Below are positions 1 through 64,000 of a DNA stretch of 64,000 bases, piece by piece. Source of the stretch: Duganella sp. Root1480D1 (lineage in GTDB: Bacteria; Pseudomonadota; Gammaproteobacteria; Burkholderiales; Burkholderiaceae_D); the NCBI RefSeq assembly GCF_001427305.1, contig NZ_LMFZ01000001.1:249261-313260 (forward strand), in the 5' to 3' direction. How positions within the stretch are numbered: the first letter of the stretch is position 1; each line of letters opens with the position of its first letter. The position numbers were made by a program, and so were the translations under genes. The notes under the pieces were generated by a model that had not been told where the DNA came from, did not search any database, and saw nothing but the letters and a program-made list of their open reading frames with translations.

Positions 1-2241
1 GGCGCGTACATGGCGATCCTTGTAGTCGGTAGCGATCTTCGCTGCCGGCAGGCCGCCAATATAGGTGGCGATCAGCGGCTTGATCTTCGCCAGGTCGAAG
101 CTGCCGACGAGGAAGAACGTCATGCCATAAGCGCTGGACAGGCGCTCCTTCTGCAGCGCCATCACGCGGTCCAGGCGAATGCCGTCCAATTCTTCCGGCC
201 GCGGCGTCAAGCTCACGCGCGGATGGTTGCCGAACATGGTAGTGCGCACGGTATCCGTCAGCACCGCCTCGGGACGGGCCTGGGCGTTGCGCGCCTGCTC
301 CTGCTGCTTGTCGATGAAGACGTCGAACAGCGCCTGGTCGCGGCGCGGCTGCGTCATTTGCAGATAGACCAGTTGCAGCATGGTCTCCACGTCGCCGCTG
401 CTGGAACCGCCGCCATAGCCTTCCGCTACGCCGCCAATCGCAAGCGCCGAGCTGACGCTGCGGCCGGCCAGGATCTTCTGCAATTCCAGCGGCGTGTAAC
501 CGCCGACACCCATGCTGGAAAGGATTGCCGTGGCATAGCGCGCATTGACGATGTCGCCCTCTTCCACCAGCGACTGCCCGCCGAAACGGGTAGAAGTCAT
601 CAGCACCTGGTCGTTCTTGAAATCGGTCGGCTTCAGAACGACCTTCACACCATTCGACAGCAGCAGCTCGGTGGTCCCCAGCAGCTTGTCGGAGGTCTCC
701 TTGACGATGCGGCCGGCCTTGGGTGGCTGCGCCATCAGGTTTGCTGCCAGCGTCTTCTCCTCATGTGCCGACATGGTGGCCTTTTCAGCCTCCTCCACCG
801 TTGCCAGCATCTGCGTCGCCTGCGGCACCACGGTACCCGACTTGTCGTTGCCCATGAAGATGACGAGCTTCTTCTGCCCGACCGGGATCGCGCTGCGCAC
901 CTGGGCGTTGACTTCTTCCAGCGTTATGCCCGGCAGCAGCTCCTTGTAATAGCTGTATTCGTTCTCGATGCCCGGCATCGATTCGCCATCCAGGAAATGG
1001 CGGGTGAACTCGCCCACATAGGCGGACGACTCGGTCTTGTCACGCTCGTTGTACAGGTTCTCGATAAAGCGCATCATGTTCTTCTTGGCGCGCTCCAGTT
1101 CCGCTGCACTGAAACCCAGCTGGCGCGCACGCTCGCCCTCCGCCACCACGGCGCGAATGGCCGGCAAGGCGCCGGCCTTGCCCACCACGGCGCTCGATAC
1201 GAACGCCTGGTAGTCATGCACTGCCTTGGCCATACTGCTGAAGCCTTGCAGGAATGGCGGATTTGATTGCTGCGACAATTCGGCAATGCGCTGGCTCAGC
1301 ATCGCGGCCGACAGCAGTTCCACCATATGGTCGCGATATTCGCCGATCGTCTTCGACTCGCTGCGTTCCGTGAACGGATAGCGGATCGTCACCAGGTTCG
1401 AGGGTGCTTCGCGATCGGTCACCACGATGGCTTCCGACTCCTTGCGCTCCGGGATCGTTGGGTAAGTGCGCGGGCGCGGATTGGCCGGATTCACCAGCTT
1501 CGAAAAATGGCTGGCGACCAGGCGCTCTGCCTCTTTCGGATCGATGTCGCCCACGACGATCACTGCCATCAGGTCCGGGCGGTACCAATCCTTGTAGAAG
1601 CGGCGGATCGCGTCCGGCTTGAAGGACTTCAGGATTTCCGCCTTGCCGATCGGCAGCCGGCGCGCATACAGCGAGCCGTTGAAGATCTTCGGCAGCAGCA
1701 CCTTGTTCATGCGGTCGGTCGCGCCTTTGCCCAGGCGCAGTTCTTCCAGCACGATGCCGCGTTCACTTTCGATGTCGGCATCGTTGAACGTCACGCCCTG
1801 CGCCCAGTCCTCCAGCACCAGCAGACCCTTGTCCAGGTTTTCCTTCCTGTCGACCGGGATCGGCAGCATGTACACGGTTTCGTCGAAGCTGGTGTAGGCA
1901 TTCAGGTCGGCGCCGAATTTCACGCCCACCGACTGCAGCCACGAAATCAGTTCGTGGCGTTTGAAATGGGTCGAACCGTTGAAGGCCATATGCTCGGTGA
2001 AGTGGGCCAGGCCAAGCTGGTCCTCGTCTTCCAGCACCGAACCGGCTTTCACCACCAGGCGCAGTTCCACGCGCTTCTCAGGGCGGCGGTTCTGCTGGAT
2101 ATAGTAAGTGAGGCCGTTGGCCAGCTTGCCGCTCCTGATCTGGGGGTCAAGCGGCAACGGCGTAGCAGGATCGGGGGCGGCGGAAGCCACAAAAGAGCAG
2201 CAGACCAGGGTCGCTGCCAGGAGCATTTTTAGTAGTTTCAT
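1..2241 (-). CDS. M16 family zinc metallopeptidase (pitrilysin/PqqL-like), 3' end outside the window
   Basis: Periplasmic zinc protease of the insulinase/pitrilysin family. The frame is open from the ATG at 2241 to the left edge, so 747 residues are present and the C-terminus is missing; full-length two-repeat relatives are about 900 residues. Residues 1-22 form a signal peptide (KLLKMLLAATLVCCS core, cleavage near ASA-AP). The inverted zinc motif HFTEH lies at residues 80-84 (bases 1990-2004), followed by MAFNG. A downstream ESERGIVLEE segment near bases 1740-1770 supplies the expected third zinc-ligand Glu. No partner gene is visible in the window. Family assignment is firm; the substrate is unknown. 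Confidence 0.93.
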   Translation of the reverse strand, partial: MKLLKMLLAATLVCCSFVASAAPDPATPLPLDPQIRSGKLANGLTYYIQQNRRPEKRVELRLVVKAGSVLEDEDQLGLAHFTEHMAFNGSTHFKRHELISWLQSVGVKFGADLNAYTSFDETVYMLPIPVDRKENLDKGLLVLEDWAQGVTFNDADIESERGIVLEELRLGKGATDRMNKVLLPKIFNGSLYARRLPIGKAEILKSFKPDAIRRFYKDWYRPDLMAVIVVGDIDPKEAERLVASHFSKLVNPANPRPRTYPTIPERKESEAIVVTDREAPSNLVTIRYPFTERSESKTIGEYRDHMVELLSAAMLSQRIAELSQQSNPPFLQGFSSMAKAVHDYQAFVSSAVVGKAGALPAIRAVVAEGERARQLGFSAAELERAKKNMMRFIENLYNERDKTESSAYVGEFTRHFLDGESMPGIENEYSYYKELLPGITLEEVNAQVRSAIPVGQKKLVIFMGNDKSGTVVPQATQMLATVEEAEKATMSAHEEKTLAANLMAQPPKAGRIVKETSDKLLGTTELLLSNGVKVVLKPTDFKNDQVLMTSTRFGGQSLVEEGDIVNARYATAILSSMGVGGYTPLELQKILAGRSVSSALAIGGVAEGYGGGSSSGDVETMLQLVYLQMTQPRRDQALFDVFIDKQQEQARNAQARPEAVLTDTVRTTMFGNHPRVSLTPRPEELDGIRLDRVMALQKERLSSAYGMTFFLVGSFDLAKIKPLIATYIGGLPAAKIATDYKDRHVRA

Positions 2242-2281
2242 AACATAGTACGATACACCATAGCTTATCCTTAATGCTAGT

Positions 2282-3058
2282 ATGCCAGCCATGAACACTC
2301 ACCGCTCTGCAATCGCATGGCTGACCAGTTGGTGGCAGCTACTGCAGTTCGCCGCACTGCTGCTGACGCGCGCCATGGCGCCCTCCAGCTACCGGCGCGA
2401 TAACCGGCGCATGCTGTCCGAACAGATCGTCTTTGCCACCACCGCCAACCTGGCCTGGTTCTCCGTGCTCTGCGCGCTGATCAGCCTTGTCATCATCCGT
2501 ATCGTCGTAGTCACCTCGGCGAGCTACGGCTTGTCGCGCTATGCGCTGGAAATGGTGGTGCGGGTGCTGGTACTGGAGCTGGTGCCGCTGACCGCAGCGC
2601 TGTTCGTCGCACTGCGCACTACCCTGCCGGCCGGCGTCGAATTCGCCCAGCAAAGGCTGGCCGGACGTGCACCCGACGCGCGTTCGGCCCTGCGCACCCA
2701 ATTCTATCCACGGGCCGCCGCCGGGGTGTTCGCGGTATGGATGCTGGCAGCCGTCAGTTGCCTGGTGACCCTGGTGCTGACCTACCTGGTGATGTACGGC
2801 TTCACCCCGTGGGCGCTGCCGGGCTACACGCGCGTAGTGGGACAGATTTTCAATCCGGCCGTGTGCCTGATCCTGGTGCTGAAAGTGGTGTTTTTCAGCC
2901 TGGCGGTGGCGGTTATTCCGCTGGCCTCCTCCTATTACACTGGAGCTTCCAGCCCGCTGCGGCGCATCGGCGTGGCGCACGGGCTGGCGGACATGGTGCG
3001 CATGTTTTCCGTGATCCTGCTGGTGGAAGCGGCATCCCTGATGGGTAATTACTATTGA
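2282..3058 (+). CDS. MlaE-like ABC transporter permease (lipid/MCE transport)
   Basis: Inner-membrane permease of the MlaE/YrbE type, inferred to move phospholipid between membranes with the MCE protein encoded 4 bases downstream. The 258 residues contain about five hydrophobic segments and a YGLSRYALEMVVRVLVLELVPL stretch (read in two parts: YGLSRYALEM, VVRVLVLELVPL) typical of divergent betaproteobacterial MlaE proteins. An in-frame ATG at 2291 (MNTHRS) is an equally good start. It opens a three-gene operon with the MCE protein and a lipoprotein. A MlaF-type ATPase, expected in such operons, is absent here, so the ATPase must be encoded elsewhere. Confidence 0.75.
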   Translation: MPAMNTHRSAIAWLTSWWQLLQFAALLLTRAMAPSSYRRDNRRMLSEQIVFATTANLAWFSVLCALISLVIIRIVVVTSASYGLSRYALEMVVRVLVLELVPLTAALFVALRTTLPAGVEFAQQRLAGRAPDARSALRTQFYPRAAAGVFAVWMLAAVSCLVTLVLTYLVMYGFTPWALPGYTRVVGQIFNPAVCLILVLKVVFFSLAVAVIPLASSYYTGASSPLRRIGVAHGLADMVRMFSVILLVEAASLMGNYY

Positions 3059-3062
3059 CGAT

Positions 3063-4028
3063 ATGAGCGAAACGACTCCCCCTGCTTCCGGCCCCGAGGC
3101 GGCGCCGATCCATAATGCCGAAGCCAAGGCGGTGGCCCTGCTGGTGCTGCTGGTGGCCCTGGTGCTTGGCGCGGTGATGTACCTGATGTATGCGCGCGGC
3201 GCTTTCGAGCCGACGCAAAGGCTGGTGCTGACTGCCGACGATTCCGAAGGTGTAACAGTCGGCATGGACGTGACCTTCGCCGGCTTCCCGATCGGCCGCG
3301 TGCAGCGCATCGAGCTGGCGCCGGACGGCAAGGCCCGCATCCTGGTCGACGTACCGAGCAAGGATGCGCACTGGCTGCGCACCACCAGTATCTTCACGCT
3401 GGAAAAGAGCCTGGTGGGCGGCGCCAAGCTGCGCGCCTTCACCGGCATCCCGGCCGACCCGGCGCTGCCGCCCGATGCAGAGCGCGCGCTGCTGGTGGGC
3501 GACATGGCAGCTGAAATTCCGCGCCTGCTGCAATCGGCCAAGGACCTGTTGAACAACCTGGCGGCACTGACGGCCGAAGAATCCGCGCTCGGCACCAGCT
3601 TGCGCAATGTGCAGGGCGTGACAGAGAAATTGAATGGCCCCGGCGGCGCGCTTGGCGTGCTGGCTGGCGAAGACCAGAAGGCCCGCGAGCTGCTGCGCAA
3701 CGCCAACTCGCTGGTGGTCAAGGCCGACAGCCTGGTGGGCAATGCCGACAAGCGCGTGTTCGGCGAAAAGGGCCTGGCCAACGATACGCAAGCAGCAGTG
3801 CAGCAGTTGAATGCCCTGCTGGCCGATGCGCGCAATTCGCTGAAGAAGCTCGATGCGGTGCTGGTGGAAGCACAAGCCGTCGGCGCCAACACGCGCGCCG
3901 CCACCGAAGACCTGGGCGCCCTGCGCGCCGAGGTCGACGCCAACTTGCGCAAGGTAGAACAGATGATCAATGAACTGAACCGCAAATGGCCGTTCAAGCG
4001 CAGCGAACCGGAGATCAAACTCCCATGA
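3063..4028 (+). CDS. MlaD/MCE-domain substrate-binding protein
   Basis: Periplasmic, membrane-anchored MCE protein of a lipid transport system. Residues about 22-44 are a single N-terminal transmembrane helix (LLVLLVALVLGAVMYLMY). The MCE/MlaD domain follows (about 50-130), with the typical VTVGMDVTFAGFPIGRV signature. Residues 160-310 are predicted to be helical, Ala/Leu/Asn rich, suited to forming a coiled-coil barrel as in extended MCE proteins. At 321 residues it is longer than minimal MlaD (about 180). It starts 4 bases after the permease stop and overlaps the next gene by ATGA, so the three genes are translationally coupled. Confidence 0.9.
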   Translation: MSETTPPASGPEAAPIHNAEAKAVALLVLLVALVLGAVMYLMYARGAFEPTQRLVLTADDSEGVTVGMDVTFAGFPIGRVQRIELAPDGKARILVDVPSKDAHWLRTTSIFTLEKSLVGGAKLRAFTGIPADPALPPDAERALLVGDMAAEIPRLLQSAKDLLNNLAALTAEESALGTSLRNVQGVTEKLNGPGGALGVLAGEDQKARELLRNANSLVVKADSLVGNADKRVFGEKGLANDTQAAVQQLNALLADARNSLKKLDAVLVEAQAVGANTRAATEDLGALRAEVDANLRKVEQMINELNRKWPFKRSEPEIKLP

Positions 4029-4684
4029 GAACGACGACATTCGCCGCAGCACTGCTTACCGCAGCGCTGACTGCCTGCAGCAGCGGCCCGCGCGTGCCGG
4101 ACTGGCAATTGAACGCCGCCGGTGCGACCGAACGCGCCACTGCAGCCTACATGGAAGGAAAGTCCGCCGTCGCCGAGCGCGAATTCGGGCTGGCGCGCAG
4201 CCAGGTTGGCAGCACCGCCCAGCCGGCGCTGGCGATCAGGATCGAGTTGCTGCGTTGTGCGGTGCAGGTGGCGGCGCTGGTGTTCGAAGAATGCCCCGGC
4301 TTCACGCCGCTGCAGCCGGATGCTTCGGCCGCCGACCAGGCTTACGCTCGATATCTCGCAGGCCGCGCCACGCCAGCCGACGCCGCCCTGCTGCCCGAGC
4401 CGCAGCGCGCAGTGGCCGGCGCATCCAGCGACATGGCTGCGGCATCGGCGGCCGCCGCCATCAGCGACCCGCTCTCGCGCATGGTTGCCGCGGGAGCCCT
4501 GATGCGTGCCAACCGCGCCACGCCGGAACTGGTCACCACGGCCATCAACACCGCCTCGGCCCAAGGCTGGCGGCGAGCGGTGCTGGCCTGGCTGAACGTC
4601 CAGCTGCAGCGCGCCGAACAGGCCGGCGACAGCGCCGAAGCCGAGCGCCTGCGCCGCCGCATCAAGCTCGCCAGCACACCCTAA
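4025..4684 (+). CDS. Probable lipoprotein of the MCE transport operon
   Basis: Last gene of the permease/MCE operon; its ATG overlaps the MCE stop (ATGA). The 219-residue product begins with a lipoprotein signal (RTTTFAAALLTAALTACSSG; lipobox LTAC near residue 17), so it should be anchored in the outer membrane or at the periplasmic face. The rest is Ala-rich and helical, with TPR-like spacing (ATAAYMEGKSAVAEREFGLA). It takes the position usually held by an ABC-transport auxiliary lipoprotein, but I do not recognise that domain with confidence. The role is inferred from position only. Confidence 0.75.
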   Translation: MRTTTFAAALLTAALTACSSGPRVPDWQLNAAGATERATAAYMEGKSAVAEREFGLARSQVGSTAQPALAIRIELLRCAVQVAALVFEECPGFTPLQPDASAADQAYARYLAGRATPADAALLPEPQRAVAGASSDMAAASAAAAISDPLSRMVAAGALMRANRATPELVTTAINTASAQGWRRAVLAWLNVQLQRAEQAGDSAEAERLRRRIKLASTP

Positions 4685-4688
4685 CAGC

Positions 4689-4732
4689 CGAGCCCGTGTC
4701 ACACCATGGGGTCACACCCTAAGTGTGACACG
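4689..4732. repeat. Palindromic intergenic repeat, copy A of a GTGTCAC...GTGACAC family
   Basis: Inverted repeat CGTGTCACAC (4695-4704) with GTGTGACACG (4723-4732) around an 18-base centre. It is preceded by CGAGCCCGTGTCAC, repeated exactly at 4753-4766 at the head of the second copy. It lies between the convergent lipoprotein and helicase genes, so it could act as a bidirectional terminator or be a REP-like element. Confidence 0.75.
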
Positions 4733-4752
4733 CTCTCAACAATGAATATGCT

Positions 4753-4800
4753 CGAGCCCGTGTCACTCTTGGGGTGTGACCCCAAGGTGTGACACGAGCG
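4753..4800. repeat. Palindromic repeat, copy B, entering the helicase coding sequence
   Basis: Outer arms CGTGTCAC (4759-4766) and GTGACACG (4789-4796); inner arms TTGGGGT (4769-4775) and ACCCCAA (4779-4785) with a 3-base loop. It shares the 14-base head CGAGCCCGTGTCAC with the copy at 4689. The helicase stop codon (4763-4765) lies inside the left arm, so the last ten or so helicase residues are encoded by the repeat. Confidence 0.8.
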
Positions 4801-6037
4801 CGGCTTCACGCAGTTTGTCTTTCTTGCTCTTGCGCTTGCCCTTGATGCCGCCCGTGCCGTCGTTGGCGCCGGGGGGCAGCGGCTTGGCTTCCGCGGTGGA
4901 TTCGAAGCCGGCCAGGCGTTCGCGCGGGACGCGCACGTTCTGGCGCCTTTCGATCAGGCGGAAGTGCTGCTCGGCGTCCGGCGTGATGAAGCTGACCGCC
5001 AGGCCGGAGGCGCCGGCGCGGCCGGTGCGGCCGATGCGATGGGTGTAGTCGGCCGGTGAGCGCGGCAAGTCGTAGTTGACCACCACCGGCAGTTGCGCAA
5101 TGTCGATGCCGCGTGCTGCCACGTCGGTTGCGACCAGCACTTTCAATTTGCCTTCGCGGAAGTCGCTCAGCACCGAAGTGCGGGCGCCCTGGCTGAAATC
5201 GCCGTGGAAGGCTTCCGCTGCCACGCCGCCACGCCGCAGCTTGTCGGCGACGTGCTCGGCGGCGTATTTGGTGGCGACGAATACCAGCACCTGGCGCCAG
5301 CCCTCTTCCTTCATCAGGATGCGCAGCAGCGAGGTGCGCTGGCCCTGGTCGACTTCAATTGCGCGCTGGGTGATGTCGGGTGCGTGCGCCGCCTCGTCCT
5401 GCGTGGCGACGCGCACCGGCTCGTGCAGCAGCTTGTCGGCGAGGGCCTGCACGGCCGGCGGGAAGGTAGCGGAGAAGAACAGGTTCTGGCGGCGCGCCGG
5501 CAGCAGCGCCATGATGCGCGCGATTTCGTCGGCGAAGCCCATGTCCAGCAGCTTGTCCGCTTCATCCAGCACCAGCACCGGGGTGCCATCGAGCTTGAGG
5601 GCATTGTGCTCGACCAGGTCGAGCAGGCGGCCAGGGGTGGCGACCATGATGTCGGTGCCACCGCGCAGCGCCATCATTTGCGGATTGATCGATACACCGC
5701 CAAAGGCCACCGAAATCTTGACCGGCGTCGGCAGGTGCGATGCCAGCCCACGCAAGGTTTCGCCAACCTGCGCTGCCAGCTCGCGCGTTGGCGCCAGTAC
5801 CAGCGCATACAGCTTGCGCGCACCTGCTCCCTGGCGGCCCGATTCCAGCAAGGCGTTCAGCAGCGGCAGCGCGAAGGCGGCCGTCTTGCCGGAACCGGTT
5901 TGCGCCTGCCCCAGCACGTCGGCGCCGCGCAAGGCGGGTGGAATGGCGGCGGACTGGATGGCGGTGGGCGTGCTGTAGCCGGTCTCGGTGATGGCGTTGA
6001 GCAGTGCGGGCGCGAGGCCCAGTCTGGTAAATGTCAT
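4763..6037 (-). CDS. DEAD-box ATP-dependent RNA helicase, RhlE type
   Basis: ATP-dependent RNA remodelling enzyme of the RhlE group, probably active in RNA turnover or ribosome assembly. All canonical motifs are present: Q motif (TPTAIQ), I (AQTGSGKT), Ia (PTRELAAQ), Ib (TPGRL), II (DEAD), III (SAT), V (ATDVAARGIDIA), VI (HRIGRTGR). It has 424 residues with a short basic C-terminal tail (GKRKSKKDKL). The final residues VSHLGVTPQE are encoded by a palindromic repeat and are probably not ancestral. It is transcribed alone and divergently from the dipeptidase-like gene at 6131. Confidence 0.95.
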   Translation of the reverse strand: MTFTRLGLAPALLNAITETGYSTPTAIQSAAIPPALRGADVLGQAQTGSGKTAAFALPLLNALLESGRQGAGARKLYALVLAPTRELAAQVGETLRGLASHLPTPVKISVAFGGVSINPQMMALRGGTDIMVATPGRLLDLVEHNALKLDGTPVLVLDEADKLLDMGFADEIARIMALLPARRQNLFFSATFPPAVQALADKLLHEPVRVATQDEAAHAPDITQRAIEVDQGQRTSLLRILMKEEGWRQVLVFVATKYAAEHVADKLRRGGVAAEAFHGDFSQGARTSVLSDFREGKLKVLVATDVAARGIDIAQLPVVVNYDLPRSPADYTHRIGRTGRAGASGLAVSFITPDAEQHFRLIERRQNVRVPRERLAGFESTAEAKPLPPGANDGTGGIKGKRKSKKDKLREAALVSHLGVTPQE

Positions 6038-6130
6038 GGTGTGCTTCGATTGGATAAGCCGGCAGTATACCTTGCGCCGGGTTTCATGCGACTATACGTT
6101 TGCTATCAAACTACCAACAATTACAGAAGC

Positions 6131-7093
6131 ATGATCAATTGGGACGCCCACCTCTGCCTGGCGCAGCACCCGCAGGCGGACTTTTCTCCCCTTGCCCAGC
6201 TCCATTCCGCTGGCGTGAACTACGTGTCGATCAACGTGGGCGCCGACATGAATCCGATCGCGCAGGTGATGTCGGTGATCGCCGGCTACCGCGCTACCAT
6301 CGCGGCCCATCCCGATCGCTACCGCCTGGTCTCAGGCGTGGATGAAGTGATCCAGGCCGCGGCTGACGGGGTGCTGGCCATCGGCTTCGACCTGGAAGGT
6401 GCGATGCCATTGATGGAGCAGCCCGAAATGGCCGAAGTATATGCCCGGCTGGGCGTGCGCCAGATGCTGTTCGCCTACAACCGCAACAACAACGTGGCCG
6501 ATGGCTGCCACGACACCGCGCGCGGCCTGACACGCCTGGGCCACCGGGTGCTGCAAGCCGTGAACGACGCGGGCATCATCGTCGATTGCTCGCACACCGG
6601 GCGCCTGTGCAGCCTGGAGATCATGGCCGCGTCCAGCAAGCCGGTGGTGTTCAGCCATGCCAACCCGTTTGCACTGGCAGCGCATGGGCGCAATGTGACC
6701 GATGAACAGATCCAGGCTTGTGCTGCGACTGGCGGCGTGGTGTGCGTGTCGGGCCTGTCCTGGTTCCTGGGCTGCGAGCAGCCGACTGCAGCCGACGTGG
6801 CGCGTCACGTGGCATATGTGGCGGACCTGGTGGGCGTGGCGCACGCCGGGGTCGGCCTCGATCTCTGTTTCACTGAAAAAGACCTGGACGATACGCCGCC
6901 GGGCGGCTTCAACCCGGGTTGGTGGTGGCCGGAGCCGGCCGGCTATCGCGCCGGCCGCATGCCTTCATTCGTGCCGCTCTACGCATGGCGCTCGTTGCCG
7001 CTGGAATTGCGCAAGCTGGGCATGGCGCCCAACGAAATCGAACAAGTCCTGGGCCGCAATATGCTGCGCGTGGCGCGCGCCACCTGGCTGTAA
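6131..7093 (+). CDS. M19 (membrane/renal dipeptidase family) amidohydrolase-like protein
   Basis: Cytoplasmic 320-residue member of the M19 dipeptidase family, a TIM-barrel with a binuclear zinc site. Visible landmarks are the N-terminal WDAH (His7), FDLEG (bridging Glu), VDCSHTG and VFSHANP (two His ligands), and a late GLDLCF segment. The family HxD motif reads HLC here, so the first Asp ligand is Cys9. There is no signal peptide. I chose ATG 6131 because family members begin just before the D-x-H motif; an in-frame ATG at 6086 would add 15 residues. It may cleave dipeptides or hydrolyse a related amide, but the substituted ligand makes catalysis uncertain. Confidence 0.85.
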   Translation: MINWDAHLCLAQHPQADFSPLAQLHSAGVNYVSINVGADMNPIAQVMSVIAGYRATIAAHPDRYRLVSGVDEVIQAAADGVLAIGFDLEGAMPLMEQPEMAEVYARLGVRQMLFAYNRNNNVADGCHDTARGLTRLGHRVLQAVNDAGIIVDCSHTGRLCSLEIMAASSKPVVFSHANPFALAAHGRNVTDEQIQACAATGGVVCVSGLSWFLGCEQPTAADVARHVAYVADLVGVAHAGVGLDLCFTEKDLDDTPPGGFNPGWWWPEPAGYRAGRMPSFVPLYAWRSLPLELRKLGMAPNEIEQVLGRNMLRVARATWL

Positions 7094-7108
7094 CGCTGCC
7101 TCCCCCGG

Positions 7109-8200
7109 TCAGGGCCTGGCCGTCTCGCGCTGCAAGGCCGCTACCTGGCGCCGCCCCTCTTCATTCAGGAACGGTTGCATGGCCTTGTAGGAAAGCGTGG
7201 CGAAGTTCTGGCACGGGCCATTTCCCTGCTCGAATTCGATGCCGCCTTCTGCCAGGCGTGGACGCCCCCAGGATTTTTCTTGCGCCTTGCACTCTGGGTC
7301 GCCGCCGTTATCGTCTCCGGGGCCGATCGCCTTTGCCAGGGCGCGCGAAGGCTTGAACACCTGCTCCATGCCATCGTTGCCGTTTTCTTCATGCCAGGTG
7401 CCGCCGCGCGCATTGAACCAGCGCATCAGGTCGACTTTTGTTGCGGTCGACAGGTCCCAGGTTTCGTACCACACGCTGATGCTGGAAATTCCATAGCCCC
7501 TTGGCCATTCCATTTCCCTTAAGGTCAGCCAGCGCTCCGACAGCCACGTGACTTCCTCGCCTGAATCGGCCAGCCCTCCCAGGCGCGTGTCGCGCCCACG
7601 CGCCATGCGCTCGCGCAGCCGCTGCCGCAAAATCTTGTTCAGGGCTTCGCTGCCAGCCCCAAGCCCAAGCACCATGATGCCAGAGGGTTCGGAACCATTG
7701 GGGGCGCCACGCTTTTGAAAGCCTGGCGACAAGGCCTGGTACTTGTGCCGGCCGGAGCCCTGGACCGGGCCTGGCACCAGCTTGATTGCATCAACCACTG
7801 GTTTGAAGAACTGCGTGGCTTCGCATAAATTGGAGTCTTCGCCGGCGGTCGCCGCCGTCCGCTTGAGCACAACCGGCAATTGTTTGCCGGACCTTGGATG
7901 CTGCCAGGCGCCGCGCAGCGCGTCGTTGCCATCGTTTGCCAGTTGCCAGCTTCCGCCTGGATGCTTGTCGTCGTCGCCTTCCAGCCAGTTGCCGACGGGG
8001 GCTTCGCTTTTCCGCAGCGGGATGTCCAGCCCGTACTTCAGGTAGTAATAGCGCGACTCGATGCCTTCCTTGCCGTCAAGGCAAACCCGCACCGCCTGTT
8101 GGCCCAGCGTCCCCTCCCACACGCCGCGCCATGCCTCTTGCGCAGAACACGACCCCGCCACTGCCAGCAATGCTGCCGGCACCCACAACCTTCCTTGCAT
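7109..8200 (-). CDS. Secreted protein of unknown function
   Basis: The 363-residue protein has a clear signal peptide (RLWVPAALLAVAGSCSA, cleavage before QEAWRG). The mature part begins WRGVWEGTLGQQAVRVCLDG, which recalls small periplasmic proteins built to score the effect of ligand on a beta fold, but I do not recognise a family. There are several Cys (CLDG, SNLCEA, PECKA, PCQNF), consistent with periplasmic disulfides. It ends just beyond the convergent dipeptidase-like gene and heads leftward next to the VOC gene, 13 bases downstream of that gene's stop, so the two may be co-transcribed. Function unknown. Confidence 0.7.
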   Translation of the reverse strand: MQGRLWVPAALLAVAGSCSAQEAWRGVWEGTLGQQAVRVCLDGKEGIESRYYYLKYGLDIPLRKSEAPVGNWLEGDDDKHPGGSWQLANDGNDALRGAWQHPRSGKQLPVVLKRTAATAGEDSNLCEATQFFKPVVDAIKLVPGPVQGSGRHKYQALSPGFQKRGAPNGSEPSGIMVLGLGAGSEALNKILRQRLRERMARGRDTRLGGLADSGEEVTWLSERWLTLREMEWPRGYGISSISVWYETWDLSTATKVDLMRWFNARGGTWHEENGNDGMEQVFKPSRALAKAIGPGDDNGGDPECKAQEKSWGRPRLAEGGIEFEQGNGPCQNFATLSYKAMQPFLNEEGRRQVAALQRETARP

Positions 8201-8213
8201 GAGTCCTCATCTT

Positions 8214-8603
8214 TCACATGCCGACGTCGCCGTAAGGCCCTGCCAGCACGACCACATAGCCTTCCGGATCGCGCAGCCATAACTCCCTGTGCTGCGCGTT
8301 GCTGTTTTCCTTCGGCCCTTCCAGCACCGTGGCGCCGGCTGCGGTGGCGCGATCGACCGCGTCGTCGAAATCGTCGGTCCAGAACCACAGCAGCGCGCCG
8401 TTGCCGTAAGGGCGCTGTTCGGGATTGCCGATATGGGGATGGTGGTGGGCGTCCCAACGGTGCAGTTGCAGCACCATGCGTCCGTCGTGCAGCAACTGCT
8501 CGTATTCGTTGCCGCCATGACCGCTCTTCAGGCCCAGGGTTTTCTGGTACCAGCGGCTGGCTGCTTCGACGTTGCTGACAGCAATTAAAGGTTGCGCTTG
8601 CAT
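8214..8603 (-). CDS. VOC family (glyoxalase/bleomycin-resistance-like) protein
   Basis: A single-domain 129-residue vicinal-oxygen-chelate protein: LIAVSNVEAASRWYQKTLGL at the start, a central LLWFWTDDFDDAV strand-helix, and ELWLRDPEGYVVVLAGP at the end. This is the beta-alpha-beta-beta-beta layout of glyoxalase and dioxygenase relatives; dimerisation would form the active site. A metal site is plausible (His and Glu in the first and last strands) but the substrate cannot be read from sequence. It lies 1 base from the stop of the small membrane protein upstream and probably belongs to the same MerR-controlled transcript. Confidence 0.85.
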   Translation of the reverse strand: MQAQPLIAVSNVEAASRWYQKTLGLKSGHGGNEYEQLLHDGRMVLQLHRWDAHHHPHIGNPEQRPYGNGALLWFWTDDFDDAVDRATAAGATVLEGPKENSNAQHRELWLRDPEGYVVVLAGPYGDVGM

Positions 8604-8604
8604 A

Positions 8605-9012
8605 TCACCCTCCCCTTTTGCTCATCGGAGGAACAGCATACCACTGGGCGACACCCCAGGCGAATTCGGGAACGATGAACAGCCACAATAGCGGTGGCCC
8701 GCCCCCAGCCAGTGCCCACGCGAACCAGGTGCTGAACAGCAACCGCGCGGTACCGTCGTAAGTGGCGAATTGCGCTTGCGGGTCGCGCAGCCGCAGCCAG
8801 GACCACACCAGCACCACGCTTCCCATCAGGCAGGCGAACAGGATGTGCATGGTGCCGAACGCGGGCAGCGGCGTGCCGCCAAGCGCTTGATTAAGAGCGG
8901 ACAAGTGGCCATGTGCGATGGCGAAGGTCCACGGGGTGGCGAAAGGTGCTGTCAGCAGCAGGTCGTAGGCGGCGCTGGCGCGCACCAGTTTCTGGATATT
9001 TGAAGTTTTCAT
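8605..9012 (-). CDS. Small integral membrane protein, probable MerR target
   Basis: 135-residue protein with about four hydrophobic segments (AAYDLLLTAPFATPWTFAIA; MHILFACLMGSVVLVWSWL; LLFSTWFAWALAG; PPLLWLFIVPEFAWGVAQWY). No known domain is recognised. ATG 9012 is chosen because it lies directly behind a strong MerR-type promoter; transcription is predicted to begin at or within a base or two of the ATG, so the mRNA may be leaderless. It is divergent from the MerR regulator at 9074 and followed closely by the VOC gene, so the set looks like a small stress- or ligand-inducible unit. Confidence 0.75.
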   Translation of the reverse strand: MKTSNIQKLVRASAAYDLLLTAPFATPWTFAIAHGHLSALNQALGGTPLPAFGTMHILFACLMGSVVLVWSWLRLRDPQAQFATYDGTARLLFSTWFAWALAGGGPPLLWLFIVPEFAWGVAQWYAVPPMSKRGG

Positions 9013-9019
9013 GCTGCGC

Positions 9020-9052
9020 AGCTTAAACCTTGGAGTACACTCCATGGTCAAG
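9020..9052 (-). promoter_or_regulatory. MerR-type promoter/operator
   Basis: On the minus strand a -35 box TTGACC (9046-9051) and a -10 box TAAGCT (9020-9025) are separated by 20 bases, the over-long spacer that MerR regulators require. The spacer is centred on the inverted repeat TGGAGT-AC-ACTCCA (9031-9044), extended by ACC/GGT on the outside. It lies between the divergent regulator and membrane protein genes, as expected for MerR twist-activation of the leftward gene. Confidence 0.8.
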
Positions 9053-9073
9053 CACTTTTTTTGGAGGAGCAGC

Positions 9074-9460
9074 ATGCAGATCGGCGAACTGGCCGAGGCG
9101 ACGGGCCTCAGCCGCGACACCTTGCGCTATTACGAAAAACGCGGCTTGCTGACGGCGCGCCGCAGCGGCAACGGCTATCGCGATTATCCGGAGGAGGCGG
9201 CGGACTGGCTGCGCTACATCCGCCTGGCGCAGGCATTGGGCTTCACGCTGCAGGAGATCGAGGCCGACCTGCCGCTGCTGGCGGCGCCGGTTCGCGACAG
9301 CGCAACCACGGCGGCAGCGCTGCGCGCGGCCCTGCAAGCCAAGCTGGCCGAGATCGACCGCCGCATCGACGGCCTGCAGGTGTTGCGCGGCGAGCTGGCG
9401 CACCGCCTCAGCGCACAGATGGAGGAATGCCCGCTGCGCGCCACTGCGGCAGCGGCCTAG
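9074..9460 (+). CDS. MerR family transcriptional regulator
   Basis: 128-residue MerR regulator. The N-terminal winged helix reads MQIGELAEATGLSRDTLRYYEKRGLL, with the second part of the wing at NGYRDYPEEAADWLRYI; a long dimerisation helix runs over about residues 80-118. It has one Cys (EECPLR) near the C-terminus and no metal-binding loop like that of CueR or ZntR, so it probably senses an organic or redox signal. ATG 9074 is preferred over upstream in-frame starts because of a strong GGAGG 8 bases before it and because earlier starts would place the operator inside the gene. It probably controls the divergent membrane protein and VOC genes. Confidence 0.92.
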   Translation: MQIGELAEATGLSRDTLRYYEKRGLLTARRSGNGYRDYPEEAADWLRYIRLAQALGFTLQEIEADLPLLAAPVRDSATTAAALRAALQAKLAEIDRRIDGLQVLRGELAHRLSAQMEECPLRATAAAA

Positions 9461-9552
9461 CCCTTGCAGGCCTTGGATTCCTGGCCTGCTGCTTCTTCGG
9501 TGGCTGGCGCGTCCGGAATTCGACAGCCGGCGCGAACTATTTATACTGACGC

Positions 9553-10299
9553 ATGGTCAGCGCCACCTTCCGTTTCTACGAAGAACTAAACGACTTCCTG
9601 CCGTGCGAGCGTCGCAAGGTTGAGTTCACCGTGCCGTGCGCACGCGCCGCCACCACCAAGCACATGATCGAGGCGCTCGGCGTGCCGCACACCGAGGTGG
9701 AACTGATCCTGGTCAATGGCGAATCCTCCGGTTTCGAGCGCATGCTGTGCGATGGCGACCGGGTGGCGGTCTATCCCAAATTCGAAGCGTTCGACGTGCG
9801 GCCGCTGTTGCGGGTGCGCACAGAACCGTTGCGCGTGGTGCGCTTTGTGGCGGACGCCCACCTGGGCGGGCTGGCGCGGCTGCTGCGCATGGCGGGATTC
9901 GATACCCTGTACGACAACCGGATCGACGACCCGACCGTGGCTTCGCTGTCGGAGGACGAGGGCCGCGTTGCCCTCACCCGCGACCGCGAGCTGTTGAAGC
10001 GGCGCGGGATTACGCATGGCTGCTATGTACGGGCCTTGAAGCCTGCGGAGCAGTTTGCGGAAATCTTCCAGCGCCTGGAACTGGCGGCCAGCGCGCGGCC
10101 GTTCACGCTTTGCCTGGCTTGCAATGCACCGCTGCGCCAGGTGGCTAAGGCTGAAGTGGCGGAGCAATTGCCCCCTTCGGTACGCGCTTCGCAGGAGGAA
10201 TTCCTGACTTGCGACGTGTGCCGCGGGGTGTTCTGGCGCGGCTCGCACTGGCGCCGCATGAAGGCCTTGCTGGAGAGCCAGGGCGTGGCTGCAGGCTAA
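9553..10299 (+). CDS. Mut7-C ribonuclease-like protein with N-terminal ubiquitin-like domain
   Basis: 248-residue two-domain protein. Residues 1-85 match the beta-grasp Mut7-C ubiquitin domain (ATFRFYEELNDFLP...ILVNGE...DGDRVAVYP). Residues 95-240 match Mut7-C, a PIN-like nuclease fold: RFVADAHLGGLARLLRMAGFD, DEGRVALTRDRELL, and a terminal zinc ribbon with CLAC and CDVC pairs. The acidic residues in FVADAHLG, YDNRIDD and LTRDRELL are the likely metal-binding nuclease site. The family was named from C. elegans Mut-7; the bacterial role is unknown. It overlaps the convergent DUF4153 gene by 4 bases at its stop. Confidence 0.88.
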   Translation: MVSATFRFYEELNDFLPCERRKVEFTVPCARAATTKHMIEALGVPHTEVELILVNGESSGFERMLCDGDRVAVYPKFEAFDVRPLLRVRTEPLRVVRFVADAHLGGLARLLRMAGFDTLYDNRIDDPTVASLSEDEGRVALTRDRELLKRRGITHGCYVRALKPAEQFAEIFQRLELAASARPFTLCLACNAPLRQVAKAEVAEQLPPSVRASQEEFLTCDVCRGVFWRGSHWRRMKALLESQGVAAG

Positions 10300-12134
10300 C
10301 GCGGAGCGCTGGCCTCCAGCCTGCACTCGGGCTGCGCGGGTTCGGCCGGGGTCAGCACGATGCGCTGGCCGCCAACCTCGATGTCGCGCAGGCGCGAGGC
10401 AGCCAGGGCGAACTCGCCTGCACGCAAGCGCTCCTGCAAGCCCATGCATCCGGCAAGTTCCATGGGCGGCTTGCCGATAATCCGCCACTTCCCTTCCCGC
10501 TCCGATAACAGCGCCGCGCCATCGGCACGGATCTCGCCAAGCAGCAGCACGTCCGCCTTGCCGTCGCCATCGCCGTCCATCACGATGGCATCGCACCGGC
10601 TGCCGGTGCCGCGCAAGCAACCCGGCGGCACCAATGGCTCCCAGGTCGCCCACCAATCCTGCTCCAGGAAACCTGGCGGCAATTGCGCCCCTGCCGGCCA
10701 CACGCGCAAGCTGGCCGCAACGGGGGCGTGAGCCAGTGCGGGGCTCGCCATCCGGTCCTCATAACGCTCGTTCAAGACGCCGGCGGCGCGGCTACGAACG
10801 GCTTCGGCTTGCGGGCCGCTCCCCCGCGCAGCCAGCGCCTGCAAGGCTTCCATGCCATAGCGTGCACCACGGAAGCGCAGGAACCGGTAGTCGAATTGTG
10901 CGGCGGGAGTGGCGCCACGCGCCAGGCGCGCCACCTGGTCGGACACCGAAATCCGTGCCGGGTCGGCAACCGGAGTAAAGAGCGCCAGCGATACCGCCAG
11001 TGAAAGGAAGGCGGCTGCGATATTCACCTGGCGCAGCCCGTCCAGCCAAGGCCCGCCGCGGCGCCCAGCCGACAGCACATACCCGCCGGCATAGAACAGG
11101 GCCAGCACCAGGCAGGCCGCCGCGATGACGCGGTCCGGCGTCCAGCCGTAATCGGCCACCCGCAGGCCGAGCGCATAAACGCCCAGCAGCGCCAGCGGCG
11201 GCAGCAGGAAGCACGCCACACGTGCCGCAAAGCGCACGACGCGCGCCAGCCCGGCCGCTGCGTCGCCCGCCTGGAAGGCGGCATTGACCAGCACCACCAG
11301 CACCGCGCAACTGGCCAGCAGCACGGCAGTGGCGTGGCGCGTCTGCCACAGCACCTCCAGGCCGGTGAACGGCAAGGATGCCAGGAAGCCGCCGACCAGC
11401 AGCACAGCAATCGGCAAGATCCACGCCTTCAGCACCAGCAGCAGGCTGCGGATGCCGCGCACGATGGCGGGCCGCACGTCGGTCGTGTGCATGGCGCTCG
11501 AAAACGCCACGCATACCAGCGGCACCGAGAACCAGGAATTCATCAGCAGGGTTTCGAGGAAGTTAAGCTTCAGCAGGCCAAACAGCGCGGCGCCCATCCA
11601 CATCACCAGCCAGACGCCAATCACGAACAGGCCGGAAAACAGGAGCTGGATGGCCAGCTTCCAGGCGCTTTCAAAGCAGGTAGCGTAGTGCGCAACCCAG
11701 CGCCGGTCATGTGCGCCAGCCATCACCAGGCTGTGGGCGATGAAGAAAAAGCCTATGCAGAACGGGATCACCAGCAAGGAGGGGCGCAGCAACGGGGCGT
11801 GGTCGAAGGCATTGCGCCACGCGTCATGCATGCCGACCGCCGCCAGCACGGCAGCGGCGGCGCCGAGCCACAGGGCCAGGGCCCGCCGTTCCAGGTGGCC
11901 CAGGCTGGAAATCAGCAATGCCGGCAGCACGATCGCCGCCAGCACCAGCGGCAGGTACAGCATTGGATGGCTGGCCGGCCAGCCGCCCGACTGCTGGGCG
12001 CGATATAAGAAATACAACAACCCGCCTTGCAGCAGGCCGGCGATCAGGCGCAACTGCCCCACGCGCCGGGTCACCGCAGCGTCGCGCACGGGTGCCTGTG
12101 AGGACAGCACAGGGTCGGGTGTTGTGGCCTCCAT
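10296..12134 (-). CDS. DUF4153 polytopic membrane protein
   Basis: 612-residue protein with about twelve predicted transmembrane helices over residues 25-400 and a soluble C-terminal part. The hydrophobic region matches DUF4153. The periplasmic or cytoplasmic tail contains DGDGDGKADVLLLG, an EF-hand/FG-GAP-like calcium-binding loop. ATG 12134 (MEATTPDP) is chosen because further upstream the frame runs into the dapC promoter region. No function is known for the family; close relatives often sit beside cell-envelope genes. It is divergent from dapC with 89 bases between starts. Confidence 0.8.
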   Translation of the reverse strand: MEATTPDPVLSSQAPVRDAAVTRRVGQLRLIAGLLQGGLLYFLYRAQQSGGWPASHPMLYLPLVLAAIVLPALLISSLGHLERRALALWLGAAAAVLAAVGMHDAWRNAFDHAPLLRPSLLVIPFCIGFFFIAHSLVMAGAHDRRWVAHYATCFESAWKLAIQLLFSGLFVIGVWLVMWMGAALFGLLKLNFLETLLMNSWFSVPLVCVAFSSAMHTTDVRPAIVRGIRSLLLVLKAWILPIAVLLVGGFLASLPFTGLEVLWQTRHATAVLLASCAVLVVLVNAAFQAGDAAAGLARVVRFAARVACFLLPPLALLGVYALGLRVADYGWTPDRVIAAACLVLALFYAGGYVLSAGRRGGPWLDGLRQVNIAAAFLSLAVSLALFTPVADPARISVSDQVARLARGATPAAQFDYRFLRFRGARYGMEALQALAARGSGPQAEAVRSRAAGVLNERYEDRMASPALAHAPVAASLRVWPAGAQLPPGFLEQDWWATWEPLVPPGCLRGTGSRCDAIVMDGDGDGKADVLLLGEIRADGAALLSEREGKWRIIGKPPMELAGCMGLQERLRAGEFALAASRLRDIEVGGQRIVLTPAEPAQPECRLEASAPR

Positions 12135-12223
12135 GTATTGATCATAGCCTCTTGCCAATTTTGCAGCAACGCCACTGTTGCGCAGTACGGCTATAATCAA
12201 TGGTTCAACCAGCCGTATGCGCC

Positions 12224-13441
12224 ATGAATCCACATCTCGACAAGCTGCAGTCCTACCCGTTTGAAAAACTGCGCCAGCTCTTCGCCGGCAGCACGCCGAA
12301 CCCCGCTTTCAAGCCTATCAGCCTGGGCATGGGCGAGCCGAAGCACCCTACCCCGGCCTTCATCCGCCAGGCCCTGATCGATAACCTGGACGGCCTGGCG
12401 AACTACCCGGTGACCGCCGGCAGCGAAGCGCTGCGCAATGCCATCGCTTCCTGGCTGGAGCGCCGCTACGGCTTGCCGACGCTGGACCGCGCCACCCAAG
12501 TGCTGCCGGTGAACGGATCGCGCGAGGCGCTGTTCTCGTTCGCGCAGACCGTGATAGCGCCCGATACCGGCGCATTGGTGATGTGCCCGAACCCGTTTTA
12601 CCAGATTTATGAAGGCGCGGCTTTCCTCGCCGGCGCCGAGCCGTACTTCGTCAATTCCGACCCGGCCCGCAATTTCTCGCCGGACTACGACAGCGTGCCG
12701 GAAGAAGTCTGGCAGCGCGTGCGCCTGCTGTATCTCTGCTCGCCCGGCAACCCGACCGGCGCGGTGCTGACGCTGACCGACTGGGAACACCTGTTCGCGC
12801 TGTCGGAACGCTACAATTTCATCATCGCCGCCGACGAGTGCTATTCGGAGATTTACCATAGCGACGAGCCGCCGCTGGGCGCCATGCAGGCGGCCAATAT
12901 CCTTGGCCTGGCCAGAGAAGGCGAGCCATACGCCCGCCTGGTGGTGTTTTCCAGCCTGTCCAAGCGCTCCAATGTGCCGGGCATGCGCTCCGGCTTCGTG
13001 GCCGGCGACGCGCAAGTCCTGAAGAAATTCCTGCTGTACCGCACCTACCACGGCAGCGCCATGGGCCCGCATGTGCAGGCCGCCTCTGTCGCCGCCTGGG
13101 CCGACGAAACCCATGTCGAGGAAAACCGCGCGCACTACCGCGCCAAATTCGCCGCCATCACACCCCTTATCCAGGAGGTGCTGGACGTGCAAATGCCGGA
13201 CGCCGGCTTCTATTTGTGGGCCGACGTGACCTGCACCGGCCTGTCCGACACTGAATTCGCCCGCCGCCTGCACGCCGAGTACAATGTCACCGTGCTGCCG
13301 GGTAGTTACCTGGCGCGCGACGCCCATGGCAGCAACCCGGGCCGCAACCGCATCCGCATGGCGCTGGTTGCCGAAACCGGGGAAGGCCTGGAAGCGGCGC
13401 GTCGTATCGTCCAATTCTGCCAACAACTGAAGAAATCATGA
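12224..13441 (+). CDS. dapC: Succinyldiaminopimelate transaminase
   Basis: PLP-dependent aminotransferase (class I fold) that makes N-succinyl-LL-2,6-diaminoaminopimelate in the succinylase branch of lysine/peptidoglycan synthesis. The 405 residues include the N-terminal [11 protein letters not shown], the substrate/cofactor segment [10 protein letters not shown], the PLP Asp in ADECYSEIY and the Schiff-base Lys in [18 protein letters not shown] 12224 fits the family N-terminus ([17 protein letters not shown]). The stop overlaps the dapD start (ATGA), so dapC and dapD are coupled. Confidence 0.95.
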
Positions 13442-14259
13442 GCATCCAGCCAATCATTGAAGCCGCGTGGGACAACCGCGCCGAGATCAACCCGTCCAAC
13501 GCCACCGCCGAGGTGCGCGACGCCGTCAACCACGTGCTGGCCGGCCTGGATAGCGGCTCGCTGCGCGTAGCCCAGAAAGAAAACGGCGCCTGGATCGTCA
13601 ACCAGTGGATCAAGAAAGCCGTGCTGCTGTCGTTCCGCCTGGAGAACAACGTGGTCATGCCGTCCGACGGCACCATGCAGTTCTACGACAAGGTTCCTAC
13701 CAAGTTCGCCAACTACTCGGCCGAAGATTTCGCCAAGGGCGGCTTCCGCGTGGTGCCGCCAGCCGTGGCGCGCCGCGGTTCATTCATCGGCAAGAACGTG
13801 GTGCTGATGCCTTCCTACGTCAACATCGGCGCCTACGTTGACGAAGGCGCGATGGTCGACACCTGGGCCACCGTGGGTTCCTGCGCGCAGATCGGCAAGA
13901 ACGTGCACCTGTCCGGCGGCGTGGGCATCGGCGGCGTGCTGGAGCCAATGCAGGCCAATCCGACCATCATCGAAGACAACTGCTTCATCGGCGCCCGTTC
14001 CGAGATCGTGGAAGGCGTGATCGTCGAAGAAAACTCGGTGATTTCGATGGGCGTGTACATCGGCCAGTCGACCAAGATTTACGACCGCACCACTGGCGAG
14101 GTATTCTACGGCCGTGTACCGGCCGGCTCCGTCGTGGTTTCGGGCTCGCTGCCGTCGGCTGACGGCAAGTACAGCCTGTACTGCGCCGTGATCGTCAAGC
14201 GCGTCGACGCACAAACCCGCGCCAAAACAGGCATTAACGAATTGCTGCGCGGCGTATAA
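13438..14259 (+). CDS. dapD: Tetrahydrodipicolinate N-succinyltransferase
   Basis: Cytosolic trimeric enzyme that transfers succinyl from succinyl-CoA to 2,3,4,5-tetrahydropyridine-2,6-dicarboxylate. The 273 residues match the usual length. The C-terminal two thirds show hexapeptide repeats of a left-handed beta-helix ([57 protein letters not shown]). Conserved acid EGAMVD, associated with the active site, is present. It starts on the dapC stop codon and is followed 23 bases later by a pilus ATPase gene. Confidence 0.97.
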
Positions 14260-14282
14260 ACAAAGAAGGAGATACCCAAAAA

Positions 14283-15422
14283 ATGGCTATGGACCGCCTG
14301 TTCCAGCTAATGAAGGAAAAAAACGCCTCGGACATGTTTTTCGCCGTAGGCTCGCCGGTGCATCTGAAGATCAACGGTCTTCTGATCCCGATCAACCAGC
14401 AAAAGCTCGAGCCCGAGAACCTGCAAGCCCTGCTGGCTGAGGTCTGTTCGCCCGAGCAACTGGAAGAGCTGGACACGTCCAATGAGCTGAACATGGGTAT
14501 CTCCGTGCCCAACCTGGGCCGCTTCCGCCTGTCGGCGTTCCGCCAGCGCGGCAGCATTTCCGCCGTCTTCCGTTTCGTTCCCGCAGCCATCCCGCCGCTG
14601 GGCGAACTGGGCCTGCCGCCGGTCCTGGCCGACCTGATCATGGAAAAACGCGGCCTGGTGCTGCTGGTCGGCGCCACCGGTTCCGGCAAATCGACCACCA
14701 TCGCGTCCATGCTGGACCACCGCAACGAACTGCGCTCGGGCCACATCCTGACGCTGGAAGACCCGATCGAATACCTGTTCCGCAACAAGAAATCGATCGT
14801 CAACCAGCGCGAAATCGGCAGCGATGCCAAGGACTTCTACACCGCGCTGCGCAATTCGATGCGCCAGGCGCCGGACTGCATCCTGATCGGTGAGATCCGC
14901 GACCGCGAAACCATGGCATCGGCAATGGCATACGCGCAGTCGGGCCACCTGGTGCTGGCCACGCTGCACGCGAATAACTCGTACAACGCACTGAACCGTA
15001 TCATTTCCTTCTACCCGATCGAGAACCGCCCTGCACTGCTGCAGGATTTGTCCTCGACCGTGAAGGCGATCGTGTCGCAGCGCCTGATCCGCTCGGCTGG
15101 CGGCGGTACCCGTACCCCGGCGGTCGAGATCATGGTCAACACCCGCTACATCTCCGACCTGATCGAAAAAGGCGAGATCGGCCAGATCAAGGAAGCACTG
15201 GAGAAATCCCTGTCGCCAGGCTCGCAATCGTTCGAGCAGGCGCTGTACAAGCTGGTCATGGAAGGCGCCATCACCAAGGACGAAGCGCTGGCCAACGCCG
15301 ATTCCGCCACCAACTTGCTGTGGCTGCTGAACCACGGCATGGAAGCGCCGCCGCCAGTCGAGGAAGAAGAACTGCAATCGCCTTCCGACGCCTCCTTCAC
15401 CGAGTTCACCCTGAACTCCTGA
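14283..15422 (+). CDS. PilT/PilU-type type IV pilus retraction ATPase
   Basis: Hexameric secretion-superfamily ATPase, 379 residues, powering or assisting pilus retraction (twitching). N-terminal PAS-like domain about 1-100; Walker A GATGSGKST near residues 135-143; Asp box ILTLEDPIEYLF; Walker B DCILIGEIRDRETM; His box GHLVLATLHANNSYNALNRI. The C-terminal tail FTEFTLNS and overall similarity favour PilU over PilT. A strong AAGGAG ribosome-binding site precedes ATG 14283. It sits in the dap cluster, as in many Burkholderiales; there is no other pil gene in the window. Confidence 0.93.
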   Translation: MAMDRLFQLMKEKNASDMFFAVGSPVHLKINGLLIPINQQKLEPENLQALLAEVCSPEQLEELDTSNELNMGISVPNLGRFRLSAFRQRGSISAVFRFVPAAIPPLGELGLPPVLADLIMEKRGLVLLVGATGSGKSTTIASMLDHRNELRSGHILTLEDPIEYLFRNKKSIVNQREIGSDAKDFYTALRNSMRQAPDCILIGEIRDRETMASAMAYAQSGHLVLATLHANNSYNALNRIISFYPIENRPALLQDLSSTVKAIVSQRLIRSAGGGTRTPAVEIMVNTRYISDLIEKGEIGQIKEALEKSLSPGSQSFEQALYKLVMEGAITKDEALANADSATNLLWLLNHGMEAPPPVEEEELQSPSDASFTEFTLNS

Positions 15423-15438
15423 CCTCATCCGCACCATG

Positions 15439-15461
15439 CGGCGGGCGCAGTTTGCCCGCCG
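15439..15461 (+). terminator. Hairpin after the pilus ATPase gene, possible terminator
   Basis: Perfect 8-bp stem CGGCGGGC/GCCCGCCG with a 7-base loop, 17 bases after the stop codon. The following sequence has only a weak T content, so termination may be inefficient or Rho-assisted. Confidence 0.55.
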
Positions 15462-15541
15462 TGTCGTAAATCTTTACACTCCGCCCCTGTTCCAATCAAG
15501 CTGCAACCATAAGTAGCTGAATTCATGGAACTTACTTAGCC

Positions 15542-15557
15542 GGGTGCATTTCTTGCG
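15542..15557 (+). promoter_or_regulatory. Candidate sigma-54 promoter of the PEP-CTERM gene
   Basis: GG at 15543-15544 and GC at 15555-15556 are spaced by exactly 10 bases, within GGGTGC-N5-TTGC. The -12 half is perfect (TTGC) and the -24 half is weak. It lies about 50 bases before the PEP-CTERM start. PEP-CTERM genes of floc formers are known to depend on RpoN with PrsK/PrsR, which supports the reading, but this remains a candidate. Confidence 0.35.
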
Positions 15558-15607
15558 TTCACCTCCAAAGAGCAATCGACTTTGCCATGCTCGGACCGGA
15601 GGGGGTC

Positions 15608-16378
15608 ATGAAATCCTTGCTACGTCTGTTTTTGCTGGCCATCCTGCTATCGAGTGGAGCGCCGGCCGGGGCCTCTTTACTGTCGAGCATTTCCTATTTT
15701 TCCTGCGGCACGCCATGTCCCACCGTCGTCAATTCAACTGCCCAGGACACTACGGCGCTGTCCTTCAGCGATCAGTACGGGTCGATCTTTGCGCAGGCTG
15801 ACTACGGCGTCCTGAAAACCAGCGTCGACAGCTCCTATGTCAGCGCGCCGGGAGGCGGCTATACCAGCTTCAGCACCGGCTCCTCCCTGGCACAGTTCAG
15901 CGATACGGTTACCCTGGGCGGACTGAGCGGCCCACAGGAAGTTACTGTTGTCCTGCATTTCGAAGGCGGCCTGGGCGCCACTGGCGAGGAAACGTTTGGC
16001 ACGGCGGCCAGCATGACCGTCTCGCTGACCGTCAATGGCAACAATATTGCGCTGGTCGCCGACTTTTTCGGCAACCTGCCACAGCCCCTGGCCAGCGCCA
16101 GCGGGCCGGGGCTGACCGCAAGCTACACGCTGGATTACGGGGTTCCGATATCACTTGAAGCCCTGCTGCAGGTCAGCGGCACCTTCGGCGGCTTTGCCCA
16201 TTTCGGCAATACGGCAACCATCGAATTCATTGTCCCGGAAGGCACCACCATCCAGTCCGGCTCAGGCACGGAATACCTGGCAACGACGGTTCCGATTCCT
16301 GAACCCGCAACGATCGCGCTGCTCTTGCTTGGCCTCGCCGCATTCCCGGCAACACAGAATCGTTATCGGCGAGCCTGA
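15608..16378 (+). CDS. PEP-CTERM sorting domain protein
   Basis: Exported 256-residue protein. Signal peptide at residues 1-22 (KSLLRLFLLAILLSSGAPAGA). The C-terminus carries the exosortase signal: IPEP motif, hydrophobic helix TIALLLLGLAAFPAT, then the basic tail NRYRRA. The middle is Ser/Thr/Gly rich and beta-rich, with no known domain. An exosortase (EpsH/XrtA) would cleave and anchor or release it; none is encoded in the window. ATG 15608 is supported by a GGAGGGGG ribosome-binding site. It is one of the genes inserted between dapD/pilU and dapE. Confidence 0.9.
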   Translation: MKSLLRLFLLAILLSSGAPAGASLLSSISYFSCGTPCPTVVNSTAQDTTALSFSDQYGSIFAQADYGVLKTSVDSSYVSAPGGGYTSFSTGSSLAQFSDTVTLGGLSGPQEVTVVLHFEGGLGATGEETFGTAASMTVSLTVNGNNIALVADFFGNLPQPLASASGPGLTASYTLDYGVPISLEALLQVSGTFGGFAHFGNTATIEFIVPEGTTIQSGSGTEYLATTVPIPEPATIALLLLGLAAFPATQNRYRRA

Positions 16379-16389
16379 TGGTATGATCG

Positions 16390-16413
16390 GAATTTCATAT
16401 CAACAAGAAATTC
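16390..16413. promoter_or_regulatory. Short inverted repeat upstream of the DUF853 gene
   Basis: GAATTTC (16390-16396) and GAAATTC (16407-16413), 10 bases apart, end 7 bases before the ATG at 16421. It could be an operator or an mRNA hairpin over the ribosome-binding region; it is AT-rich relative to its surroundings. Confidence 0.3.
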
Positions 16414-16420
16414 TGTCCCC

Positions 16421-17956
16421 ATGAGCACCGCCCTGCCGATCGCCAAAACCGACACCCTCTCCCTCGACATGCTGTCCAACCTGGTGAACCGCCACGGTTG
16501 CATCACTGGCGCCACCGGCACCGGCAAGACGGTCACGCTGCAGCGCATCGCGCAGTCGCTGTCCGATATCGGTGTACCCGTATTCATGGCCGATATCAAA
16601 GGCGATCTGTCCGGCATGGCCAAGCCCGGCTTGGCGAGCGAGAAAATGGCCAAGCGCCTGGAAGCGCTGAAAATGGAAACCCCGCAGTGGGCCGCCTGCC
16701 CGGTCACTTTCTGGGACGTGTTCGGCGAGCAGGGCCACCCGGTGCGCGCCACCATTTCCGACCTTGGCCCCACCCTGCTGGCGCGCATGCTGAACCTGAA
16801 CGACACCCAGGAAGGCGTGCTGCAACTGGTGTTCAAGATCGCCGACGACAACGGCATGCTGCTGCTCGACACCAAGGATTTGCGCGCCATGCTGCAGCAC
16901 GTAGGCGACAATGCAGCCGACTACAAGACCAGCTACGGCAACGTCAGCGCGGCCAGCATCGGCGCCATCCAGCGCGGCCTGCTGGCGATTGAAGAACAAG
17001 GCGGCGAGCATTTCTTCGGCGAGCCGATGCTGAACATCGACGACCTGATCCAGACCGATGCGGCTGGCAAAGGCGTGGTGAACATCCTCTCCGCCGACAA
17101 GCTGATGAATGCGCCACGCATTTACGCGGTATTCCTGCTGTGGATGCTGTCGGAGCTGTTCGAAAACCTGCCGGAAGTGGGCGACCTCGACAAGCCGAAA
17201 CTGGTGTTCTTCTTCGACGAGGCCCACCTGTTGTTTGCCGAGGCGCCGAAGGCCCTGCTGCAAAAGATCGAGCAAGTGGTGCGCCTGATCCGCTCCAAAG
17301 GCGTCGGTGTGTTTTTCATCACCCAGAATCCACTCGACATCCCGGAGACCGTGCTGGGCCAGCTGGGCAATCGCGTGCAGCACGCGCTGCGCGCTTACAC
17401 GCCGCGCGACCAGAAGGCGGTCAAATCGGCTGCGGAAACCTTCCGTCCGAATCCGGCAATCGACGTGGCGCAAGTGATTACCGAACTTGGCGTGGGCGAA
17501 GCGCTGGTGTCCTTCCTTGATGAAAAAGGCACGCCGCAAATCGTGCAGCGCGCTTTCGTGCTGCCGCCGGCGTCCCAGCTCGGCCCGATCACGCCGGCCG
17601 AACGCCAGGCAGCACGCAACAACTCGGTAGTGGCGGGCGTTTACGAAAAAGCTGTGGACCGCGAATCGGCCTACGAAAAGCTGACTGGCCGCGTTTCCAA
17701 CGCCAGCGGCAGCACCGCGCAGGCCCCTGGCGGCCGCGCCCCGATGGGCCGGGGCACCGCGCAGGCGCCAGCCGAAGCCCCTGCCGACAGCGGCGGCTCG
17801 ATCTTCGGCGACGTGTTGGGCGGCCTGTTCGGCGGCAGCAGCAAGCGCGACACCGCCGTGCAGGCAATGGTCAAGTCGGCCGCCCGCAGCATCGGCTCGC
17901 AAGTGGGTCGCGAAATCATCCGCGGCGTTCTGGGCTCGATCCTGAAAAAGCGCTAG
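16421..17956 (+). CDS. DUF853 / HerA-like ATPase
   Basis: 511-residue P-loop ATPase of the HerA/FtsK superfamily (DUF853, helicase HerA-like C-terminal domain). Walker A is [10 protein letters not shown] near residues 30-39; Walker B is [12 protein letters not shown]; a later [30 protein letters not shown] stretch carries sensor and arginine-finger features (read in pieces: [21 protein letters not shown]). The C-terminal tail is Gly/Ala rich with [15 protein letters not shown] and a basic end. Cellular role is not established; it may act on DNA or be a membrane-less pump. It is not accompanied by a NurA nuclease, which argues against a repair pair. Confidence 0.88.
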
Positions 17957-17971
17957 GCGTCCGGAGTCGGT

Positions 17972-18454
17972 TTGTTCGGGCTTTTCCGCAAGACGTCTCC
18001 GGTGCGCATCCTGCGCCTGGTTTCCCTGGCATCGGCCGACAGAAGCCGTGTCGACCGGCCAGCATTAAAAGATGCCGTCCTTGATGGCTGCCTGCTTGCG
18101 CTAGGAAGACAGCCCATCGAATACGATATCGATGGACCATACCGTATTCCTAAGGGGCGAACGATTGGCCTGAAGGCCTTCGAGCACAAGCTGGAGGAAA
18201 AGGGCCATGAGCCTTACTACGGCTATCGCGGCGTGACGCCGGGTGAATCAGGATTCCTGGTGAGCTTCTTCGACGCGCCTGCTTATCCCAGCGGCTTCTG
18301 CGAAATTACCGTATGGCGGAATAGCGGTACGGGCGCAATCGACTCGTGCGGTTTCGTTCAGCGCATTGCACGGGCGATTCAAGTCGACTATGGCTACGAG
18401 CATGATCACCAAAGGCGAAGTTCGGGCAATCTATCCGCTGAACTTCCTGAATAA
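17972..18454 (+). CDS. Hypothetical protein, TTG start
   Basis: 160-residue soluble protein with no recognised domain. The start is inferred to be TTG at 17972, preceded by GGAG at a good distance. The sequence has mixed alpha/beta character (GRQPIEYDIDGPYRIPKGRT; GFLVSFFDAPAYPSGFCEITVW). Its base composition is less GC-rich than that of its neighbours. It lies 15 bases after the DUF853 gene and could be co-transcribed with it. Small proteins of this style in Oxalobacteraceae often resemble immunity proteins, but nothing here proves that. Confidence 0.6.
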   Translation: MFGLFRKTSPVRILRLVSLASADRSRVDRPALKDAVLDGCLLALGRQPIEYDIDGPYRIPKGRTIGLKAFEHKLEEKGHEPYYGYRGVTPGESGFLVSFFDAPAYPSGFCEITVWRNSGTGAIDSCGFVQRIARAIQVDYGYEHDHQRRSSGNLSAELPE

Positions 18455-18529
18455 ACGCCAGCTCGAATGCCTGAGCCCCAGACGCGTCCAGGCCACAGAA
18501 ATCTCACATGGATTATACGAAGTTCGCCC

Positions 18530-18979
18530 ATGACCGAAAATGAAATCCATTGGGACCGGCCGACTCCCTTCATCCTGCCGGTGACGCCGCAAGCGGCCGA
18601 TATCGACGGGCTTGATCACACCAATAACGCGGTCTATGTGCGCTGGTGCGAAGAAGCTGGCTGGGCGCACTCCAACGCGCTGGGCTTGACCTTGCCCGAT
18701 TACAAGCGCCTCGACCGCGGCATGGCGATCCGCCGTAGCGAATTCGATTACATCTTCGCCACCAACGAGGGCGATGAACTGCTGCTTGGCACCTGGCTGC
18801 TGCCTGGCGATAGTGCGCTTTCAATGCAGCGCTGCTTTCAGCTCATACGCCAGCGCGACAGCAGCACGGTATTGCGCGCCCGCTGGGACCTGGTCTGCAT
18901 CGAGCTCTCCAGCGGCCGTCCGAAACGGCTGCCGGCCGAATTCAGCGAGGTGTACGTGCCGGCCTTTAGCGCAGCCTGA
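18530..18979 (+). CDS. Acyl-CoA thioesterase, hot-dog fold (4HBT type)
   Basis: 149-residue thioesterase-like protein. The diagnostic motif DIDGLDHTNNAVYVRWCEEAGW lies near residues 23-44 (read as DIDGLDHTNNAVY and VRWCEEAGW), with the catalytic Asp/His arrangement of 4-hydroxybenzoyl-CoA thioesterase relatives. Conserved strands IRRSEFDYIF and LLLGTWLL follow. ATG 18530 is chosen because upstream codons in frame show no family similarity. The product probably hydrolyses short or medium acyl-CoA; the substrate is unknown. Confidence 0.85.
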   Translation: MTENEIHWDRPTPFILPVTPQAADIDGLDHTNNAVYVRWCEEAGWAHSNALGLTLPDYKRLDRGMAIRRSEFDYIFATNEGDELLLGTWLLPGDSALSMQRCFQLIRQRDSSTVLRARWDLVCIELSSGRPKRLPAEFSEVYVPAFSAA

Positions 18980-18988
18980 CGTCACCGC

Positions 18989-19867
18989 TCAGAACTCAAC
19001 GTCAAAATAGACGCGCGCCTGATGCTGGTCCGCCCATTGCAGGATGGCGCGCACTTCCTCCAGTGCAGCCAGCGTTGCTTTCCTGGCGGGCAGCTTTTTC
19101 GTCGACTGGCCGATCGCAGCCAGCAGCCCGTCTACAGCTGCCAGCACTTCTGCCGCCGGCGTGCCGTCTTCCGCCGCCTGGCCGTCGATACCAACGTATT
19201 TGGACAAGGAGGGAAGCCCGGCTTCCTCGCTGATCGACTCGAGCTTGCTCCAGGCGCGGCCAAGGGTACCGGCGTCCATGTCGCGCTGCAGCGGGCATGC
19301 TGGCTGGGCAACCAGCCACATTGGCGTGCTCGCGGTGCGGAACATCCTGGCCGCCTCGCGCCGGCGCTCCATCAGCTTGGCGTTGTAGGCGGGATCGCCA
19401 ATGGTAGCGACCCATTCATCGGCAAAAGCTTCCTCCAGCTTGCGCATCTGGCGCACGTCATCGACCACGTCGGCGGGGAAAGCGCTGATATTGCCGCGCT
19501 GTGACACCATCACCGCGCCGAAATGCGACAGCCCATGTGCCTTCAGCACGCCCATCGCGCCATCCTGCTTCGCGTAGTAATCGTTGACCGTCTTGTCCAT
19601 CTCCTTGCGGCTTTGGCCCATTGCATTGATGGCCTTGACCTTGGCATCACTGAAAAACTCGCCGCGCGCATGGCGGCGGGCGAGCATCAGTTGATCGTGC
19701 GCCTCACGCTCCACCTGCAATTTGTCGCGCAGCGCCAGCAGGCGTTCGATGGCGGCGCGTTCGGCATCGGATGCGGCGCGGGACAGCGCCATTTCCAATG
19801 CACGGCGTTCCAGGTAGTTCGAGTGCGATAAGTCGATCTTCGCTTCGGTCTTGGGTGGTATGGTCAT
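18989..19867 (-). CDS. Hypothetical cytoplasmic protein
   Basis: 292 residues, largely helical and charged, no signal peptide or membrane segment. Residues 15-70 are a likely coiled coil (SNYLERRALEMALSRAASDAERAAIERLLALRDKL, read as SNYLERRALEMALSRAASD and AERAAIERLLALRDKL). I recognise no family. ATG 19867 (MTIPPKTEAK) is preferred over a start 16 codons upstream because the extra stretch lacks similarity to a coding N-terminus. The gene is on the opposite strand to the flanking thioesterase and arsC-like genes, and lies within the block that interrupts the dap cluster. Confidence 0.65.
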   Translation of the reverse strand: MTIPPKTEAKIDLSHSNYLERRALEMALSRAASDAERAAIERLLALRDKLQVEREAHDQLMLARRHARGEFFSDAKVKAINAMGQSRKEMDKTVNDYYAKQDGAMGVLKAHGLSHFGAVMVSQRGNISAFPADVVDDVRQMRKLEEAFADEWVATIGDPAYNAKLMERRREAARMFRTASTPMWLVAQPACPLQRDMDAGTLGRAWSKLESISEEAGLPSLSKYVGIDGQAAEDGTPAAEVLAAVDGLLAAIGQSTKKLPARKATLAALEEVRAILQWADQHQARVYFDVEF

Positions 19868-19985
19868 GCCGCAGATCCTATTGGTGATTTTGGGAAACAT
19901 TAGCAAAACGTTCACGGCTTGTCACGCCCGTGCCACGATATAATGTTGTCCTTCGGCCGCAGCGCGGCCCCAGCACAACTTCTCA

Positions 19986-21469
<1,484 letters not shown>

Positions 21470-21479
21470 GAAGAACACT

Positions 21480-22370
21480 ATGGATACCACCCTGTACACC
21501 ACCCCGCGCGACCTGATTCGCCACGCAGTCACCCGTTTCAACAAGGCCAAGCTGTTCTTCGGCCACGGCAGTGCCGAGGCTTACGATGAAGCGGCTTACC
21601 TGACCCTGCATACACTGGCGCTGCCGCTGGACCGACTGGAGCCGTTCATGGATGCGCGCCTACAGCCTGAGGAAATCGCTGAAGTGCTGGCCGTGATCGA
21701 GCGCCGCGCCAATGACCGCGTGCCGGCTGCCTACATCACTAACGAGGCCTGGCTGGGGACTTATAACTTCTACGTCGACGAGCGCACCATCGTGCCGCGC
21801 TCGTATATCGCGGAACTCATCCCGAACTACTTCGCACCTTGGGTCAACGATGCGGAGAATGTGTCGAATATCCTGGAACTGTGCACCGGCTCCGGTTGCC
21901 TGGCGATCATGATGGCGGATGCTTTCCCCGACGCGCAAGTGGATGCGGTCGATATTTCCGGCGATGCGCTGGAAGTGGCGCGCAAGAACGTCGACAAGTA
22001 CGAACTTGCTGACCGCGTGAACCTGATCCAGTCGGATTTGTATGCCAACGTCCCGGCTGGCAAGAAGTATGACCTGATCATCACCAATCCGCCGTATGTG
22101 AATTCTTCTTCGATGGCCAAGCTGCCAAAAGAATACCTGCACGAGCCGCAGATCGCCCTGGATGGCGGCGCGGACGGCATGGACCTGGTGCGCAAGATCG
22201 TGGCCGGCGCGGCCGAGCGCTTGACCGACGACGGCTTGCTGATCGTTGAAATCGGCAATGAGAAGGAATTTGCCGAGGCGGCGTTTGGGGAGCTGGGGCT
22301 GACCTGGCTGACCACCAGCCAGGGCGACGATATGGTGTTCCTGATCACCGCTGACCAACTGAAAATCTAA
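21480..22370 (+). CDS. prmB: Ribosomal protein L3 N5-glutamine methyltransferase
   Basis: SAM-dependent N5-glutamine methyltransferase, 296 residues, of the HemK/PrmB group. The SAM-binding motif I is ILELCTGSGCLAIMMA; motif II is VDAVDISGDAL; the catalytic NPPY is in DLIITNPPYVNSSSMAKLP. The first 90 residues form the helical substrate-recognition domain. The longer N-terminus and position next to dapE favour PrmB over PrmC. It is last in the dap operon and is followed by a pair of palindromic repeats. Confidence 0.94.
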   Translation: MDTTLYTTPRDLIRHAVTRFNKAKLFFGHGSAEAYDEAAYLTLHTLALPLDRLEPFMDARLQPEEIAEVLAVIERRANDRVPAAYITNEAWLGTYNFYVDERTIVPRSYIAELIPNYFAPWVNDAENVSNILELCTGSGCLAIMMADAFPDAQVDAVDISGDALEVARKNVDKYELADRVNLIQSDLYANVPAGKKYDLIITNPPYVNSSSMAKLPKEYLHEPQIALDGGADGMDLVRKIVAGAAERLTDDGLLIVEIGNEKEFAEAAFGELGLTWLTTSQGDDMVFLITADQLKI

Positions 22371-22381
22371 ACCGATAGTGC

Positions 22382-22408
22382 GGTGTCTGACCCGCAGGGT
22401 CAGACACC
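22382..22408. repeat. Palindromic repeat, GGTGTCTGACCC type
   Basis: Perfect 12-bp inverted repeat GGTGTCTGACCC / GGGTCAGACACC with a 3-base loop (GCA), 12 bases after the prmB stop. It pairs with the copy at 22441 (loop TGC). It could act as a terminator of the dap operon, though no T tract follows. Confidence 0.85.
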
Positions 22409-22413
22409 TGTGC

Positions 22414-22483
22414 GCCGAGGCCGCGGACTGCGGAACAGACGGTGTCTGACCCTGCGGGTCAGACACCGGTTTACCGGTTTTAA
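22414..22483. repeat. Longer palindromic element upstream of the ABC-F gene
   Basis: GCCGAGGCCG head (22414-22423), perfect hairpin GGTGTCTGACCC-TGC-GGGTCAGACACC (22441-22467), and tail TACCGGTTTTA (22473-22483). The same head, hairpin and tail order is found at 32741-32801, showing a unit of about 60-70 bases rather than a bare hairpin. It ends 18 bases before the ABC-F start. Confidence 0.8.
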
Positions 22484-22501
22484 TAGAACGACCAACGAAA
22501 A

Positions 22502-24469
22502 ATGATCCGCTTCACCAACGTCAGCCTGATGCGCGGCCTGAAGCCGCTGCTGGAAAACGCCGACCTGACCCTGAACCCAGGCGACAAGATCGGCCTGATT
22601 GGCGCCAATGGCGCCGGCAAATCCAGCCTGTTCGCGATGCTGCGCGATGAGCTGCACCCGGACCTGGGCGACATCGGCTTCCCGAAGAGCTGGCGCATGG
22701 CTTACGTGGCGCAGGAAACCCCTGCCCTGCCGCGCACCGCTATCGACTACGCCATCGACGGCGATGCCCACTTGCGCCAACTGCAGGCCGAACTGGCGCG
22801 CCTTGAAGCCTTGCCGGATTCCCCCGAACACGGCATCGAGATCGCCCACGTCCACACCGAACTGGCCGACGCCGACGCCTATACCGTGCAGTCGCGCGCC
22901 GAGCAATTGCTGCTCGGCCTGGGCTTTTCGCTGGAACAGATGCAGCAGCCAGTGGCCAGCTTCTCCGGCGGCTGGCGTATGCGCCTGAACCTGGCGCAGG
23001 CGCTGATGTGCCCTTCCGACCTGCTGCTGCTTGACGAACCGACCAACCACCTGGACCTGGACGCGATCATCTGGCTGGAAGACTGGCTGAAGCGCTATCC
23101 CGGCACCCTGATCATCATTTCCCACGACCGCGATTTCCTCGACGAGATCGTGAACGTGATCGTCCACATCGACGACCGCAAGCTGAAGCGCTACTCGGGC
23201 AACTACTCCGGCTTCGAGCGCCAGCGCGCTGCGCAACTAGTGCTGCAAGCTTCCGCCATCGAGAAGCAGCAGCGCGCCCGCGCCCACCTGCAATCCTTCA
23301 TCGACCGCTTCAAGGCCAAGGCCACCAAAGCGCGCCAGGCGCAGAGCCGCATGAAGCAACTGGCCAGGATGGAAGAACTGGCGCCGCTGCGTGCCGCCGC
23401 CGAATTCAGTTTCGAATTCCGCGACCCGGTCAGCGCGCCCAATCCGCTGCTGGTGATGGAAGACGTCAACTGCGGCTACCACACCGAGCAAGGCGACAAG
23501 ACCATCGTGCGCGGCGTGACGTTCTCGCTGGTACAAGGCCAGCGTATCGGCCTGCTGGGCGTGAACGGCGCCGGCAAGTCGACCCTGATCAAGACCATCG
23601 CCGGCGACATCGACCCGCTGACGGGAACTGCCACCACCGGCAAAGGCCTGGTGATTGGCTACTTCGCCCAGCACCAGGTGGAGATGCTGCGCCATGACGA
23701 ATCGCCGCTGTGGCACCTGCAGAAGATGGCGCCGACCGTGCGTGAGCAGGAGCTGCGCAACTTCCTGGGTAGCTTCAACTTCCCAGGCGATATGGTGACC
23801 AGCAAGATCGCCCCGTTCTCAGGCGGCGAAAAGGCGCGCCTGGCGCTGGCCCTGATCGTGTGGCAGCGCCCGAACCTGCTGCTGCTGGACGAACCGACCA
23901 ACCACCTGGACCTGGAAACCCGCGAAGCGCTGACCGATGCGCTGGCCCAATTCGAAGGCACGCTGCTGGTCGTTTCCCACGACCGTCACCTGCTGCGCGC
24001 CACCACCGAGCAGTTCATCATTGTCGAAAACGGCCGCTTGCGCGAGTTCGACGGCGACCTCGACGAATACAAGGATTGGCTGCTGCAAACCAAGATGGCC
24101 AAGCCTGCCGCCGCGGCGCCGGCTTCCAATGCAAGCGCTGCCAGTGCCGGCGTGGCCGAAGAAGCCCCGCTGTCGGCCGCCGACCGCAAGGAACAAAAGC
24201 GCCTTGAAGCCGAGCAGCGCCAGCGCCTGTCGGCCCAGCGCAAGCCGCTCGAAAACCGCCTGAAAAAGGTGGAAGCCGCCATGGCCCAGCGCAGCGAACA
24301 GAAAGCCACGATCGACGCCGCCCTGGCCGATCCGGCCATCTACGAAGCGGAAAACAAACCGAAGCTGAAGACGCTGCTGGCCGACCAGGTCGAATGCAGC
24401 AAGGAGCTGGAGCAACTGGAAGGCGAGTGGCTCGAGCTTCAGGAGCAGCTCGAAGCACTGGCCGCCTGA
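22502..24469 (+). CDS. yheS: ABC-F family ATPase, YheS-like
   Basis: Soluble tandem ABC protein of the translation-factor ABC-F class, 655 residues. Two nucleotide-binding domains: Walker A GANGAGKSS and GVNGAGKST; signatures SFSGGWRMRL and FSGGEKARLAL; Walker B LLLLDEPTNHLDL twice. The inter-domain linker (about 250-320) carries the P-site tRNA-interacting motif region, and the C-terminal 100 residues are a coiled coil rich in Ala, Glu and Lys. The N-terminus MIRFTNVSLMRG and the overall layout match YheS more than Uup or EttA. The last 31 bases overlap the convergent CheW-like gene. Confidence 0.92.
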   Translation: MIRFTNVSLMRGLKPLLENADLTLNPGDKIGLIGANGAGKSSLFAMLRDELHPDLGDIGFPKSWRMAYVAQETPALPRTAIDYAIDGDAHLRQLQAELARLEALPDSPEHGIEIAHVHTELADADAYTVQSRAEQLLLGLGFSLEQMQQPVASFSGGWRMRLNLAQALMCPSDLLLLDEPTNHLDLDAIIWLEDWLKRYPGTLIIISHDRDFLDEIVNVIVHIDDRKLKRYSGNYSGFERQRAAQLVLQASAIEKQQRARAHLQSFIDRFKAKATKARQAQSRMKQLARMEELAPLRAAAEFSFEFRDPVSAPNPLLVMEDVNCGYHTEQGDKTIVRGVTFSLVQGQRIGLLGVNGAGKSTLIKTIAGDIDPLTGTATTGKGLVIGYFAQHQVEMLRHDESPLWHLQKMAPTVREQELRNFLGSFNFPGDMVTSKIAPFSGGEKARLALALIVWQRPNLLLLDEPTNHLDLETREALTDALAQFEGTLLVVSHDRHLLRATTEQFIIVENGRLREFDGDLDEYKDWLLQTKMAKPAAAAPASNASAASAGVAEEAPLSAADRKEQKRLEAEQRQRLSAQRKPLENRLKKVEAAMAQRSEQKATIDAALADPAIYEAENKPKLKTLLADQVECSKELEQLEGEWLELQEQLEALAA

Positions 24470-24909
24470 CGCGGGCGCTTTGCGCCGCGCGCCGCCATCA
24501 GGCGGTCGATGTCCAGCATGATCAGCCGGCGCTCGCCGAGCTGTCCCATCCCCAGCAAATAATCCACCTCCTCGCCCACATGCGGCAGGGGGTGGACCGC
24601 ACTGGCCGGCAACGACACCAGGTCGGTTACGCCGTCCGTCACCATCCCCATCACGCAAGTTGAAAGCTGCAGGATGATCACGTCGGTGCGCGGATCATGC
24701 ACGGGCGGGCGCGGGCCGAACGCCACGCGCATGTCGACGATGGGCATGATGACGCCGCGCGACAAAGCCACGCCTTCAACGATTTCTCCGCCCGACGCAA
24801 TGCGTTCGAGCGCACTCAATGGACGCAACTCCTGCACGCGGCGGTAGTCCAGCGCGTATTCAAGGCCGCCCAGGCGGAACGTCAGGTACTGTCGCAGGTC
24901 GGCTTCCAT
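24439..24909 (-). CDS. CheW-like chemotaxis adaptor
   Basis: 156-residue single CheW domain protein: QYLTFRLGGLEYALDYRRVQELRP at the N-terminus, VALSRGVIMPIVDMRVAFG in the middle and VTDLVSLPASAV near residue 105. CheW couples chemoreceptors to the CheA kinase. The C-terminal tail (residues 140-156, AKRPRQAASAS) is encoded in the 31-base overlap with the ABC-F gene. It stands apart from a che cluster, so it may serve an accessory array or a pilus/biofilm pathway. It is divergent from the HDOD gene. Confidence 0.92.
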   Translation of the reverse strand: MEADLRQYLTFRLGGLEYALDYRRVQELRPLSALERIASGGEIVEGVALSRGVIMPIVDMRVAFGPRPPVHDPRTDVIILQLSTCVMGMVTDGVTDLVSLPASAVHPLPHVGEEVDYLLGMGQLGERRLIMLDIDRLMAARGAKRPRQAASASSCS

Positions 24910-25036
24910 ATTGCTCCTCTGATTCCGGTGATACGCTGTTCCATCGTACCGTTACGCAACAGCAAGCAGTTTGACCATCCTCAAAGATTGCAGCCTGGGC
25001 TACAATGCTTTCATAACAATTGCTGGGAAAGCACCC

Positions 25037-26062
25037 ATGTTCCAATGGCTGAAGCGATTGCTCGCCACTCCTGAAAGCCGGCCGCAGCCGGCCGCCCCTG
25101 CCGCGCCGGCACGGCCATCGCCAATGCCCGCGCCGATTCCCGTGCTGTCGCCCGCCCTTGAAGGCGGTCCCGATTTCGAACAGAAGGACCTGGTCAACTC
25201 CGCCTTCCAGCGCTGGCTGTTCGGCCTGCGCAAGGACGAATCGCTCGACACCACGGCGCCCGAGGGCCGCGTGCTGCACGAGTTGATCCTGGCCGCGCAA
25301 TCGGGCCACAATGCCGCCGACATGCTGCGCCGCATGCCGGGCGTGATCCCGCAACTGCTGCAAAGCCTGCGCAGCGAGCATTTTGCCGGCGCCGACATCG
25401 CGCGCAAGATTTCGAACGACCTGGTGCTGGTGGGTTCCGTGCTGCGACTGGCCAATGCCGCCATCCAGAACAGCGGCGACGTCACCACCATCAACAGCGT
25501 CGAGCACGCAGTGATCGTGGTTGGGCAGGAAGGCCTGCGGCAGTTGATCACCACGGTCGCCTTCCGCCCCATCATCGACCTGAATTCAGGCCATTACACC
25601 AAGCTGCTGGCGCCGCGCATCTGGGAGCAGTCCGAGAAAAGCGCCGTGGCCTGCCGCATGCTGGCGCCCGAATTCGGCGTCGATCCATTTGAGGCTTTCC
25701 TGGCCGGGCTGGTGATGAATTCCGGCTTGCTGACTGCCTTGCCGGTAATGGACAACGCGGGTGCCACGCCTGGCGACCTGGGCTCGGCCACCTTCCGTGC
25801 CCGCCTGGCCGGCGAGTCGCTTGCCATTTCAGCCGGGATTTCGGAAGCGTGGAACTTCCCGCCGTCGATCACGCAAGCAATCCGCGAACAGCAGACCTTT
25901 GGCAAGGGCGAGCCGCGCACGCCGATGGCGCGCGTGCTGGCGGTGGGGGATTACCTGTCCAAGATCCGGATGCTGCAGGCCAACGGCGAAATCAACGATA
26001 CGGAACACAACCTGTTCCACGACCTGCCGCTGGGCGCCATGCCCTGCTACGCGGCTATTTAA
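25037..26062 (+). CDS. HDOD domain signalling protein
   Basis: 341 residues with a Pro/Ala-rich N-terminus (about 15-45) and an HDOD domain (about 95-300), a degenerate HD-like helical fold without catalytic His-Asp. Landmarks: RRMPGVIPQLLQSLRS, ISNDLVLVGSVLRLANAA, and INSVEHAVIVVGQEGLRQLI. HDOD proteins act as regulators in motility, c-di-GMP signalling and stress. ATG 25037 is preferred because upstream codons encode no conserved segment. Its stop overlaps the stop of the convergent FapA gene by 4 bases. Confidence 0.9.
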   Translation: MFQWLKRLLATPESRPQPAAPAAPARPSPMPAPIPVLSPALEGGPDFEQKDLVNSAFQRWLFGLRKDESLDTTAPEGRVLHELILAAQSGHNAADMLRRMPGVIPQLLQSLRSEHFAGADIARKISNDLVLVGSVLRLANAAIQNSGDVTTINSVEHAVIVVGQEGLRQLITTVAFRPIIDLNSGHYTKLLAPRIWEQSEKSAVACRMLAPEFGVDPFEAFLAGLVMNSGLLTALPVMDNAGATPGDLGSATFRARLAGESLAISAGISEAWNFPPSITQAIREQQTFGKGEPRTPMARVLAVGDYLSKIRMLQANGEINDTEHNLFHDLPLGAMPCYAAI

Positions 26063-27951
26063 GCGGCGCTGCCGCTCCAGTCGAACTGGCCGCCGCTGCC
26101 GACGAATAGCGGCTGCTGCGTGCCCAGCGGGGCGCGCACGCGCAGCTTGACCTCCTTGGGCGGCAACAGGTAGGCCGGGCCCAGGTCGGGATTGAAGACC
26201 AGCTTGCGCACCACCATGTCGCCCGCCACCATGCGCACGGTGCAGCGCGCGCCGCCGACCACCATCAGCTTCTGCTTGTAGACATGCTCGCCCAGCTCCT
26301 GCTCCTTTTGCTGCGCGGCCTGAGCTTCTTTCATGGCCACTTGCTGCCGCGCCACCATCTTCAGTGAAGGCCCGACTTTCAGCGCCATTTTCTGGAACAG
26401 CACCAGCTGTTCCTGGTTCAGCGTGACTTCCTGCTTGCGCACCTTGCTGGCCAGTTGCAGGTAGTTGCGCACCTCCTGGTCGGCGGTGATGGCGTCCATC
26501 TGTTCCTTGCAGCGCTGCGCCTGCTGTTCGTGCCTTGCCGCGCGAGCGGCACATTCGGCCAGCTTTTCGTCATACTTGCTGGTGTCCGGAACCATGACAT
26601 GGAGCTGCATTTCGGCCTGCTTGCGCGGGCCGGCGCTGTCGATCTCGATGCGGCGTGCGGCAATGGCGCAGCCTGCGGCCAGCTTGATCAGCACTTCGTC
26701 GGCCATGATCTCGCAGTTGTAAGCTTCGGTGATGATCACGCGCGCACCGGTAATCACACAGTTCTGCGCCTTGCCCAGCACCACCTCGCCCTTTTTCGAC
26801 TGCAGCAGCGCGCCGGACGCAACGCCCGACACGCGGATATTGCCATCCGCATTGGTGGCGCTGCCGCCCATCAGGTTCTTTTGCAGCGCAATGGTGCCGC
26901 CGCGCGAAACGATATTGCCGAATACGTCAGCATGCACGGTGATATTGCCGCCTTCAACCGTGCGCTGCTCCTGTACTTCGCCGAACTCCTCGTAATCGCC
27001 GTCCAGTTTCAGGTTGCCTGTGGTGCGCGCGGAGACGCCTTCGCGGCTGACGATCTTGGGCCCGATGGAAATGCGCTTGCTCTTGCTGTCGACGTTGATG
27101 AAGCCTTCGCGCGACGCCACCAGGTAGTCGACGCCGTCGTGATGCTCTACCAGCGTGCCCTCGCCCGCCACCGTGGTCAATTCCACGTCGCGCGCCGCCG
27201 GCGGTTCCAGCACGATGCCGGACAGCTCGAAGCCGCGCGTGCCCGCCTGCGGCGGCTCGCGGCGCAACAGGCGCACCTGGGCTTTCACTTGCGGGAAGCG
27301 GTTCTGGAAGCTGTGCAGGTCGAAGCGGCCATTGGCCAGCAGGCGCGGCGCATTGGAGCGGTGGATGCTCTCCGAGACTTCCACGATGGCGGCGTCGCGG
27401 CCCGGCACCGGCGGCAGCTTGCGCGCCACGATCAGGCGCGCCACCTTGCCGCTCGCAATCGCCTCGCGCACCACCGGCGCATCGATGCCGAAGCGAATCC
27501 CTTTGGTCCACAGGTCGGCCACGAATTCGCCAAAGTCGAGGTGGGCCGGCACCGGCGCCTGGCCTTCCACTTCCACAAACACGGGTTCGAAATAGTATTC
27601 CGCCTCGCCGCCGACGATGCGCACCGACTTGTACAAGTCGCGCCGCCCGCTGGAGAATGGCACGATGTCGTCGGCAAAGCGCCACAGGGGCTGGCCCGCC
27701 ATCCCTTCCGGCAGGTCGGGACCGACGCCAAACAGTGCCCGGATAAAGACGCCGTAATCAAGCCCACGGAAGCAGGCGCCGGACAGGAATACCTGGTTGG
27801 CGGCCGCCTGCAGCATCGCCGCCGGGGCTTCCGCTTTGAAATAGACGCCATCGGTGCGCTGCACCAGCGACGATGGCAGATCGCCAGCCGCCGCGGCGGC
27901 CGAGGCAACGTCTGCAGGCACCATGTCTCCCCGGTTATCTTCTTGCGCCAT
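26059..27951 (-). CDS. FapA family protein (DUF342), copy 1
   Basis: 630-residue FapA/DUF342 protein. An N-terminal domain (1-260) precedes a right-handed beta-helix region (about 270-460: GNIVSRGGTIALQKNLMGG; ADGNIRVSGVASGALLQ; AQNCVITGARVIITEAYNCEIMADEVLI read in pieces) and a C-terminal coiled coil (480-570). FapA proteins link polar or flagellar localisation and assembly in other proteobacteria, but the molecular activity is unclear. It lies 18 bases downstream of the paralogue at 27970; the two clearly arose by duplication. Confidence 0.88.
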   Translation of the reverse strand: MAQEDNRGDMVPADVASAAAAAGDLPSSLVQRTDGVYFKAEAPAAMLQAAANQVFLSGACFRGLDYGVFIRALFGVGPDLPEGMAGQPLWRFADDIVPFSSGRRDLYKSVRIVGGEAEYYFEPVFVEVEGQAPVPAHLDFGEFVADLWTKGIRFGIDAPVVREAIASGKVARLIVARKLPPVPGRDAAIVEVSESIHRSNAPRLLANGRFDLHSFQNRFPQVKAQVRLLRREPPQAGTRGFELSGIVLEPPAARDVELTTVAGEGTLVEHHDGVDYLVASREGFINVDSKSKRISIGPKIVSREGVSARTTGNLKLDGDYEEFGEVQEQRTVEGGNITVHADVFGNIVSRGGTIALQKNLMGGSATNADGNIRVSGVASGALLQSKKGEVVLGKAQNCVITGARVIITEAYNCEIMADEVLIKLAAGCAIAARRIEIDSAGPRKQAEMQLHVMVPDTSKYDEKLAECAARAARHEQQAQRCKEQMDAITADQEVRNYLQLASKVRKQEVTLNQEQLVLFQKMALKVGPSLKMVARQQVAMKEAQAAQQKEQELGEHVYKQKLMVVGGARCTVRMVAGDMVVRKLVFNPDLGPAYLLPPKEVKLRVRAPLGTQQPLFVGSGGQFDWSGSAA

Positions 27952-27969
27952 TGTACGGCTATCGGCCCA

Positions 27970-29859
27970 CTACGCTACGCTCGCCTCGGCCCGGGCAGCG
28001 CCATGCCAGTTCACGCTGCCGCTGGAGCCGGCGAAGATGGCCAGGCTGTCCAGCCGTGGCCCGCGCAGCAGGGCTTTGTAATCCTTGGGCTGCGCCATGA
28101 AATTGGCGGCGACCGCCTCCCCCAGCGGCAAAGTGCGCACCAGCACTTCGCCGTCGACCATGCTGACCCGCACCGAGGAGCGGGCGGCGGCATCGCGCTT
28201 CAGCGCTTCCAGTTCGTCGCGCCGGGTGCGCGCGCCGGCGATGGCTTCTTCGGCCACCTTGATCGACTGCAGCAGCTGGCCGATCTGCTTGATGTGGGGC
28301 GCCACGGCGCCAGCCACTTTTTTCAGGTGCGGCACCTGGGCCGGGGTCAAATGGATTTCTCCCTTGCGCAGTTTTTCGGCCAGCGTCAGGTAGCTGCGCA
28401 CTTCGGCCATGGCGTTCAGGCGGTCATGTTCGGCGCGCCAGGCGGCAATCTCCGCCTCATGGACGGCAACCTGCTTCTGCAGTGCCTCCAGCTCGGCGTC
28501 GTGGCCCGCCACGTCTTTCACCACCACATAGACGAACATCTCGCTGCTCTTGCGCGGGCCGGCGCTTTCCACCATCACGCTGCGGCCGGCGACGGCGCAG
28601 CCGACGGCCAGCTCCATGTTCACTTCGTCGGCAAAGATCTCGCAGTTGGACGCTTCCGCAATCACCACTTTGGGCGCGCTGATCACGCAGCTTTCGGCAC
28701 GCCCGGTAATGGTGACCGTGCCGCTGGCGGTCTGGATGGTGGCGCCGGAGGCCACGCCTTCGATGCGGATATCGCCCTTGGCATTGATGGCGCGGCCGCC
28801 CACCAGGTTGCGGCCCAGGACAATGGTGCCGCCGCTGGAATTGATATTGCCGAACACGTCGCCGTGCACCGTGATGTCGCTGCCGTTCACGTCGCGCAGT
28901 TCCTGCACGTCGCCGAATTCTTCGAAGGCGCCCATCAACTCCAGGTTGCCCGTAGTACGGCCGGAAACGCCTTCGCGGCTGATGATCTTGTCGCTCAGCG
29001 CCACCTGCCCGCTTTTCGGGTCTACGTTCAGGAAGCCTTCGCGCGCCGCCACCAGGAATTCGCCATCGGGTTCGCGCGCAATGACCGTGCCTTCGCCGGC
29101 AAAGCGGCCGAAATCCACATCGTTCGGCGCCAGCGCAGCCAGCGGCTGGCCGGCGATATTGCGGCCCGGCTCGCCAGGCACGCCGGGCAGCTTTTGCAGC
29201 AAACGCATGCCCTGCTTGATCTGCGGGAAGCGGTTCTGGAAGCTGGTCAGGTCGACGGTGCCGTCGGCACGCTGGCGCGGCGCATCGCTGCGGTGCAGTT
29301 CCGACGCCACTTCGACCACGCGCGCATCCTGGGCCGGCGTCGGTTCCAGGTCGAGGGCCGCAGCCACGCGTTCGCCCTTTGGCGCAGCCAGCGCGGCGCG
29401 CACCGCCGCCACCTGGATGCCGAAGCGCACGTTCTTCAGCCACATATCTGCCACGAATTCGTCGAAATCGAGCTGCGCCTGGCGTTCGGGCAGCAAGGTG
29501 CCGTCCGACAGCTCCTCGGCCGGCAGGTAGATCGGTTCAAAGAAGTATTCCGCCTCGCCGTCACGGATCTTGACGTTGCGGTACAGCGGCTTGCGCTCGG
29601 CAGGAAATGGCTCCAGGCGGTCGCCGATGCGCACCTGCAGCGCGGGATCGGGCGCCAGTTCCGGGCCGACGCCGTACAGGGCGCGCGCCAACACGGGATA
29701 GTCGACGCCGCGCAGTACGTAGCCGCTGCGGAACAGGGCGTCGACCGCTGCGACCAGTTCAGGCGCGAGCAGGCGCACGTCCAGGTAGACCCCATCGGGC
29801 CGCTGGACTACGCCGGCCGGCAAGCTGCCGGCGCTCTCCTGTTGTGCAATTTGGGACAA
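27970..29859 (-). CDS. FapA family protein (DUF342), copy 2
   Basis: 629 residues, same architecture as the gene downstream: N-terminal domain, beta-helix (INSSGGTIVLGRNLVGG; AKGDIRIEGVASGATIQ; NCEIFADEVNMELAVGCAVAG) and C-terminal coiled coil. First gene of the pair. The two proteins are similar in length and in the order of repeats but clearly diverged in sequence, so they may form a hetero-oligomer. The promoter region (29860-29996) is AT-rich with TAATAT on the minus strand, but no reliable -35 is seen. Confidence 0.88.
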   Translation of the reverse strand: MSQIAQQESAGSLPAGVVQRPDGVYLDVRLLAPELVAAVDALFRSGYVLRGVDYPVLARALYGVGPELAPDPALQVRIGDRLEPFPAERKPLYRNVKIRDGEAEYFFEPIYLPAEELSDGTLLPERQAQLDFDEFVADMWLKNVRFGIQVAAVRAALAAPKGERVAAALDLEPTPAQDARVVEVASELHRSDAPRQRADGTVDLTSFQNRFPQIKQGMRLLQKLPGVPGEPGRNIAGQPLAALAPNDVDFGRFAGEGTVIAREPDGEFLVAAREGFLNVDPKSGQVALSDKIISREGVSGRTTGNLELMGAFEEFGDVQELRDVNGSDITVHGDVFGNINSSGGTIVLGRNLVGGRAINAKGDIRIEGVASGATIQTASGTVTITGRAESCVISAPKVVIAEASNCEIFADEVNMELAVGCAVAGRSVMVESAGPRKSSEMFVYVVVKDVAGHDAELEALQKQVAVHEAEIAAWRAEHDRLNAMAEVRSYLTLAEKLRKGEIHLTPAQVPHLKKVAGAVAPHIKQIGQLLQSIKVAEEAIAGARTRRDELEALKRDAAARSSVRVSMVDGEVLVRTLPLGEAVAANFMAQPKDYKALLRGPRLDSLAIFAGSSGSVNWHGAARAEASVA

Positions 29860-29996
29860 AGCTCCTCCTCCAGTGCCCTGATCATGGGCGCGCCGGGGCG
29901 CGTTGTCTTGCGGGCAATCAATATTACACGCAAAACATCAAATTCCGGAGGTTTTGGGGCCTAAAGTTTTCCTGGCGTTACGTAAACGTCACAAAA

Positions 29997-30353
29997 TCAG
30001 CGCCTGCGCGGCAGGGAATACACTTGCTGGCCCGCTTCATTGATCTGGCGGCGCAGGTCGCGGCGTTCGTCGGGGGTCATGCGGCCACCCATGCGGCGCG
30101 AATCTGCGTTGTCCCGGTCGTCCACCATGCGTGGCGCATCGTCCATCCGTCCTTCATACTGGCGTGGATAGCGCACATCGCGGGCGTCGTTCATGCGGTT
30201 GTCGCGGAAATCGCGCGGCGGCGCTTCGCGGCGTTCTTGCTGACGGTTACGCTGGTCCGACTGCGCTTGCGCGCTGGCCATCAAGGTGCAGCACAGGCCG
30301 GCACACAGCGCCACAGCCGCTTTGCCCAATCCTGTTTTCGCACCAAGTTTCAT
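29997..30353 (-). CDS. Small periplasmic protein, Arg-rich, divergent from the two-component system
   Basis: 118 residues with an N-terminal signal peptide (LGAKTGLGKAAVALCAGLCC; cleavage near AQA-QSD). The mature part is very rich in Arg, Asp and Met (DFRDNRMNDARDV) and ends MTPDERRDLRRQINEAGQQVY. The LTPxQRxxLR-like motif recalls CpxP/Spy-type periplasmic sensors, but similarity is too weak for a firm call. ATG 30353 is supported by GAGGA 6 bases upstream. It is divergent from the response regulator at 30539, an arrangement common for target genes of two-component systems. Confidence 0.65.
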   Translation of the reverse strand: MKLGAKTGLGKAAVALCAGLCCTLMASAQAQSDQRNRQQERREAPPRDFRDNRMNDARDVRYPRQYEGRMDDAPRMVDDRDNADSRRMGGRMTPDERRDLRRQINEAGQQVYSLPRRR

Positions 30354-30414
30354 CGCCGTCCTCGTCGTACTTGCCGTATCCATGCCCGCAGTGTATGCGC
30401 TCCAACTTCCTATG

Positions 30415-30452
30415 GTAAGAGCGACTGGGTAAAGTTTGTAAGAAAATGTAAT
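30415..30452. promoter_or_regulatory. GTAA repeats in the divergent region of the two-component system
   Basis: GTAAG/GTAAA/GTAAG/GTAAT at 30415, 30429, 30438 and 30448. The last two are spaced 10 bases apart (GTAAG-N5-GTAAT), close to the GTAAA-N5-GTAAA direct repeat bound by CpxR/OmpR-type regulators. They lie between the periplasmic protein and the response regulator, so they may be binding sites for the latter. Confidence 0.4.
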
Positions 30453-30538
30453 GAGTTTTCACCGGTATGGCACCGGCCATCAATATGACGTTACCATAGC
30501 GACATGCATCTGACAATTCAACAAGATCAATCCTTCCT

Positions 30539-31303
30539 ATGAATACCACCACTACCCCTCCAGCCGCGCCCGGCGGCCAGCAAGGCCACCAGGCCAAGAT
30601 CATGGTGGTGGACGATGACGTCCGCCTGCGCGACCTGCTGCGCCGCTACCTGACCGAGCAAGGCTTCAACGTTGTCACCGCCGAAAACGCCACCGCCATG
30701 AACAAGCTGTGGCTGCGCGAGCGCTATGACCTGCTGGTGCTGGACCTCATGCTGCCCGGCGAAGACGGCCTGTCGATCTGCCGCCGCCTGCGCGGCGCCG
30801 GCGACCAGACCCCGATCATCATGCTGACCGCCAAGGGCGAGGACGTGGACCGCATCGTGGGCCTGGAAATGGGTGCCGACGATTACCTGCCGAAGCCGTT
30901 CAACCCGCGCGAGCTGGTGGCCCGCATCGGCGCCGTGCTGCGCCGCAAGCAGCCGGACGAAATCCCGGGCGCGCCTTCCGAGCACCCGCAAACATTCGAG
31001 TTCGGCCAGTTCGTGCTGGACCTGGGCACCCGCACACTGAAGAAAAACGGCGAGACAGTCCCGCTGACCACCGGCGAATTCTCGGTGCTGAAAGTGTTTG
31101 CGCGCCATGCGCGCCAGCCGCTGTCGCGCGAGAAGCTGATGGAACTGGCGCGCGGCCGCGAGTACGAAGTGTTCGACCGCAGCCTGGACGTGCAGATTTC
31201 GCGCCTACGCAAGCTGATCGAGCCGGACCCGTCCAGCCCGCTGTACATCCAGACGGTGTGGGGCCTGGGTTACGTCTTCATCCCTGAGGGCCAGCCACGC
31301 TGA
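30539..31303 (+). CDS. OmpR-family response regulator
   Basis: 254-residue regulator. Receiver domain (about 20-135): acidic pocket MVVDDDVRLRDLL, phosphoacceptor Asp69 in LLVLDLMLPGEDG, conserved Thr in IIMLTAKGED and Lys in YLPKPFNPREL. C-terminal winged helix (about 155-250): GTRTLKKNGETVPLTTGEFSVLK, SREKLMELARGREYEVFDRSLDVQISRLRKLIE (in pieces) and YIQTVWGLGYVFIPEG. Closest in overall look to OmpR. Together with the sensor 13 bases downstream it forms a complete two-component pair; osmotic or envelope sensing is likely. Confidence 0.94.
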   Translation: MNTTTTPPAAPGGQQGHQAKIMVVDDDVRLRDLLRRYLTEQGFNVVTAENATAMNKLWLRERYDLLVLDLMLPGEDGLSICRRLRGAGDQTPIIMLTAKGEDVDRIVGLEMGADDYLPKPFNPRELVARIGAVLRRKQPDEIPGAPSEHPQTFEFGQFVLDLGTRTLKKNGETVPLTTGEFSVLKVFARHARQPLSREKLMELARGREYEVFDRSLDVQISRLRKLIEPDPSSPLYIQTVWGLGYVFIPEGQPR

Positions 31304-31316
31304 TTTCGGGCTGTCG

Positions 31317-32663
31317 ATGAAATTCCGCCTGCCGCGCCCGGCGTCGCTGACCAGCGGCCTGTTCTGGCGCACTTTCCTATTGCTGAGCGTGCTGACCACG
31401 CTTTCCATGTCGGCCTGGTTCGGCATGGTCAACTACGTCCAGCGCGAGCCCCTGGCGCAGCAGACTGCCGCCCAGGTGGTGTCCGTCGTGACCATTACCC
31501 GCGCCGCCCTGACCCACTCGGCGACCGATTTGCGGCGCGAGCTGCTGTTCGAACTGGTGTCGAACGAAGGCATCCGCGTGTTCACCATGGAGGACGACGA
31601 CGAGGTGGCGCCGCCGCCCAGCTCGGGTCTGATGGCCGACATCCAGTCCCTGGTGCGTGCCAAGCTGGGCGCCGATACGCGCTTTTCCTCCGAAGTCAAT
31701 GGCGTGCCCGGCTACTGGGTCAGCTTCAAGATTGCCGACGACCGCTATTGGCTGATGCTGGAGCGCGAACGACTGCCGGGTCCGGTCGAATGGCTGGGCT
31801 GGGCTGGCGTGGTGGCGGTGGTGTCGCTGCTTGGCGCGGCGCTGATTTCCAGCCTCATCAACCTGCCGCTGAAGCGCTTGACGGCTGCCGCGCGCGAGAT
31901 TGCCCAGGGCCGCCAACCTGAGCCCTTGCCTGAAGTCGGGCCGCAGGAGGTGCGCCAGGCCAACCGCAGCTTCAACCAGATGGTGGACGACTTGCAACAG
32001 GTCGAGTCCGACCGCGCGGTGATCCTGGCCGGCATTTCCCACGATTTGCGCACGCCGCTGGCGCGCATGCAACTCGAGGTGGAGATGGCCAACCTGTCGC
32101 AGGAAGCGCGCGAAGGCATGCAGTCAGATATTGCGCAAATGGATGCGATCATTGCCCAGTTCCTCGATTACGCCAAGCCGACCGAGGCTTCGAGCTTTAT
32201 CAATGTGGATATGGCGGCGCTGCTGGCCGATTGTACGCATGAGGCGGGACGCCATCCTGACGTGAAGGTTACGGCTGAGCTGCCGGAACATGCGCATGTG
32301 CTGGGCAATGCGACCGACCTGAAGCGGGTGATCGCCAACCTGGTCGAGAATGCGCGGCGCTATGGCAAGACGCCGGATTCGGATGTGACCGAGATTGATA
32401 TCAAATGCTCGGTGCGGGGGATGCATACGGCCAAGCGGGTGATCGTTGAAGTGCAGGATCATGGCGTGGGCGTGCCGGAGGGGCAGATTGCGCAATTGCT
32501 CAAGCCGTTCACGCGGCTGGATACGGCGCGCGGACAGGCGAATGGGGCTGGGCTGGGGCTGGCGATTGTGGATCGGGTGCTGTCGCGGCATGAGGCGGAG
32601 CTGGAGGTTTCCAATCGGGAAGGTGGGGGGCTGAAGTTCACTATCTCCCTGCGCGCGCTTTAG
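31317..32663 (+). CDS. EnvZ-like sensor histidine kinase
   Basis: 448-residue membrane sensor. TM1 at about 18-40 (FWRTFLLLSVLTTLSMSAWFG), periplasmic domain to about 158, TM2 at about 160-182 (GVVAVVSLLGAALISSLI), HAMP 183-235, then the HisKA box GISHDLRTPLARM with His242. The ATPase domain follows: N box NLVENARRYG, G1 VEVQDHGVGVPEG and G2 GAGLGLAIVDRVL. The length and layout match EnvZ. It is the cognate kinase for the regulator upstream. The last 400 bases use more G-ending codons than the first part, but the domain order is intact. Confidence 0.93.
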   Translation: MKFRLPRPASLTSGLFWRTFLLLSVLTTLSMSAWFGMVNYVQREPLAQQTAAQVVSVVTITRAALTHSATDLRRELLFELVSNEGIRVFTMEDDDEVAPPPSSGLMADIQSLVRAKLGADTRFSSEVNGVPGYWVSFKIADDRYWLMLERERLPGPVEWLGWAGVVAVVSLLGAALISSLINLPLKRLTAAAREIAQGRQPEPLPEVGPQEVRQANRSFNQMVDDLQQVESDRAVILAGISHDLRTPLARMQLEVEMANLSQEAREGMQSDIAQMDAIIAQFLDYAKPTEASSFINVDMAALLADCTHEAGRHPDVKVTAELPEHAHVLGNATDLKRVIANLVENARRYGKTPDSDVTEIDIKCSVRGMHTAKRVIVEVQDHGVGVPEGQIAQLLKPFTRLDTARGQANGAGLGLAIVDRVLSRHEAELEVSNREGGGLKFTISLRAL

Positions 32664-32740
32664 ACCCTGTCTGTTCAGCCGTTAGGGCTTATGGTTGTGC
32701 GCCTTTGATCGTTTTCGAAAGTCAACGCTTAGCCCCCCCC

Positions 32741-32801
32741 CGAGGCCGTGAAACCGTTGGGGGTCTGACCCTGCGGGTCAGACCCCGCCCTACCGGTTTT
32801 A
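32741..32801. repeat. Palindromic element upstream of the cysteine synthase gene
   Basis: Head CGAGGCCG (32741-32748), perfect hairpin GGGGTCTGACCC-TGC-GGGTCAGACCCC (32760-32786), tail TACCGGTTTTA (32791-32801). Same order and very similar sequence as the element at 22414-22483. It ends 15 bases before the start of the gene at 32817. Confidence 0.82.
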
Positions 32802-32816
32802 GACTAAATTGAAGCC

Positions 32817-33785
32817 ATGACCATCCGCCACGGCTTCGCCGACACCATCGGCCACACTCCCCTGATCCGCCTCGCCCGCCTTTCGGCCGAGACCGGCTGC
32901 GACATCTTGGCCAAAGCTGAGTTCATGAACCCCGGCGGATCCGTCAAAGACCGCGCCGCCCTCGCCATCATCCTCGACGCCGAACGCTCCGGCCGCCTGC
33001 AACCCGGCGGCACCGTAGTCGAAGGCACGGCCGGCAATACCGGCATCGGCCTGGCCCACCTGTGCGCCGCGCGCGGCTACAAGTGCGTGATCGTCATCCC
33101 CGACACCCAATCCGAAGAAAAATTCGCCATCCTGCGCACGCTGGGCGCCGAAGTGCGCCCGGTCAAGGCGGTGCCCTACGCCGACGACAACAATTACCAG
33201 AAAGTCGCCGGCCGCCTGGCGCAAGAGTTGCCCAACGCCATCTGGGCCCAGCAATTCGACAACCTGGCCAACCGCCACGCCCATTACGAAACAACCGGCC
33301 CCGAAATCTGGCACGACACACGCGGCCGTATCGACGCCTTCACCTGCGCCACCGGCACCGGCGGCACCCTGGCCGGCGTGGCGCGCTACCTGAAGGAGCA
33401 GAAGCCGGACGTCAACATTGTGCTGGCCGACCCTTGCGGCAGCGCCCTCTACAACTGGATCAAGCACGGCGAATTGAAGAGCGAAGGCAGTTCCATTTCA
33501 GAAGGTATCGGCAACAGCCGCATTACCGCCAACCTGCAAGGCACGCCGATCGACGACGCGCTGCGCATCGACGACAAGGCTTGCGTGGACATGGTCTACC
33601 GCCTGCTGCGCGAAGAAGGCTTGTATGTGGGCGGATCGAGCGGCATCAACGTCGCTGCGGCGGCGGCGCTGGCAAAGCAGATGGGCCCCGGCCACACCAT
33701 CGTCACCCTGCTGTGCGACCGCGGCGCGACTTATGCCGCCCGCCTGTTCAACGCTGAATGGCTGGCTCAAAAGAATCTTTTGTAA
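32817..33785 (+). CDS. Cysteine synthase (PLP-dependent, CysK/CysM family)
   Basis: 322-residue type II PLP enzyme making L-cysteine from O-acetylserine (or O-phosphoserine) and sulfide. PLP Lys in NPGGSVKDRAAL; substrate loop EGTAGNTGIGLAHL; phosphate-binding loop TGTGGTLAG; Ser ligand of the pyridine in GGSSGINVAAA. The EGTAGNTG loop differs from the usual EPTSGNTG of CysK, so the acceptor may be different. It stands alone on its transcript with a palindromic element in front. No serine acetyltransferase is nearby. Confidence 0.9.
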   Translation: MTIRHGFADTIGHTPLIRLARLSAETGCDILAKAEFMNPGGSVKDRAALAIILDAERSGRLQPGGTVVEGTAGNTGIGLAHLCAARGYKCVIVIPDTQSEEKFAILRTLGAEVRPVKAVPYADDNNYQKVAGRLAQELPNAIWAQQFDNLANRHAHYETTGPEIWHDTRGRIDAFTCATGTGGTLAGVARYLKEQKPDVNIVLADPCGSALYNWIKHGELKSEGSSISEGIGNSRITANLQGTPIDDALRIDDKACVDMVYRLLREEGLYVGGSSGINVAAAAALAKQMGPGHTIVTLLCDRGATYAARLFNAEWLAQKNLL

Positions 33786-33788
33786 TCG

Positions 33789-33815
33789 TGTCGATCTGGC
33801 GCATCCCCGTTCGTC
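33789..33815 (+). promoter_or_regulatory. Candidate ECF42 sigma-factor promoter
   Basis: TGTCGA at 33789-33794, 17 bases, then CGTC at 33812-33815. This matches the -35 (TGTCGA) and -10 (CG[A/T]C) reported for ECF42 targets. It begins just after the cysteine synthase stop and about 60-85 bases before the VOC gene, which starts the DGPF operon; an ECF42 sigma factor is encoded at 36558. Confidence 0.65.
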
Positions 33816-33875
33816 GTGGGAATATGGAGGCCGCAAAAAGTGTCCTCTTTCCTCAACAACGAATGGAGAATGACC

Positions 33876-34355
33876 ATGACTGTCAAAGCGATACCAGAAG
33901 GCATGCGCACTGTGACCCCTCACTTGGTTTGCGAGGGCGCCGCAGCCGCTATCGATTACTACAAGAAAGCTTTCAACGCGGTGGAGAATTCCCGCATGCC
34001 TGGGCCGGGCGGCAAGATCATGCACGCCCAGATCCGCATCGGCGACTCGAACATCATGCTGGTCGACGACTTCCCCGAAGGCGGCTGCTTCGGCCCGAAA
34101 CACTACAAGGGCACGCCGGTCACCCTGCACATCTACGTGGAAGACGTCGACGCCGCCTACAAGCGGGCCATCGACGCCGGCGGCACCGCCAAGATGCCGC
34201 CGGAAGACATGTTCTGGGGCGACCGTTATGGCGTGCTGGTGGACCCGTTCGGCCATAGCTGGTCGATCGCCACCCACAAGCGCGACCTGACGCCCGAGCA
34301 GATGCAGGAAGGGATGAAGGAAATGATGAGCAAAATGCCCGAGTGCAAAGCTTAA
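33876..34355 (+). CDS. VOC family (PhnB-like) protein
   Basis: 159-residue glyoxalase-fold protein of the PhnB/3-demethylubiquinone type. Landmarks: VTPHLVCEGAAAAIDYYKKAF, MHAQIRIGDSNIMLVDD, TLHIYVEDVDAAYKRAI, DMFWGDRYGVLVDPFGHSWSIATH. ATG 33876 is chosen over the ATG at 33870 because the GGAG at 33865 gives normal spacing only to the former. First gene of a unit with two DGPF proteins, which places it among the genes typically controlled by ECF42 sigma factors. Substrate unknown. Confidence 0.87.
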   Translation: MTVKAIPEGMRTVTPHLVCEGAAAAIDYYKKAFNAVENSRMPGPGGKIMHAQIRIGDSNIMLVDDFPEGGCFGPKHYKGTPVTLHIYVEDVDAAYKRAIDAGGTAKMPPEDMFWGDRYGVLVDPFGHSWSIATHKRDLTPEQMQEGMKEMMSKMPECKA

Positions 34356-34368
34356 GGAGGCCGACACC

Positions 34369-34794
34369 ATGCGATTCATGCTCATCGTAAAAGCCACCCC
34401 GGATTCCGAAGCCGGCAAGATGCCGAAGACTGAACTGCTCGAAGCCATGGGCAAGTTCAACGAAGAACTGGTCAATGCCGGCGTGCTGCTGGCTGGCGAA
34501 GGCTTGCACCCCAGTTCGCGCGGCGCCCGCGTGCACTTCTCGGGCAGCAAACGCACCGTGATCGACGGTCCGTTCCAGGAAACCAAGGAGCTGATTGCCG
34601 GCTTCTGGCTGATTCAGGTAAAGTCGCTGGCTGAAGCCATCGAATGGGTCAAGCGCTGCCCCAATCCGATGGAAAGCGACTCGGATATCGAAATCCGCCA
34701 GGTGTTCGAGGCCGAGGATTTCGGCGCCGAATTCACGCCTGAACTGCGGGAACAGGAAGCGCGCATCGCCAGCAAGATCGCAGCGCCCGTTTAA
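34369..34794 (+). CDS. YciI-related DGPF-domain protein
   Basis: 141-residue single DGPF/YCII domain. Opening MRFMLIVKATPDSEAGKMP, the family motif DGPF in VIDGPFQETKELIAGFW, and a closing AIEWVKRCPNPMESD. The fold is a ferredoxin-like dimer with a conserved His/Asp pair whose reaction is unknown. It starts 14 bases after the VOC gene, after a good AAGGAGG, and is the first of two DGPF genes. DGPF proteins are the hallmark partners of ECF42 sigma factors. Confidence 0.92.
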   Translation: MRFMLIVKATPDSEAGKMPKTELLEAMGKFNEELVNAGVLLAGEGLHPSSRGARVHFSGSKRTVIDGPFQETKELIAGFWLIQVKSLAEAIEWVKRCPNPMESDSDIEIRQVFEAEDFGAEFTPELREQEARIASKIAAPV

Positions 34795-34805
34795 AGGAGA
34801 CTTCA

Positions 34806-35498
34806 ATGCAGTACATGGTTATTCGGAAGGCCGACGCCACATCGGAATCGGACAACTTCCCATCCGCTGAACTGGTACAGGCCGTGCCGGGTGCCAAATG
34901 GCTGCGCTCCAGCGCCGACGGCGGCTTGCGCATGCGCCGCCGCGACGGCCAGTGGCTGTATGAAGAAGGCCCGTTCCAGGATGTGAGCGTGGCCGGCTTC
35001 ACCTTCATCGAGGCCCAAGACCGCCGCGCCGCCAGCGAACTGGCCGCGCGCTGGCCGTCGGCCGACGCCGAAGGCAACGCCGTGGTGGAAGTGCGCGAAG
35101 CTGGCTGCCCCGGCGGCTGCGTAGGCTTCGACACCGGCGAGGCACCCAGGCACGCCGCCTGGGCCATCCTGCTGCGCTCCGATGCCGTGGCGGAGCAGGA
35201 CTTCGAGCCGCCGGCGGTGGTGATCGACATCATGAACCGTGCCAACAATGCCGGCATTGCGGCCGGCGTTGCGCTGTCGGGCGAAGGCTTGAAGTCCACC
35301 GCCCGCGGTGCGCGCGTCAAGTTCAGCGGCGGCAAGCCCTTCATCACGGACGGCCCTTTCGCCGAGGTAAAGGAACTGATCGCCGGTTATTGGGCAGTGG
35401 ATGCGGCCACGCGCGACGACGTGATCGCCTGGGTCAAGTCCTATCCCTACCCTAATCCGGGCGATATGGAAGTAGAACTGCGCAAGGTCGCACTTTAA
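34806..35498 (+). CDS. Tandem DGPF-domain protein
   Basis: 230 residues made of two YCII/DGPF domains. The N-terminal copy (1-105) is degenerate: EEGPFQDVSVAGF replaces the DGPF motif. The C-terminal copy (about 115-230) is intact: ITDGPFAEVKELIAGYW, closely matching the single-domain gene upstream. The linker has a Cys-rich GCPGGCVG patch. The gene follows the first DGPF gene after 11 bases. Its last 4 bases overlap the convergent LacI gene. The duplication suggests that a pseudo-dimer replaces a homodimer. Confidence 0.88.
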   Translation: MQYMVIRKADATSESDNFPSAELVQAVPGAKWLRSSADGGLRMRRRDGQWLYEEGPFQDVSVAGFTFIEAQDRRAASELAARWPSADAEGNAVVEVREAGCPGGCVGFDTGEAPRHAAWAILLRSDAVAEQDFEPPAVVIDIMNRANNAGIAAGVALSGEGLKSTARGARVKFSGGKPFITDGPFAEVKELIAGYWAVDAATRDDVIAWVKSYPYPNPGDMEVELRKVAL

Positions 35499-36487
35499 GA
35501 GCGCGTCGCGGTGGAGGCGCGCAGCACGAGCTGCGCGTTGACCACCGTGAGCGGCTCGACTGCATGTCCCTCGATGGAGGCCAGGAGTTTTTCCATCGCC
35601 GCTGCCCCCATTTGCTCGCTGTTCAGGTCCACGCTGGTGAGGGCCGGCGAGGCGAAATTGCCGAACTGGATATTGTCAAAGCCGACCACGGAAATATCTT
35701 CCGGCACGCGAAAGCCCAGCGTTTGTGCGGCTTTCATGAAGCCCAATGCCAGCAAGTCGTTAAAGCAGACCAGCGCGTCGAGCGGCTGGCGGCCCAGCAT
35801 GATCGAGGAGCACTGCTTCTCGCCTGCGCTCGAGGTTGGTGCCTCGGCTTCGAACACAGCCAACTCCAGGCCTTGCGCGGCCAGCGCTTCGCGCACGCCG
35901 GCCATGCGTTCGGGGTTTCGGCGCGAGTTGGAAAAACCCAAATAGCCGACCCGCTTATGGCCTTGTGCCAGCAAATGGCGCGTGACCATGAAGGCGCCAA
36001 GCTGGTCGTCGCTGGCCACCGAAGGCAGCTCGATAACATCGGGGCGGCCGAAGAAAACCGACGGGCGGTCCAGAGCCAGCAGCCAGCTCAACTCCTCCTC
36101 GGGAGTGCGGGAGTAGACGATCATGCCATCCACGCGCCGGCTCAAGGCTTCCAGCAGCTGGCGTTCGCGTTCCGGGGTTTCTTCCGTATCGACCAACAGC
36201 AAGGTATAGCCGTGCGCCTGGGCTACGCGGTTGGCGCCTTTCACCACGCTGGCGTAATGGGGATTGGTGATGTCGAGCACCGACAGGCCGATCGCCTTGG
36301 TGCGGCCGGTGATCATCGATTGCGCCATTGGATTGGAGCGATAGCCCAATTCCTCGATGACGCTGGTCAGGCGCGCTTCGACCGCGGGCGAGAAGCGCTG
36401 CGCGCCGTTGACGAACTTGGAAACCGTGGCGGTGGATACCCCCGCGGCGGCCGCCACATCACGGATTGTCGCTACGTTCTTCTTCAT
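35495..36487 (-). CDS. LacI-family transcriptional regulator
   Basis: 330-residue regulator. Helix-turn-helix at residues 6-26 (TIRDVAAAAGVSTATVSKFV), hinge with NPMAQSMITGRT, then a periplasmic-binding-protein-like domain (IGLSVLDITNPHYASVVKG; DDQLGAFMVTRHLLAQGHKRVGYL; DALVCFNDLLALGFMKAA). ATG 36487 (MKKNVATI) begins right at the HTH; an ATG at 36499 is possible. It is divergent from the sigma factor and convergent with the DGPF operon, so it sits inside the ECF42 module. The effector is probably a sugar or nucleoside, unproved. Confidence 0.92.
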   Translation of the reverse strand: MKKNVATIRDVAAAAGVSTATVSKFVNGAQRFSPAVEARLTSVIEELGYRSNPMAQSMITGRTKAIGLSVLDITNPHYASVVKGANRVAQAHGYTLLLVDTEETPERERQLLEALSRRVDGMIVYSRTPEEELSWLLALDRPSVFFGRPDVIELPSVASDDQLGAFMVTRHLLAQGHKRVGYLGFSNSRRNPERMAGVREALAAQGLELAVFEAEAPTSSAGEKQCSSIMLGRQPLDALVCFNDLLALGFMKAAQTLGFRVPEDISVVGFDNIQFGNFASPALTSVDLNSEQMGAAAMEKLLASIEGHAVEPLTVVNAQLVLRASTATRS

Positions 36488-36557
36488 CGCCCGATACATT
36501 ATTGGAAAAGTTGCCGAGTTTATCACGCAGCCAGTGCCATGGTGGTAAAGTAGCTGC

Positions 36558-37817
36558 ATGAACGACAACAGCATCCACCGCGCCATCGACGCCGTCTGGC
36601 GCATTGAAGAAGCAAAGATCATCGCGGTCCTGACACGCATGCTGCGCGACGTCGCGCTGGCCGAAGAAATGGCGCAGGATGCCCTGGTCAGCGCGCTCGA
36701 AACCTGGCCGGAGAACGGCACGCCCGATCGCCCGGCTGCCTGGCTGATGCAGGCGGCAAAGAACAAGGCACTCGACTACCTGCGCCACCAGAAGCTGGTA
36801 CACGAAAAAGAACCGGAGCTGACTTACGAAATCGAAGGCTTGCTGCAGGATGCTGCGCCGGACCTGGAGCGCGAGCTGGACGACAATATCGGCGACGACT
36901 TGCTGCGCCTGATCTTCATCTCCTGCCACCCGGTGCTGACCATGGAGGCGCGCGTGGCGCTGACCCTGCGCCTGCTGGGCGGCCTGAGCACCGACGAAAT
37001 CGCGCGCGCCTTCCTGGCCTCCGAAGCGACCGTGGCTCAGCGCATTGTGCGTGCCAAGCGCACGCTGGGCGACGCCAAGGTGCCGTTCGAAGTGCCGCGC
37101 GGCGCCGAGCTGGAAGAACGGCTGGCCGCTGTGCTGCAAGTGATCTACCTGGTCTACAACGAAGGTTATTCCGCCAGCGCGGGCGCTGACCTGATGCGCC
37201 CTGCCCTGTGCAATGAGGCGTTACGCCTGGGCCGCATCCTGGCCGAGCTGGTGCCCGGCGAACCCGAAGTGCATGGCCTGGTGGCGCTGATGGAAATCCA
37301 GTCTTCGCGCTCGCGCGCCCGTACCGATGCCGAGGGTAAGCCGGTGCTGCTGCTGGAGCAGGACCGCACACGCTGGGACCAGATGCTGATCCGGCGCGGG
37401 CTGGCGGCGCTGCAGCGCGCGCAGGCCCTGAATCGCGTGCCGGGCCCTTATGTGCTGCAGGCGGCTATCGCTTCCTGCCACGCCCGTGCGCGCCGGCCCG
37501 AAGACACCGACTGGCAGCAAATCGCCGACCTGTACCTGGCGCTGGCGACGCGCGCGCCGTCGCCGGTGGTGGAACTGAACCGCGCAGTGGCGCTGGCCAT
37601 GGCTTATGGGCCGGCAGTAGGCCTTGAGCTGGTGGACCAACTGGTGGATGAACCGGCGCTCAAGCAGTATCACCTGCTGCCAAGCGTGCGGGGCGACTTC
37701 CTGTTCAAGCTTAAACGCCTGCCCGAAGCGCGCTTTGAATTCGAGCGCGCCGCGGCGCTTACACAGAATGAGCAGGAGCGCCAGCTATTGCTGACGCGGG
37801 CCGCGGCCTGCAGCTGA
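36558..37817 (+). CDS. ECF42-type RNA polymerase sigma factor with C-terminal extension
   Basis: 419-residue sigma factor. Region 2: AVWRIEEAKIIAVLTRMLRDVALAEEMAQDALV. Region 4: ALTLRLLGGLSTDEIARAFLASEATVAQRIVRAKRTL, both read across adjoining pieces. The C-terminal half (about 185-419) is the DUF6596 extension with TPR-like helices, which distinguishes ECF42 from ordinary 190-residue ECFs. No anti-sigma factor is seen; ECF42 control is thought to act through the extension. Neighbours are DGPF/VOC genes at 33876-35498, the canonical ECF42 targets, and a LacI regulator. ATG 36558 follows a weak ribosome-binding site. Confidence 0.93.
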   Translation: MNDNSIHRAIDAVWRIEEAKIIAVLTRMLRDVALAEEMAQDALVSALETWPENGTPDRPAAWLMQAAKNKALDYLRHQKLVHEKEPELTYEIEGLLQDAAPDLERELDDNIGDDLLRLIFISCHPVLTMEARVALTLRLLGGLSTDEIARAFLASEATVAQRIVRAKRTLGDAKVPFEVPRGAELEERLAAVLQVIYLVYNEGYSASAGADLMRPALCNEALRLGRILAELVPGEPEVHGLVALMEIQSSRSRARTDAEGKPVLLLEQDRTRWDQMLIRRGLAALQRAQALNRVPGPYVLQAAIASCHARARRPEDTDWQQIADLYLALATRAPSPVVELNRAVALAMAYGPAVGLELVDQLVDEPALKQYHLLPSVRGDFLFKLKRLPEARFEFERAAALTQNEQERQLLLTRAAACS

Positions 37818-37828
37818 AAGGGGGAGCA

Positions 37829-38083
37829 ATGGCGCAGGACTATGAACGAATCGGCCGGTTCATTTATTCGTTCCATCGAATTTGTGGTTCTGTCGAAGCG
37901 TTGACTGAAACTGCGTTGGCGGAGAATGCGCCGCGCGAGCTTAAAGTGCGGGCCGCGCGCCTCGCGCAGAAATTCAAGCACATCCTGGAAAACGCCGCGT
38001 CTACAGCCGATAGCGAAATTGAGGCGACGCTTAACGACGCATCTGAAGTACAAATGGAAATCAAGAAATGGCAATCCGTCTAA
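37829..38083 (+). CDS. Small hypothetical protein
   Basis: 84 residues, almost entirely helical (RFIYSFHRICGSVEALTETAL, read in part as RFIYSFHRICGS; KVRAARLAQKFKHILENAAS). No recognised domain. It starts 12 bases after the sigma factor after GGGGGAG and overlaps the next gene by 16 bases, so the three may be co-transcribed. Its base composition begins the lower-GC block. Confidence 0.6.
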   Translation: MAQDYERIGRFIYSFHRICGSVEALTETALAENAPRELKVRAARLAQKFKHILENAASTADSEIEATLNDASEVQMEIKKWQSV

Positions 38084-38634
38084 GCTGCTCCAAAATCCTG
38101 CTTGCACTCACCACGCTTACCCTTGGCATGCCGGCTTTCGCCGAGCCTGCGCCAACGGAGTTCGTCACGCAGGTTCTTGAGCCTACGGGCGGCAAGATTA
38201 TGCGTCCGAAATCCTGGTTCTATACCGAGGGCCATCGCGGTCCAATGTATATGTGGACACTCTCGCGGGAAGACATTGCCGGTAATCGCCCGTATACGAC
38301 TGGAGTCCGCGTCCAGACCTTTGTTGGCGTCAAAGAACACACGGGCAAGACCGCCAAGGAATTCATCACCGATTTTGTGGCGACAAAGAAGAAGAGCGCC
38401 CAAGTCCTTCACAGTTGCGACGAAACGGATCAGGGGCTGTTCACCCGCATCTGTCTCGAAACCGTAGAAGGCCCACACCACATTCTCTATTCCCTCTTCT
38501 GGGGCAGCAGCGGCATGGATATCGCTGTGGTCTCGATCGCGGGCACGACGAAGGAGCAATGGGAAACTTTCGCTCCGACTTTCCGGAGAATGGGCGACTT
38601 CGAACTTATCGACATGAAGCGCTTTGAAAAATGA
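38068..38634 (+). CDS. Secreted hypothetical protein
   Basis: 188 residues with a signal peptide (LSCSKILLALTTLTLGMPAFA; cleavage before EPAPTEF). The mature part has a mixed alpha/beta pattern (MRPKSWFYTEGHRGPMYMW; YSLFWGSSGMDIAVVSIAGTT) and two Cys (HSCDE, RICLE) that could pair. No family recognised. It is downstream of the sigma factor and probably in the same transcript. Confidence 0.65.
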   Translation: MAIRLSCSKILLALTTLTLGMPAFAEPAPTEFVTQVLEPTGGKIMRPKSWFYTEGHRGPMYMWTLSREDIAGNRPYTTGVRVQTFVGVKEHTGKTAKEFITDFVATKKKSAQVLHSCDETDQGLFTRICLETVEGPHHILYSLFWGSSGMDIAVVSIAGTTKEQWETFAPTFRRMGDFELIDMKRFEK

Positions 38635-38681
38635 ACTCGACGTCGCTCAAGTCAAAGATTCAGAATTTTCGAAATAAGTGA

Positions 38682-39386
38682 ATGACACGTTCATCAATCA
38701 CCCTTGCCGATGCAAATAAGCTCCTTCGAAGCATTTTCGATCTGCCGGTGTCGCTGCCATGGAAAGGTCATGGCTCGGCAATTTTCCTTGAGCTAGGCAA
38801 GCTGGCTCCCTTGAGCCGTTCCAAGCAGCGCCGCCAAAACGGTGAAGTAACGATCTATATCGGTTGGGAGTGGCGCGTTGAGCAAGGTTGCAGGGTCCTC
38901 TACGGCAGTTCGAATAGTCGCCCGCAGATTGATGACTGCCTGGATGGGCTTCTCGGCGCTACGATAAAAAGCATAGCGATTGAGGGCCGGGTGCCAGAAC
39001 TCGTTATTGAGTTCTCAAACGACCAGCGCCTCATTTCAGCGGCCATGTGCACTGACATTTCCGAGTGGAGCGTGCGACTTCCAGGGGCGGCATGGATAGA
39101 CTGTGACAGAGGTACAGTCTATTTCGGTGATGGCGAAGCAATCGGCCTTTCGCAAGAAGTTGACATGAAGTTTGAACATGCCCAGCGCACTACGCAGCGC
39201 TGGGGGATTCCCAGCTCGGCGGGACTTGTGGGTCATTGTAGTGATTGTGTTTCCATGGTGCGCATCGATGGCGATGCGGCTTTTCTCGATTATGGCGTTT
39301 GCACTTCGGCTGACAGTCCATTTGATGGCCGCATCGTCAACATGTGCAGTGGCTGCTCGTTTTTTGTTGCCAGCGAAGCCCCGTAA
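38682..39386 (+). CDS. Hypothetical protein with C-terminal Cys-rich (zinc-ribbon-like) segment
   Basis: 234 residues. The N-terminal 150 are an unrecognised alpha/beta region. The C-terminal 55 contain GHCSDCVSM, YGVCTS, SPFDGR and MCSGCSFF: two CxxC pairs around a single Cys and the SPxDGR phrase, typical of small uncharacterised families with a Cys-rich tail ending near SPxDG. GC content is well below that of the region, which suggests recent transfer. Function unknown. Confidence 0.6.
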   Translation: MTRSSITLADANKLLRSIFDLPVSLPWKGHGSAIFLELGKLAPLSRSKQRRQNGEVTIYIGWEWRVEQGCRVLYGSSNSRPQIDDCLDGLLGATIKSIAIEGRVPELVIEFSNDQRLISAAMCTDISEWSVRLPGAAWIDCDRGTVYFGDGEAIGLSQEVDMKFEHAQRTTQRWGIPSSAGLVGHCSDCVSMVRIDGDAAFLDYGVCTSADSPFDGRIVNMCSGCSFFVASEAP

Positions 39387-39516
39387 TATCAGTTTCACGT
39401 CAGCCTGAACTTCGCTAAGTTATCCGAACATGGTCCAGCGCGATGGATTGTGAATGGTAACGACTGCGTCCAGTTGAGGCTTTCCTTTTATTCCACCAAA
39501 ACCAGTGGAGACAAGA

Positions 39517-39885
39517 ATGTTCGTACCTGACACCTGCTGCACCTTCGTACCGTACTTCGAAATCGAGGACGGGCAGCTTGACGCCTTCAAAGGTCTCACG
39601 CAGAAGCTCGTCGCCAGGACGCGCACGGAGCCAGGCTGCATGCACTACGCTTTCTCATTCAGCGGCAATACCGCCCACTGTCGCGAGGGATATGTAGACG
39701 CCGCCGCCCTGCTCGCACATCGTGAGAACGTTGCTGAATTGATTGGCCAGGCATTGAAGATCTCACGGATCGTCAGGCTGGAAATCCACGCTCCAGAAGC
39801 GGAGATCGAAAAGCTTCGAGGCCCGCTGGCATCGCGGAGCCCACAATTCTTCGTGCTTGAAGAAGGCTTTCGCCGCACCAGCTAG
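39517..39885 (+). CDS. Antibiotic biosynthesis monooxygenase (ABM) domain protein
   Basis: 122-residue ferredoxin-like ABM protein: FVPYFEIEDGQLDAFKGLTQKLV, TEPGCMHYAFSFSGNTAHCREGYVDAAALLAH, and a final segment after the domain. Such proteins act as cofactor-free monooxygenases or as detox proteins, usually as dimers. ATG 39517 has GGAG at a good distance; a GTG at 39505 is in frame. It is isolated and follows the low-GC block. Confidence 0.8.
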   Translation: MFVPDTCCTFVPYFEIEDGQLDAFKGLTQKLVARTRTEPGCMHYAFSFSGNTAHCREGYVDAAALLAHRENVAELIGQALKISRIVRLEIHAPEAEIEKLRGPLASRSPQFFVLEEGFRRTS

Positions 39886-39911
39886 GTCTGACGTTTCGCA
39901 CTGTGGCGCGA

Positions 39912-40325
39912 CTAGGCGCGTTCGAGGGCGCCGTCACGACGGGTACGGCGGTAGCGCGGCAGGTCGTCGCAGATCGGCTCCCAATGCAGGCGGTTTTCGG
40001 CGAAGGTGTGGTCTTGCGGCGGCAGTGCCTCGGGATCGTCCAGGCTGGAGGTGGTGATATCCATGTCCGCGGGCGAACTGTCGTCGGCAAAGGTGAGGTG
40101 GGTGCCGCAGGTGCCGCAGAATTCGCGCGTCACGCCGGGACTGGAATGGTAGGTGGCGGGCTTGCCGCGCACATATCGGAACTGGGAACGCAGCACGCTG
40201 AACCAGGCCACGCTGGGGGCGCCGGACAGTCGGCGGCACATCGAACAATGGCACCAGGTGCTCACCAACGCCGGCGCATCGGCTTCATACTGCACTGCGC
40301 CGCAAAAACAGCCGCCCGTGTACAT
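39912..40325 (-). CDS. GFA (glutathione-dependent formaldehyde-activating) family protein
   Basis: 137-residue zinc-binding protein of the GFA/CENP-V fold. Cys motifs: GGCFCGAVQY (Cys6, Cys8), WCHCSMCRR (Cys25, Cys27, Cys30), FCGTCGTHL. These provide the two zinc sites of the family. The family binds glutathione adducts; enzymatic formaldehyde activation is disputed. It begins a minus-strand trio or is the last gene of it: Imm26-like and EncFtn-like genes lie just upstream. Confidence 0.92.
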   Translation of the reverse strand: MYTGGCFCGAVQYEADAPALVSTWCHCSMCRRLSGAPSVAWFSVLRSQFRYVRGKPATYHSSPGVTREFCGTCGTHLTFADDSSPADMDITTSSLDDPEALPPQDHTFAENRLHWEPICDDLPRYRRTRRDGALERA

Positions 40326-40335
40326 AGGGATCTCC

Positions 40336-40794
40336 CTACTCCAGCAATTTGGTCATGAGCAGTTCCGCCGAGCCGTAGCCAAACAGCGAATCGCTCTCCA
40401 ACCCCTCCGTGTCGTATGGCACGGACACTTCGCGCTCCGGCTTGGCCGGGTCGTCGCCGTAAGTCGCTTGCCAGGCGCGCTTCAAGGCGTCGGCGCGGCG
40501 GATGAACATCGGCACCGGCCAGTCGCTGCGCTGGAAGCCGATGGTGTTGCCGATCACGGGCCAGCGCCCGTTGGCCACTGCGATATCGCCGGTGCGGATC
40601 ACCTTCAGCGCATCGTTGGCCGTCAACGGCTGTACTTCCGCCAGCGTTGGCAGCGTCCAGTGGATCGGTCCGAACAGGTAGGCCAGCATGACCTTTCCTT
40701 GCGGCGACAGGCGCGCCACCAGCCCGGTGGCATACCCGCCATTTCTGAGCGGGATGGCAAACCAGCTGCCCTCCCGGTACGGCTGCAACTTCAT
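40336..40794 (-). CDS. Imm26-like protein
   Basis: 152 residues. The opening GSWFAIPLRNGGYATGLVARLSPQGKVMLAYLFGP (read in pieces: GSWFAIPLRNGGYATGL, GKVMLAYLFGP) matches the Imm26 immunity family, a small beta-rich domain used in polymorphic toxin systems but often found alone. No toxin gene is present, so a role as a stand-alone protein is more likely. It is followed after 10 bases by the GFA gene and preceded by the EncFtn-like gene (36 bases). Confidence 0.72.
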   Translation of the reverse strand: MKLQPYREGSWFAIPLRNGGYATGLVARLSPQGKVMLAYLFGPIHWTLPTLAEVQPLTANDALKVIRTGDIAVANGRWPVIGNTIGFQRSDWPVPMFIRRADALKRAWQATYGDDPAKPEREVSVPYDTEGLESDSLFGYGSAELLMTKLLE

Positions 40795-40830
40795 CGACTT
40801 CCTTTCTGTTTGCAGCGCAGTACCAGGAGC

Positions 40831-41130
40831 TTACTCGTAGTGGTACTGCGCGGCGATCGGTCCCGCCTTGAACAGCGCTTCCTTCATTTCCTTGTCCATT
40901 TTCGGATCGCGCCGGCGCACCCATTCCAGCAGCATCGCGATCTGCTTGCGCGTGGCATCGCGATGGCTGGCCATGACCAGCTTCAGCTCGGGGTCGGTGC
41001 ACGTTTCGATGCGCTGGTTCTGCAAATCCAGCATCTCGATCTTCTCGCTCAACGACGTTAGCGCCCGGTGCATATCCAGCACCTGGGCATTGAGGTAGTC
41101 GCGCGGCTCGACCACGTGTTCCTGTGTCAT
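40831..41130 (-). CDS. EncFtn-like protein lacking ferroxidase residues
   Basis: 99-residue helical protein related to encapsulated ferritin (EncFtn). Matches to the family: HRALTSL..E..E, QRIETCTDPEL, HRD, AMLLEWVRRRD, and a C-terminal LFKAGPIAA, in the same order and spacing as in R. rubrum EncFtn. Aligning the two, the ferroxidase ligands Glu32, Glu62 and His65 become Lys30, Thr60 and Gln63; Tyr39 becomes Gln37 and Trp38 becomes Leu36; only the entry-site acids Glu31 and Glu34 remain as Glu29 and Glu32. There is no C-terminal encapsulin-targeting peptide and no encapsulin gene nearby. Not likely to oxidise iron; a structural or regulatory role is inferred. ATG 41130 gives the family N-terminus. 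Confidence 0.78.
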   Translation of the reverse strand: MTQEHVVEPRDYLNAQVLDMHRALTSLSEKIEMLDLQNQRIETCTDPELKLVMASHRDATRKQIAMLLEWVRRRDPKMDKEMKEALFKAGPIAAQYHYE

Positions 41131-41255
41131 CTCACTCTCCTTAGGCATGCGGGTACACGCATTGTCAGCCTGCGGCGCGGATTTCTCAAGTGTAGCAAGG
41201 GGTCCGGCGGGGTGTCGCACGGATGGGCGAGATTTGCGCGATAATGCCCGGCACT

Positions 41256-42425
41256 ATGCAAAACTTCGAATTCCATAATCCGACCCGCATCATTTTCGGC
41301 GTGGGTCAAATTGCCTCCTTGGCAAAACATATTCCCTCCAATGCACGCGTGCTGATGCTGTACGGCGGCGGCAGCATCAAGGCCAACGGCACCTATGATG
41401 AAGTGCGTGCGGCGCTGGCGGGGCTGGAACATCCGGTGCTGGAGTTTGCCGGCATCGAGCCCAATCCGCGCTATGAAACGCTGATGAAGGCGGTGGAACT
41501 GATCCATCGCGAGAACATCGACTTCCTGCTGGCCGTGGGCGGCGGCTCTGTTGTCGACGGCACAAAATTTGTTGCCGCCGCGGCGGCCTACGACGGCGAT
41601 GCCTGGGACATCCTGAAAATCGGCGGCAAGGTGGTGAAGGCTGCCCTGCCCTTTGGCGCCGTGCTGACGCTGCCGGCCACCGGCTCGGAAATGAACAGCG
41701 CCAGCGTGATCAGCCGCGCCGAAACGCAGGAAAAGCGCGCCTTCATGAGTCCACACGTGTATCCGCGCTTCTCGGTGCTCGACCCGGCCAAGACATTGAC
41801 CCTGCCGCTGCGCCAGGTCGGTAACGGCGTGGTCGATGCGTTCGTCCACACCACGGAGCAGTACCTGACCTACCCGGCCAATGCGCCGGTACTGGACCGC
41901 TTTGCCGAAGGCTTGCTGCAAACCCTGCTGGAACTGGGCCCGCAAGTGCTGGCGCGCCCGGACGACGTGGAAGTGCGCGCCAACATCATGTGGAGCGCCA
42001 CCATGGCGCTGAATGGCCTGATCGGCGTCGGCGTGCCGCAGGACTGGGCCACCCACGGCATCGGCCACGAGCTGACCGCCCTGTTTGGCCTGGACCACGC
42101 GCAGACGCTGGCGATTGCGCTGCCGGGCGTGCTGCAGATCCGCCGCGAGGCCAAGCGCGGCAAGCTGCTGCAGTACGCCGAGCGCGTCTGGGGCCTGCAT
42201 GCGGGCAAAGGCACGGAAGACGAACGCATCGACGCGGCGATCGGCAACACGCGCGCCTTCTTCGAGCAGATGGGCGTACCGACCCGCCTGTCCGGCTACG
42301 GCCTGGGTTCGGAGGCGATCGACGCCGTCGTCGCCGCCATGGAAACGGCCGGCCTGACCGGCCTGGGCGAACGCCGCGACATCACGCCTGCCGACGTGCG
42401 CAAGGCGCTGCAATTGAGCCTGTAG
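41256..42425 (+). CDS. Iron-containing alcohol dehydrogenase (YqhD/YugJ type)
   Basis: 389-residue group III alcohol dehydrogenase, NAD(P)H-dependent. Cofactor loop AVGGGSVVDGTKFVAAAA, central TLPATGSEMNSASVI, metal-binding stretch HGIGHELTALFGLDHAQTLAI with the His ligands, and QDWATHGIG just before it. It reduces aldehydes or oxidises alcohols; YqhD-type enzymes have broad aldehyde specificity. ATG 41256 (MQNFEFHNP) matches the family; codons upstream do not. The stop is followed by 13 bases before the TPP riboswitch, so riboswitch and ADH terminator regions are close. Confidence 0.94.
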   Translation: MQNFEFHNPTRIIFGVGQIASLAKHIPSNARVLMLYGGGSIKANGTYDEVRAALAGLEHPVLEFAGIEPNPRYETLMKAVELIHRENIDFLLAVGGGSVVDGTKFVAAAAAYDGDAWDILKIGGKVVKAALPFGAVLTLPATGSEMNSASVISRAETQEKRAFMSPHVYPRFSVLDPAKTLTLPLRQVGNGVVDAFVHTTEQYLTYPANAPVLDRFAEGLLQTLLELGPQVLARPDDVEVRANIMWSATMALNGLIGVGVPQDWATHGIGHELTALFGLDHAQTLAIALPGVLQIRREAKRGKLLQYAERVWGLHAGKGTEDERIDAAIGNTRAFFEQMGVPTRLSGYGLGSEAIDAVVAAMETAGLTGLGERRDITPADVRKALQLSL

Positions 42426-42438
42426 TACAATACCGCCT

Positions 42439-42518
42439 CGCTAGGGGTCCTCGCGCATGTGCGCGGGGTGAGAAATACCCTCCGAACCTGATCTGGATAA
42501 TGCCAGCGAAGGAAAGCG
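42439..42518 (+). ncRNA. TPP riboswitch (THI element)
   Basis: Conserved core elements in order: AGGGGTCC (42443-42450), GGGGTGAGAAATACCC (42465-42480), GAACCTGATCTGGATAATGCC (in two parts: 42484-42493 GAACCTGATC and 42494-42504 TGGATAATGCC), AGCGAAGGAAAG. The base-pair CGCT (42439-42442) with AGCG (42515-42518) closes P1. It precedes the TonB receptor at 42606 by about 90 bases and should repress it when thiamine pyrophosphate is high. Confidence 0.96.
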
Positions 42519-42565
42519 TAGACGGTTGAAGGCCCGCAGTTCCGGGGCCCTGCTCTCACCCTGTC

Positions 42566-42601
42566 GTGCTCTCCCGCTGGCGCAACGTACAGCAAGAGCA
42601 C
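42566..42601 (+). promoter_or_regulatory. Hairpin overlapping the TonB receptor ribosome-binding site
   Basis: GTGCTCT (42566-42572) can pair with AGAGCAC (42595-42601), which covers the AAGAG Shine-Dalgarno 7 bases before the ATG at 42606. A second TGCTCT at 42551 could compete. This would let the riboswitch control translation initiation. It is an inference from sequence, without folding energy. Confidence 0.45.
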
Positions 42602-42605
42602 AAAA

Positions 42606-44696
42606 ATGACTCAATACCGCCTCACCCTGGCCGCACTGGCCGTCGCCTCCGCCTTCGCTCCCGCCGCCTTCGCGCAGGAGCAGAGCATGACCGAAGTGGT
42701 CATTACCGCCAACCGCATCGCCGCCGAACGCGCCTCCGTGGCCGGCTTCAGCGAGCAGCCGTTGCTGCAGACTCCCGCTTCGGTCAGCGTGGTGACGCGC
42801 GAACAGATCCAGGACCTGAACATCTTCAGCACCACCGACGCCGTTAAATTCGATGCCAGCATCGGCGACGCCTACAACGCGGTGGGCTATGCCGAACAGT
42901 TCTCGATCCGCGGCTTCAAGCTGAATAACGCCAATTCCTACCGTAAGGATGGCCATCCGATTTCCGGCGACACCCAGATCCCGCTGGAAAACAAGGAAAG
43001 CATCGAAGTGCTGCGCGGCCTGGCCGGATTGCAGGCTGGCGTGGCGGCGCCGGGCGGCGTGGTGAATTACGTGACCAAGCGCCCCACCGACACCACCCTG
43101 CGCTCGGCGACATTTGCCGTGGGCGAGCGCGGCACCCTGCTGGGCAGCGTCGACCTGGGCGGCCGCTTCGAAGACCGCCGCTTCGGCTACCGCATCAATG
43201 CAGCCGGTGAACGCATGCGCTCCATCATCGAAGGCGCCGACGGCCACCGCAGCTTCGTGTCCGGCGCTTTCGACTTCCGCATCAGCCCGCAGGCACTGCT
43301 GCAGATCGATGCCGACTACCAGAAGAAATCGCAGAAGTCGGCGCCTGGTTTCCAACTGATCGGCGGCACCAGCCTGCCGGTGGTCGACGCAGCCACCTTC
43401 CTGAACGACCAGCCTTGGGCCAAGCCGGTGGAAACGGAAACCAGCAATATCGGCGTGAATTTCCAGTACCAGCTTTCGCCTGAGTGGAAGGCAACCCTGA
43501 GCGCCAACCAGCACCGCTTCAAGCGCGACGACTACACTGCCTTCCCTTACGGCTGCTCGAGCGAGTCGCTGTGGCCGGGCTACTGCACCAACGGCGACTA
43601 CGATGTGTACGACTACCGCAGCCTGGGCGAGGAGAAGAAGCCGCTGTCGGCCAAGGCGCAGTTAAATGGCCGCTTTGCGACCGGTGCGCTGCGCCACGAG
43701 CTGGCAGCCGGCCTATCCTTCTTCAGCAACCATGAGAGCTGGGGCGATTACGTGTATGAATTCGCTGGCGTCAGCAATATCTACCATCCAGTGGTGGTGC
43801 CGATGACCGACAAGCAAGTGGGCCCGGTCTCCGAGCGCCGTAACGATCATGAGCGCTCGGCCTTCGTGCAGGACATCATCAGCCTGAGCGAACAACTGGC
43901 GCTGCACACCGGCGTGCGTTATGCCTCCCTGCGCCGCAATGAGGCCGGCGTCGAGCCGGTGCGCAAGAACTTCTGGCTGCCGAATGTGTCGCTGGTATTC
44001 AGCCCGAGCTCCAAGCTGTCCTATTACGCCAACTATGCGCAGGGCCTGCAGTACGGCAGCGTAGCGCCGATCGGCACCAGCAACGAAGCCCTGGCGCTGG
44101 CGCCGGGCAAGTCGAAACAGGTGGAGCTGGGAGCCAAGGCTGAAGTGAACGGCATCACGCTGACAACCGCGCTGTACCAGATCGAGCAAGGCCTGGAATT
44201 CACCGATGCGGCTTCCAACACCTTCGTGCGCAGTGGCCAGGAACGCCACCGCGGCGTGGAGTTCAGCGCACAAGGCAAGGTAAGCCGCGAGCTGCTGCTG
44301 GGTGCTTCGATGGCAGCGAGCCATACCGAGCAGGAAGGCACCGGCCTGGCAGGCCTGGACGGCAAGCGCGTGACCAATGTGCCGAACTTCAAGTCGACTG
44401 TGTGGGCTGATTACGCGGTGAGCGAAGTACCGGGCCTGAAGCTGAATGCGAACTGGCAGTTCGCGGGCCGCAAGGCGTTCGACCAGGAGAACAAGACCAT
44501 GGTGCCGTCGTACCATTTGGTGAACCTGGGCGGCTCCTACGCCACCCGCGTGGGCGGTGCATCGGTGATCTTGCGCGCACAGTTGAAGAATGCCTTCGAC
44601 AAGTTCTACTGGCGCGATGTGACGCCGGAACTGGGCGGCTACCTGTTCCCGGGTTCGCCGCGCACCTTCCTGCTCTCCGCGCAGGTGGACTTCTAA
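42606..44696 (+). CDS. TonB-dependent receptor under TPP riboswitch control
   Basis: 696-residue outer-membrane receptor annotated by similarity as a siderophore (FhuA-like) type. Signal peptide 1-23 (YRLTLAALAVASAFAPAAFA), TonB box near TEVVITA, plug domain about 45-150 (VVTREQIQDLNIFS; SIRGFKLNNAN; GGVVNYVTKRPTD), then the 22-strand barrel and the terminal aromatic residue (SAQVDF). The riboswitch argues that the cargo is thiamine or a relative rather than a ferric siderophore. It converges on, and overlaps by 4 bases, the OMP/NadR-like/PnuC operon. Confidence 0.92.
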   Translation: MTQYRLTLAALAVASAFAPAAFAQEQSMTEVVITANRIAAERASVAGFSEQPLLQTPASVSVVTREQIQDLNIFSTTDAVKFDASIGDAYNAVGYAEQFSIRGFKLNNANSYRKDGHPISGDTQIPLENKESIEVLRGLAGLQAGVAAPGGVVNYVTKRPTDTTLRSATFAVGERGTLLGSVDLGGRFEDRRFGYRINAAGERMRSIIEGADGHRSFVSGAFDFRISPQALLQIDADYQKKSQKSAPGFQLIGGTSLPVVDAATFLNDQPWAKPVETETSNIGVNFQYQLSPEWKATLSANQHRFKRDDYTAFPYGCSSESLWPGYCTNGDYDVYDYRSLGEEKKPLSAKAQLNGRFATGALRHELAAGLSFFSNHESWGDYVYEFAGVSNIYHPVVVPMTDKQVGPVSERRNDHERSAFVQDIISLSEQLALHTGVRYASLRRNEAGVEPVRKNFWLPNVSLVFSPSSKLSYYANYAQGLQYGSVAPIGTSNEALALAPGKSKQVELGAKAEVNGITLTTALYQIEQGLEFTDAASNTFVRSGQERHRGVEFSAQGKVSRELLLGASMAASHTEQEGTGLAGLDGKRVTNVPNFKSTVWADYAVSEVPGLKLNANWQFAGRKAFDQENKTMVPSYHLVNLGGSYATRVGGASVILRAQLKNAFDKFYWRDVTPELGGYLFPGSPRTFLLSAQVDF

Positions 44697-45397
44697 AAGA
44701 CGTATTGGGCGCGCATGCTGAAGGAGTTGGCTGCGCGTCCCGAGTTCTTGCCAAACAGGTAGGCTGCTTCGTATTTGAAGTGGCCCGCTTCGCCGAAGAA
44801 TGCCGGTCCGGCGCGGTGCGATTGTTTTTTCGCCGGCAGCCAGTCATTCCACTTTCCTACTTCGCCAAAGCCCTGCAGGCCTGGCGAGAACCAGCGCTTC
44901 CAGCGTTGCTTGACCTGCCACTGGTAGGCCAGCTCGGTTTCATTGTGCTCCCCATTGTCCATTTCGCGCTGGAAGAACAGGTTGAAGTTCAACTGGGTGC
45001 GCCAGACCTGCGCCTGCAGCACCGGGCCGAACTCCACTGCATATCCGTCGTCACGCCGCCGGGCGCGCTCCACCAGCGTGTGCAGCGCTACGTCCACGTC
45101 GTACTGACCTTGGGTCAGCAGGAAGTCGTTCTGCCATTCGATGCCGGTGTTGCGCGTTTGCCGCCCATCGCGCTGGAACCATTGCGTGGTCAATTCAGTG
45201 TACCAGCGCGAGGTTACGCCATAGCCAAGGCCGATTTCCGGGCTTGCGGTGTTGCGGGAGTTCTTGTAGTGGGCATTCCAGTACTTGTAGTCGATTGAAG
45301 CCTGGCCTTCCACGTCGTAGACGGTGACCATGTAATAACCCGTCTCGCCAAACGCCGCCAGCGGAAACATGGCGGCCAGCGCGAGCAGTTTTTTCAT
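44693..45397 (-). CDS. Outer-membrane beta-barrel protein of the PnuC operon
   Basis: 234 residues with signal peptide 1-17 (KKLLALAAMFPLAAFG) and a C-terminal FSMRAQYVF, the terminal Phe typical of outer-membrane proteins. The mature part alternates hydrophobic and polar residues in the manner of beta strands (YGVTSRWYTELTTQWFQRD; YAVEFGPVLQAQVW). I recognise no family. It lies 3 bases after the NadR-like kinase stop, so the operon could provide outer-membrane entry, inner-membrane transport and cytoplasmic phosphorylation. Confidence 0.72.
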   Translation of the reverse strand: MKKLLALAAMFPLAAFGETGYYMVTVYDVEGQASIDYKYWNAHYKNSRNTASPEIGLGYGVTSRWYTELTTQWFQRDGRQTRNTGIEWQNDFLLTQGQYDVDVALHTLVERARRRDDGYAVEFGPVLQAQVWRTQLNFNLFFQREMDNGEHNETELAYQWQVKQRWKRWFSPGLQGFGEVGKWNDWLPAKKQSHRAGPAFFGEAGHFKYEAAYLFGKNSGRAANSFSMRAQYVF

Positions 45398-45400
45398 GCC

Positions 45401-45916
45401 TCAATCTCCTAGGAGTTGACCTACTTGCTTCAGACGCTGTTCGAGGTCGCCCGAGATGCGCGTGTAAGGCACGCCGCGCCGGGCCAGCTCGTTGAGCAGG
45501 ATCGAGTCAATAATACCGCTGACATCTTGCTCTTCGTGATGCAGTCCGTCGGGTATCCACGCAAATTCAGGCTTGCAGATCAGGGTTATGTCGTATTGGC
45601 GCGACGCTGCGAGGCTTTCGAGCTGCTCGTCGATGCCGCCGAAGTAGTGGATGCTGTAGACCGCCGTCATCAGCGGCGTGGTATCGCAGAACAGGAAGCG
45701 GCCGCCCTGCGCGGCCAGTGCATCTTCGCGCGCCACCTGGGTGGTGGCAATGAGGAACTGGTCGGTCGATACGGGGACGCTCTGGCGCGCGTCGCAGAAC
45801 TCGCGCAGGTATTCGGGCACCCAGATGGCGCCGTAGCGAGCTGCCAGCGCTTGCGCCAGGGTGGTCTTGCCGGAGGCTGCGGCGCCGACGATGGCGACGC
45901 GGTAAGGCTGCTTCAT
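45401..45916 (-). CDS. NadR-like P-loop kinase (AAA_28)
   Basis: 171 residues resembling the C-terminal ribosylnicotinamide kinase domain of NadR. Walker A GAAASGKTT near residues 10-18; VPEYLREF; FLFCDTTPLMTAVYSIHYFG (middle part, Walker B-like); ITLICKPEFAWIPDGLH; VPYTRISGDLEQRLKQV at the end. It lacks NadR's adenylyltransferase and repressor domains. The likely role is ATP-dependent trapping of a nucleoside-like vitamin imported by the PnuC/PnuT transporter. Start ATG overlaps the PnuC stop (ATGA). Confidence 0.87.
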   Translation of the reverse strand: MKQPYRVAIVGAAASGKTTLAQALAARYGAIWVPEYLREFCDARQSVPVSTDQFLIATTQVAREDALAAQGGRFLFCDTTPLMTAVYSIHYFGGIDEQLESLAASRQYDITLICKPEFAWIPDGLHHEEQDVSGIIDSILLNELARRGVPYTRISGDLEQRLKQVGQLLGD

Positions 45917-46527
45917 TTCCAGACGACTGCTTCTTCCGGCTCTTCGCTGCTGCCCTGCCAGGCCAGCAGGCCGGCAATGGCCATGGCGACGAACATGCCG
46001 TACAGGATGGCCGTCGGCAACAGGCCCTTGTGGATATACAGTGCGACGTACAGGACGTCGACGATGATCCAGACGTACCAGTTTTCGATCTTCTTGCGCG
46101 ACAGGAGGGCCTGGCCCACCAGGCTGCCGGCGGTGAGGAAGGCATCTGCGTTCGGCACATCGGTGTCGGTGAAGCGGCGCAGGAACCAGGCCAGGATACC
46201 GAAGCCCACCAGCCAGGCTACGCCGGACAGCATGCGGCCGCGCCCATCCAGCGTCGATACCCCCAGTTGCTGGCCATGATTCCCGTGCAGCCATTGGTAC
46301 CAGCCCCAGAGCGACACCGTCGCGAATACGACCTGCAGCGCCATGTCGCCATACAGCTTGACACCGAAGAACACCACGCCGTAAGTCGCCGACGACACGA
46401 TGGCGAACAGCCAGGCCCAGTGGTTCTGGCGGATGTTCAGCCACACCGTCAGCACGGACAGCGCGAAGGAGACCAGTTCCAATGGAGTGGTAGTGGCCAG
46501 GCCGAACAGGGAAATGGTCTCGTTCAT
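45913..46527 (-). CDS. PnuC/PnuT-family vitamin transporter
   Basis: 204-residue inner-membrane transporter with about seven transmembrane helices (LELVSFALSVLTVWLNIRQ; WAWLFAIVSSATYGVVFFG; VVFATVSLWGWYQWLHG, and more). It has the WGWYQW and NWYVWIIVDVLYVALYIHKG motifs of the PnuC family. PnuC imports nicotinamide riboside; the relative PnuT imports thiamine. The NadR-like kinase encoded next favours riboside, whereas the adjacent TPP-riboswitch receptor favours thiamine. Both readings are open. Confidence 0.88.
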   Translation of the reverse strand: MNETISLFGLATTTPLELVSFALSVLTVWLNIRQNHWAWLFAIVSSATYGVVFFGVKLYGDMALQVVFATVSLWGWYQWLHGNHGQQLGVSTLDGRGRMLSGVAWLVGFGILAWFLRRFTDTDVPNADAFLTAGSLVGQALLSRKKIENWYVWIIVDVLYVALYIHKGLLPTAILYGMFVAMAIAGLLAWQGSSEEPEEAVVWK

Positions 46528-46638
46528 GTGATTGCGTTTGGATGAGGCGGGATTATGCCATGAGCGGGAAGCCACGACCAAAACTCGAGCTTGCCATTAT
46601 GAAAATGGCGGGCGGCACGCCCCAAGGTACGCAGATTT

Positions 46639-46693
46639 AAGAGCAAACAAGAGCGAATAAGAGAAAATAAGAGCGATTAAGAGCGATTAAGAG
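46639..46693. repeat. 10-base tandem repeat (AAGAGCGATT-type)
   Basis: AAGAG recurs every 10 bases at 46639, 46649, 46659, 46669, 46679 and 46689, with variable next bases (CAAAC, CGAAT, AAAAT, CGATT, CGATT). It lies in the 214-base region between the S46 peptidase stop and the PnuC start, about 110-165 bases before the latter. The 10-base period matches the helical repeat, so protein binding on one face or curved DNA are possible. Confidence 0.85.
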
Positions 46694-46710
46694 ATTTGCC
46701 GAAAAAAGAA

Positions 46711-46733
46711 AAGGGGCTCACCGTGAGCCCCTT
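46711..46733 (-). terminator. Rho-independent terminator of the S46 peptidase gene
   Basis: Stem AAGGGGCTCAC/GTGAGCCCCTT in a row of 23 bases, followed on the minus strand by TTTTCTTTTTTC. It starts 9 bases beyond the peptidase stop at 46742. Confidence 0.88.
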
Positions 46734-46741
46734 CTCGCTGC

Positions 46742-48886
46742 TTACTTCTGCGGATACTTGATGGTCATTTCCTTCAGCAGGTTGTCCGCATGATCAACCT
46801 CTTTCATCACCCACAGCATGTAGCGCACGTCCAGGTGGATGGCGCGCGTAATATCGCGGTCGAAATACCAGTCCTTGGTAATGGACTCGTAGGTGGAGTC
46901 GAAGTTCAGGCCAATCAGTTCGCCGCGCTTGTTCATGACGGCAGAACCGGAATTGCCGCCGGTGGTATCAGCCGAGGACAGGAAATCGACCGGCACGGTG
47001 CCCAGCACCGGATCCTTGAACTGGCCGTAACGCTTGGCCTTGACCGCATCGATCAGGGCCTGCGGCGCATCGAACGGGTCCTTGCCGGTATGCTTCTCCA
47101 GGATGCCTTCCACCGTGGTGAACGGGCCCTTGGTGATGCCGTCACGGCCCGGATAGGCCGACACGGTACCGTAGGTCACGCGCAGGGTGGAGTTGGCGTC
47201 AGGGTAAACCGGCTTGCCCTGCGATTTCTTCCATGCGATCACCGAGGCCATGTACTGCGGGATGATCTTTTCCAGGTTGCCGTCAACTTCCTTGCGGCGC
47301 TCCTCCAGGGTCATGGCCACGCCATGCATGCGCACGGCCAGCTTGATGAACGGGTCTGCCGACTGCTCGAAATCGGCCGGCGCCTTGTCCATCCAGGCCA
47401 GGCGGGTTGCGGTATCGGCCAGGCCGGTCTTCTGGTACATGGCTGGCACGTCGGCCAGTGCCGGGGTCAGGTTGTCCAGCCACTGCGGGTGTGCCTTGGT
47501 CGGCAGCTTGACGTAGCGCTGCAGGCCAGCCACATAACGGGCCTGGTCGACCGACGACACAAACGACTGCTCCAGGCGGCTCAGGCGCGCCTTGATGTTG
47601 GCGATATCGCGCTCCTGGAAACCAGGTTCGCGGTCAGCATCGGCCTTCTGCTTTTCCAGCGCCAGGCGGTACAGGGTGCGCGCGGATTTCAGCAAGTCGC
47701 TGTAGGTCGCCACGCCGTAGGCGAATTCGTCGTCGCTCAGGTCCATGTCGGCGGCGATGGCGGCGTCCAGCTCGGCCAGCATGGCTGGCGAAGACTTGGG
47801 CTGCTTGCCGTACCAGGTGCGGAAATCCGCGTCCTGCTTGTCCTTGATGGCAGCGATATCCTTGCGCGCGAAGCCGTCCAGCAGGCCCTGGGTTTTCTTC
47901 ATGCGGTTGTTGATCGACTTGACCACGCTGGCGTAGCGCACCACGTCGTTTTCCTTGCCCTTGGTGGCAGCAGCGATGGCGTCGAGGTCGGCCTGGTAAT
48001 CGGCCACCATCATCGGGTAGCTCAGGTCGCGCGCATAGCGGATTTCAACCGGCAGCTTGTAGCGGCTGGTGCGGCCAGGATAGCCGGCCAGCAGGATAGG
48101 ATCGCCGTTCTTCAGGCCTTCGGCGGAAACCACCAGGAAGTCCTTCGACTTGTACGGCACGTTGTCCGGCGACGGGTCGGCCGGCTTGCCGTCCTTGCCC
48201 ACGTAGGCGCGCAGGAAGGAGTAGTCGCCGGTATGGCGCGGCCACTCGTAGTTGTCGATGTCGCCACCGTAGTTGCCGATCGATTCAGGCGGAGCGTACA
48301 CCAGGCGCACGTCCTTGATCATCATCTGGCGGATGCGGTAGTACTCGGCGCCGCGGTGGAAGGCCGGCACGGAGCAGCGGTAGTTCTTGTCGGTCTCGCA
48401 GTCGGCGATCAAGGCCTTGATGCGCTTTTTCACCTCGGCGTGGCGGTCCTTGCCGGTCAGCTTGTCCAGGCCGCCGTTCACGCGCTCGGTCACGTTTTCC
48501 ACCTTGTCGGTCACATAGACGCGGGTGGTCGGGCCGCCCGGCAGTTCTTCGGCGCGGGTCTTGGCCAGGAAGCCGTTGGCGATGTAGTTCTTTTCTGCGG
48601 TCGAATTGCGCTGGATGGCGCCGTAAGCGCAGTGGTGGTTGGTGACCACCAGGCCTTCAGGGGACACGAACGAGGCGGAGCAGCCGTCCAGCGACACGAT
48701 GGCGCTCATTGGATGCCTGGACAGGTCGGCCAGGCGCTCGGCCGGGATGGTAATGCCGATGCGTTGCAGTTCCGCCCTCAGTTGCGGCAGTTGGTGCGGC
48801 TGCCACTGGCCTTCGTCGGCCTGGGCGGGAGCGAACGCGGCAAAGCCAGACACAATGGCTGCCGAAAGTGCGAGTTTTTTAGTCAA
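46742..48886 (-). CDS. S46 family dipeptidyl-peptidase (DPP7/DPP11 type)
   Basis: 714-residue exported serine peptidase that removes dipeptides from protein N-termini in the periplasm. Signal peptide 1-22 (TKKLALSAAIVSGFAAFAPA). Chymotrypsin-like triad: His85 in VVTNHHCAYG, an Asp in DIDNYEWPRH, and Ser in GGNSGSAVMN (about residue 646). The start is TTG 48886 with GGGGA upstream, giving a perfect signal peptide; a GTG further up (48913) would interrupt it. The family is abundant in proteobacteria using peptides. Confidence 0.92.
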   Translation of the reverse strand: MTKKLALSAAIVSGFAAFAPAQADEGQWQPHQLPQLRAELQRIGITIPAERLADLSRHPMSAIVSLDGCSASFVSPEGLVVTNHHCAYGAIQRNSTAEKNYIANGFLAKTRAEELPGGPTTRVYVTDKVENVTERVNGGLDKLTGKDRHAEVKKRIKALIADCETDKNYRCSVPAFHRGAEYYRIRQMMIKDVRLVYAPPESIGNYGGDIDNYEWPRHTGDYSFLRAYVGKDGKPADPSPDNVPYKSKDFLVVSAEGLKNGDPILLAGYPGRTSRYKLPVEIRYARDLSYPMMVADYQADLDAIAAATKGKENDVVRYASVVKSINNRMKKTQGLLDGFARKDIAAIKDKQDADFRTWYGKQPKSSPAMLAELDAAIAADMDLSDDEFAYGVATYSDLLKSARTLYRLALEKQKADADREPGFQERDIANIKARLSRLEQSFVSSVDQARYVAGLQRYVKLPTKAHPQWLDNLTPALADVPAMYQKTGLADTATRLAWMDKAPADFEQSADPFIKLAVRMHGVAMTLEERRKEVDGNLEKIIPQYMASVIAWKKSQGKPVYPDANSTLRVTYGTVSAYPGRDGITKGPFTTVEGILEKHTGKDPFDAPQALIDAVKAKRYGQFKDPVLGTVPVDFLSSADTTGGNSGSAVMNKRGELIGLNFDSTYESITKDWYFDRDITRAIHLDVRYMLWVMKEVDHADNLLKEMTIKYPQK

Positions 48887-48955
48887 AACAGTCCCCTGAA
48901 CGTATAAAAGCACCGGCAGTATATGCGTTCCGGGGCCTCAGGGCTATTGACTTTT

Positions 48956-50485
48956 TTACAACGGAAGCCGCACCGTCACGCAGCATCCCGCGCCCGGCTC
49001 ATATTCGTTCAGGGAGAAGCTGCCGTGCAGGGCGTCGACCCGCTCCTGCATGCCGATCAGGCCAAAGGAGCCGGGGCGCTCGCGGCAGGCGGGCGCGATG
49101 CCGATGCCGTTGTCCTCCACTTCCAGCAGCGCCACCTCGTGCTCCACCCCAAGCCGCACCGCCACCTGGCCGGCGCGCGAGTGGCGCAGCACGTTGACCA
49201 GGGCTTCCTGCACGATGCGGAACAATACCAGGCTGGTTTCGCTGTCGATGGCCGCCAGCTCCGTTTCGCCCGGCAGGGCCAGCTCGTAATGCAAGCTGCT
49301 GCGGTGGCGGAAGTCGTTGACCAGCCACTCCAGCGCCGCCGCCAGGCCAAGGTCCAGCACCGAGGGCCGCAATTCGTTCATGATGCCGCGCACGCTGCGC
49401 AAGGTGGCGTCGATGTTTTCCAGCGCAGCCCCCACGCGCCGCGCAAAGCGCGTCTGGCGGCCTTCCATGCGCTCGTTGAGCTGGGCGATGTCCAGCTTCA
49501 GGGCCAGCAGGTTCTGGCCCAGTTCATCGTGGATTTCGCGCGCGATGCGCTTGCGTTCTTCTTCCTTGACGGCCGCCATGTGCGCCGACAACTGGCGCAA
49601 CTGGCCGTTGGCGTGCAGCAGTTCGGCGGTACGCTGCACCACGCGCGTTTCCAGGTTGCGGTGCAGGTCCTGCAGGGCCGATTCGGCCTGTTTGCGGCGG
49701 CTGATGTCGGTCAGCACTGCGACCAGGCCCACGCAGCCGTCGGCGCCAGCGAGCGTGCGCAGCGAGAGCGTCGCCTGATAAGCGCCGCCATCGGGACGGC
49801 GGCCGGAGATTTCGCCCTGCCAGCTACCGCTGGTCAACGCCTTCAACGCGACCTCTGCGCCGCACAGGTCGGCCAGATCGCTGCCGATGGATTTCACTTC
49901 CGTCAGTCCGCTGATGGCGCAAAAGGCTGGATTAACCGAGGCGATGACGCCATCGGCATCGGCCACGGCCACCCCTTCGCCCAGGTTGTCCAGCACGGCG
50001 AAAGCGCGGCGCAGGGCTGCATCGTTCTGCTCCCGCGAGCGCACCTCGCTGAGCACCATGCGGATTGCTTCGCCGGCGTGATCGAGATTGGCTTCGATAT
50101 GTACCCGCCCGCCGCCGATGCCGTGGAACAGCTGCGCGTCCATGGCGGCGCTGGCGCCATCGGCATGGAGGCTGGCCAGCAGTTGGCGCAGCGCCGGCTG
50201 GCAGGCTGGCGCCACGAAGCGCTCCACCGGCTGGCCGGGCAAATCCTGCAGCGCCATGGCGAATAGCGCCGCCGCGGCGCGATTGGCGCCGGCGATCATG
50301 CCGTCGCGCGCCAGCGCCAGGTAGCATACCGGCGCCTGGTCGAACAGTCCCGCATAGCGCAGCAAGCCCTGCTCGACCTCCCGTTTCTGACGCTCGAGCT
50401 CCGCCAGGGCGGCACTCTGGACTTCCAGTTCCAGCTGGCTGACTTGCAGCTCATGCCATTGGCGCAGGGCGTCGGTACGGCTCAT
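48956..50485 (-). CDS. NarX-type PAS-domain sensor histidine kinase
   Basis: 509 residues without membrane segments. An N-terminal coiled coil is followed by two PAS domains (about 50-160 and 170-290). HisKA_3 box: EEERKRIAREIHDELGQNLLALKLDI. HATPase: RIVQEALVNVLRHSRA (N box), VEDNGIGIAPACRERPGSFGLIGMQERV (read in parts, G boxes). This is the NarX/UhpB class, which phosphorylates NarL-type regulators, yet no such regulator is in the window. The start overlaps the CheR-PAS stop (ATGA), so it is the last gene of that operon. Confidence 0.92.
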   Translation of the reverse strand: MSRTDALRQWHELQVSQLELEVQSAALAELERQKREVEQGLLRYAGLFDQAPVCYLALARDGMIAGANRAAAALFAMALQDLPGQPVERFVAPACQPALRQLLASLHADGASAAMDAQLFHGIGGGRVHIEANLDHAGEAIRMVLSEVRSREQNDAALRRAFAVLDNLGEGVAVADADGVIASVNPAFCAISGLTEVKSIGSDLADLCGAEVALKALTSGSWQGEISGRRPDGGAYQATLSLRTLAGADGCVGLVAVLTDISRRKQAESALQDLHRNLETRVVQRTAELLHANGQLRQLSAHMAAVKEEERKRIAREIHDELGQNLLALKLDIAQLNERMEGRQTRFARRVGAALENIDATLRSVRGIMNELRPSVLDLGLAAALEWLVNDFRHRSSLHYELALPGETELAAIDSETSLVLFRIVQEALVNVLRHSRAGQVAVRLGVEHEVALLEVEDNGIGIAPACRERPGSFGLIGMQERVDALHGSFSLNEYEPGAGCCVTVRLPL

Positions 50486-52377
50486 TTGGGGTTGCCTCCT
50501 TCAGGCGTTAAACGCGCTTCCAGCAATTTCAGTTCGGTGACGTTGACGAAGGTTAGCACGAGGCCGTCGATCACGTTGTTTACGGTGCGGTAAGGCATGA
50601 TACGCACCATGAACCAGCGTCCGTCGCGGGTCGGGATCTGGCGCTCGCAGAATACCAGGGAGCGCAGCACTTCGGCCGCGTCATTCTCCATGTCAGGGTA
50701 CACCAGGTCGTTGGCGATATCGCTCAGCGGACGATTCAGGTCGGTGGCGATCAGCTTGTACAACTGGGTGGCCTGGTTGGTGTAGCGCCGGATGTTCATC
50801 TGGCTGTCCAGGAAGATGACGGCTATATCGGTGCTGTTCAACAGGTTTTTCATGTCGCTGTTGACCAGCGACAGGTCGTCCACCTTGGACTGTAGTTCGG
50901 CGTTGACGGTGTACAGCTCTTCGTTGAGCGACTGCATTTCTTCCTTCGAGGTGGTCAGTTCCTCGTTGGTCGACTGCAGTTCCTCATTGGTCGATTGCAG
51001 TTCTTCGTTGGCCGCCTTCAGCTCCTCGCGCGAGGTTTGCATCTCTTCGCGCACTGCCTGCAGTTCCAGGCGCGCCATGGTCAGTTGCTGTTCCAGTTCT
51101 TGCGGGCGCGGATCGGCGCCGCGGCTGCCGCGCTTGCGGGCCGGCATCGGCGAAGCGTTGAAGGTCACCAGCAGGTTGTGGCCGGAATGGGCGTCTTCGC
51201 GCACCACTTCGACCGTCATGTCGACCAGCAGCGAGGCGGCGCCGTCCTTGAACAGCAGCTCGCGCACGGTTTCCGTGGCCTCACTGCGGTTGGCGCGTTC
51301 GATCAGGTCGGCCAGCTCGTAGCGCAGGCCATCGCGCGCCATGGCATGGATATTCCAATTGGCGCGTCCGGCCGCCGGCTCCAGGAAGGTGCCCGTGCGG
51401 CCATGGATGTAGAGGATATCGCCATCGCTATTGATCATGACTGCCGCCGGCGTATGGGCTTTGAGCAGCAGGTGTTCTACTTGTGTCTGGATATTGCCGT
51501 TCATGGTCATGGTAGTAACTTCGATGGAGCTTGGTTGCGCGGCCTTCGCGATCTTGGTCGGAAAATAGTTCGCCACGCGCTGCGTGCTGGCGTCCAGGCG
51601 GCGGTATATGCGTCCGCAACCCGGCACCGCCGTAAACAACTCGTTGTAGCTGCCTGGCGTATCCGCGCTGCCCAGCATCAGCAAGCCTTCCGGTTTCAAG
51701 GCATAGTGGAACAGCGGTATCAACTGTTCCTGCAGTTTTGGGTTGAAATAGATTAGCAGATTGCGGCAGCTAAGAATATCGAGTTTGGTGAACGGCGGGT
51801 CGGAAATGATGTTCTGCTGCGCGAAGATGATCATGTTGCGCAGTTCTTTGCGGATGCGATAGCCGGAGCCGTCCGCCACGAAATAGCGTAGCAAGCGTTC
51901 GTGCGTCACATTGTCTTCCACACCGCGGCCGAACACGCCCTGGCGCGCCTTGTCGATGGCGTCGCCATGCAGGTCGGTGGCAAAAATCTGCAGCGTGTAT
52001 TTGCCGGACTCCTGCGCATTGGCGCGCATGACTGCTTCGTCGAACACCATAGCCAGGGTGTAGGCTTCTTCGCCGGTCGAGCAAGCCGGCACCCAGGCCT
52101 TGAAGGCCGCCCCGTCAGGATTGGCAGCAAGCAGCGCCGGTATGGTCTCGTGGCACAGGTGCTCCCACACGGTCGGGTCGCGGAAGAAACTGGTCACCCC
52201 GATCAGCATTTCGCGGAACAGCAGCTGCACCTCGCCCGCATTTTCGCGCAGGTAGGCCACGTAGGACTCCATCGAATCGAGCTGGTGCAGCTTCATGCGG
52301 CGCTCGATGCGGCGCAGCACGGTGCTCATCTTGTATTCGGTGAAGTTGTTGCCGGTATGGCGCTGCAGCAGCGACAT
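50482..52377 (-). CDS. CheR methyltransferase domain with PAS domain (half of a split CheB/CheR fusion)
   Basis: 631 residues from ATG 52377. CheR domain 1-270: MSLLQRHTGNNFTEYK; RRIERRMKLHQL; VTSFFRDPTVWEHL; ACSTGEEAYTLAM (SAM site); DILSCRNLLIYFNPK. A long coiled coil (390-500) has repeated EELQSTNEEL units, then a PAS domain at about 510-625. Proteins of this family methylate Glu/Gln of receptors. The CheB domain that is normally fused upstream is in another frame (52377-53033), with TGATG joining the two. A longer in-frame start (GTG 52443) is possible. Confidence 0.85.
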   Translation of the reverse strand: MSLLQRHTGNNFTEYKMSTVLRRIERRMKLHQLDSMESYVAYLRENAGEVQLLFREMLIGVTSFFRDPTVWEHLCHETIPALLAANPDGAAFKAWVPACSTGEEAYTLAMVFDEAVMRANAQESGKYTLQIFATDLHGDAIDKARQGVFGRGVEDNVTHERLLRYFVADGSGYRIRKELRNMIIFAQQNIISDPPFTKLDILSCRNLLIYFNPKLQEQLIPLFHYALKPEGLLMLGSADTPGSYNELFTAVPGCGRIYRRLDASTQRVANYFPTKIAKAAQPSSIEVTTMTMNGNIQTQVEHLLLKAHTPAAVMINSDGDILYIHGRTGTFLEPAAGRANWNIHAMARDGLRYELADLIERANRSEATETVRELLFKDGAASLLVDMTVEVVREDAHSGHNLLVTFNASPMPARKRGSRGADPRPQELEQQLTMARLELQAVREEMQTSREELKAANEELQSTNEELQSTNEELTTSKEEMQSLNEELYTVNAELQSKVDDLSLVNSDMKNLLNSTDIAVIFLDSQMNIRRYTNQATQLYKLIATDLNRPLSDIANDLVYPDMENDAAEVLRSLVFCERQIPTRDGRWFMVRIMPYRTVNNVIDGLVLTFVNVTELKLLEARLTPEGGNPK

Positions 52378-53033
52378 CAGCTCGCGCAAGGCCTGGCGCC
52401 GTGGGCGCCGCCATGCGGCACCGAGCGCACCTGGCACAGCCACATCGGCATGGCGCCTGGCGGCGCCACGAAATCGGCCACGCCGGCCGTAATGGCGCTG
52501 CGCGGCATCGAATCGAATTTGGCGGAATTGGGTTCCTGCGCCAGGGTCACTCCTCCCGCTTCCTGGATGGCGCGCAGGCCGGCCGTGCCGTCGGTGCCCA
52601 TGCCGGAAAACACCACGCCGGCGGCAGCCTGTCCTTTTTCAGCCGCCAGGGTGCGGAAGAACGAGTCGATCGGGTAGCGGCCATGGGTGTCGGAAGTCTC
52701 CACCGCCATCAGTTTTCCGCTGGAAAAGGCCAGGTCGAAGTTCGGCGGCGCCACGTACACATGGTCCGGCCGCACCTCGATCGATTCGGCGATCTCGCAC
52801 ACTTCCATGGAGGTGATACGGCGCAGCAGCTCAGGCAGCAGGCCGCGCCGCGATGGATCCTGGTGCTGCAGCACGATGAACGCCATTCCCGTGCGGGACG
52901 GCATGGAGGCCAGGAACTCGGAAATCGCGTCGAGCCCGCCGGCCGACGCGCCCATGCCAACGATTTGCACCGCCTGGCGGTGCCGCAGTGCCTCGCTGGA
53001 GTCCGAATCGGATGAAACCAAGGGGTTAGTCAT
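52377..53033 (-). CDS. CheB methylesterase domain protein (other half of a split CheB/CheR fusion)
   Basis: 218 residues; CheB-type catalytic domain without a receiver. Catalytic triad: Ser30 (GMGASAGGLDAI), His57 (VLQHQDP), Asp148 (FSGMGTDGTAGL). It reaches VADFVAPPGAMP and then runs on for about 19 residues before stopping at TGA (52377-52379). In typical fusion proteins the CheR domain follows at this point in the same frame; here it continues in the -1 frame. Confidence 0.85.
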   Translation of the reverse strand: MTNPLVSSDSDSSEALRHRQAVQIVGMGASAGGLDAISEFLASMPSRTGMAFIVLQHQDPSRRGLLPELLRRITSMEVCEIAESIEVRPDHVYVAPPNFDLAFSSGKLMAVETSDTHGRYPIDSFFRTLAAEKGQAAAGVVFSGMGTDGTAGLRAIQEAGGVTLAQEPNSAKFDSMPRSAITAGVADFVAPPGAMPMWLCQVRSVPHGGAHGARPCAS

Positions 53034-53080
53034 CCCAGCATGATGCCAGTGACGCAAGGAAATGGCAAACCGCCTGTCGG

Positions 53081-54460
53081 TTATATGCCCTGCCAGCCGC
53101 CGCCCAGCGCCTGCACCAGCGCCACCGCCGTCGACTGACGATCGGCCTGCGCCTGCAGCAGCGCGCGGCGGGCATTGAGCGCCGTCACCTGGGCCGTCAC
53201 CACGTCGGTATAAGCGACCTGGCCGGCCCGGTAGCGGTTCAACATTTGCTGCTCGACCTGGCTGGCCGAATTGGCCGACGCCTCGCGCAGCGACTGCTGC
53301 TGCGCCAGCACCTTGCTGGCCGCCAACTGGTCTTCCACGTCGGCCAGCGCGCTCAGGACCGACTGGCGATAGGTGGCCACTGCCACGTCGCGCTCGGCGC
53401 TGGCCTGGTCGACGCGGGCGCCGGTGGCGCCGGCATTGAATACCGCTTGCGCCGCCGACAGGCCGAGCGACCACAGGGTGTTGGAGGCGCTGAACAAGCC
53501 GCCAAGCTGGCTGCCTGCCACGCCGTAGCTGCCGCCCAGGCTCAGGCTGGGGAAATAGGCGCTGCGGGCGATGCCGATCTGTGCGTTGGCGGCCGCCACC
53601 CGGCGTTCGGCAGCCGCAATGTCGGGACGGCGCTCCAGCAGCGTCGAGGGCACGCCGACCGGAATGGCCGGCACTTGCAACGACCAAGGCGCAGCAGACA
53701 GCGCGAAATCGGCTGGTGCCTTGCCAAGCAGGATGGCAATGGCGTGTTCGAGCTGGGCGCGCTGGCGCTGCGCGGTGAGGCGGTCGGCGCTGGCGTTGGC
53801 AAGCTGGGTCTGGGCTTGCAGCAGGTCGGAGCTGGGGGCCACGCCGGCAGTCACGCGGTTCTGGGTAATCTGCAGCACGCGCTCGTAGCCTTCCACTGTT
53901 TCGCCCAGCAGCGCCAGTTGGGCATCCGCCAGGCGCAGGCCGATGTAATTGGCGGCCAGTTCGCCCTGCGCCGCCAGCCGCGCGGCTGCCAGGTCGGCCG
54001 AGCTGGCCTGGGCGCTGGCCTGGGCGCCGCTGACGCCCTCGCGCAGCCGGCCCCACACGTCCGGCTCCCAGCTGGCGCCGATATTGACGCGGTACTGGTT
54101 GGCGGTGCGGGGGGCACCACCTGAGCCGCCGCCGCTGCGGTTGGCGCTGGCGTCCAGCGTCACGACCGGGAACAGCGCGGCACGCTGCTCGGCCACCGCG
54201 GCGCGGGCCTGGGCGTAGCGCGCCGCGGCTGCCGCCACGTTCTGGTTGTTCACTTCCACCTGTTTGGCCAGCTCATTGAGCGTAGCATCGCCGAACAGCT
54301 CCCACCACGGGCCTTTTTCCAGCAGGTCGGCCGGGGCGGCAGGCTGCCAGCCTTGTGCCTCCTTGAATTGAGCCGACAGTGGCGCCGCCGGCACCTGGTA
54401 CGCGGGGCCGGTGGCGCAGCCGGCCAGTGCCAGGGTGAACGCGCCGAGAATTTTTTTCAT
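53081..54460 (-). CDS. OprM/NodT-family outer-membrane efflux lipoprotein
   Basis: 459-residue TolC-like channel. Lipobox near residues 12-15 (LAGCATG) for lipid anchoring; two homologous outer-membrane efflux repeats (about 60-240 and 260-455), rich in Ala/Gln coiled-coil segments (AAARYAQARAAVAEQRAAL; DLAAARLAAQGELAANYIGL). It forms the exit duct for the RND pumps encoded upstream. Its start overlaps the MdtC stop by 4 bases (ATGA). Confidence 0.94.
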   Translation of the reverse strand: MKKILGAFTLALAGCATGPAYQVPAAPLSAQFKEAQGWQPAAPADLLEKGPWWELFGDATLNELAKQVEVNNQNVAAAAARYAQARAAVAEQRAALFPVVTLDASANRSGGGSGGAPRTANQYRVNIGASWEPDVWGRLREGVSGAQASAQASSADLAAARLAAQGELAANYIGLRLADAQLALLGETVEGYERVLQITQNRVTAGVAPSSDLLQAQTQLANASADRLTAQRQRAQLEHAIAILLGKAPADFALSAAPWSLQVPAIPVGVPSTLLERRPDIAAAERRVAAANAQIGIARSAYFPSLSLGGSYGVAGSQLGGLFSASNTLWSLGLSAAQAVFNAGATGARVDQASAERDVAVATYRQSVLSALADVEDQLAASKVLAQQQSLREASANSASQVEQQMLNRYRAGQVAYTDVVTAQVTALNARRALLQAQADRQSTAVALVQALGGGWQGI

Positions 54461-57400
54461 GGTGTCGCCTTTGCGCCACGCAGGCGCATCTTATCGAGCA
54501 GCAGGTAGACCACGGGTGTGGTCAGTAAAGTGAGCAACTGGCTGGCGACCAGGCCGCCGATGATGGCGATGCCAAGCGGCTGGCGCAACTCCGAGCCTTC
54601 GCCAAAGCCGATCGCCAGCGGCAGTGCGCCCAGTGCGGCCGCCATGGTGGTCATCAGGATCGGGCGGAAGCGCAACAGGCAGGCTTCCCGCACCGCGCTG
54701 CGCGAGTCCAGGCCGCGCGTGCGTTCCGCCTCCAGCGCAAAGTCGATGATCAGGATGGCGTTCTTTTTCACGATGCCGATCAGCAGAAATACCCCGATCA
54801 GGGCGATCAGCGAGAACTCCATGCGGAACATCAGCAGCGCCAGCACCGCGCCTACGCCAGCCGAGGGCAGCGTCGACAGCACCGTAATCGGGTGCACCAG
54901 GCTTTCGTACAGCATGCCCAGCACGATGTAGATCACCACCAGCGCGGCGGCGATCAGGAGCGGCTGCTGCTGGTTGGTTTCCTGCGCCGTGCGCGCGGTG
55001 CCCTGGAAGCTGCCGCGGACATTGTTCGGCATGCCGATGGCATTTTCCGCATCCTTCACAGCTTGCTGGGCCTCGCCCAGGCTGGCACCGTCGGCCAGGT
55101 TGAAGGACACGGTGGTCGCCAGTTCGCCATCCTGGTGGTTGACCGAGGCCGGCGTGGAGCGTTCGGCAAACGAGGCCAGCGCCGCCAGCGGCACCATGGC
55201 GTCCGGCTGCAAGCTCAGTGCCGAACCGCCGGAAGGATCGCGCATCCCGGCCCCGACCACCGAGCCGCTGGCGCTGGCACTGGTACCGGCGCTGGTGCTG
55301 GCGGCTGCGCGGCGGCCCACGTAGACGTCGGCCAGCGCCTCGGGACTTTGCGCATATTCCGGCGCCACCTCCATCACCACCTTGTACTGGTTCAGCTCAT
55401 CGTAAATCGTCGCCACCTGGCGCTGCCCGAAGGCGTTGTACAGCGCATTGTCGACGTCCTTCATGGAAAGTCCCATGCGCGACACCATATCCTTGTCGGC
55501 CGCAACGAAAGTCTCGACGCCGTTGTCGGCCTGGTCGGTATCCACGTCCACCAGCGCCTTCTGCCGCTTCATTTCATCGGCCAGACGCGAAGCCCAGCGC
55601 TTCAAGTCGGCGCGGTTGTCGCTTTTCAGCGTGTACTGATAGGTGGAATTGCTCTGCCGCCCGCCCATGCGCAAGTCCTGTACCGTATTCAGGAACAGCG
55701 ACACGCCGGTGACCCGCGCCAGCTTGGGCCGCAAGCGGGCGATCACCTGCTGCCCCGTCACGTCGCGCTCGGCCGCCGGCTTCAGGCTGACAAACATGAA
55801 GCCGCCGCCCGCCCGCGAACCGCCGGTAAAGCCGACCACCGTCGCCACTGCCGGATCGGCGCGAATGATGTTCACCAGTTGCCGCAGCTTGCCCTGCATG
55901 GCCTGGAAGGAAATGCTCTGGTCGGCCCGGATGCCGCCGTTGATCTGCCCCGTGTCCTGTTGCGGGAAAAATCCCTTCGGCGCCGCTGCGTACAGGTAGA
56001 CATTCAGGCCCACCACGAATACCAGGACCAGCATCACCAGCCAGGCGCTGGCGAGCGCCCAGTCCAGCGACTTCTCGTACATGCGCAGGATGATGCCGAA
56101 GCCGCGCTCGAACCAGCGTGCCACGCGCCCCGCCGGCTTTTGCCCGGCGCCCGGCCGCAGCAGCCAGGCGCACAGCATCGGCGTGGTGGTCAGCGAGATC
56201 ACCAGCGAGATCATCACGGCAGCCGACAGCGTCACGGCAAACTCGCGGAACAGCCGCCCCACCTGGCCGCCCATGAACAGCAGCGGAATGAAGACCGCCA
56301 CCAGCGACACGCTGATCGACAATACCGTGAAGCCGACTTCCTTTGCCCCTTGCAGCGCGGCCGCAAAACGCTCCATGCCCTGTTCCATGTGGCGCGCCGT
56401 GTTTTCCAGCACCACGATGGCGTCATCGACCACGAAGCCGGTGGCCACCGTCAACGCCATCAGGCTAAGGTTGTTCAGGCTGAAGCCCAGCAGGTACATC
56501 ACGCCGAAAGTTCCCAGCAGCGACACCACCGTGGCAATTGCCGGGATCACGGTCGCGCGGGCGCTGCGCAGGAAGGCGCTCACCACCAGCACCACCAATA
56601 CGATGGAAATCAGCAGCGTGAATTCGATTTCCAGCAGCGAGGAACGGATCGAATTGGTGCTGTCCGAGGCCACCTGCAATTTCACGTCCTGCGGCAACTG
56701 GGCCTGCAACTGAGGCAGCAAGGCGCGCACCGCATCCACCGTCTCGATCACGTTTGCGCCGGGCTGGCGCGTTACCAGCACGATGACAGCCGGCTCGCCG
56801 TTGAACAGGCCCAGCGTGTTGCGGTTCTCCGCGCCGTCCGTCACCTGCGCTATGTCGTCGAGCCGGATCGCCGCGCCATCGCGCCACGCCACCACCAGGT
56901 CGCGATAGTCCGCCGCACTGCGGCCGCCGCTGGCCGTGGACGCCGCCGAATAGATCTGCAGGCGCCGCCCTTCCACTTCGATGGCGCCCTTGGGGCGGTT
57001 GGCATTGGTGGCCTGGATCGCGGCCCGCACGTCTTCCGACGACACGCCATAGCGGTTCAGCGCAAACGGCAGCAGTTCTACGCGCACTGCCGGCAGCGAG
57101 CCGCCGCCGATCTCCACGTCGCCAACGCCTTTCACCTGCGCCAGTTTCTGCTGCACGATGTTCGACACCGACTCGTACACCTGGCCCGGGCTGCGGGTAG
57201 CCGACGTCAACGCCAGGATGATCACCGGCGCGTCGGAAGGATTGGCCTTGCGGTAGGTCGGGTTGCTGCGCAGCGTGGCCGGCAGGTCGGCACGCGAGGC
57301 GTTGATGGCCGCCTGCACCTCGCGCGCAGCGGCATCGATCTTGCGGTTCAATTCAAATTGCAGGTTGACGCGCGTCGAGCCGCTGCCGGAGGAGGAAGTC

Positions 57401-57639
57401 ACCTCGTTGACGCCCGCAATCACTGCCAGCCGCCGCTCCAGCGGCGTGGCCACGCTGCTTGCCATGGTGTCGGGACTGGCGCCAGGCAAGCTGGCGCTGA
57501 CCGAGATCGAGGGATAGTCCACCTGCGGCAGCGGCGACACCGGCAGCACGAAGAAGGCTGCAATGCCGGCCAGCGCCAGCCCGATGGTCAGCAGCACCGT
57601 GGCAATCGGACGGCGGACAAAGGGCTCGGACAGGTTCAT
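54457..57639 (-). CDS. mdtC: RND efflux pump permease, MdtC type
   Basis: 1060-residue inner-membrane RND transporter with 12 predicted helices and two large periplasmic loops. N-terminal [45 protein letters not shown] near helix 4 (Asp407-type proton residues); [25 protein letters not shown] near the end. There is an unusual Ser/Ala/Gly low-complexity insertion (about residues 773-805, [17 protein letters not shown]) in the second periplasmic loop; E. coli MdtC lacks it and is shorter (1025). It partners MdtB. Confidence 0.92.
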
Positions 57640-60600
57640 GCCGCCCCCTCGCTTTCGCGGCGGCGGCGCTGCGCAAGGCGGTCAAAGGCCAGGTAGATTA
57701 CCGGCGTGGTGTACAGCGTGAGCAACTGGCTGACAATCAGGCCGCCGAAGATGGACAGGCCCAGCGGCCGGCGCAACTCGGCGCCCTCGCCCCAGCCGAA
57801 CATCAGCGGGATGGCTGCAAACAGCGCCGCCATGGTGGTCATCAGGATAGGCCGCAGCCGCAGCAGCGCCGCCTGGTGGATCGCGTCGCGCGGCGCCATG
57901 CCCTGCTCGCGCTCCGCCTCGATGGCGAAGTCGATCATCATGATGGCGTTTTTCTTGACAATGCCGATCAGCAGGATGATGCCGATGATGCCGATCACGC
58001 CCAGCTCCTGGCCCGTCAGCATCAGCGCCAGCAGCGCGCCCACGCCGGCCGAGGGCAGCGTGGACAGGATGGTCAACGGGTGGATATAGCTTTCGTACAG
58101 CACGCCCAGCACGATGTACACGCATACCACTGCCGCCAGGATCAGCCAGAGCTGGTTGCTCAGCGAAGCCTGGTAGGCGCCTGCCGCGCCAAGGAAGGTC
58201 AGGCTGACCGACTGCGGCAGTCCCACTTCCTTCGCTGCCTCGCGGATCGCGTCGACCGCCTGGCCCAGGGCCACGCCCGGCGCGGCATCGAAGCCGATGG
58301 TAGTGGCCGGGTATTGCGCCACATGGGTGACCTGCAGCGGCGCCGGGCGTTCCTGCACGCTGGCGATGGCCGACAGGGGCGTCGGCTTGCCGCTGCCGGT
58401 GCGCAGTTGCAGGTTGCCCAGCGCTTCCGGCGTGTCCATGCGGTCCTGGTCGGCTTCGAGGATCACGCGATACTGGTTGGTCTCGGTGAAAATGGTGGAG
58501 ACGATGCGCTGGCCGAAGGCGCTGTACAGCGCGTCGTCCACGGCGGCAGCGGTGATCGACAGCCGCGAGGCGGTATCGCGGTCGATGCTGACGTAGGCGC
58601 CGGCGCCTGAGGCGCCCACGTCGGACACCACATTGCGCAGGCGCGCCTTGCTTGCCATGCGCTCGGCCAGCTTGCCCGCCCATTCGGACACGGTGGCGTT
58701 GTCGGCCCCCTCCAGCGAGACGCGGTACTGGGTCGGGCCGCTTTCGGCGTCGATGGTGAGGTCCTGGGTCGGCTGCAGGTACAGCTTGACGCCGGCCACT
58801 TGCGCCACGCGGTTGCGCAGGCGCTCCATCACCACTTGCAGCTTGTCGCGCTCCGGCTTCAGGTTGACCAGCATGCTGCCGGTGTGCAGCATGGTGTTGT
58901 TGCCGGCGTCGACGCCGACCACGGAGCTGAGCGAAGCGACGGCCGGGTCGTCCAGCATGGCGCGCGCCGCCTGCTGCTGCAGCTGCGCCATGCGCTCGTA
59001 AGAGACAGTCTGCGCGGCCTCGATGCGCGCCTGCAACTGGCCGGTGTCCTGGGTCGGGAACAGGCCCTTGGGAATCCACAGGTAGAGCAGTACCGTCAGC
59101 AGCAGCGTGCCCAGCGCCACCAGCAGGGTCAGGCCCTGCCGCTCCAGCACCCATTGCAGGCTGCCGTCGTAGCGCTTGACCAGACGGTCGAACAGGGTCG
59201 CCTCATGCTCCTGATGCCCGGCCAGCCAGCGGCCCGACATCATCGGCACCAGGGTCAGCGACACCACGGCGGAAATCAGGATGGTGATCGCCAGCGTGAC
59301 GGCAAATTCGCGGAACAGGCGGCCCACCACGTCGCCCATGAACAGCAGCGGGATCAGCACGGCGATCAGCGACACCGTCAGGGAAATGATGGTGAAGCCG
59401 ATCTGCTGCGCACCTTTGAGGGCGGCGTTCATCGGCGTCTCGCCTTGTTCGATATGGCGCGCGATATTCTCGATCATGACGATGGCATCGTCCACCACGA
59501 AACCGGTGGCAATGGTAAGCGCCATCAGGCTGAGGTTATTCAGGCTATAGCCCAGCAGGTACATCACGCCGAAAGTGCCGACCAGCGAGATCGGCACCGC
59601 CAGGCTGGCAATCACCGTGGCGCGCGGACTGCGCAGGAAGGCGAAGATCACCAGCACCACCAGCACCACGGCCAGCAGCAGCTCCAGTTCCACGTGCAGC
59701 ACCGAGGCGCGGATGCCATGCGTGCGGTCGCTCAGGACCGTGACGTCGATGGCGCCGGGCAGGCTGGCCTGCAGTTCCGGCAAGCGTTCCTTGATCGCGT
59801 CCACCGTGGCGATCACGTTGGCGCCGGGCTGGCGTTGCACGTCGAGGATGATGGCGGGCGTCAGGCCGGCCCAGGCGCCGAGCTTGACGTTTTCCGCGCT
59901 GTCGACCACGCGGGCCACGTCCTGCAGCCGCACCGGGGCGCCGTTGCGGTAGGAGACGATCAACTGGCGGTATTCGTCGGCCGCCAGCAACTGGTCGTTG
60001 GCGTTGATGGTGAAGGCGCGTGCGGGCCCGTCAAAGCTGCCCTTGGCGCTGTTGGCGTTGGCTGCCGTGATGGCCGTGCGCAGCGTATCGAGGCCAAGGC
60101 CGTAGCTGGCCAGGGCTTGCGTGTCGGCCTGGATCCGCACTGCGGGACGCTGGCCGCCGCCCAGGGTGACCAGGCCGACGCCGTTGACCTGGCTGATTTT
60201 CAGCGCCAGCCGCGTGTTGACGATGTTCTGCACTTCCGTCAGCGGCATGGTTTTCGACGTGATGGCCAGCGTCAGTACCGGCGCATCGGCCGGGTTCACC
60301 TTGGCGTACACCGGCGGCGCCGGCAGGTCGGTCGGCAGCAGCGAGCCGCCGGCGTTGATGGCGGCCTGCACTTCCTGTTCGGCCACGTCCAGCGTCTGGC
60401 CCAGGCTGAATTGCAGGGTGATGATGGAGACCCCGGCGGCACTGGTGGAGCTCATGCGCTGCAGGCCCGCCATCTGGCCGAATTGGCGCTCCAGCGGCGC
60501 CGTGACCGTGCGGCCCATCACTTCCGGGCTGGCGCCGGGATATAGCGTGCGCACCTGGATCGTCGGGAAGTCGACTTGCGGCAGCGCCGACAGCGGCAGG

Positions 60601-60692
60601 AAGCGATAGCCAAGCAGGCCGGCCAGCACGATGGCCAGCATGAATAGCGCCGTCGCCACCGGCCGCTGGATGAAAGGCGCCGATGGACTCAT
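57636..60692 (-). CDS. mdtB: RND efflux pump permease, MdtB type
   Basis: 1018-residue RND transporter. [25 protein letters not shown] at the N-terminus; [23 protein letters not shown] with the proton-relay Asp pair; [24 protein letters not shown] near the end. No low-complexity insert. MdtB and MdtC form a heteromultimer. Start overlaps the MdtA stop and stop overlaps the MdtC start, both by ATGA. Confidence 0.93.
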
Positions 60693-62179
60693 CGCGTCGC
60701 GCCGTCCGCAGCCCGGCCCTCGCCACGCGCGCCTGCACCCGGCGCGCTGGCGGCGTCACCGGCCTGGTCGCGGTGACGCCGCCATTTGCCGCCGCCCTCG
60801 CCTGCCGTGCCTCGCTCGCCCGGCGCTGCAGCAGAAGCTGCGCCATCGGCCGCCGCGTCGCCAGGATTTCGCCCGGCCCGGCCTTCGCGCCGCGAACGGC
60901 CCGAATGCTCGCCGTCGGCCCCGGGCCGCTGCGACGGCAAGGTCACGCGCGCCCCATCCTTGATGCGGTCCGCTCCTTCGGTGATCACCTGCTCGCCAGC
61001 GGCCAGGCCACTCTCGATCTGCACCTTGTCCACGGTGGCAATGCCACGCCTGACCGGCCGCAGCGAGGCCGTCTGTCCATCCTGCAGCACGTACACATAG
61101 TCGCCGGAAGAACCATGCCGCAAGGCCGTCACCGGCACCACCACCGCATCCTTGATGGTACGCAGCTCCAGGCGCACGTTCACGAACTGGCTGGGGAATA
61201 AGGAAGAACCGGCATTGGCAAAGCGCGCCTTGGCCATCACGGTGCCGGTCTGCGTATCGACCTGGTTATCCAGCGCATGGAACTCGCCCTTCTCCAGCAC
61301 CGTGCTGCGGGTGCGGTCATACGCCAGCGCCGCCATGCGGGCGCCGGCACGATCGCCGGAGCGCGGCGCCAACTCGGACACCCGGTCCTGCGGCACCGCG
61401 AACTCCACGTCGATCGGCGCCAACTGCGTGATCACGGCAATTCCCGCCGCATCGCTGGAGCCGACCAGGTTGCCGATATCGACCACCCGCAGGCCGACCC
61501 GCCCGCTGATTGGCGCAACAACCCTGGTATAGCCAAGATTCAGGCGCGCCGTGCCTTCGTTGGCGCGGTCGGTGGTGACCGTGCCCTGGAGCTGCTTGAC
61601 CAGCGCCGCCTGCGTGTCGACGTCCTGCCGTGCGATGGAATCCTGCGACAGCAAGGTGCGGTAGCGCTCCAGCGTCAGCCGCGCATTCTCCAGTTGCGCC
61701 TCGTCGCGCTCGCGCTGCCCGGTGGCCTGCATCAATTGCAGCTCGAACTGGCGCGGATCGATCTGGGCCAGCACCTGGCCGGCCTTCACCATCTGGCCTT
61801 CCTGGAACAGGACTTTCTGCAGGATGCCTGAAACCTGCGGCCGGACCGTCGTGGTAGCGGCGGCGGTGACGGTGCCGAGTGCGTCCAGGGTGACCGGCAA
61901 ATCCGCCTTCTCGGCAGTCGCCACGCCAACCGTGGCAGCCGGACCGCGACCGCTGCGCCCACCGCGGCCGCCGGCGCCCTGCCCGGCTGCGCCAGCGCCA
62001 GCAGCGGCTGGGGTACCCGAACCACCCGGCCCGCCCTCGGCAGGGCCGCGGTGGGTCAGGTACCAGGCCAGGCCGCCCAGGGCCAGCATGCCAAGCAGGG
62101 CGGCAAGTCCCCCGATCCAGCGCGCCCGCTGGCTGGCGCGCGGTTTCGACGGGGCATGTGAGCTTGTGGGAGTCTCCAT
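60689..62179 (-). CDS. mdtA: RND efflux periplasmic adaptor, MdtA type
   Basis: 496-residue membrane-fusion protein with an N-terminal anchor ([21 protein letters not shown]), a Gly/Ala-rich linker (about 50-85), then lipoyl, hairpin, beta-barrel and membrane-proximal domains ([56 protein letters not shown]). The C-terminal 80 residues are a disordered Arg/Gly/Ala-rich tail not found in E. coli MdtA (415 residues). It is the first gene of the mdtABC-oprM operon. Confidence 0.92.
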
Positions 62180-62296
62180 AGGGCGACCCTTTCTTCTTCT
62201 GGTAAGTATTCGAATTGACTCTAGCACAGCGCCCTTGCCCCAATGCGTTAGGCAAGAAACATCAGAAACAATTCGAGCGCCGCGGCGCCCCAAAAG

Positions 62297-62321
62297 AAAA
62301 GCCGCCAGACTGGCTGGCGGC
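62297..62321 (-). terminator. Rho-independent terminator of sppA
   Basis: Stem AAGCCGCCAG / CTGGCGGCTT with a 5-base loop, followed on the minus strand by TTTTCTTTT. It is 38 bases beyond the sppA stop. The mdtA promoter must lie between it and 62179; no clear boxes are seen. Confidence 0.88.
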
Positions 62322-62359
62322 TTGGTTCCTGTAATAACTGCTTACAAAGCTGCTACAAA

Positions 62360-64000
62360 CTAGTCCGGCGAACTGCAGAGGCAATGGGTCAGCGCCATGA
62401 ACGGCTTGCGCTGGGCGGTCATCTCATTCAGCCAGCCCAGGTCCTGCACCACTTCGGTGGCCACGCCAGCCGGCACGCCGGCCGGCAGCAGCGAGGCGCG
62501 CGCCTGGTCGCCGAAGGCCTTGGCGGCGGCAGCCTTGGCGCTCGATGCGCCGAAGAATTCCAGCACTTTGTCGAAGCGCGACACTTCACGCTCGATGTAC
62601 ACCACACGCGGCTCGCCGCTCAGCTTGGCGCGCCGCGCGGCTGCCTTCAACGCATCCTGGTAGCCGCCCAGCGTGTCCACCAGGCCGCGTTCCTGCGCCT
62701 GTGCGCCGGTCCAGACCCGGCCCTGGCCTACGGCATCGATCTTGTCGGCCGTGGTATTGCGCGCCTTGGCTGCCTTGGCGGTGAATTCCTGGTAGGTGTG
62801 GCCGATCGCGCTCTGGATCAACTGGCCGAAGCGCGGATCCATCGGGCGCAGCGGATTGCCCGCATCGCCCAGCCAGGTGGTAGTCTGGCCAGCAGTGTGG
62901 ATGCCCAGCTTGTCGATCACCTTGTCCACGGTCGGGAACAGCGCGAACACACCGATCGAACCGGTGATGGTGGCCGGATCGGCAATCACCTCATCCGACG
63001 ACATCGAAATCCAGTAGCCGCCGGAGGCGGCCACATTGCCCATCGAAACGACCACCGGCTTGCCCGCAGCGCGGGTCAGCTCCAGCTCACGGCGGATCAG
63101 TTCCGAGCCGAAGGCGCTGCCACCAGGCGAGTCAACGCGCAGCACCACCGCCTTGATCGAGCTGTCTTCGCGCGCCATGCGCACCAGGCGCGCGGTGGAA
63201 GCGCCGCCAATCTGGCCGGCCGGCGCATCGCCGTCGCTGATTTCGCCCACTGCCATCACCACGCCGATCGCATCGCCGGTCAGTTTCGGGAACACGCGTG
63301 CCAGGTAGTCGTGATAGCTGACCTGGCGGAACGATTTGGCGGACGGATCGTCCACGCCGCGCTTGGTCATCATCACGCGCAGTTCATCCTTGGTCTTCAG
63401 GCCGTCAACCAGCTTGGCATTCAGCGCCACCTGCGCCAGGTTGCCCTTGGCTTCGGCCACCAGGGCCGGCAGCTTGTCGATCGCCTTCATCAGGGCGCCT
63501 TCCGGCATCTTGCGCGACTGCTCAACCTGGGCGGTGTAGCGCGCCCACAGGTCGTTGTACAGGAAGGCATCCGCTTCCGCCGCCGCCGGCGAAGGACCGT
63601 TGGCGATGAACGGCTCGGCAAAGCTCTTGTAAGTGCCGACCTTCATCAGGTTGACGGTCACGCCGACCTTGTCCAGCGCATCGCGGTAGTAATTGCGGTA
63701 CTTGCCGAAGCCATCGAGGAATACGGCGCCCATCGGGTGCAGGTAGACTTCGTCGGCATGGATGGCGATCTGGTACTGGCGCTGGTTATAGCTGGAACCC
63801 CAGGCGACAACCTTCTTGCCGCTGGCCTTGAAGCGGTCCACGGCAGCGCCGATCTCGCGCAGCATGGCCTGGCCGCCGCCCTGCATTTCGTCCAGCACCA
63901 GCACGGCGCCGCCGATTTGCGGGTCCTTGGCGGCCGCATCGAGCACGTTCAACACATCGCGCAGCTGCACCGACTTGTGCACTTCGCCGCCGGCCAGGCC
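62360..64000 (-). CDS. sppA: Signal peptide peptidase SppA (67K type), 5' end outside the window
   Basis: Membrane-anchored serine protease that degrades cleaved signal peptides. 546 residues are present and the N-terminus with its membrane anchor is missing; the frame is open to the right edge. Two S49 domains: the catalytic Lys is in KVGTYKSFAEPF and the catalytic Ser in MGNVAASGGYWISMS, the arrangement of E. coli SppA (Lys209, Ser409). The C-terminus ends MALTHCLCSSPD, with two Cys. It stands alone and is followed by a terminator. Confidence 0.94.
   Translation of the reverse strand, partial: GLAGGEVHKSVQLRDVLNVLDAAAKDPQIGGAVLVLDEMQGGGQAMLREIGAAVDRFKASGKKVVAWGSSYNQRQYQIAIHADEVYLHPMGAVFLDGFGKYRNYYRDALDKVGVTVNLMKVGTYKSFAEPFIANGPSPAAAEADAFLYNDLWARYTAQVEQSRKMPEGALMKAIDKLPALVAEAKGNLAQVALNAKLVDGLKTKDELRVMMTKRGVDDPSAKSFRQVSYHDYLARVFPKLTGDAIGVVMAVGEISDGDAPAGQIGGASTARLVRMAREDSSIKAVVLRVDSPGGSAFGSELIRRELELTRAAGKPVVVSMGNVAASGGYWISMSSDEVIADPATITGSIGVFALFPTVDKVIDKLGIHTAGQTTTWLGDAGNPLRPMDPRFGQLIQSAIGHTYQEFTAKAAKARNTTADKIDAVGQGRVWTGAQAQERGLVDTLGGYQDALKAAARRAKLSGEPRVVYIEREVSRFDKVLEFFGASSAKAAAAKAFGDQARASLLPAGVPAGVATEVVQDLGWLNEMTAQRKPFMALTHCLCSSPD

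Follow-up and report, generated by a model that had tools for sequence, protein, structure and literature searches.

The window, a 64,000-nucleotide stretch of the genome of Duganella sp. Root1480D1, contains a gene for a short relative of encapsulated ferritin (EncFtn) whose ferroxidase site has been lost. The protein belongs to a clade, found in Pseudoduganella- and Janthinobacterium-type bacteria, for which homology to EncFtn, loss of three metal sites, a nested place in the EncFtn tree, purifying selection, a displacement of constraint within the protein and a new neighbouring gene are all observed. It looks as though a ferritin relative has, in the course of evolution, ceased to be an iron enzyme and taken on another role. 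By analogy with the ferritin L chain, the former ferroxidase may have been retained as an oligomer with a scaffolding or regulatory role whose assembly does not need iron, a reading to which we assign a probability of roughly one half.

Gene, protein and family membership

The gene occupies positions 40831..41130 of the minus strand, stop codon included, is preceded by the ribosome-binding-site-like sequence AAGGAGAG, and encodes 99 aa. The genome that carries it is 6.6 Mb in size and of Pseudoduganella type, and the nearest named relative of the protein, from P. violaceinigra, is 98% identical over the protein. The original prediction had held that the product matches EncFtn along most of its length and had proposed a profile search as a check. 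That search gave a significant match of residues 6-88 to the Pfam EncFtn-like profile PF22277 (99.2 bits, cut-off 27; E 1.1e-28), which places the protein in this superfamily, and the alignment to EncFtn sequences in the PDB is free of gaps. Among PDB sequences searched with phmmer, 3k6c (N. europaea NE0167) was matched at E 7.5e-25 and the R. rubrum EncFtn entries at E about 1e-18, while the NCBIfam model TIGR04535 (encapsulin-associated ferritin-like protein) scored 72.2 bits, under its cut-off of 125.

A short, non-encapsulated group of EncFtn relatives is already known, as 'Non-EncFtn' in PMC5012862 and as s-FLP in PMC11202242. The 99-residue protein has the attributes of this s-FLP type, namely a length of about 95-100 aa, an EncFtn sequence and the lack of a targeting peptide. 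The last of these had also been predicted, and is borne out by the C-terminus: only 7 residues remain after the LF--GPI motif, too few to accommodate a targeting peptide of the usual kind. AlphaFold was applied to two proteins, one of them the EncFtn-like protein, and both models were of low confidence with no usable structural matches. For the EncFtn-like protein, the AlphaFold2 monomer was built from 22 rows, with 21 of the 22 related loci in the alignment (L141 omitted), and was helical with a pLDDT of 64.1 and a pTM of 0.48; Foldseek returned 0 PDB matches at E 0.001 with this low-confidence model. The EncFtn fold is predicted on the strength of the sequence match to solved EncFtn, which carries the assignment, and not of the model.

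Two other possibilities were rejected. A sequencing error or pseudogene is at odds with the 21 other sampled genomes of the same genus in which the gene is an open frame that also lacks Glu32 and Glu62, and a hidden intact paralogue was not found, the genome holding no second EncFtn.

Loss of the metal sites within the family

In the gap-free alignment to R. rubrum EncFtn, the codon of Lys30 (41041..41043, minus strand) falls at the position of ferroxidase ligand Glu32, and Thr60-Arg61-Lys62-Gln63 (40942..40953, minus strand) at positions Glu62 to His65. The ligands Glu32, Glu62 and His65 are thus replaced by Lys30, Thr60 and Gln63, the di-iron ExxH motif is absent, and Leu36/Gln37 stand at Trp38/Tyr39; every one of these substitutions had been read from the sequence beforehand, and all were reproduced. 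The R. rubrum protein has two more metal sites, Glu31/Glu34 and His57/Glu61/Glu64 (PMC5012862). The first pair, the entry-site acids, is present in the window protein as Glu29/Glu32, and the second site has become Ser55/Ala59/Lys62.

EncFtn matches came from 99 of the 392 family genomes sampled, from 56 of 399 at the level of the order and from 21 of 398 at that of the phylum, in samples that overlap. Together with a scan of genome contigs they gave 141 distinct rows (139 loci and 2 PDB entries), after identical rows had been merged and two fragments of a single gene (L084 and L085) dropped. The three ligands are E/E/H in 79 rows and altered in 62, all of the latter from the window's own GTDB family: 22 rows from the Pseudoduganella-type group g1 (Pseudoduganella, Duganella and a Massilia), 32 from the Janthinobacterium-type group g6, four scattered intermediates (L043, L064, L069 and L078) and four from genus g42. 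Herminiimonas (g23) is among the intact groups.

Outside the family no clear loss of ligands was seen among 57 order matches, one of which (L263) is only half readable, and 20 phylum matches. The order matches, all from outside the window's own genome, were read as sets of 29 and 28 and comprise 56 E/E/H rows and the truncated frame of L263, the later 28 (27 E/E/H and L263) entering this count only; the phylum matches are E/E/H in 20 of 20. L263, from another family of the order, has its first half missing or out of frame and RDEEKEH in its second half, and is a truncated or broken copy. Eleven rows (L191, L194, L251-L258 and L262) end in GSLRE-, IGSLKK- or TVGSMK-like sequences that resemble an encapsulin targeting peptide, and are probably encapsulated relatives. 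Orthologues that retain the ligands, which the original prediction had set against itself, exist only in more distant genera; the nearer rows of g1 and g6 share the loss, and to that extent the prediction stood.

Glu62 is kept in none of the 54 distinct g1 and g6 rows and in none of the four intermediates, Glu32 in 1/54 and His65 in 8/54, and no g1, g6 or intermediate row has Glu62 together with His65. The outer site His57/Glu61/Glu64 is retained in 0/54. Residues 61 and 62 (Arg61 and Lys62 in the window protein) are both basic in 19/22 g1 and 32/32 g6 rows, and a basic residue stands at the position of Glu32 or Glu62 in 22/22 g1, 1/32 g6, 2/4 intermediate and 4/4 g42 rows; in g1 it is Lys, once Arg, and in g6 the former di-iron site mostly has Ala or Ser. 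Two intermediates, L064 and L078, keep Glu32 and His65 and have Lys62 instead of Glu62. Genus g42 (L077, L080, L081 and L082) shows a second type of altered site, with Lys32, Glu62 kept and Asn or Ala at 65, possibly an independent loss that has left Lys paired with Glu where iron would bind.

As E62A alone abolished the activity of R. rubrum EncFtn (PMC5012862) and Glu62 is gone throughout the clade, loss of activity is well founded by analogy, and the window protein is very probably catalytically dead and would be unable to oxidise iron. The further suggestion that the surviving entry-site acids could bind a cation fared less well: the acids are present in the window protein, but both are kept in only 9/22 g1 rows and 0/32 g6 rows, and the case for binding is weak.

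A tree of 115 rows was built from a short alignment (90 columns) with the ten metal-site columns removed, and with distant L198-L201 and 22 near-copies, 26 of the 141 rows in all, left aside; many of its forks stay open. The altered rows nest within the intact, short, non-encapsulated EncFtn of the order, and 45 of them group as a single clade (98/93 support) that unites every g1 and g6 row in the tree with the four intermediates, of which L064, L069 and L078 branch close to its base. The g42 rows are placed outside this clade, with a single origin of ligand loss not rejected (AU p 0.177). Spread by plasmids was rejected as a route: 2 of 72,556 records match, both at less than 45% identity, and both come from other genera. 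An ancestor of the Pseudoduganella and Janthinobacterium groups, equipped with a short, non-encapsulated EncFtn, would have lost the di-iron site of that protein in steps, without relocation of the gene.

The locus and its neighbours

The absence of an encapsulin gene, originally claimed for the neighbourhood, extends to the entire genome. A profile search with PF04454 gave no match there, nor in any of the 79 genomes tested among the other 98 that carry EncFtn, and a hidden encapsulin was rejected on these grounds; these tests, like those for DUF3501 below, cover all EncFtn-positive genomes except eighteen of g6 and one with a split gene.

Immediately downstream of the EncFtn-like gene, 36 bases away on the same minus strand, lies an Imm26-like gene (40336..40794; PF15428, 49.3 bits against a cut-off of 23.3), its probable operon partner, and beyond it a less conserved neighbour, a GFA family gene (39912..40325, minus strand; PF04828 by profile). 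Upstream and divergent is an iron-containing alcohol dehydrogenase (Fe-ADH; 41256..42425, plus strand), for which the best model is YqhD-like, at a score under that model's cut-off. It is followed on the plus strand by a TPP riboswitch (42433..42531; Rfam RF00059, 66 bits) ahead of a TonB-dependent receptor (42606..44696, by profile), another flanking gene. The riboswitch and receptor lie near genes for a PnuC-type transporter and an AAA kinase, and judging by these assignments the region probably serves thiamine uptake, although the receptor itself scores as a siderophore type.

Of 392 family genomes, 91 have the Imm26-like gene, namely 53 of the 55 g1 genomes and 38 of g6. It occurs once per carrying genome and in none of the other genera among the 44 sampled. 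An open EncFtn frame is present at 63/63 g1/g6 loci, and at 62 of them the gene order is the same, with the Imm26-like gene downstream on the same strand at a gap of 9-212 bases; the exception is L113. That order runs from the TonB receptor and/or Fe-ADH through EncFtn and the Imm26-like gene to RisS/RisR (g6 and some g1) or other genes. Neighbourhoods were taken from a gene caller based on codon usage, which left EncFtn itself unreported at 14 of the 63 loci in its own set (L064, L069 and L066 among them); gene order at those 14 comes from clustering of open reading frames or from coordinates, or was not used. No toxin partner for the Imm26-like gene appeared among the neighbours scanned, and the lack of a visible toxin neighbour is unusual for an 'immunity' family.

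At the intact locus L042 the order is Fe-ADH, rubrerythrin, Fe-S oxidoreductase (RFO), EncFtn, DUF3501, RisS and RisR, and the arrangement of its middle four genes recurs at L052, L059 and L063. Since the flanks are shared, the g1/g6 locus and the intact locus are suggested to be the same, with Fe-ADH as an old flanking gene. At all four loci the intact, non-encapsulated EncFtn sits between the RFO and DUF3501 genes of an aerobic-type rubrerythrin operon, described as Rbr-RFO-DUF3501 in PMC5114695, whose main text does not contain the string 'encapsul'. The arrangement suggests a joint role of intact EncFtn and the operon in peroxide or iron defence.

DUF3501, the marker of that operon, occurs in 11 of 80 genomes, and in 9 of the 11 directly behind EncFtn by coordinates. 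It is present in 9/29 genomes with intact EncFtn, in 2/8 with altered EncFtn outside g1 and g6 (L064 and L069, intermediates whose EncFtn sits directly ahead of it), and in 0/43 of g1 and g6. This last count, set against 11/37 for the other EncFtn-positive genomes, speaks for slow decay, in which the site became useless once the rubrerythrin operon had gone and the gene is a temporary relic. The window's own genome has three places that match the ferritin family PF00210, and its sole match to the rubrerythrin profile PF02915 overlaps one of them, as slow decay would also have it. Moreover, 33 of the 55 sampled g1 genomes have no EncFtn match, so the EncFtn-like protein is dispensable, and the loss of its site may, against our preferred reading, have been a stage on the way to the disappearance of the gene. 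Recognised by the TPP riboswitch as a landmark, the same locus minus the gene was found in EncFtn-less genomes: the riboswitch adjoins the Imm26-like gene at 17 of 20 fetched g1 loci. No convincing remnant of EncFtn was seen in the 20 genus-mates examined, out of the 31 that have the Imm26-like gene and no EncFtn; the only candidate was a short stretch in L218 at E 9.7. Opposed to slow decay are the 63 open frames and 62 conserved gene orders, together with the pattern of selection considered next, and on balance we regard it as unlikely.

Constraint, assembly and known counterparts

Median pairwise dN/dS, calculated for pairs with dS of 0.1-1.5, is 0.216 in g1, 0.162 in g6 and 0.184 in intact relatives, with a range of 0.01 to 0.94; values of about 0.2 speak against slow decay. 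Constraint has moved within the protein, however. At the ten metal-site positions pN/pS is 0.63 (g1) and 0.56 (g6) against 0.00 in 28 intact family rows, whereas at 13 positions of the C-terminal tail it is 0.07 and 0.06 against 0.39. This tail, ALFKAGPIAAQYHY in the window protein (40837..40878, minus strand), is newly constrained in the clade by comparison of both selection and entropy. At 90% non-redundancy the clade is the more divergent set (mean identity 0.646 in 22 rows, against 0.787 in 21 rows of the intact family), yet the mean entropy of its 14 tail residues is 0.30 bits as compared with 1.21 bits in intact rows; about 1% of windows of the same length show an equally strong shift, although the tail was picked after the column table had been viewed. 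Elsewhere pN/pS is 0.34 (g1) and 0.26 (g6) against 0.18, a sign of some relaxation in the remainder of the protein that counts for slow decay and against our preferred reading. The active site of the clade has been released from constraint and its tail fixed. With purifying selection alongside this moved pattern, repurposing is more likely than decay, and the original view of a dead or repurposed member, which the loss of Glu62 in 54/54 g1 and g6 rows and 4/4 intermediates had already favoured, is upheld.

The consensus of the tail in the clade is ALFKAGPI(A/V)AQ(Y/F)HY. In 48 rows, the 54 without six near-identical g6 rows, Tyr98 is invariant, and the tail His is replaced by Arg in 6/48 and Gln in 1/48. 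LFKAGPI is already present in intact rows of genus g13, so that conservation of the tail may partly predate loss of the site. It is conceivable that the Imm26-like protein is the functional partner of the dead EncFtn, for instance with the tail as a docking peptide, as their close spacing on one strand at 62/63 loci and the restriction of the Imm26-like gene to g1 and g6 would suggest. Yet the Imm26-like gene occurs in the absence of EncFtn in 31 g1 genomes, the g6 row L113 has the same tail without the Imm26-like gene, and intermediates with no Imm26-like gene in the fetched stretch already carry FK(A/T)GPI, which makes a pair rather improbable. Slimmer still are the prospects of a site for another metal or small ligand built from Glu29/Glu32 or from His, Tyr and Glu of the tail: the acids kept by the window protein and nine g1 rows and the invariant Tyr98 point that way, but the acid pair is missing from every g6 row and the tail His is replaced in seven.

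The preferred reading, that of an oligomer kept for scaffolding or regulation, draws on the charge of the former ferroxidase interface. On the prevailing view, iron acts as a switch for EncFtn assembly, since the acidic ligands are mutually repulsive before metal is bound. Summed over eight interface positions (31, 32, 34 and 61-65), net charge comes to -5 or -6 in 73/73 intact rows, +1 to +2 in the 22 g1 rows and 0 to +2 in the 32 g6 rows (L198-L201 and the two PDB rows were not counted). The R. rubrum mutants E32A and E62A assemble into decamers when iron is absent, which the authors ascribe to loss of repulsion, and H65A is a monomer in solution (PMC5012862). Iron-free assembly of the clade proteins is thus plausible by analogy; a ring at the old interface is disfavoured, since His65 is lost in 46/54 rows and H65A is monomeric. 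In known EncFtn, helix 4 lies at the outer rim and the non-ferroxidase interface is the stronger one (PMC11202242), and a dimer through that interface would be the fallback to a ring.

With its repulsive acidic charges gone, the former ferroxidase interface would no longer need iron, and the protein may assemble constitutively, as a ring or at least as a strong non-ferroxidase dimer. Such an assembly would serve as a scaffold or regulatory oligomer, in which the conserved fourth helix and C-terminal tail at the outer rim could hold subunits together or dock a partner. A fuller version, which we hold tentatively, is that an iron-dependent, self-assembling ferroxidase became an iron-independent ring or dimer by the swap of neutral or basic residues into its site, its function moving to the outer-rim tail, and gave rise to a bacterial pseudo-ferritin lineage with living intermediates. 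The swap would have followed several routes (E32+K62, K32+T62, K32+E62 and A32+S62), perhaps more than once.

No title among the matches listed in the EncFtn, encapsulin and ferritin literature concerns an EncFtn without ligands. Since intact, partly altered and fully altered forms occur at a single syntenic locus, the clade amounts to a natural mutagenesis series of iron-switched assembly, and it poses the question of what use an EncFtn has without iron and without encapsulin. One practical consequence is that matches to PF22277 cannot be read as ferroxidases unless their ligands are inspected.

Among the closest known systems is the s-FLP or 'Non-EncFtn' type represented by NE0167 (3k6c), which resembles the window protein in its length of about 95-100 aa, its sequence throughout and its lack of a targeting peptide; here too there is no encapsulin match, in the window's own genome or in the family genomes tested. 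NE0167 and the intact rows have E32/E62/H65, in contrast to the clade, which is without all three metal sites and inverted in charge. R. rubrum EncFtn (5da5) is homologous, and its mutants E32A, E62A and H65A affect residues that have changed naturally in the clade; the R. rubrum protein is encapsulated, active and equipped with a targeting peptide, which the clade protein does not have. Intact relatives lie inside the aerobic-type rubrerythrin operon, whereas its marker DUF3501 is gone from g1 and g6.

The ferritin L chain functions alongside an active H chain in cages of mixed composition. Such co-assembly with an active family member has no counterpart here, as the genome has no second EncFtn, and the L chain is of an origin unrelated to that of the EncFtn clade; the clade may nevertheless have reached separately the same solution as the L chains of animal ferritin. 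In the human L chain a Lys62-Glu107 salt bridge takes the place of the iron site (PMC11396501), and the window protein, with K30, would likewise be a non-catalytic subunit that has a Lys in a former di-iron site.
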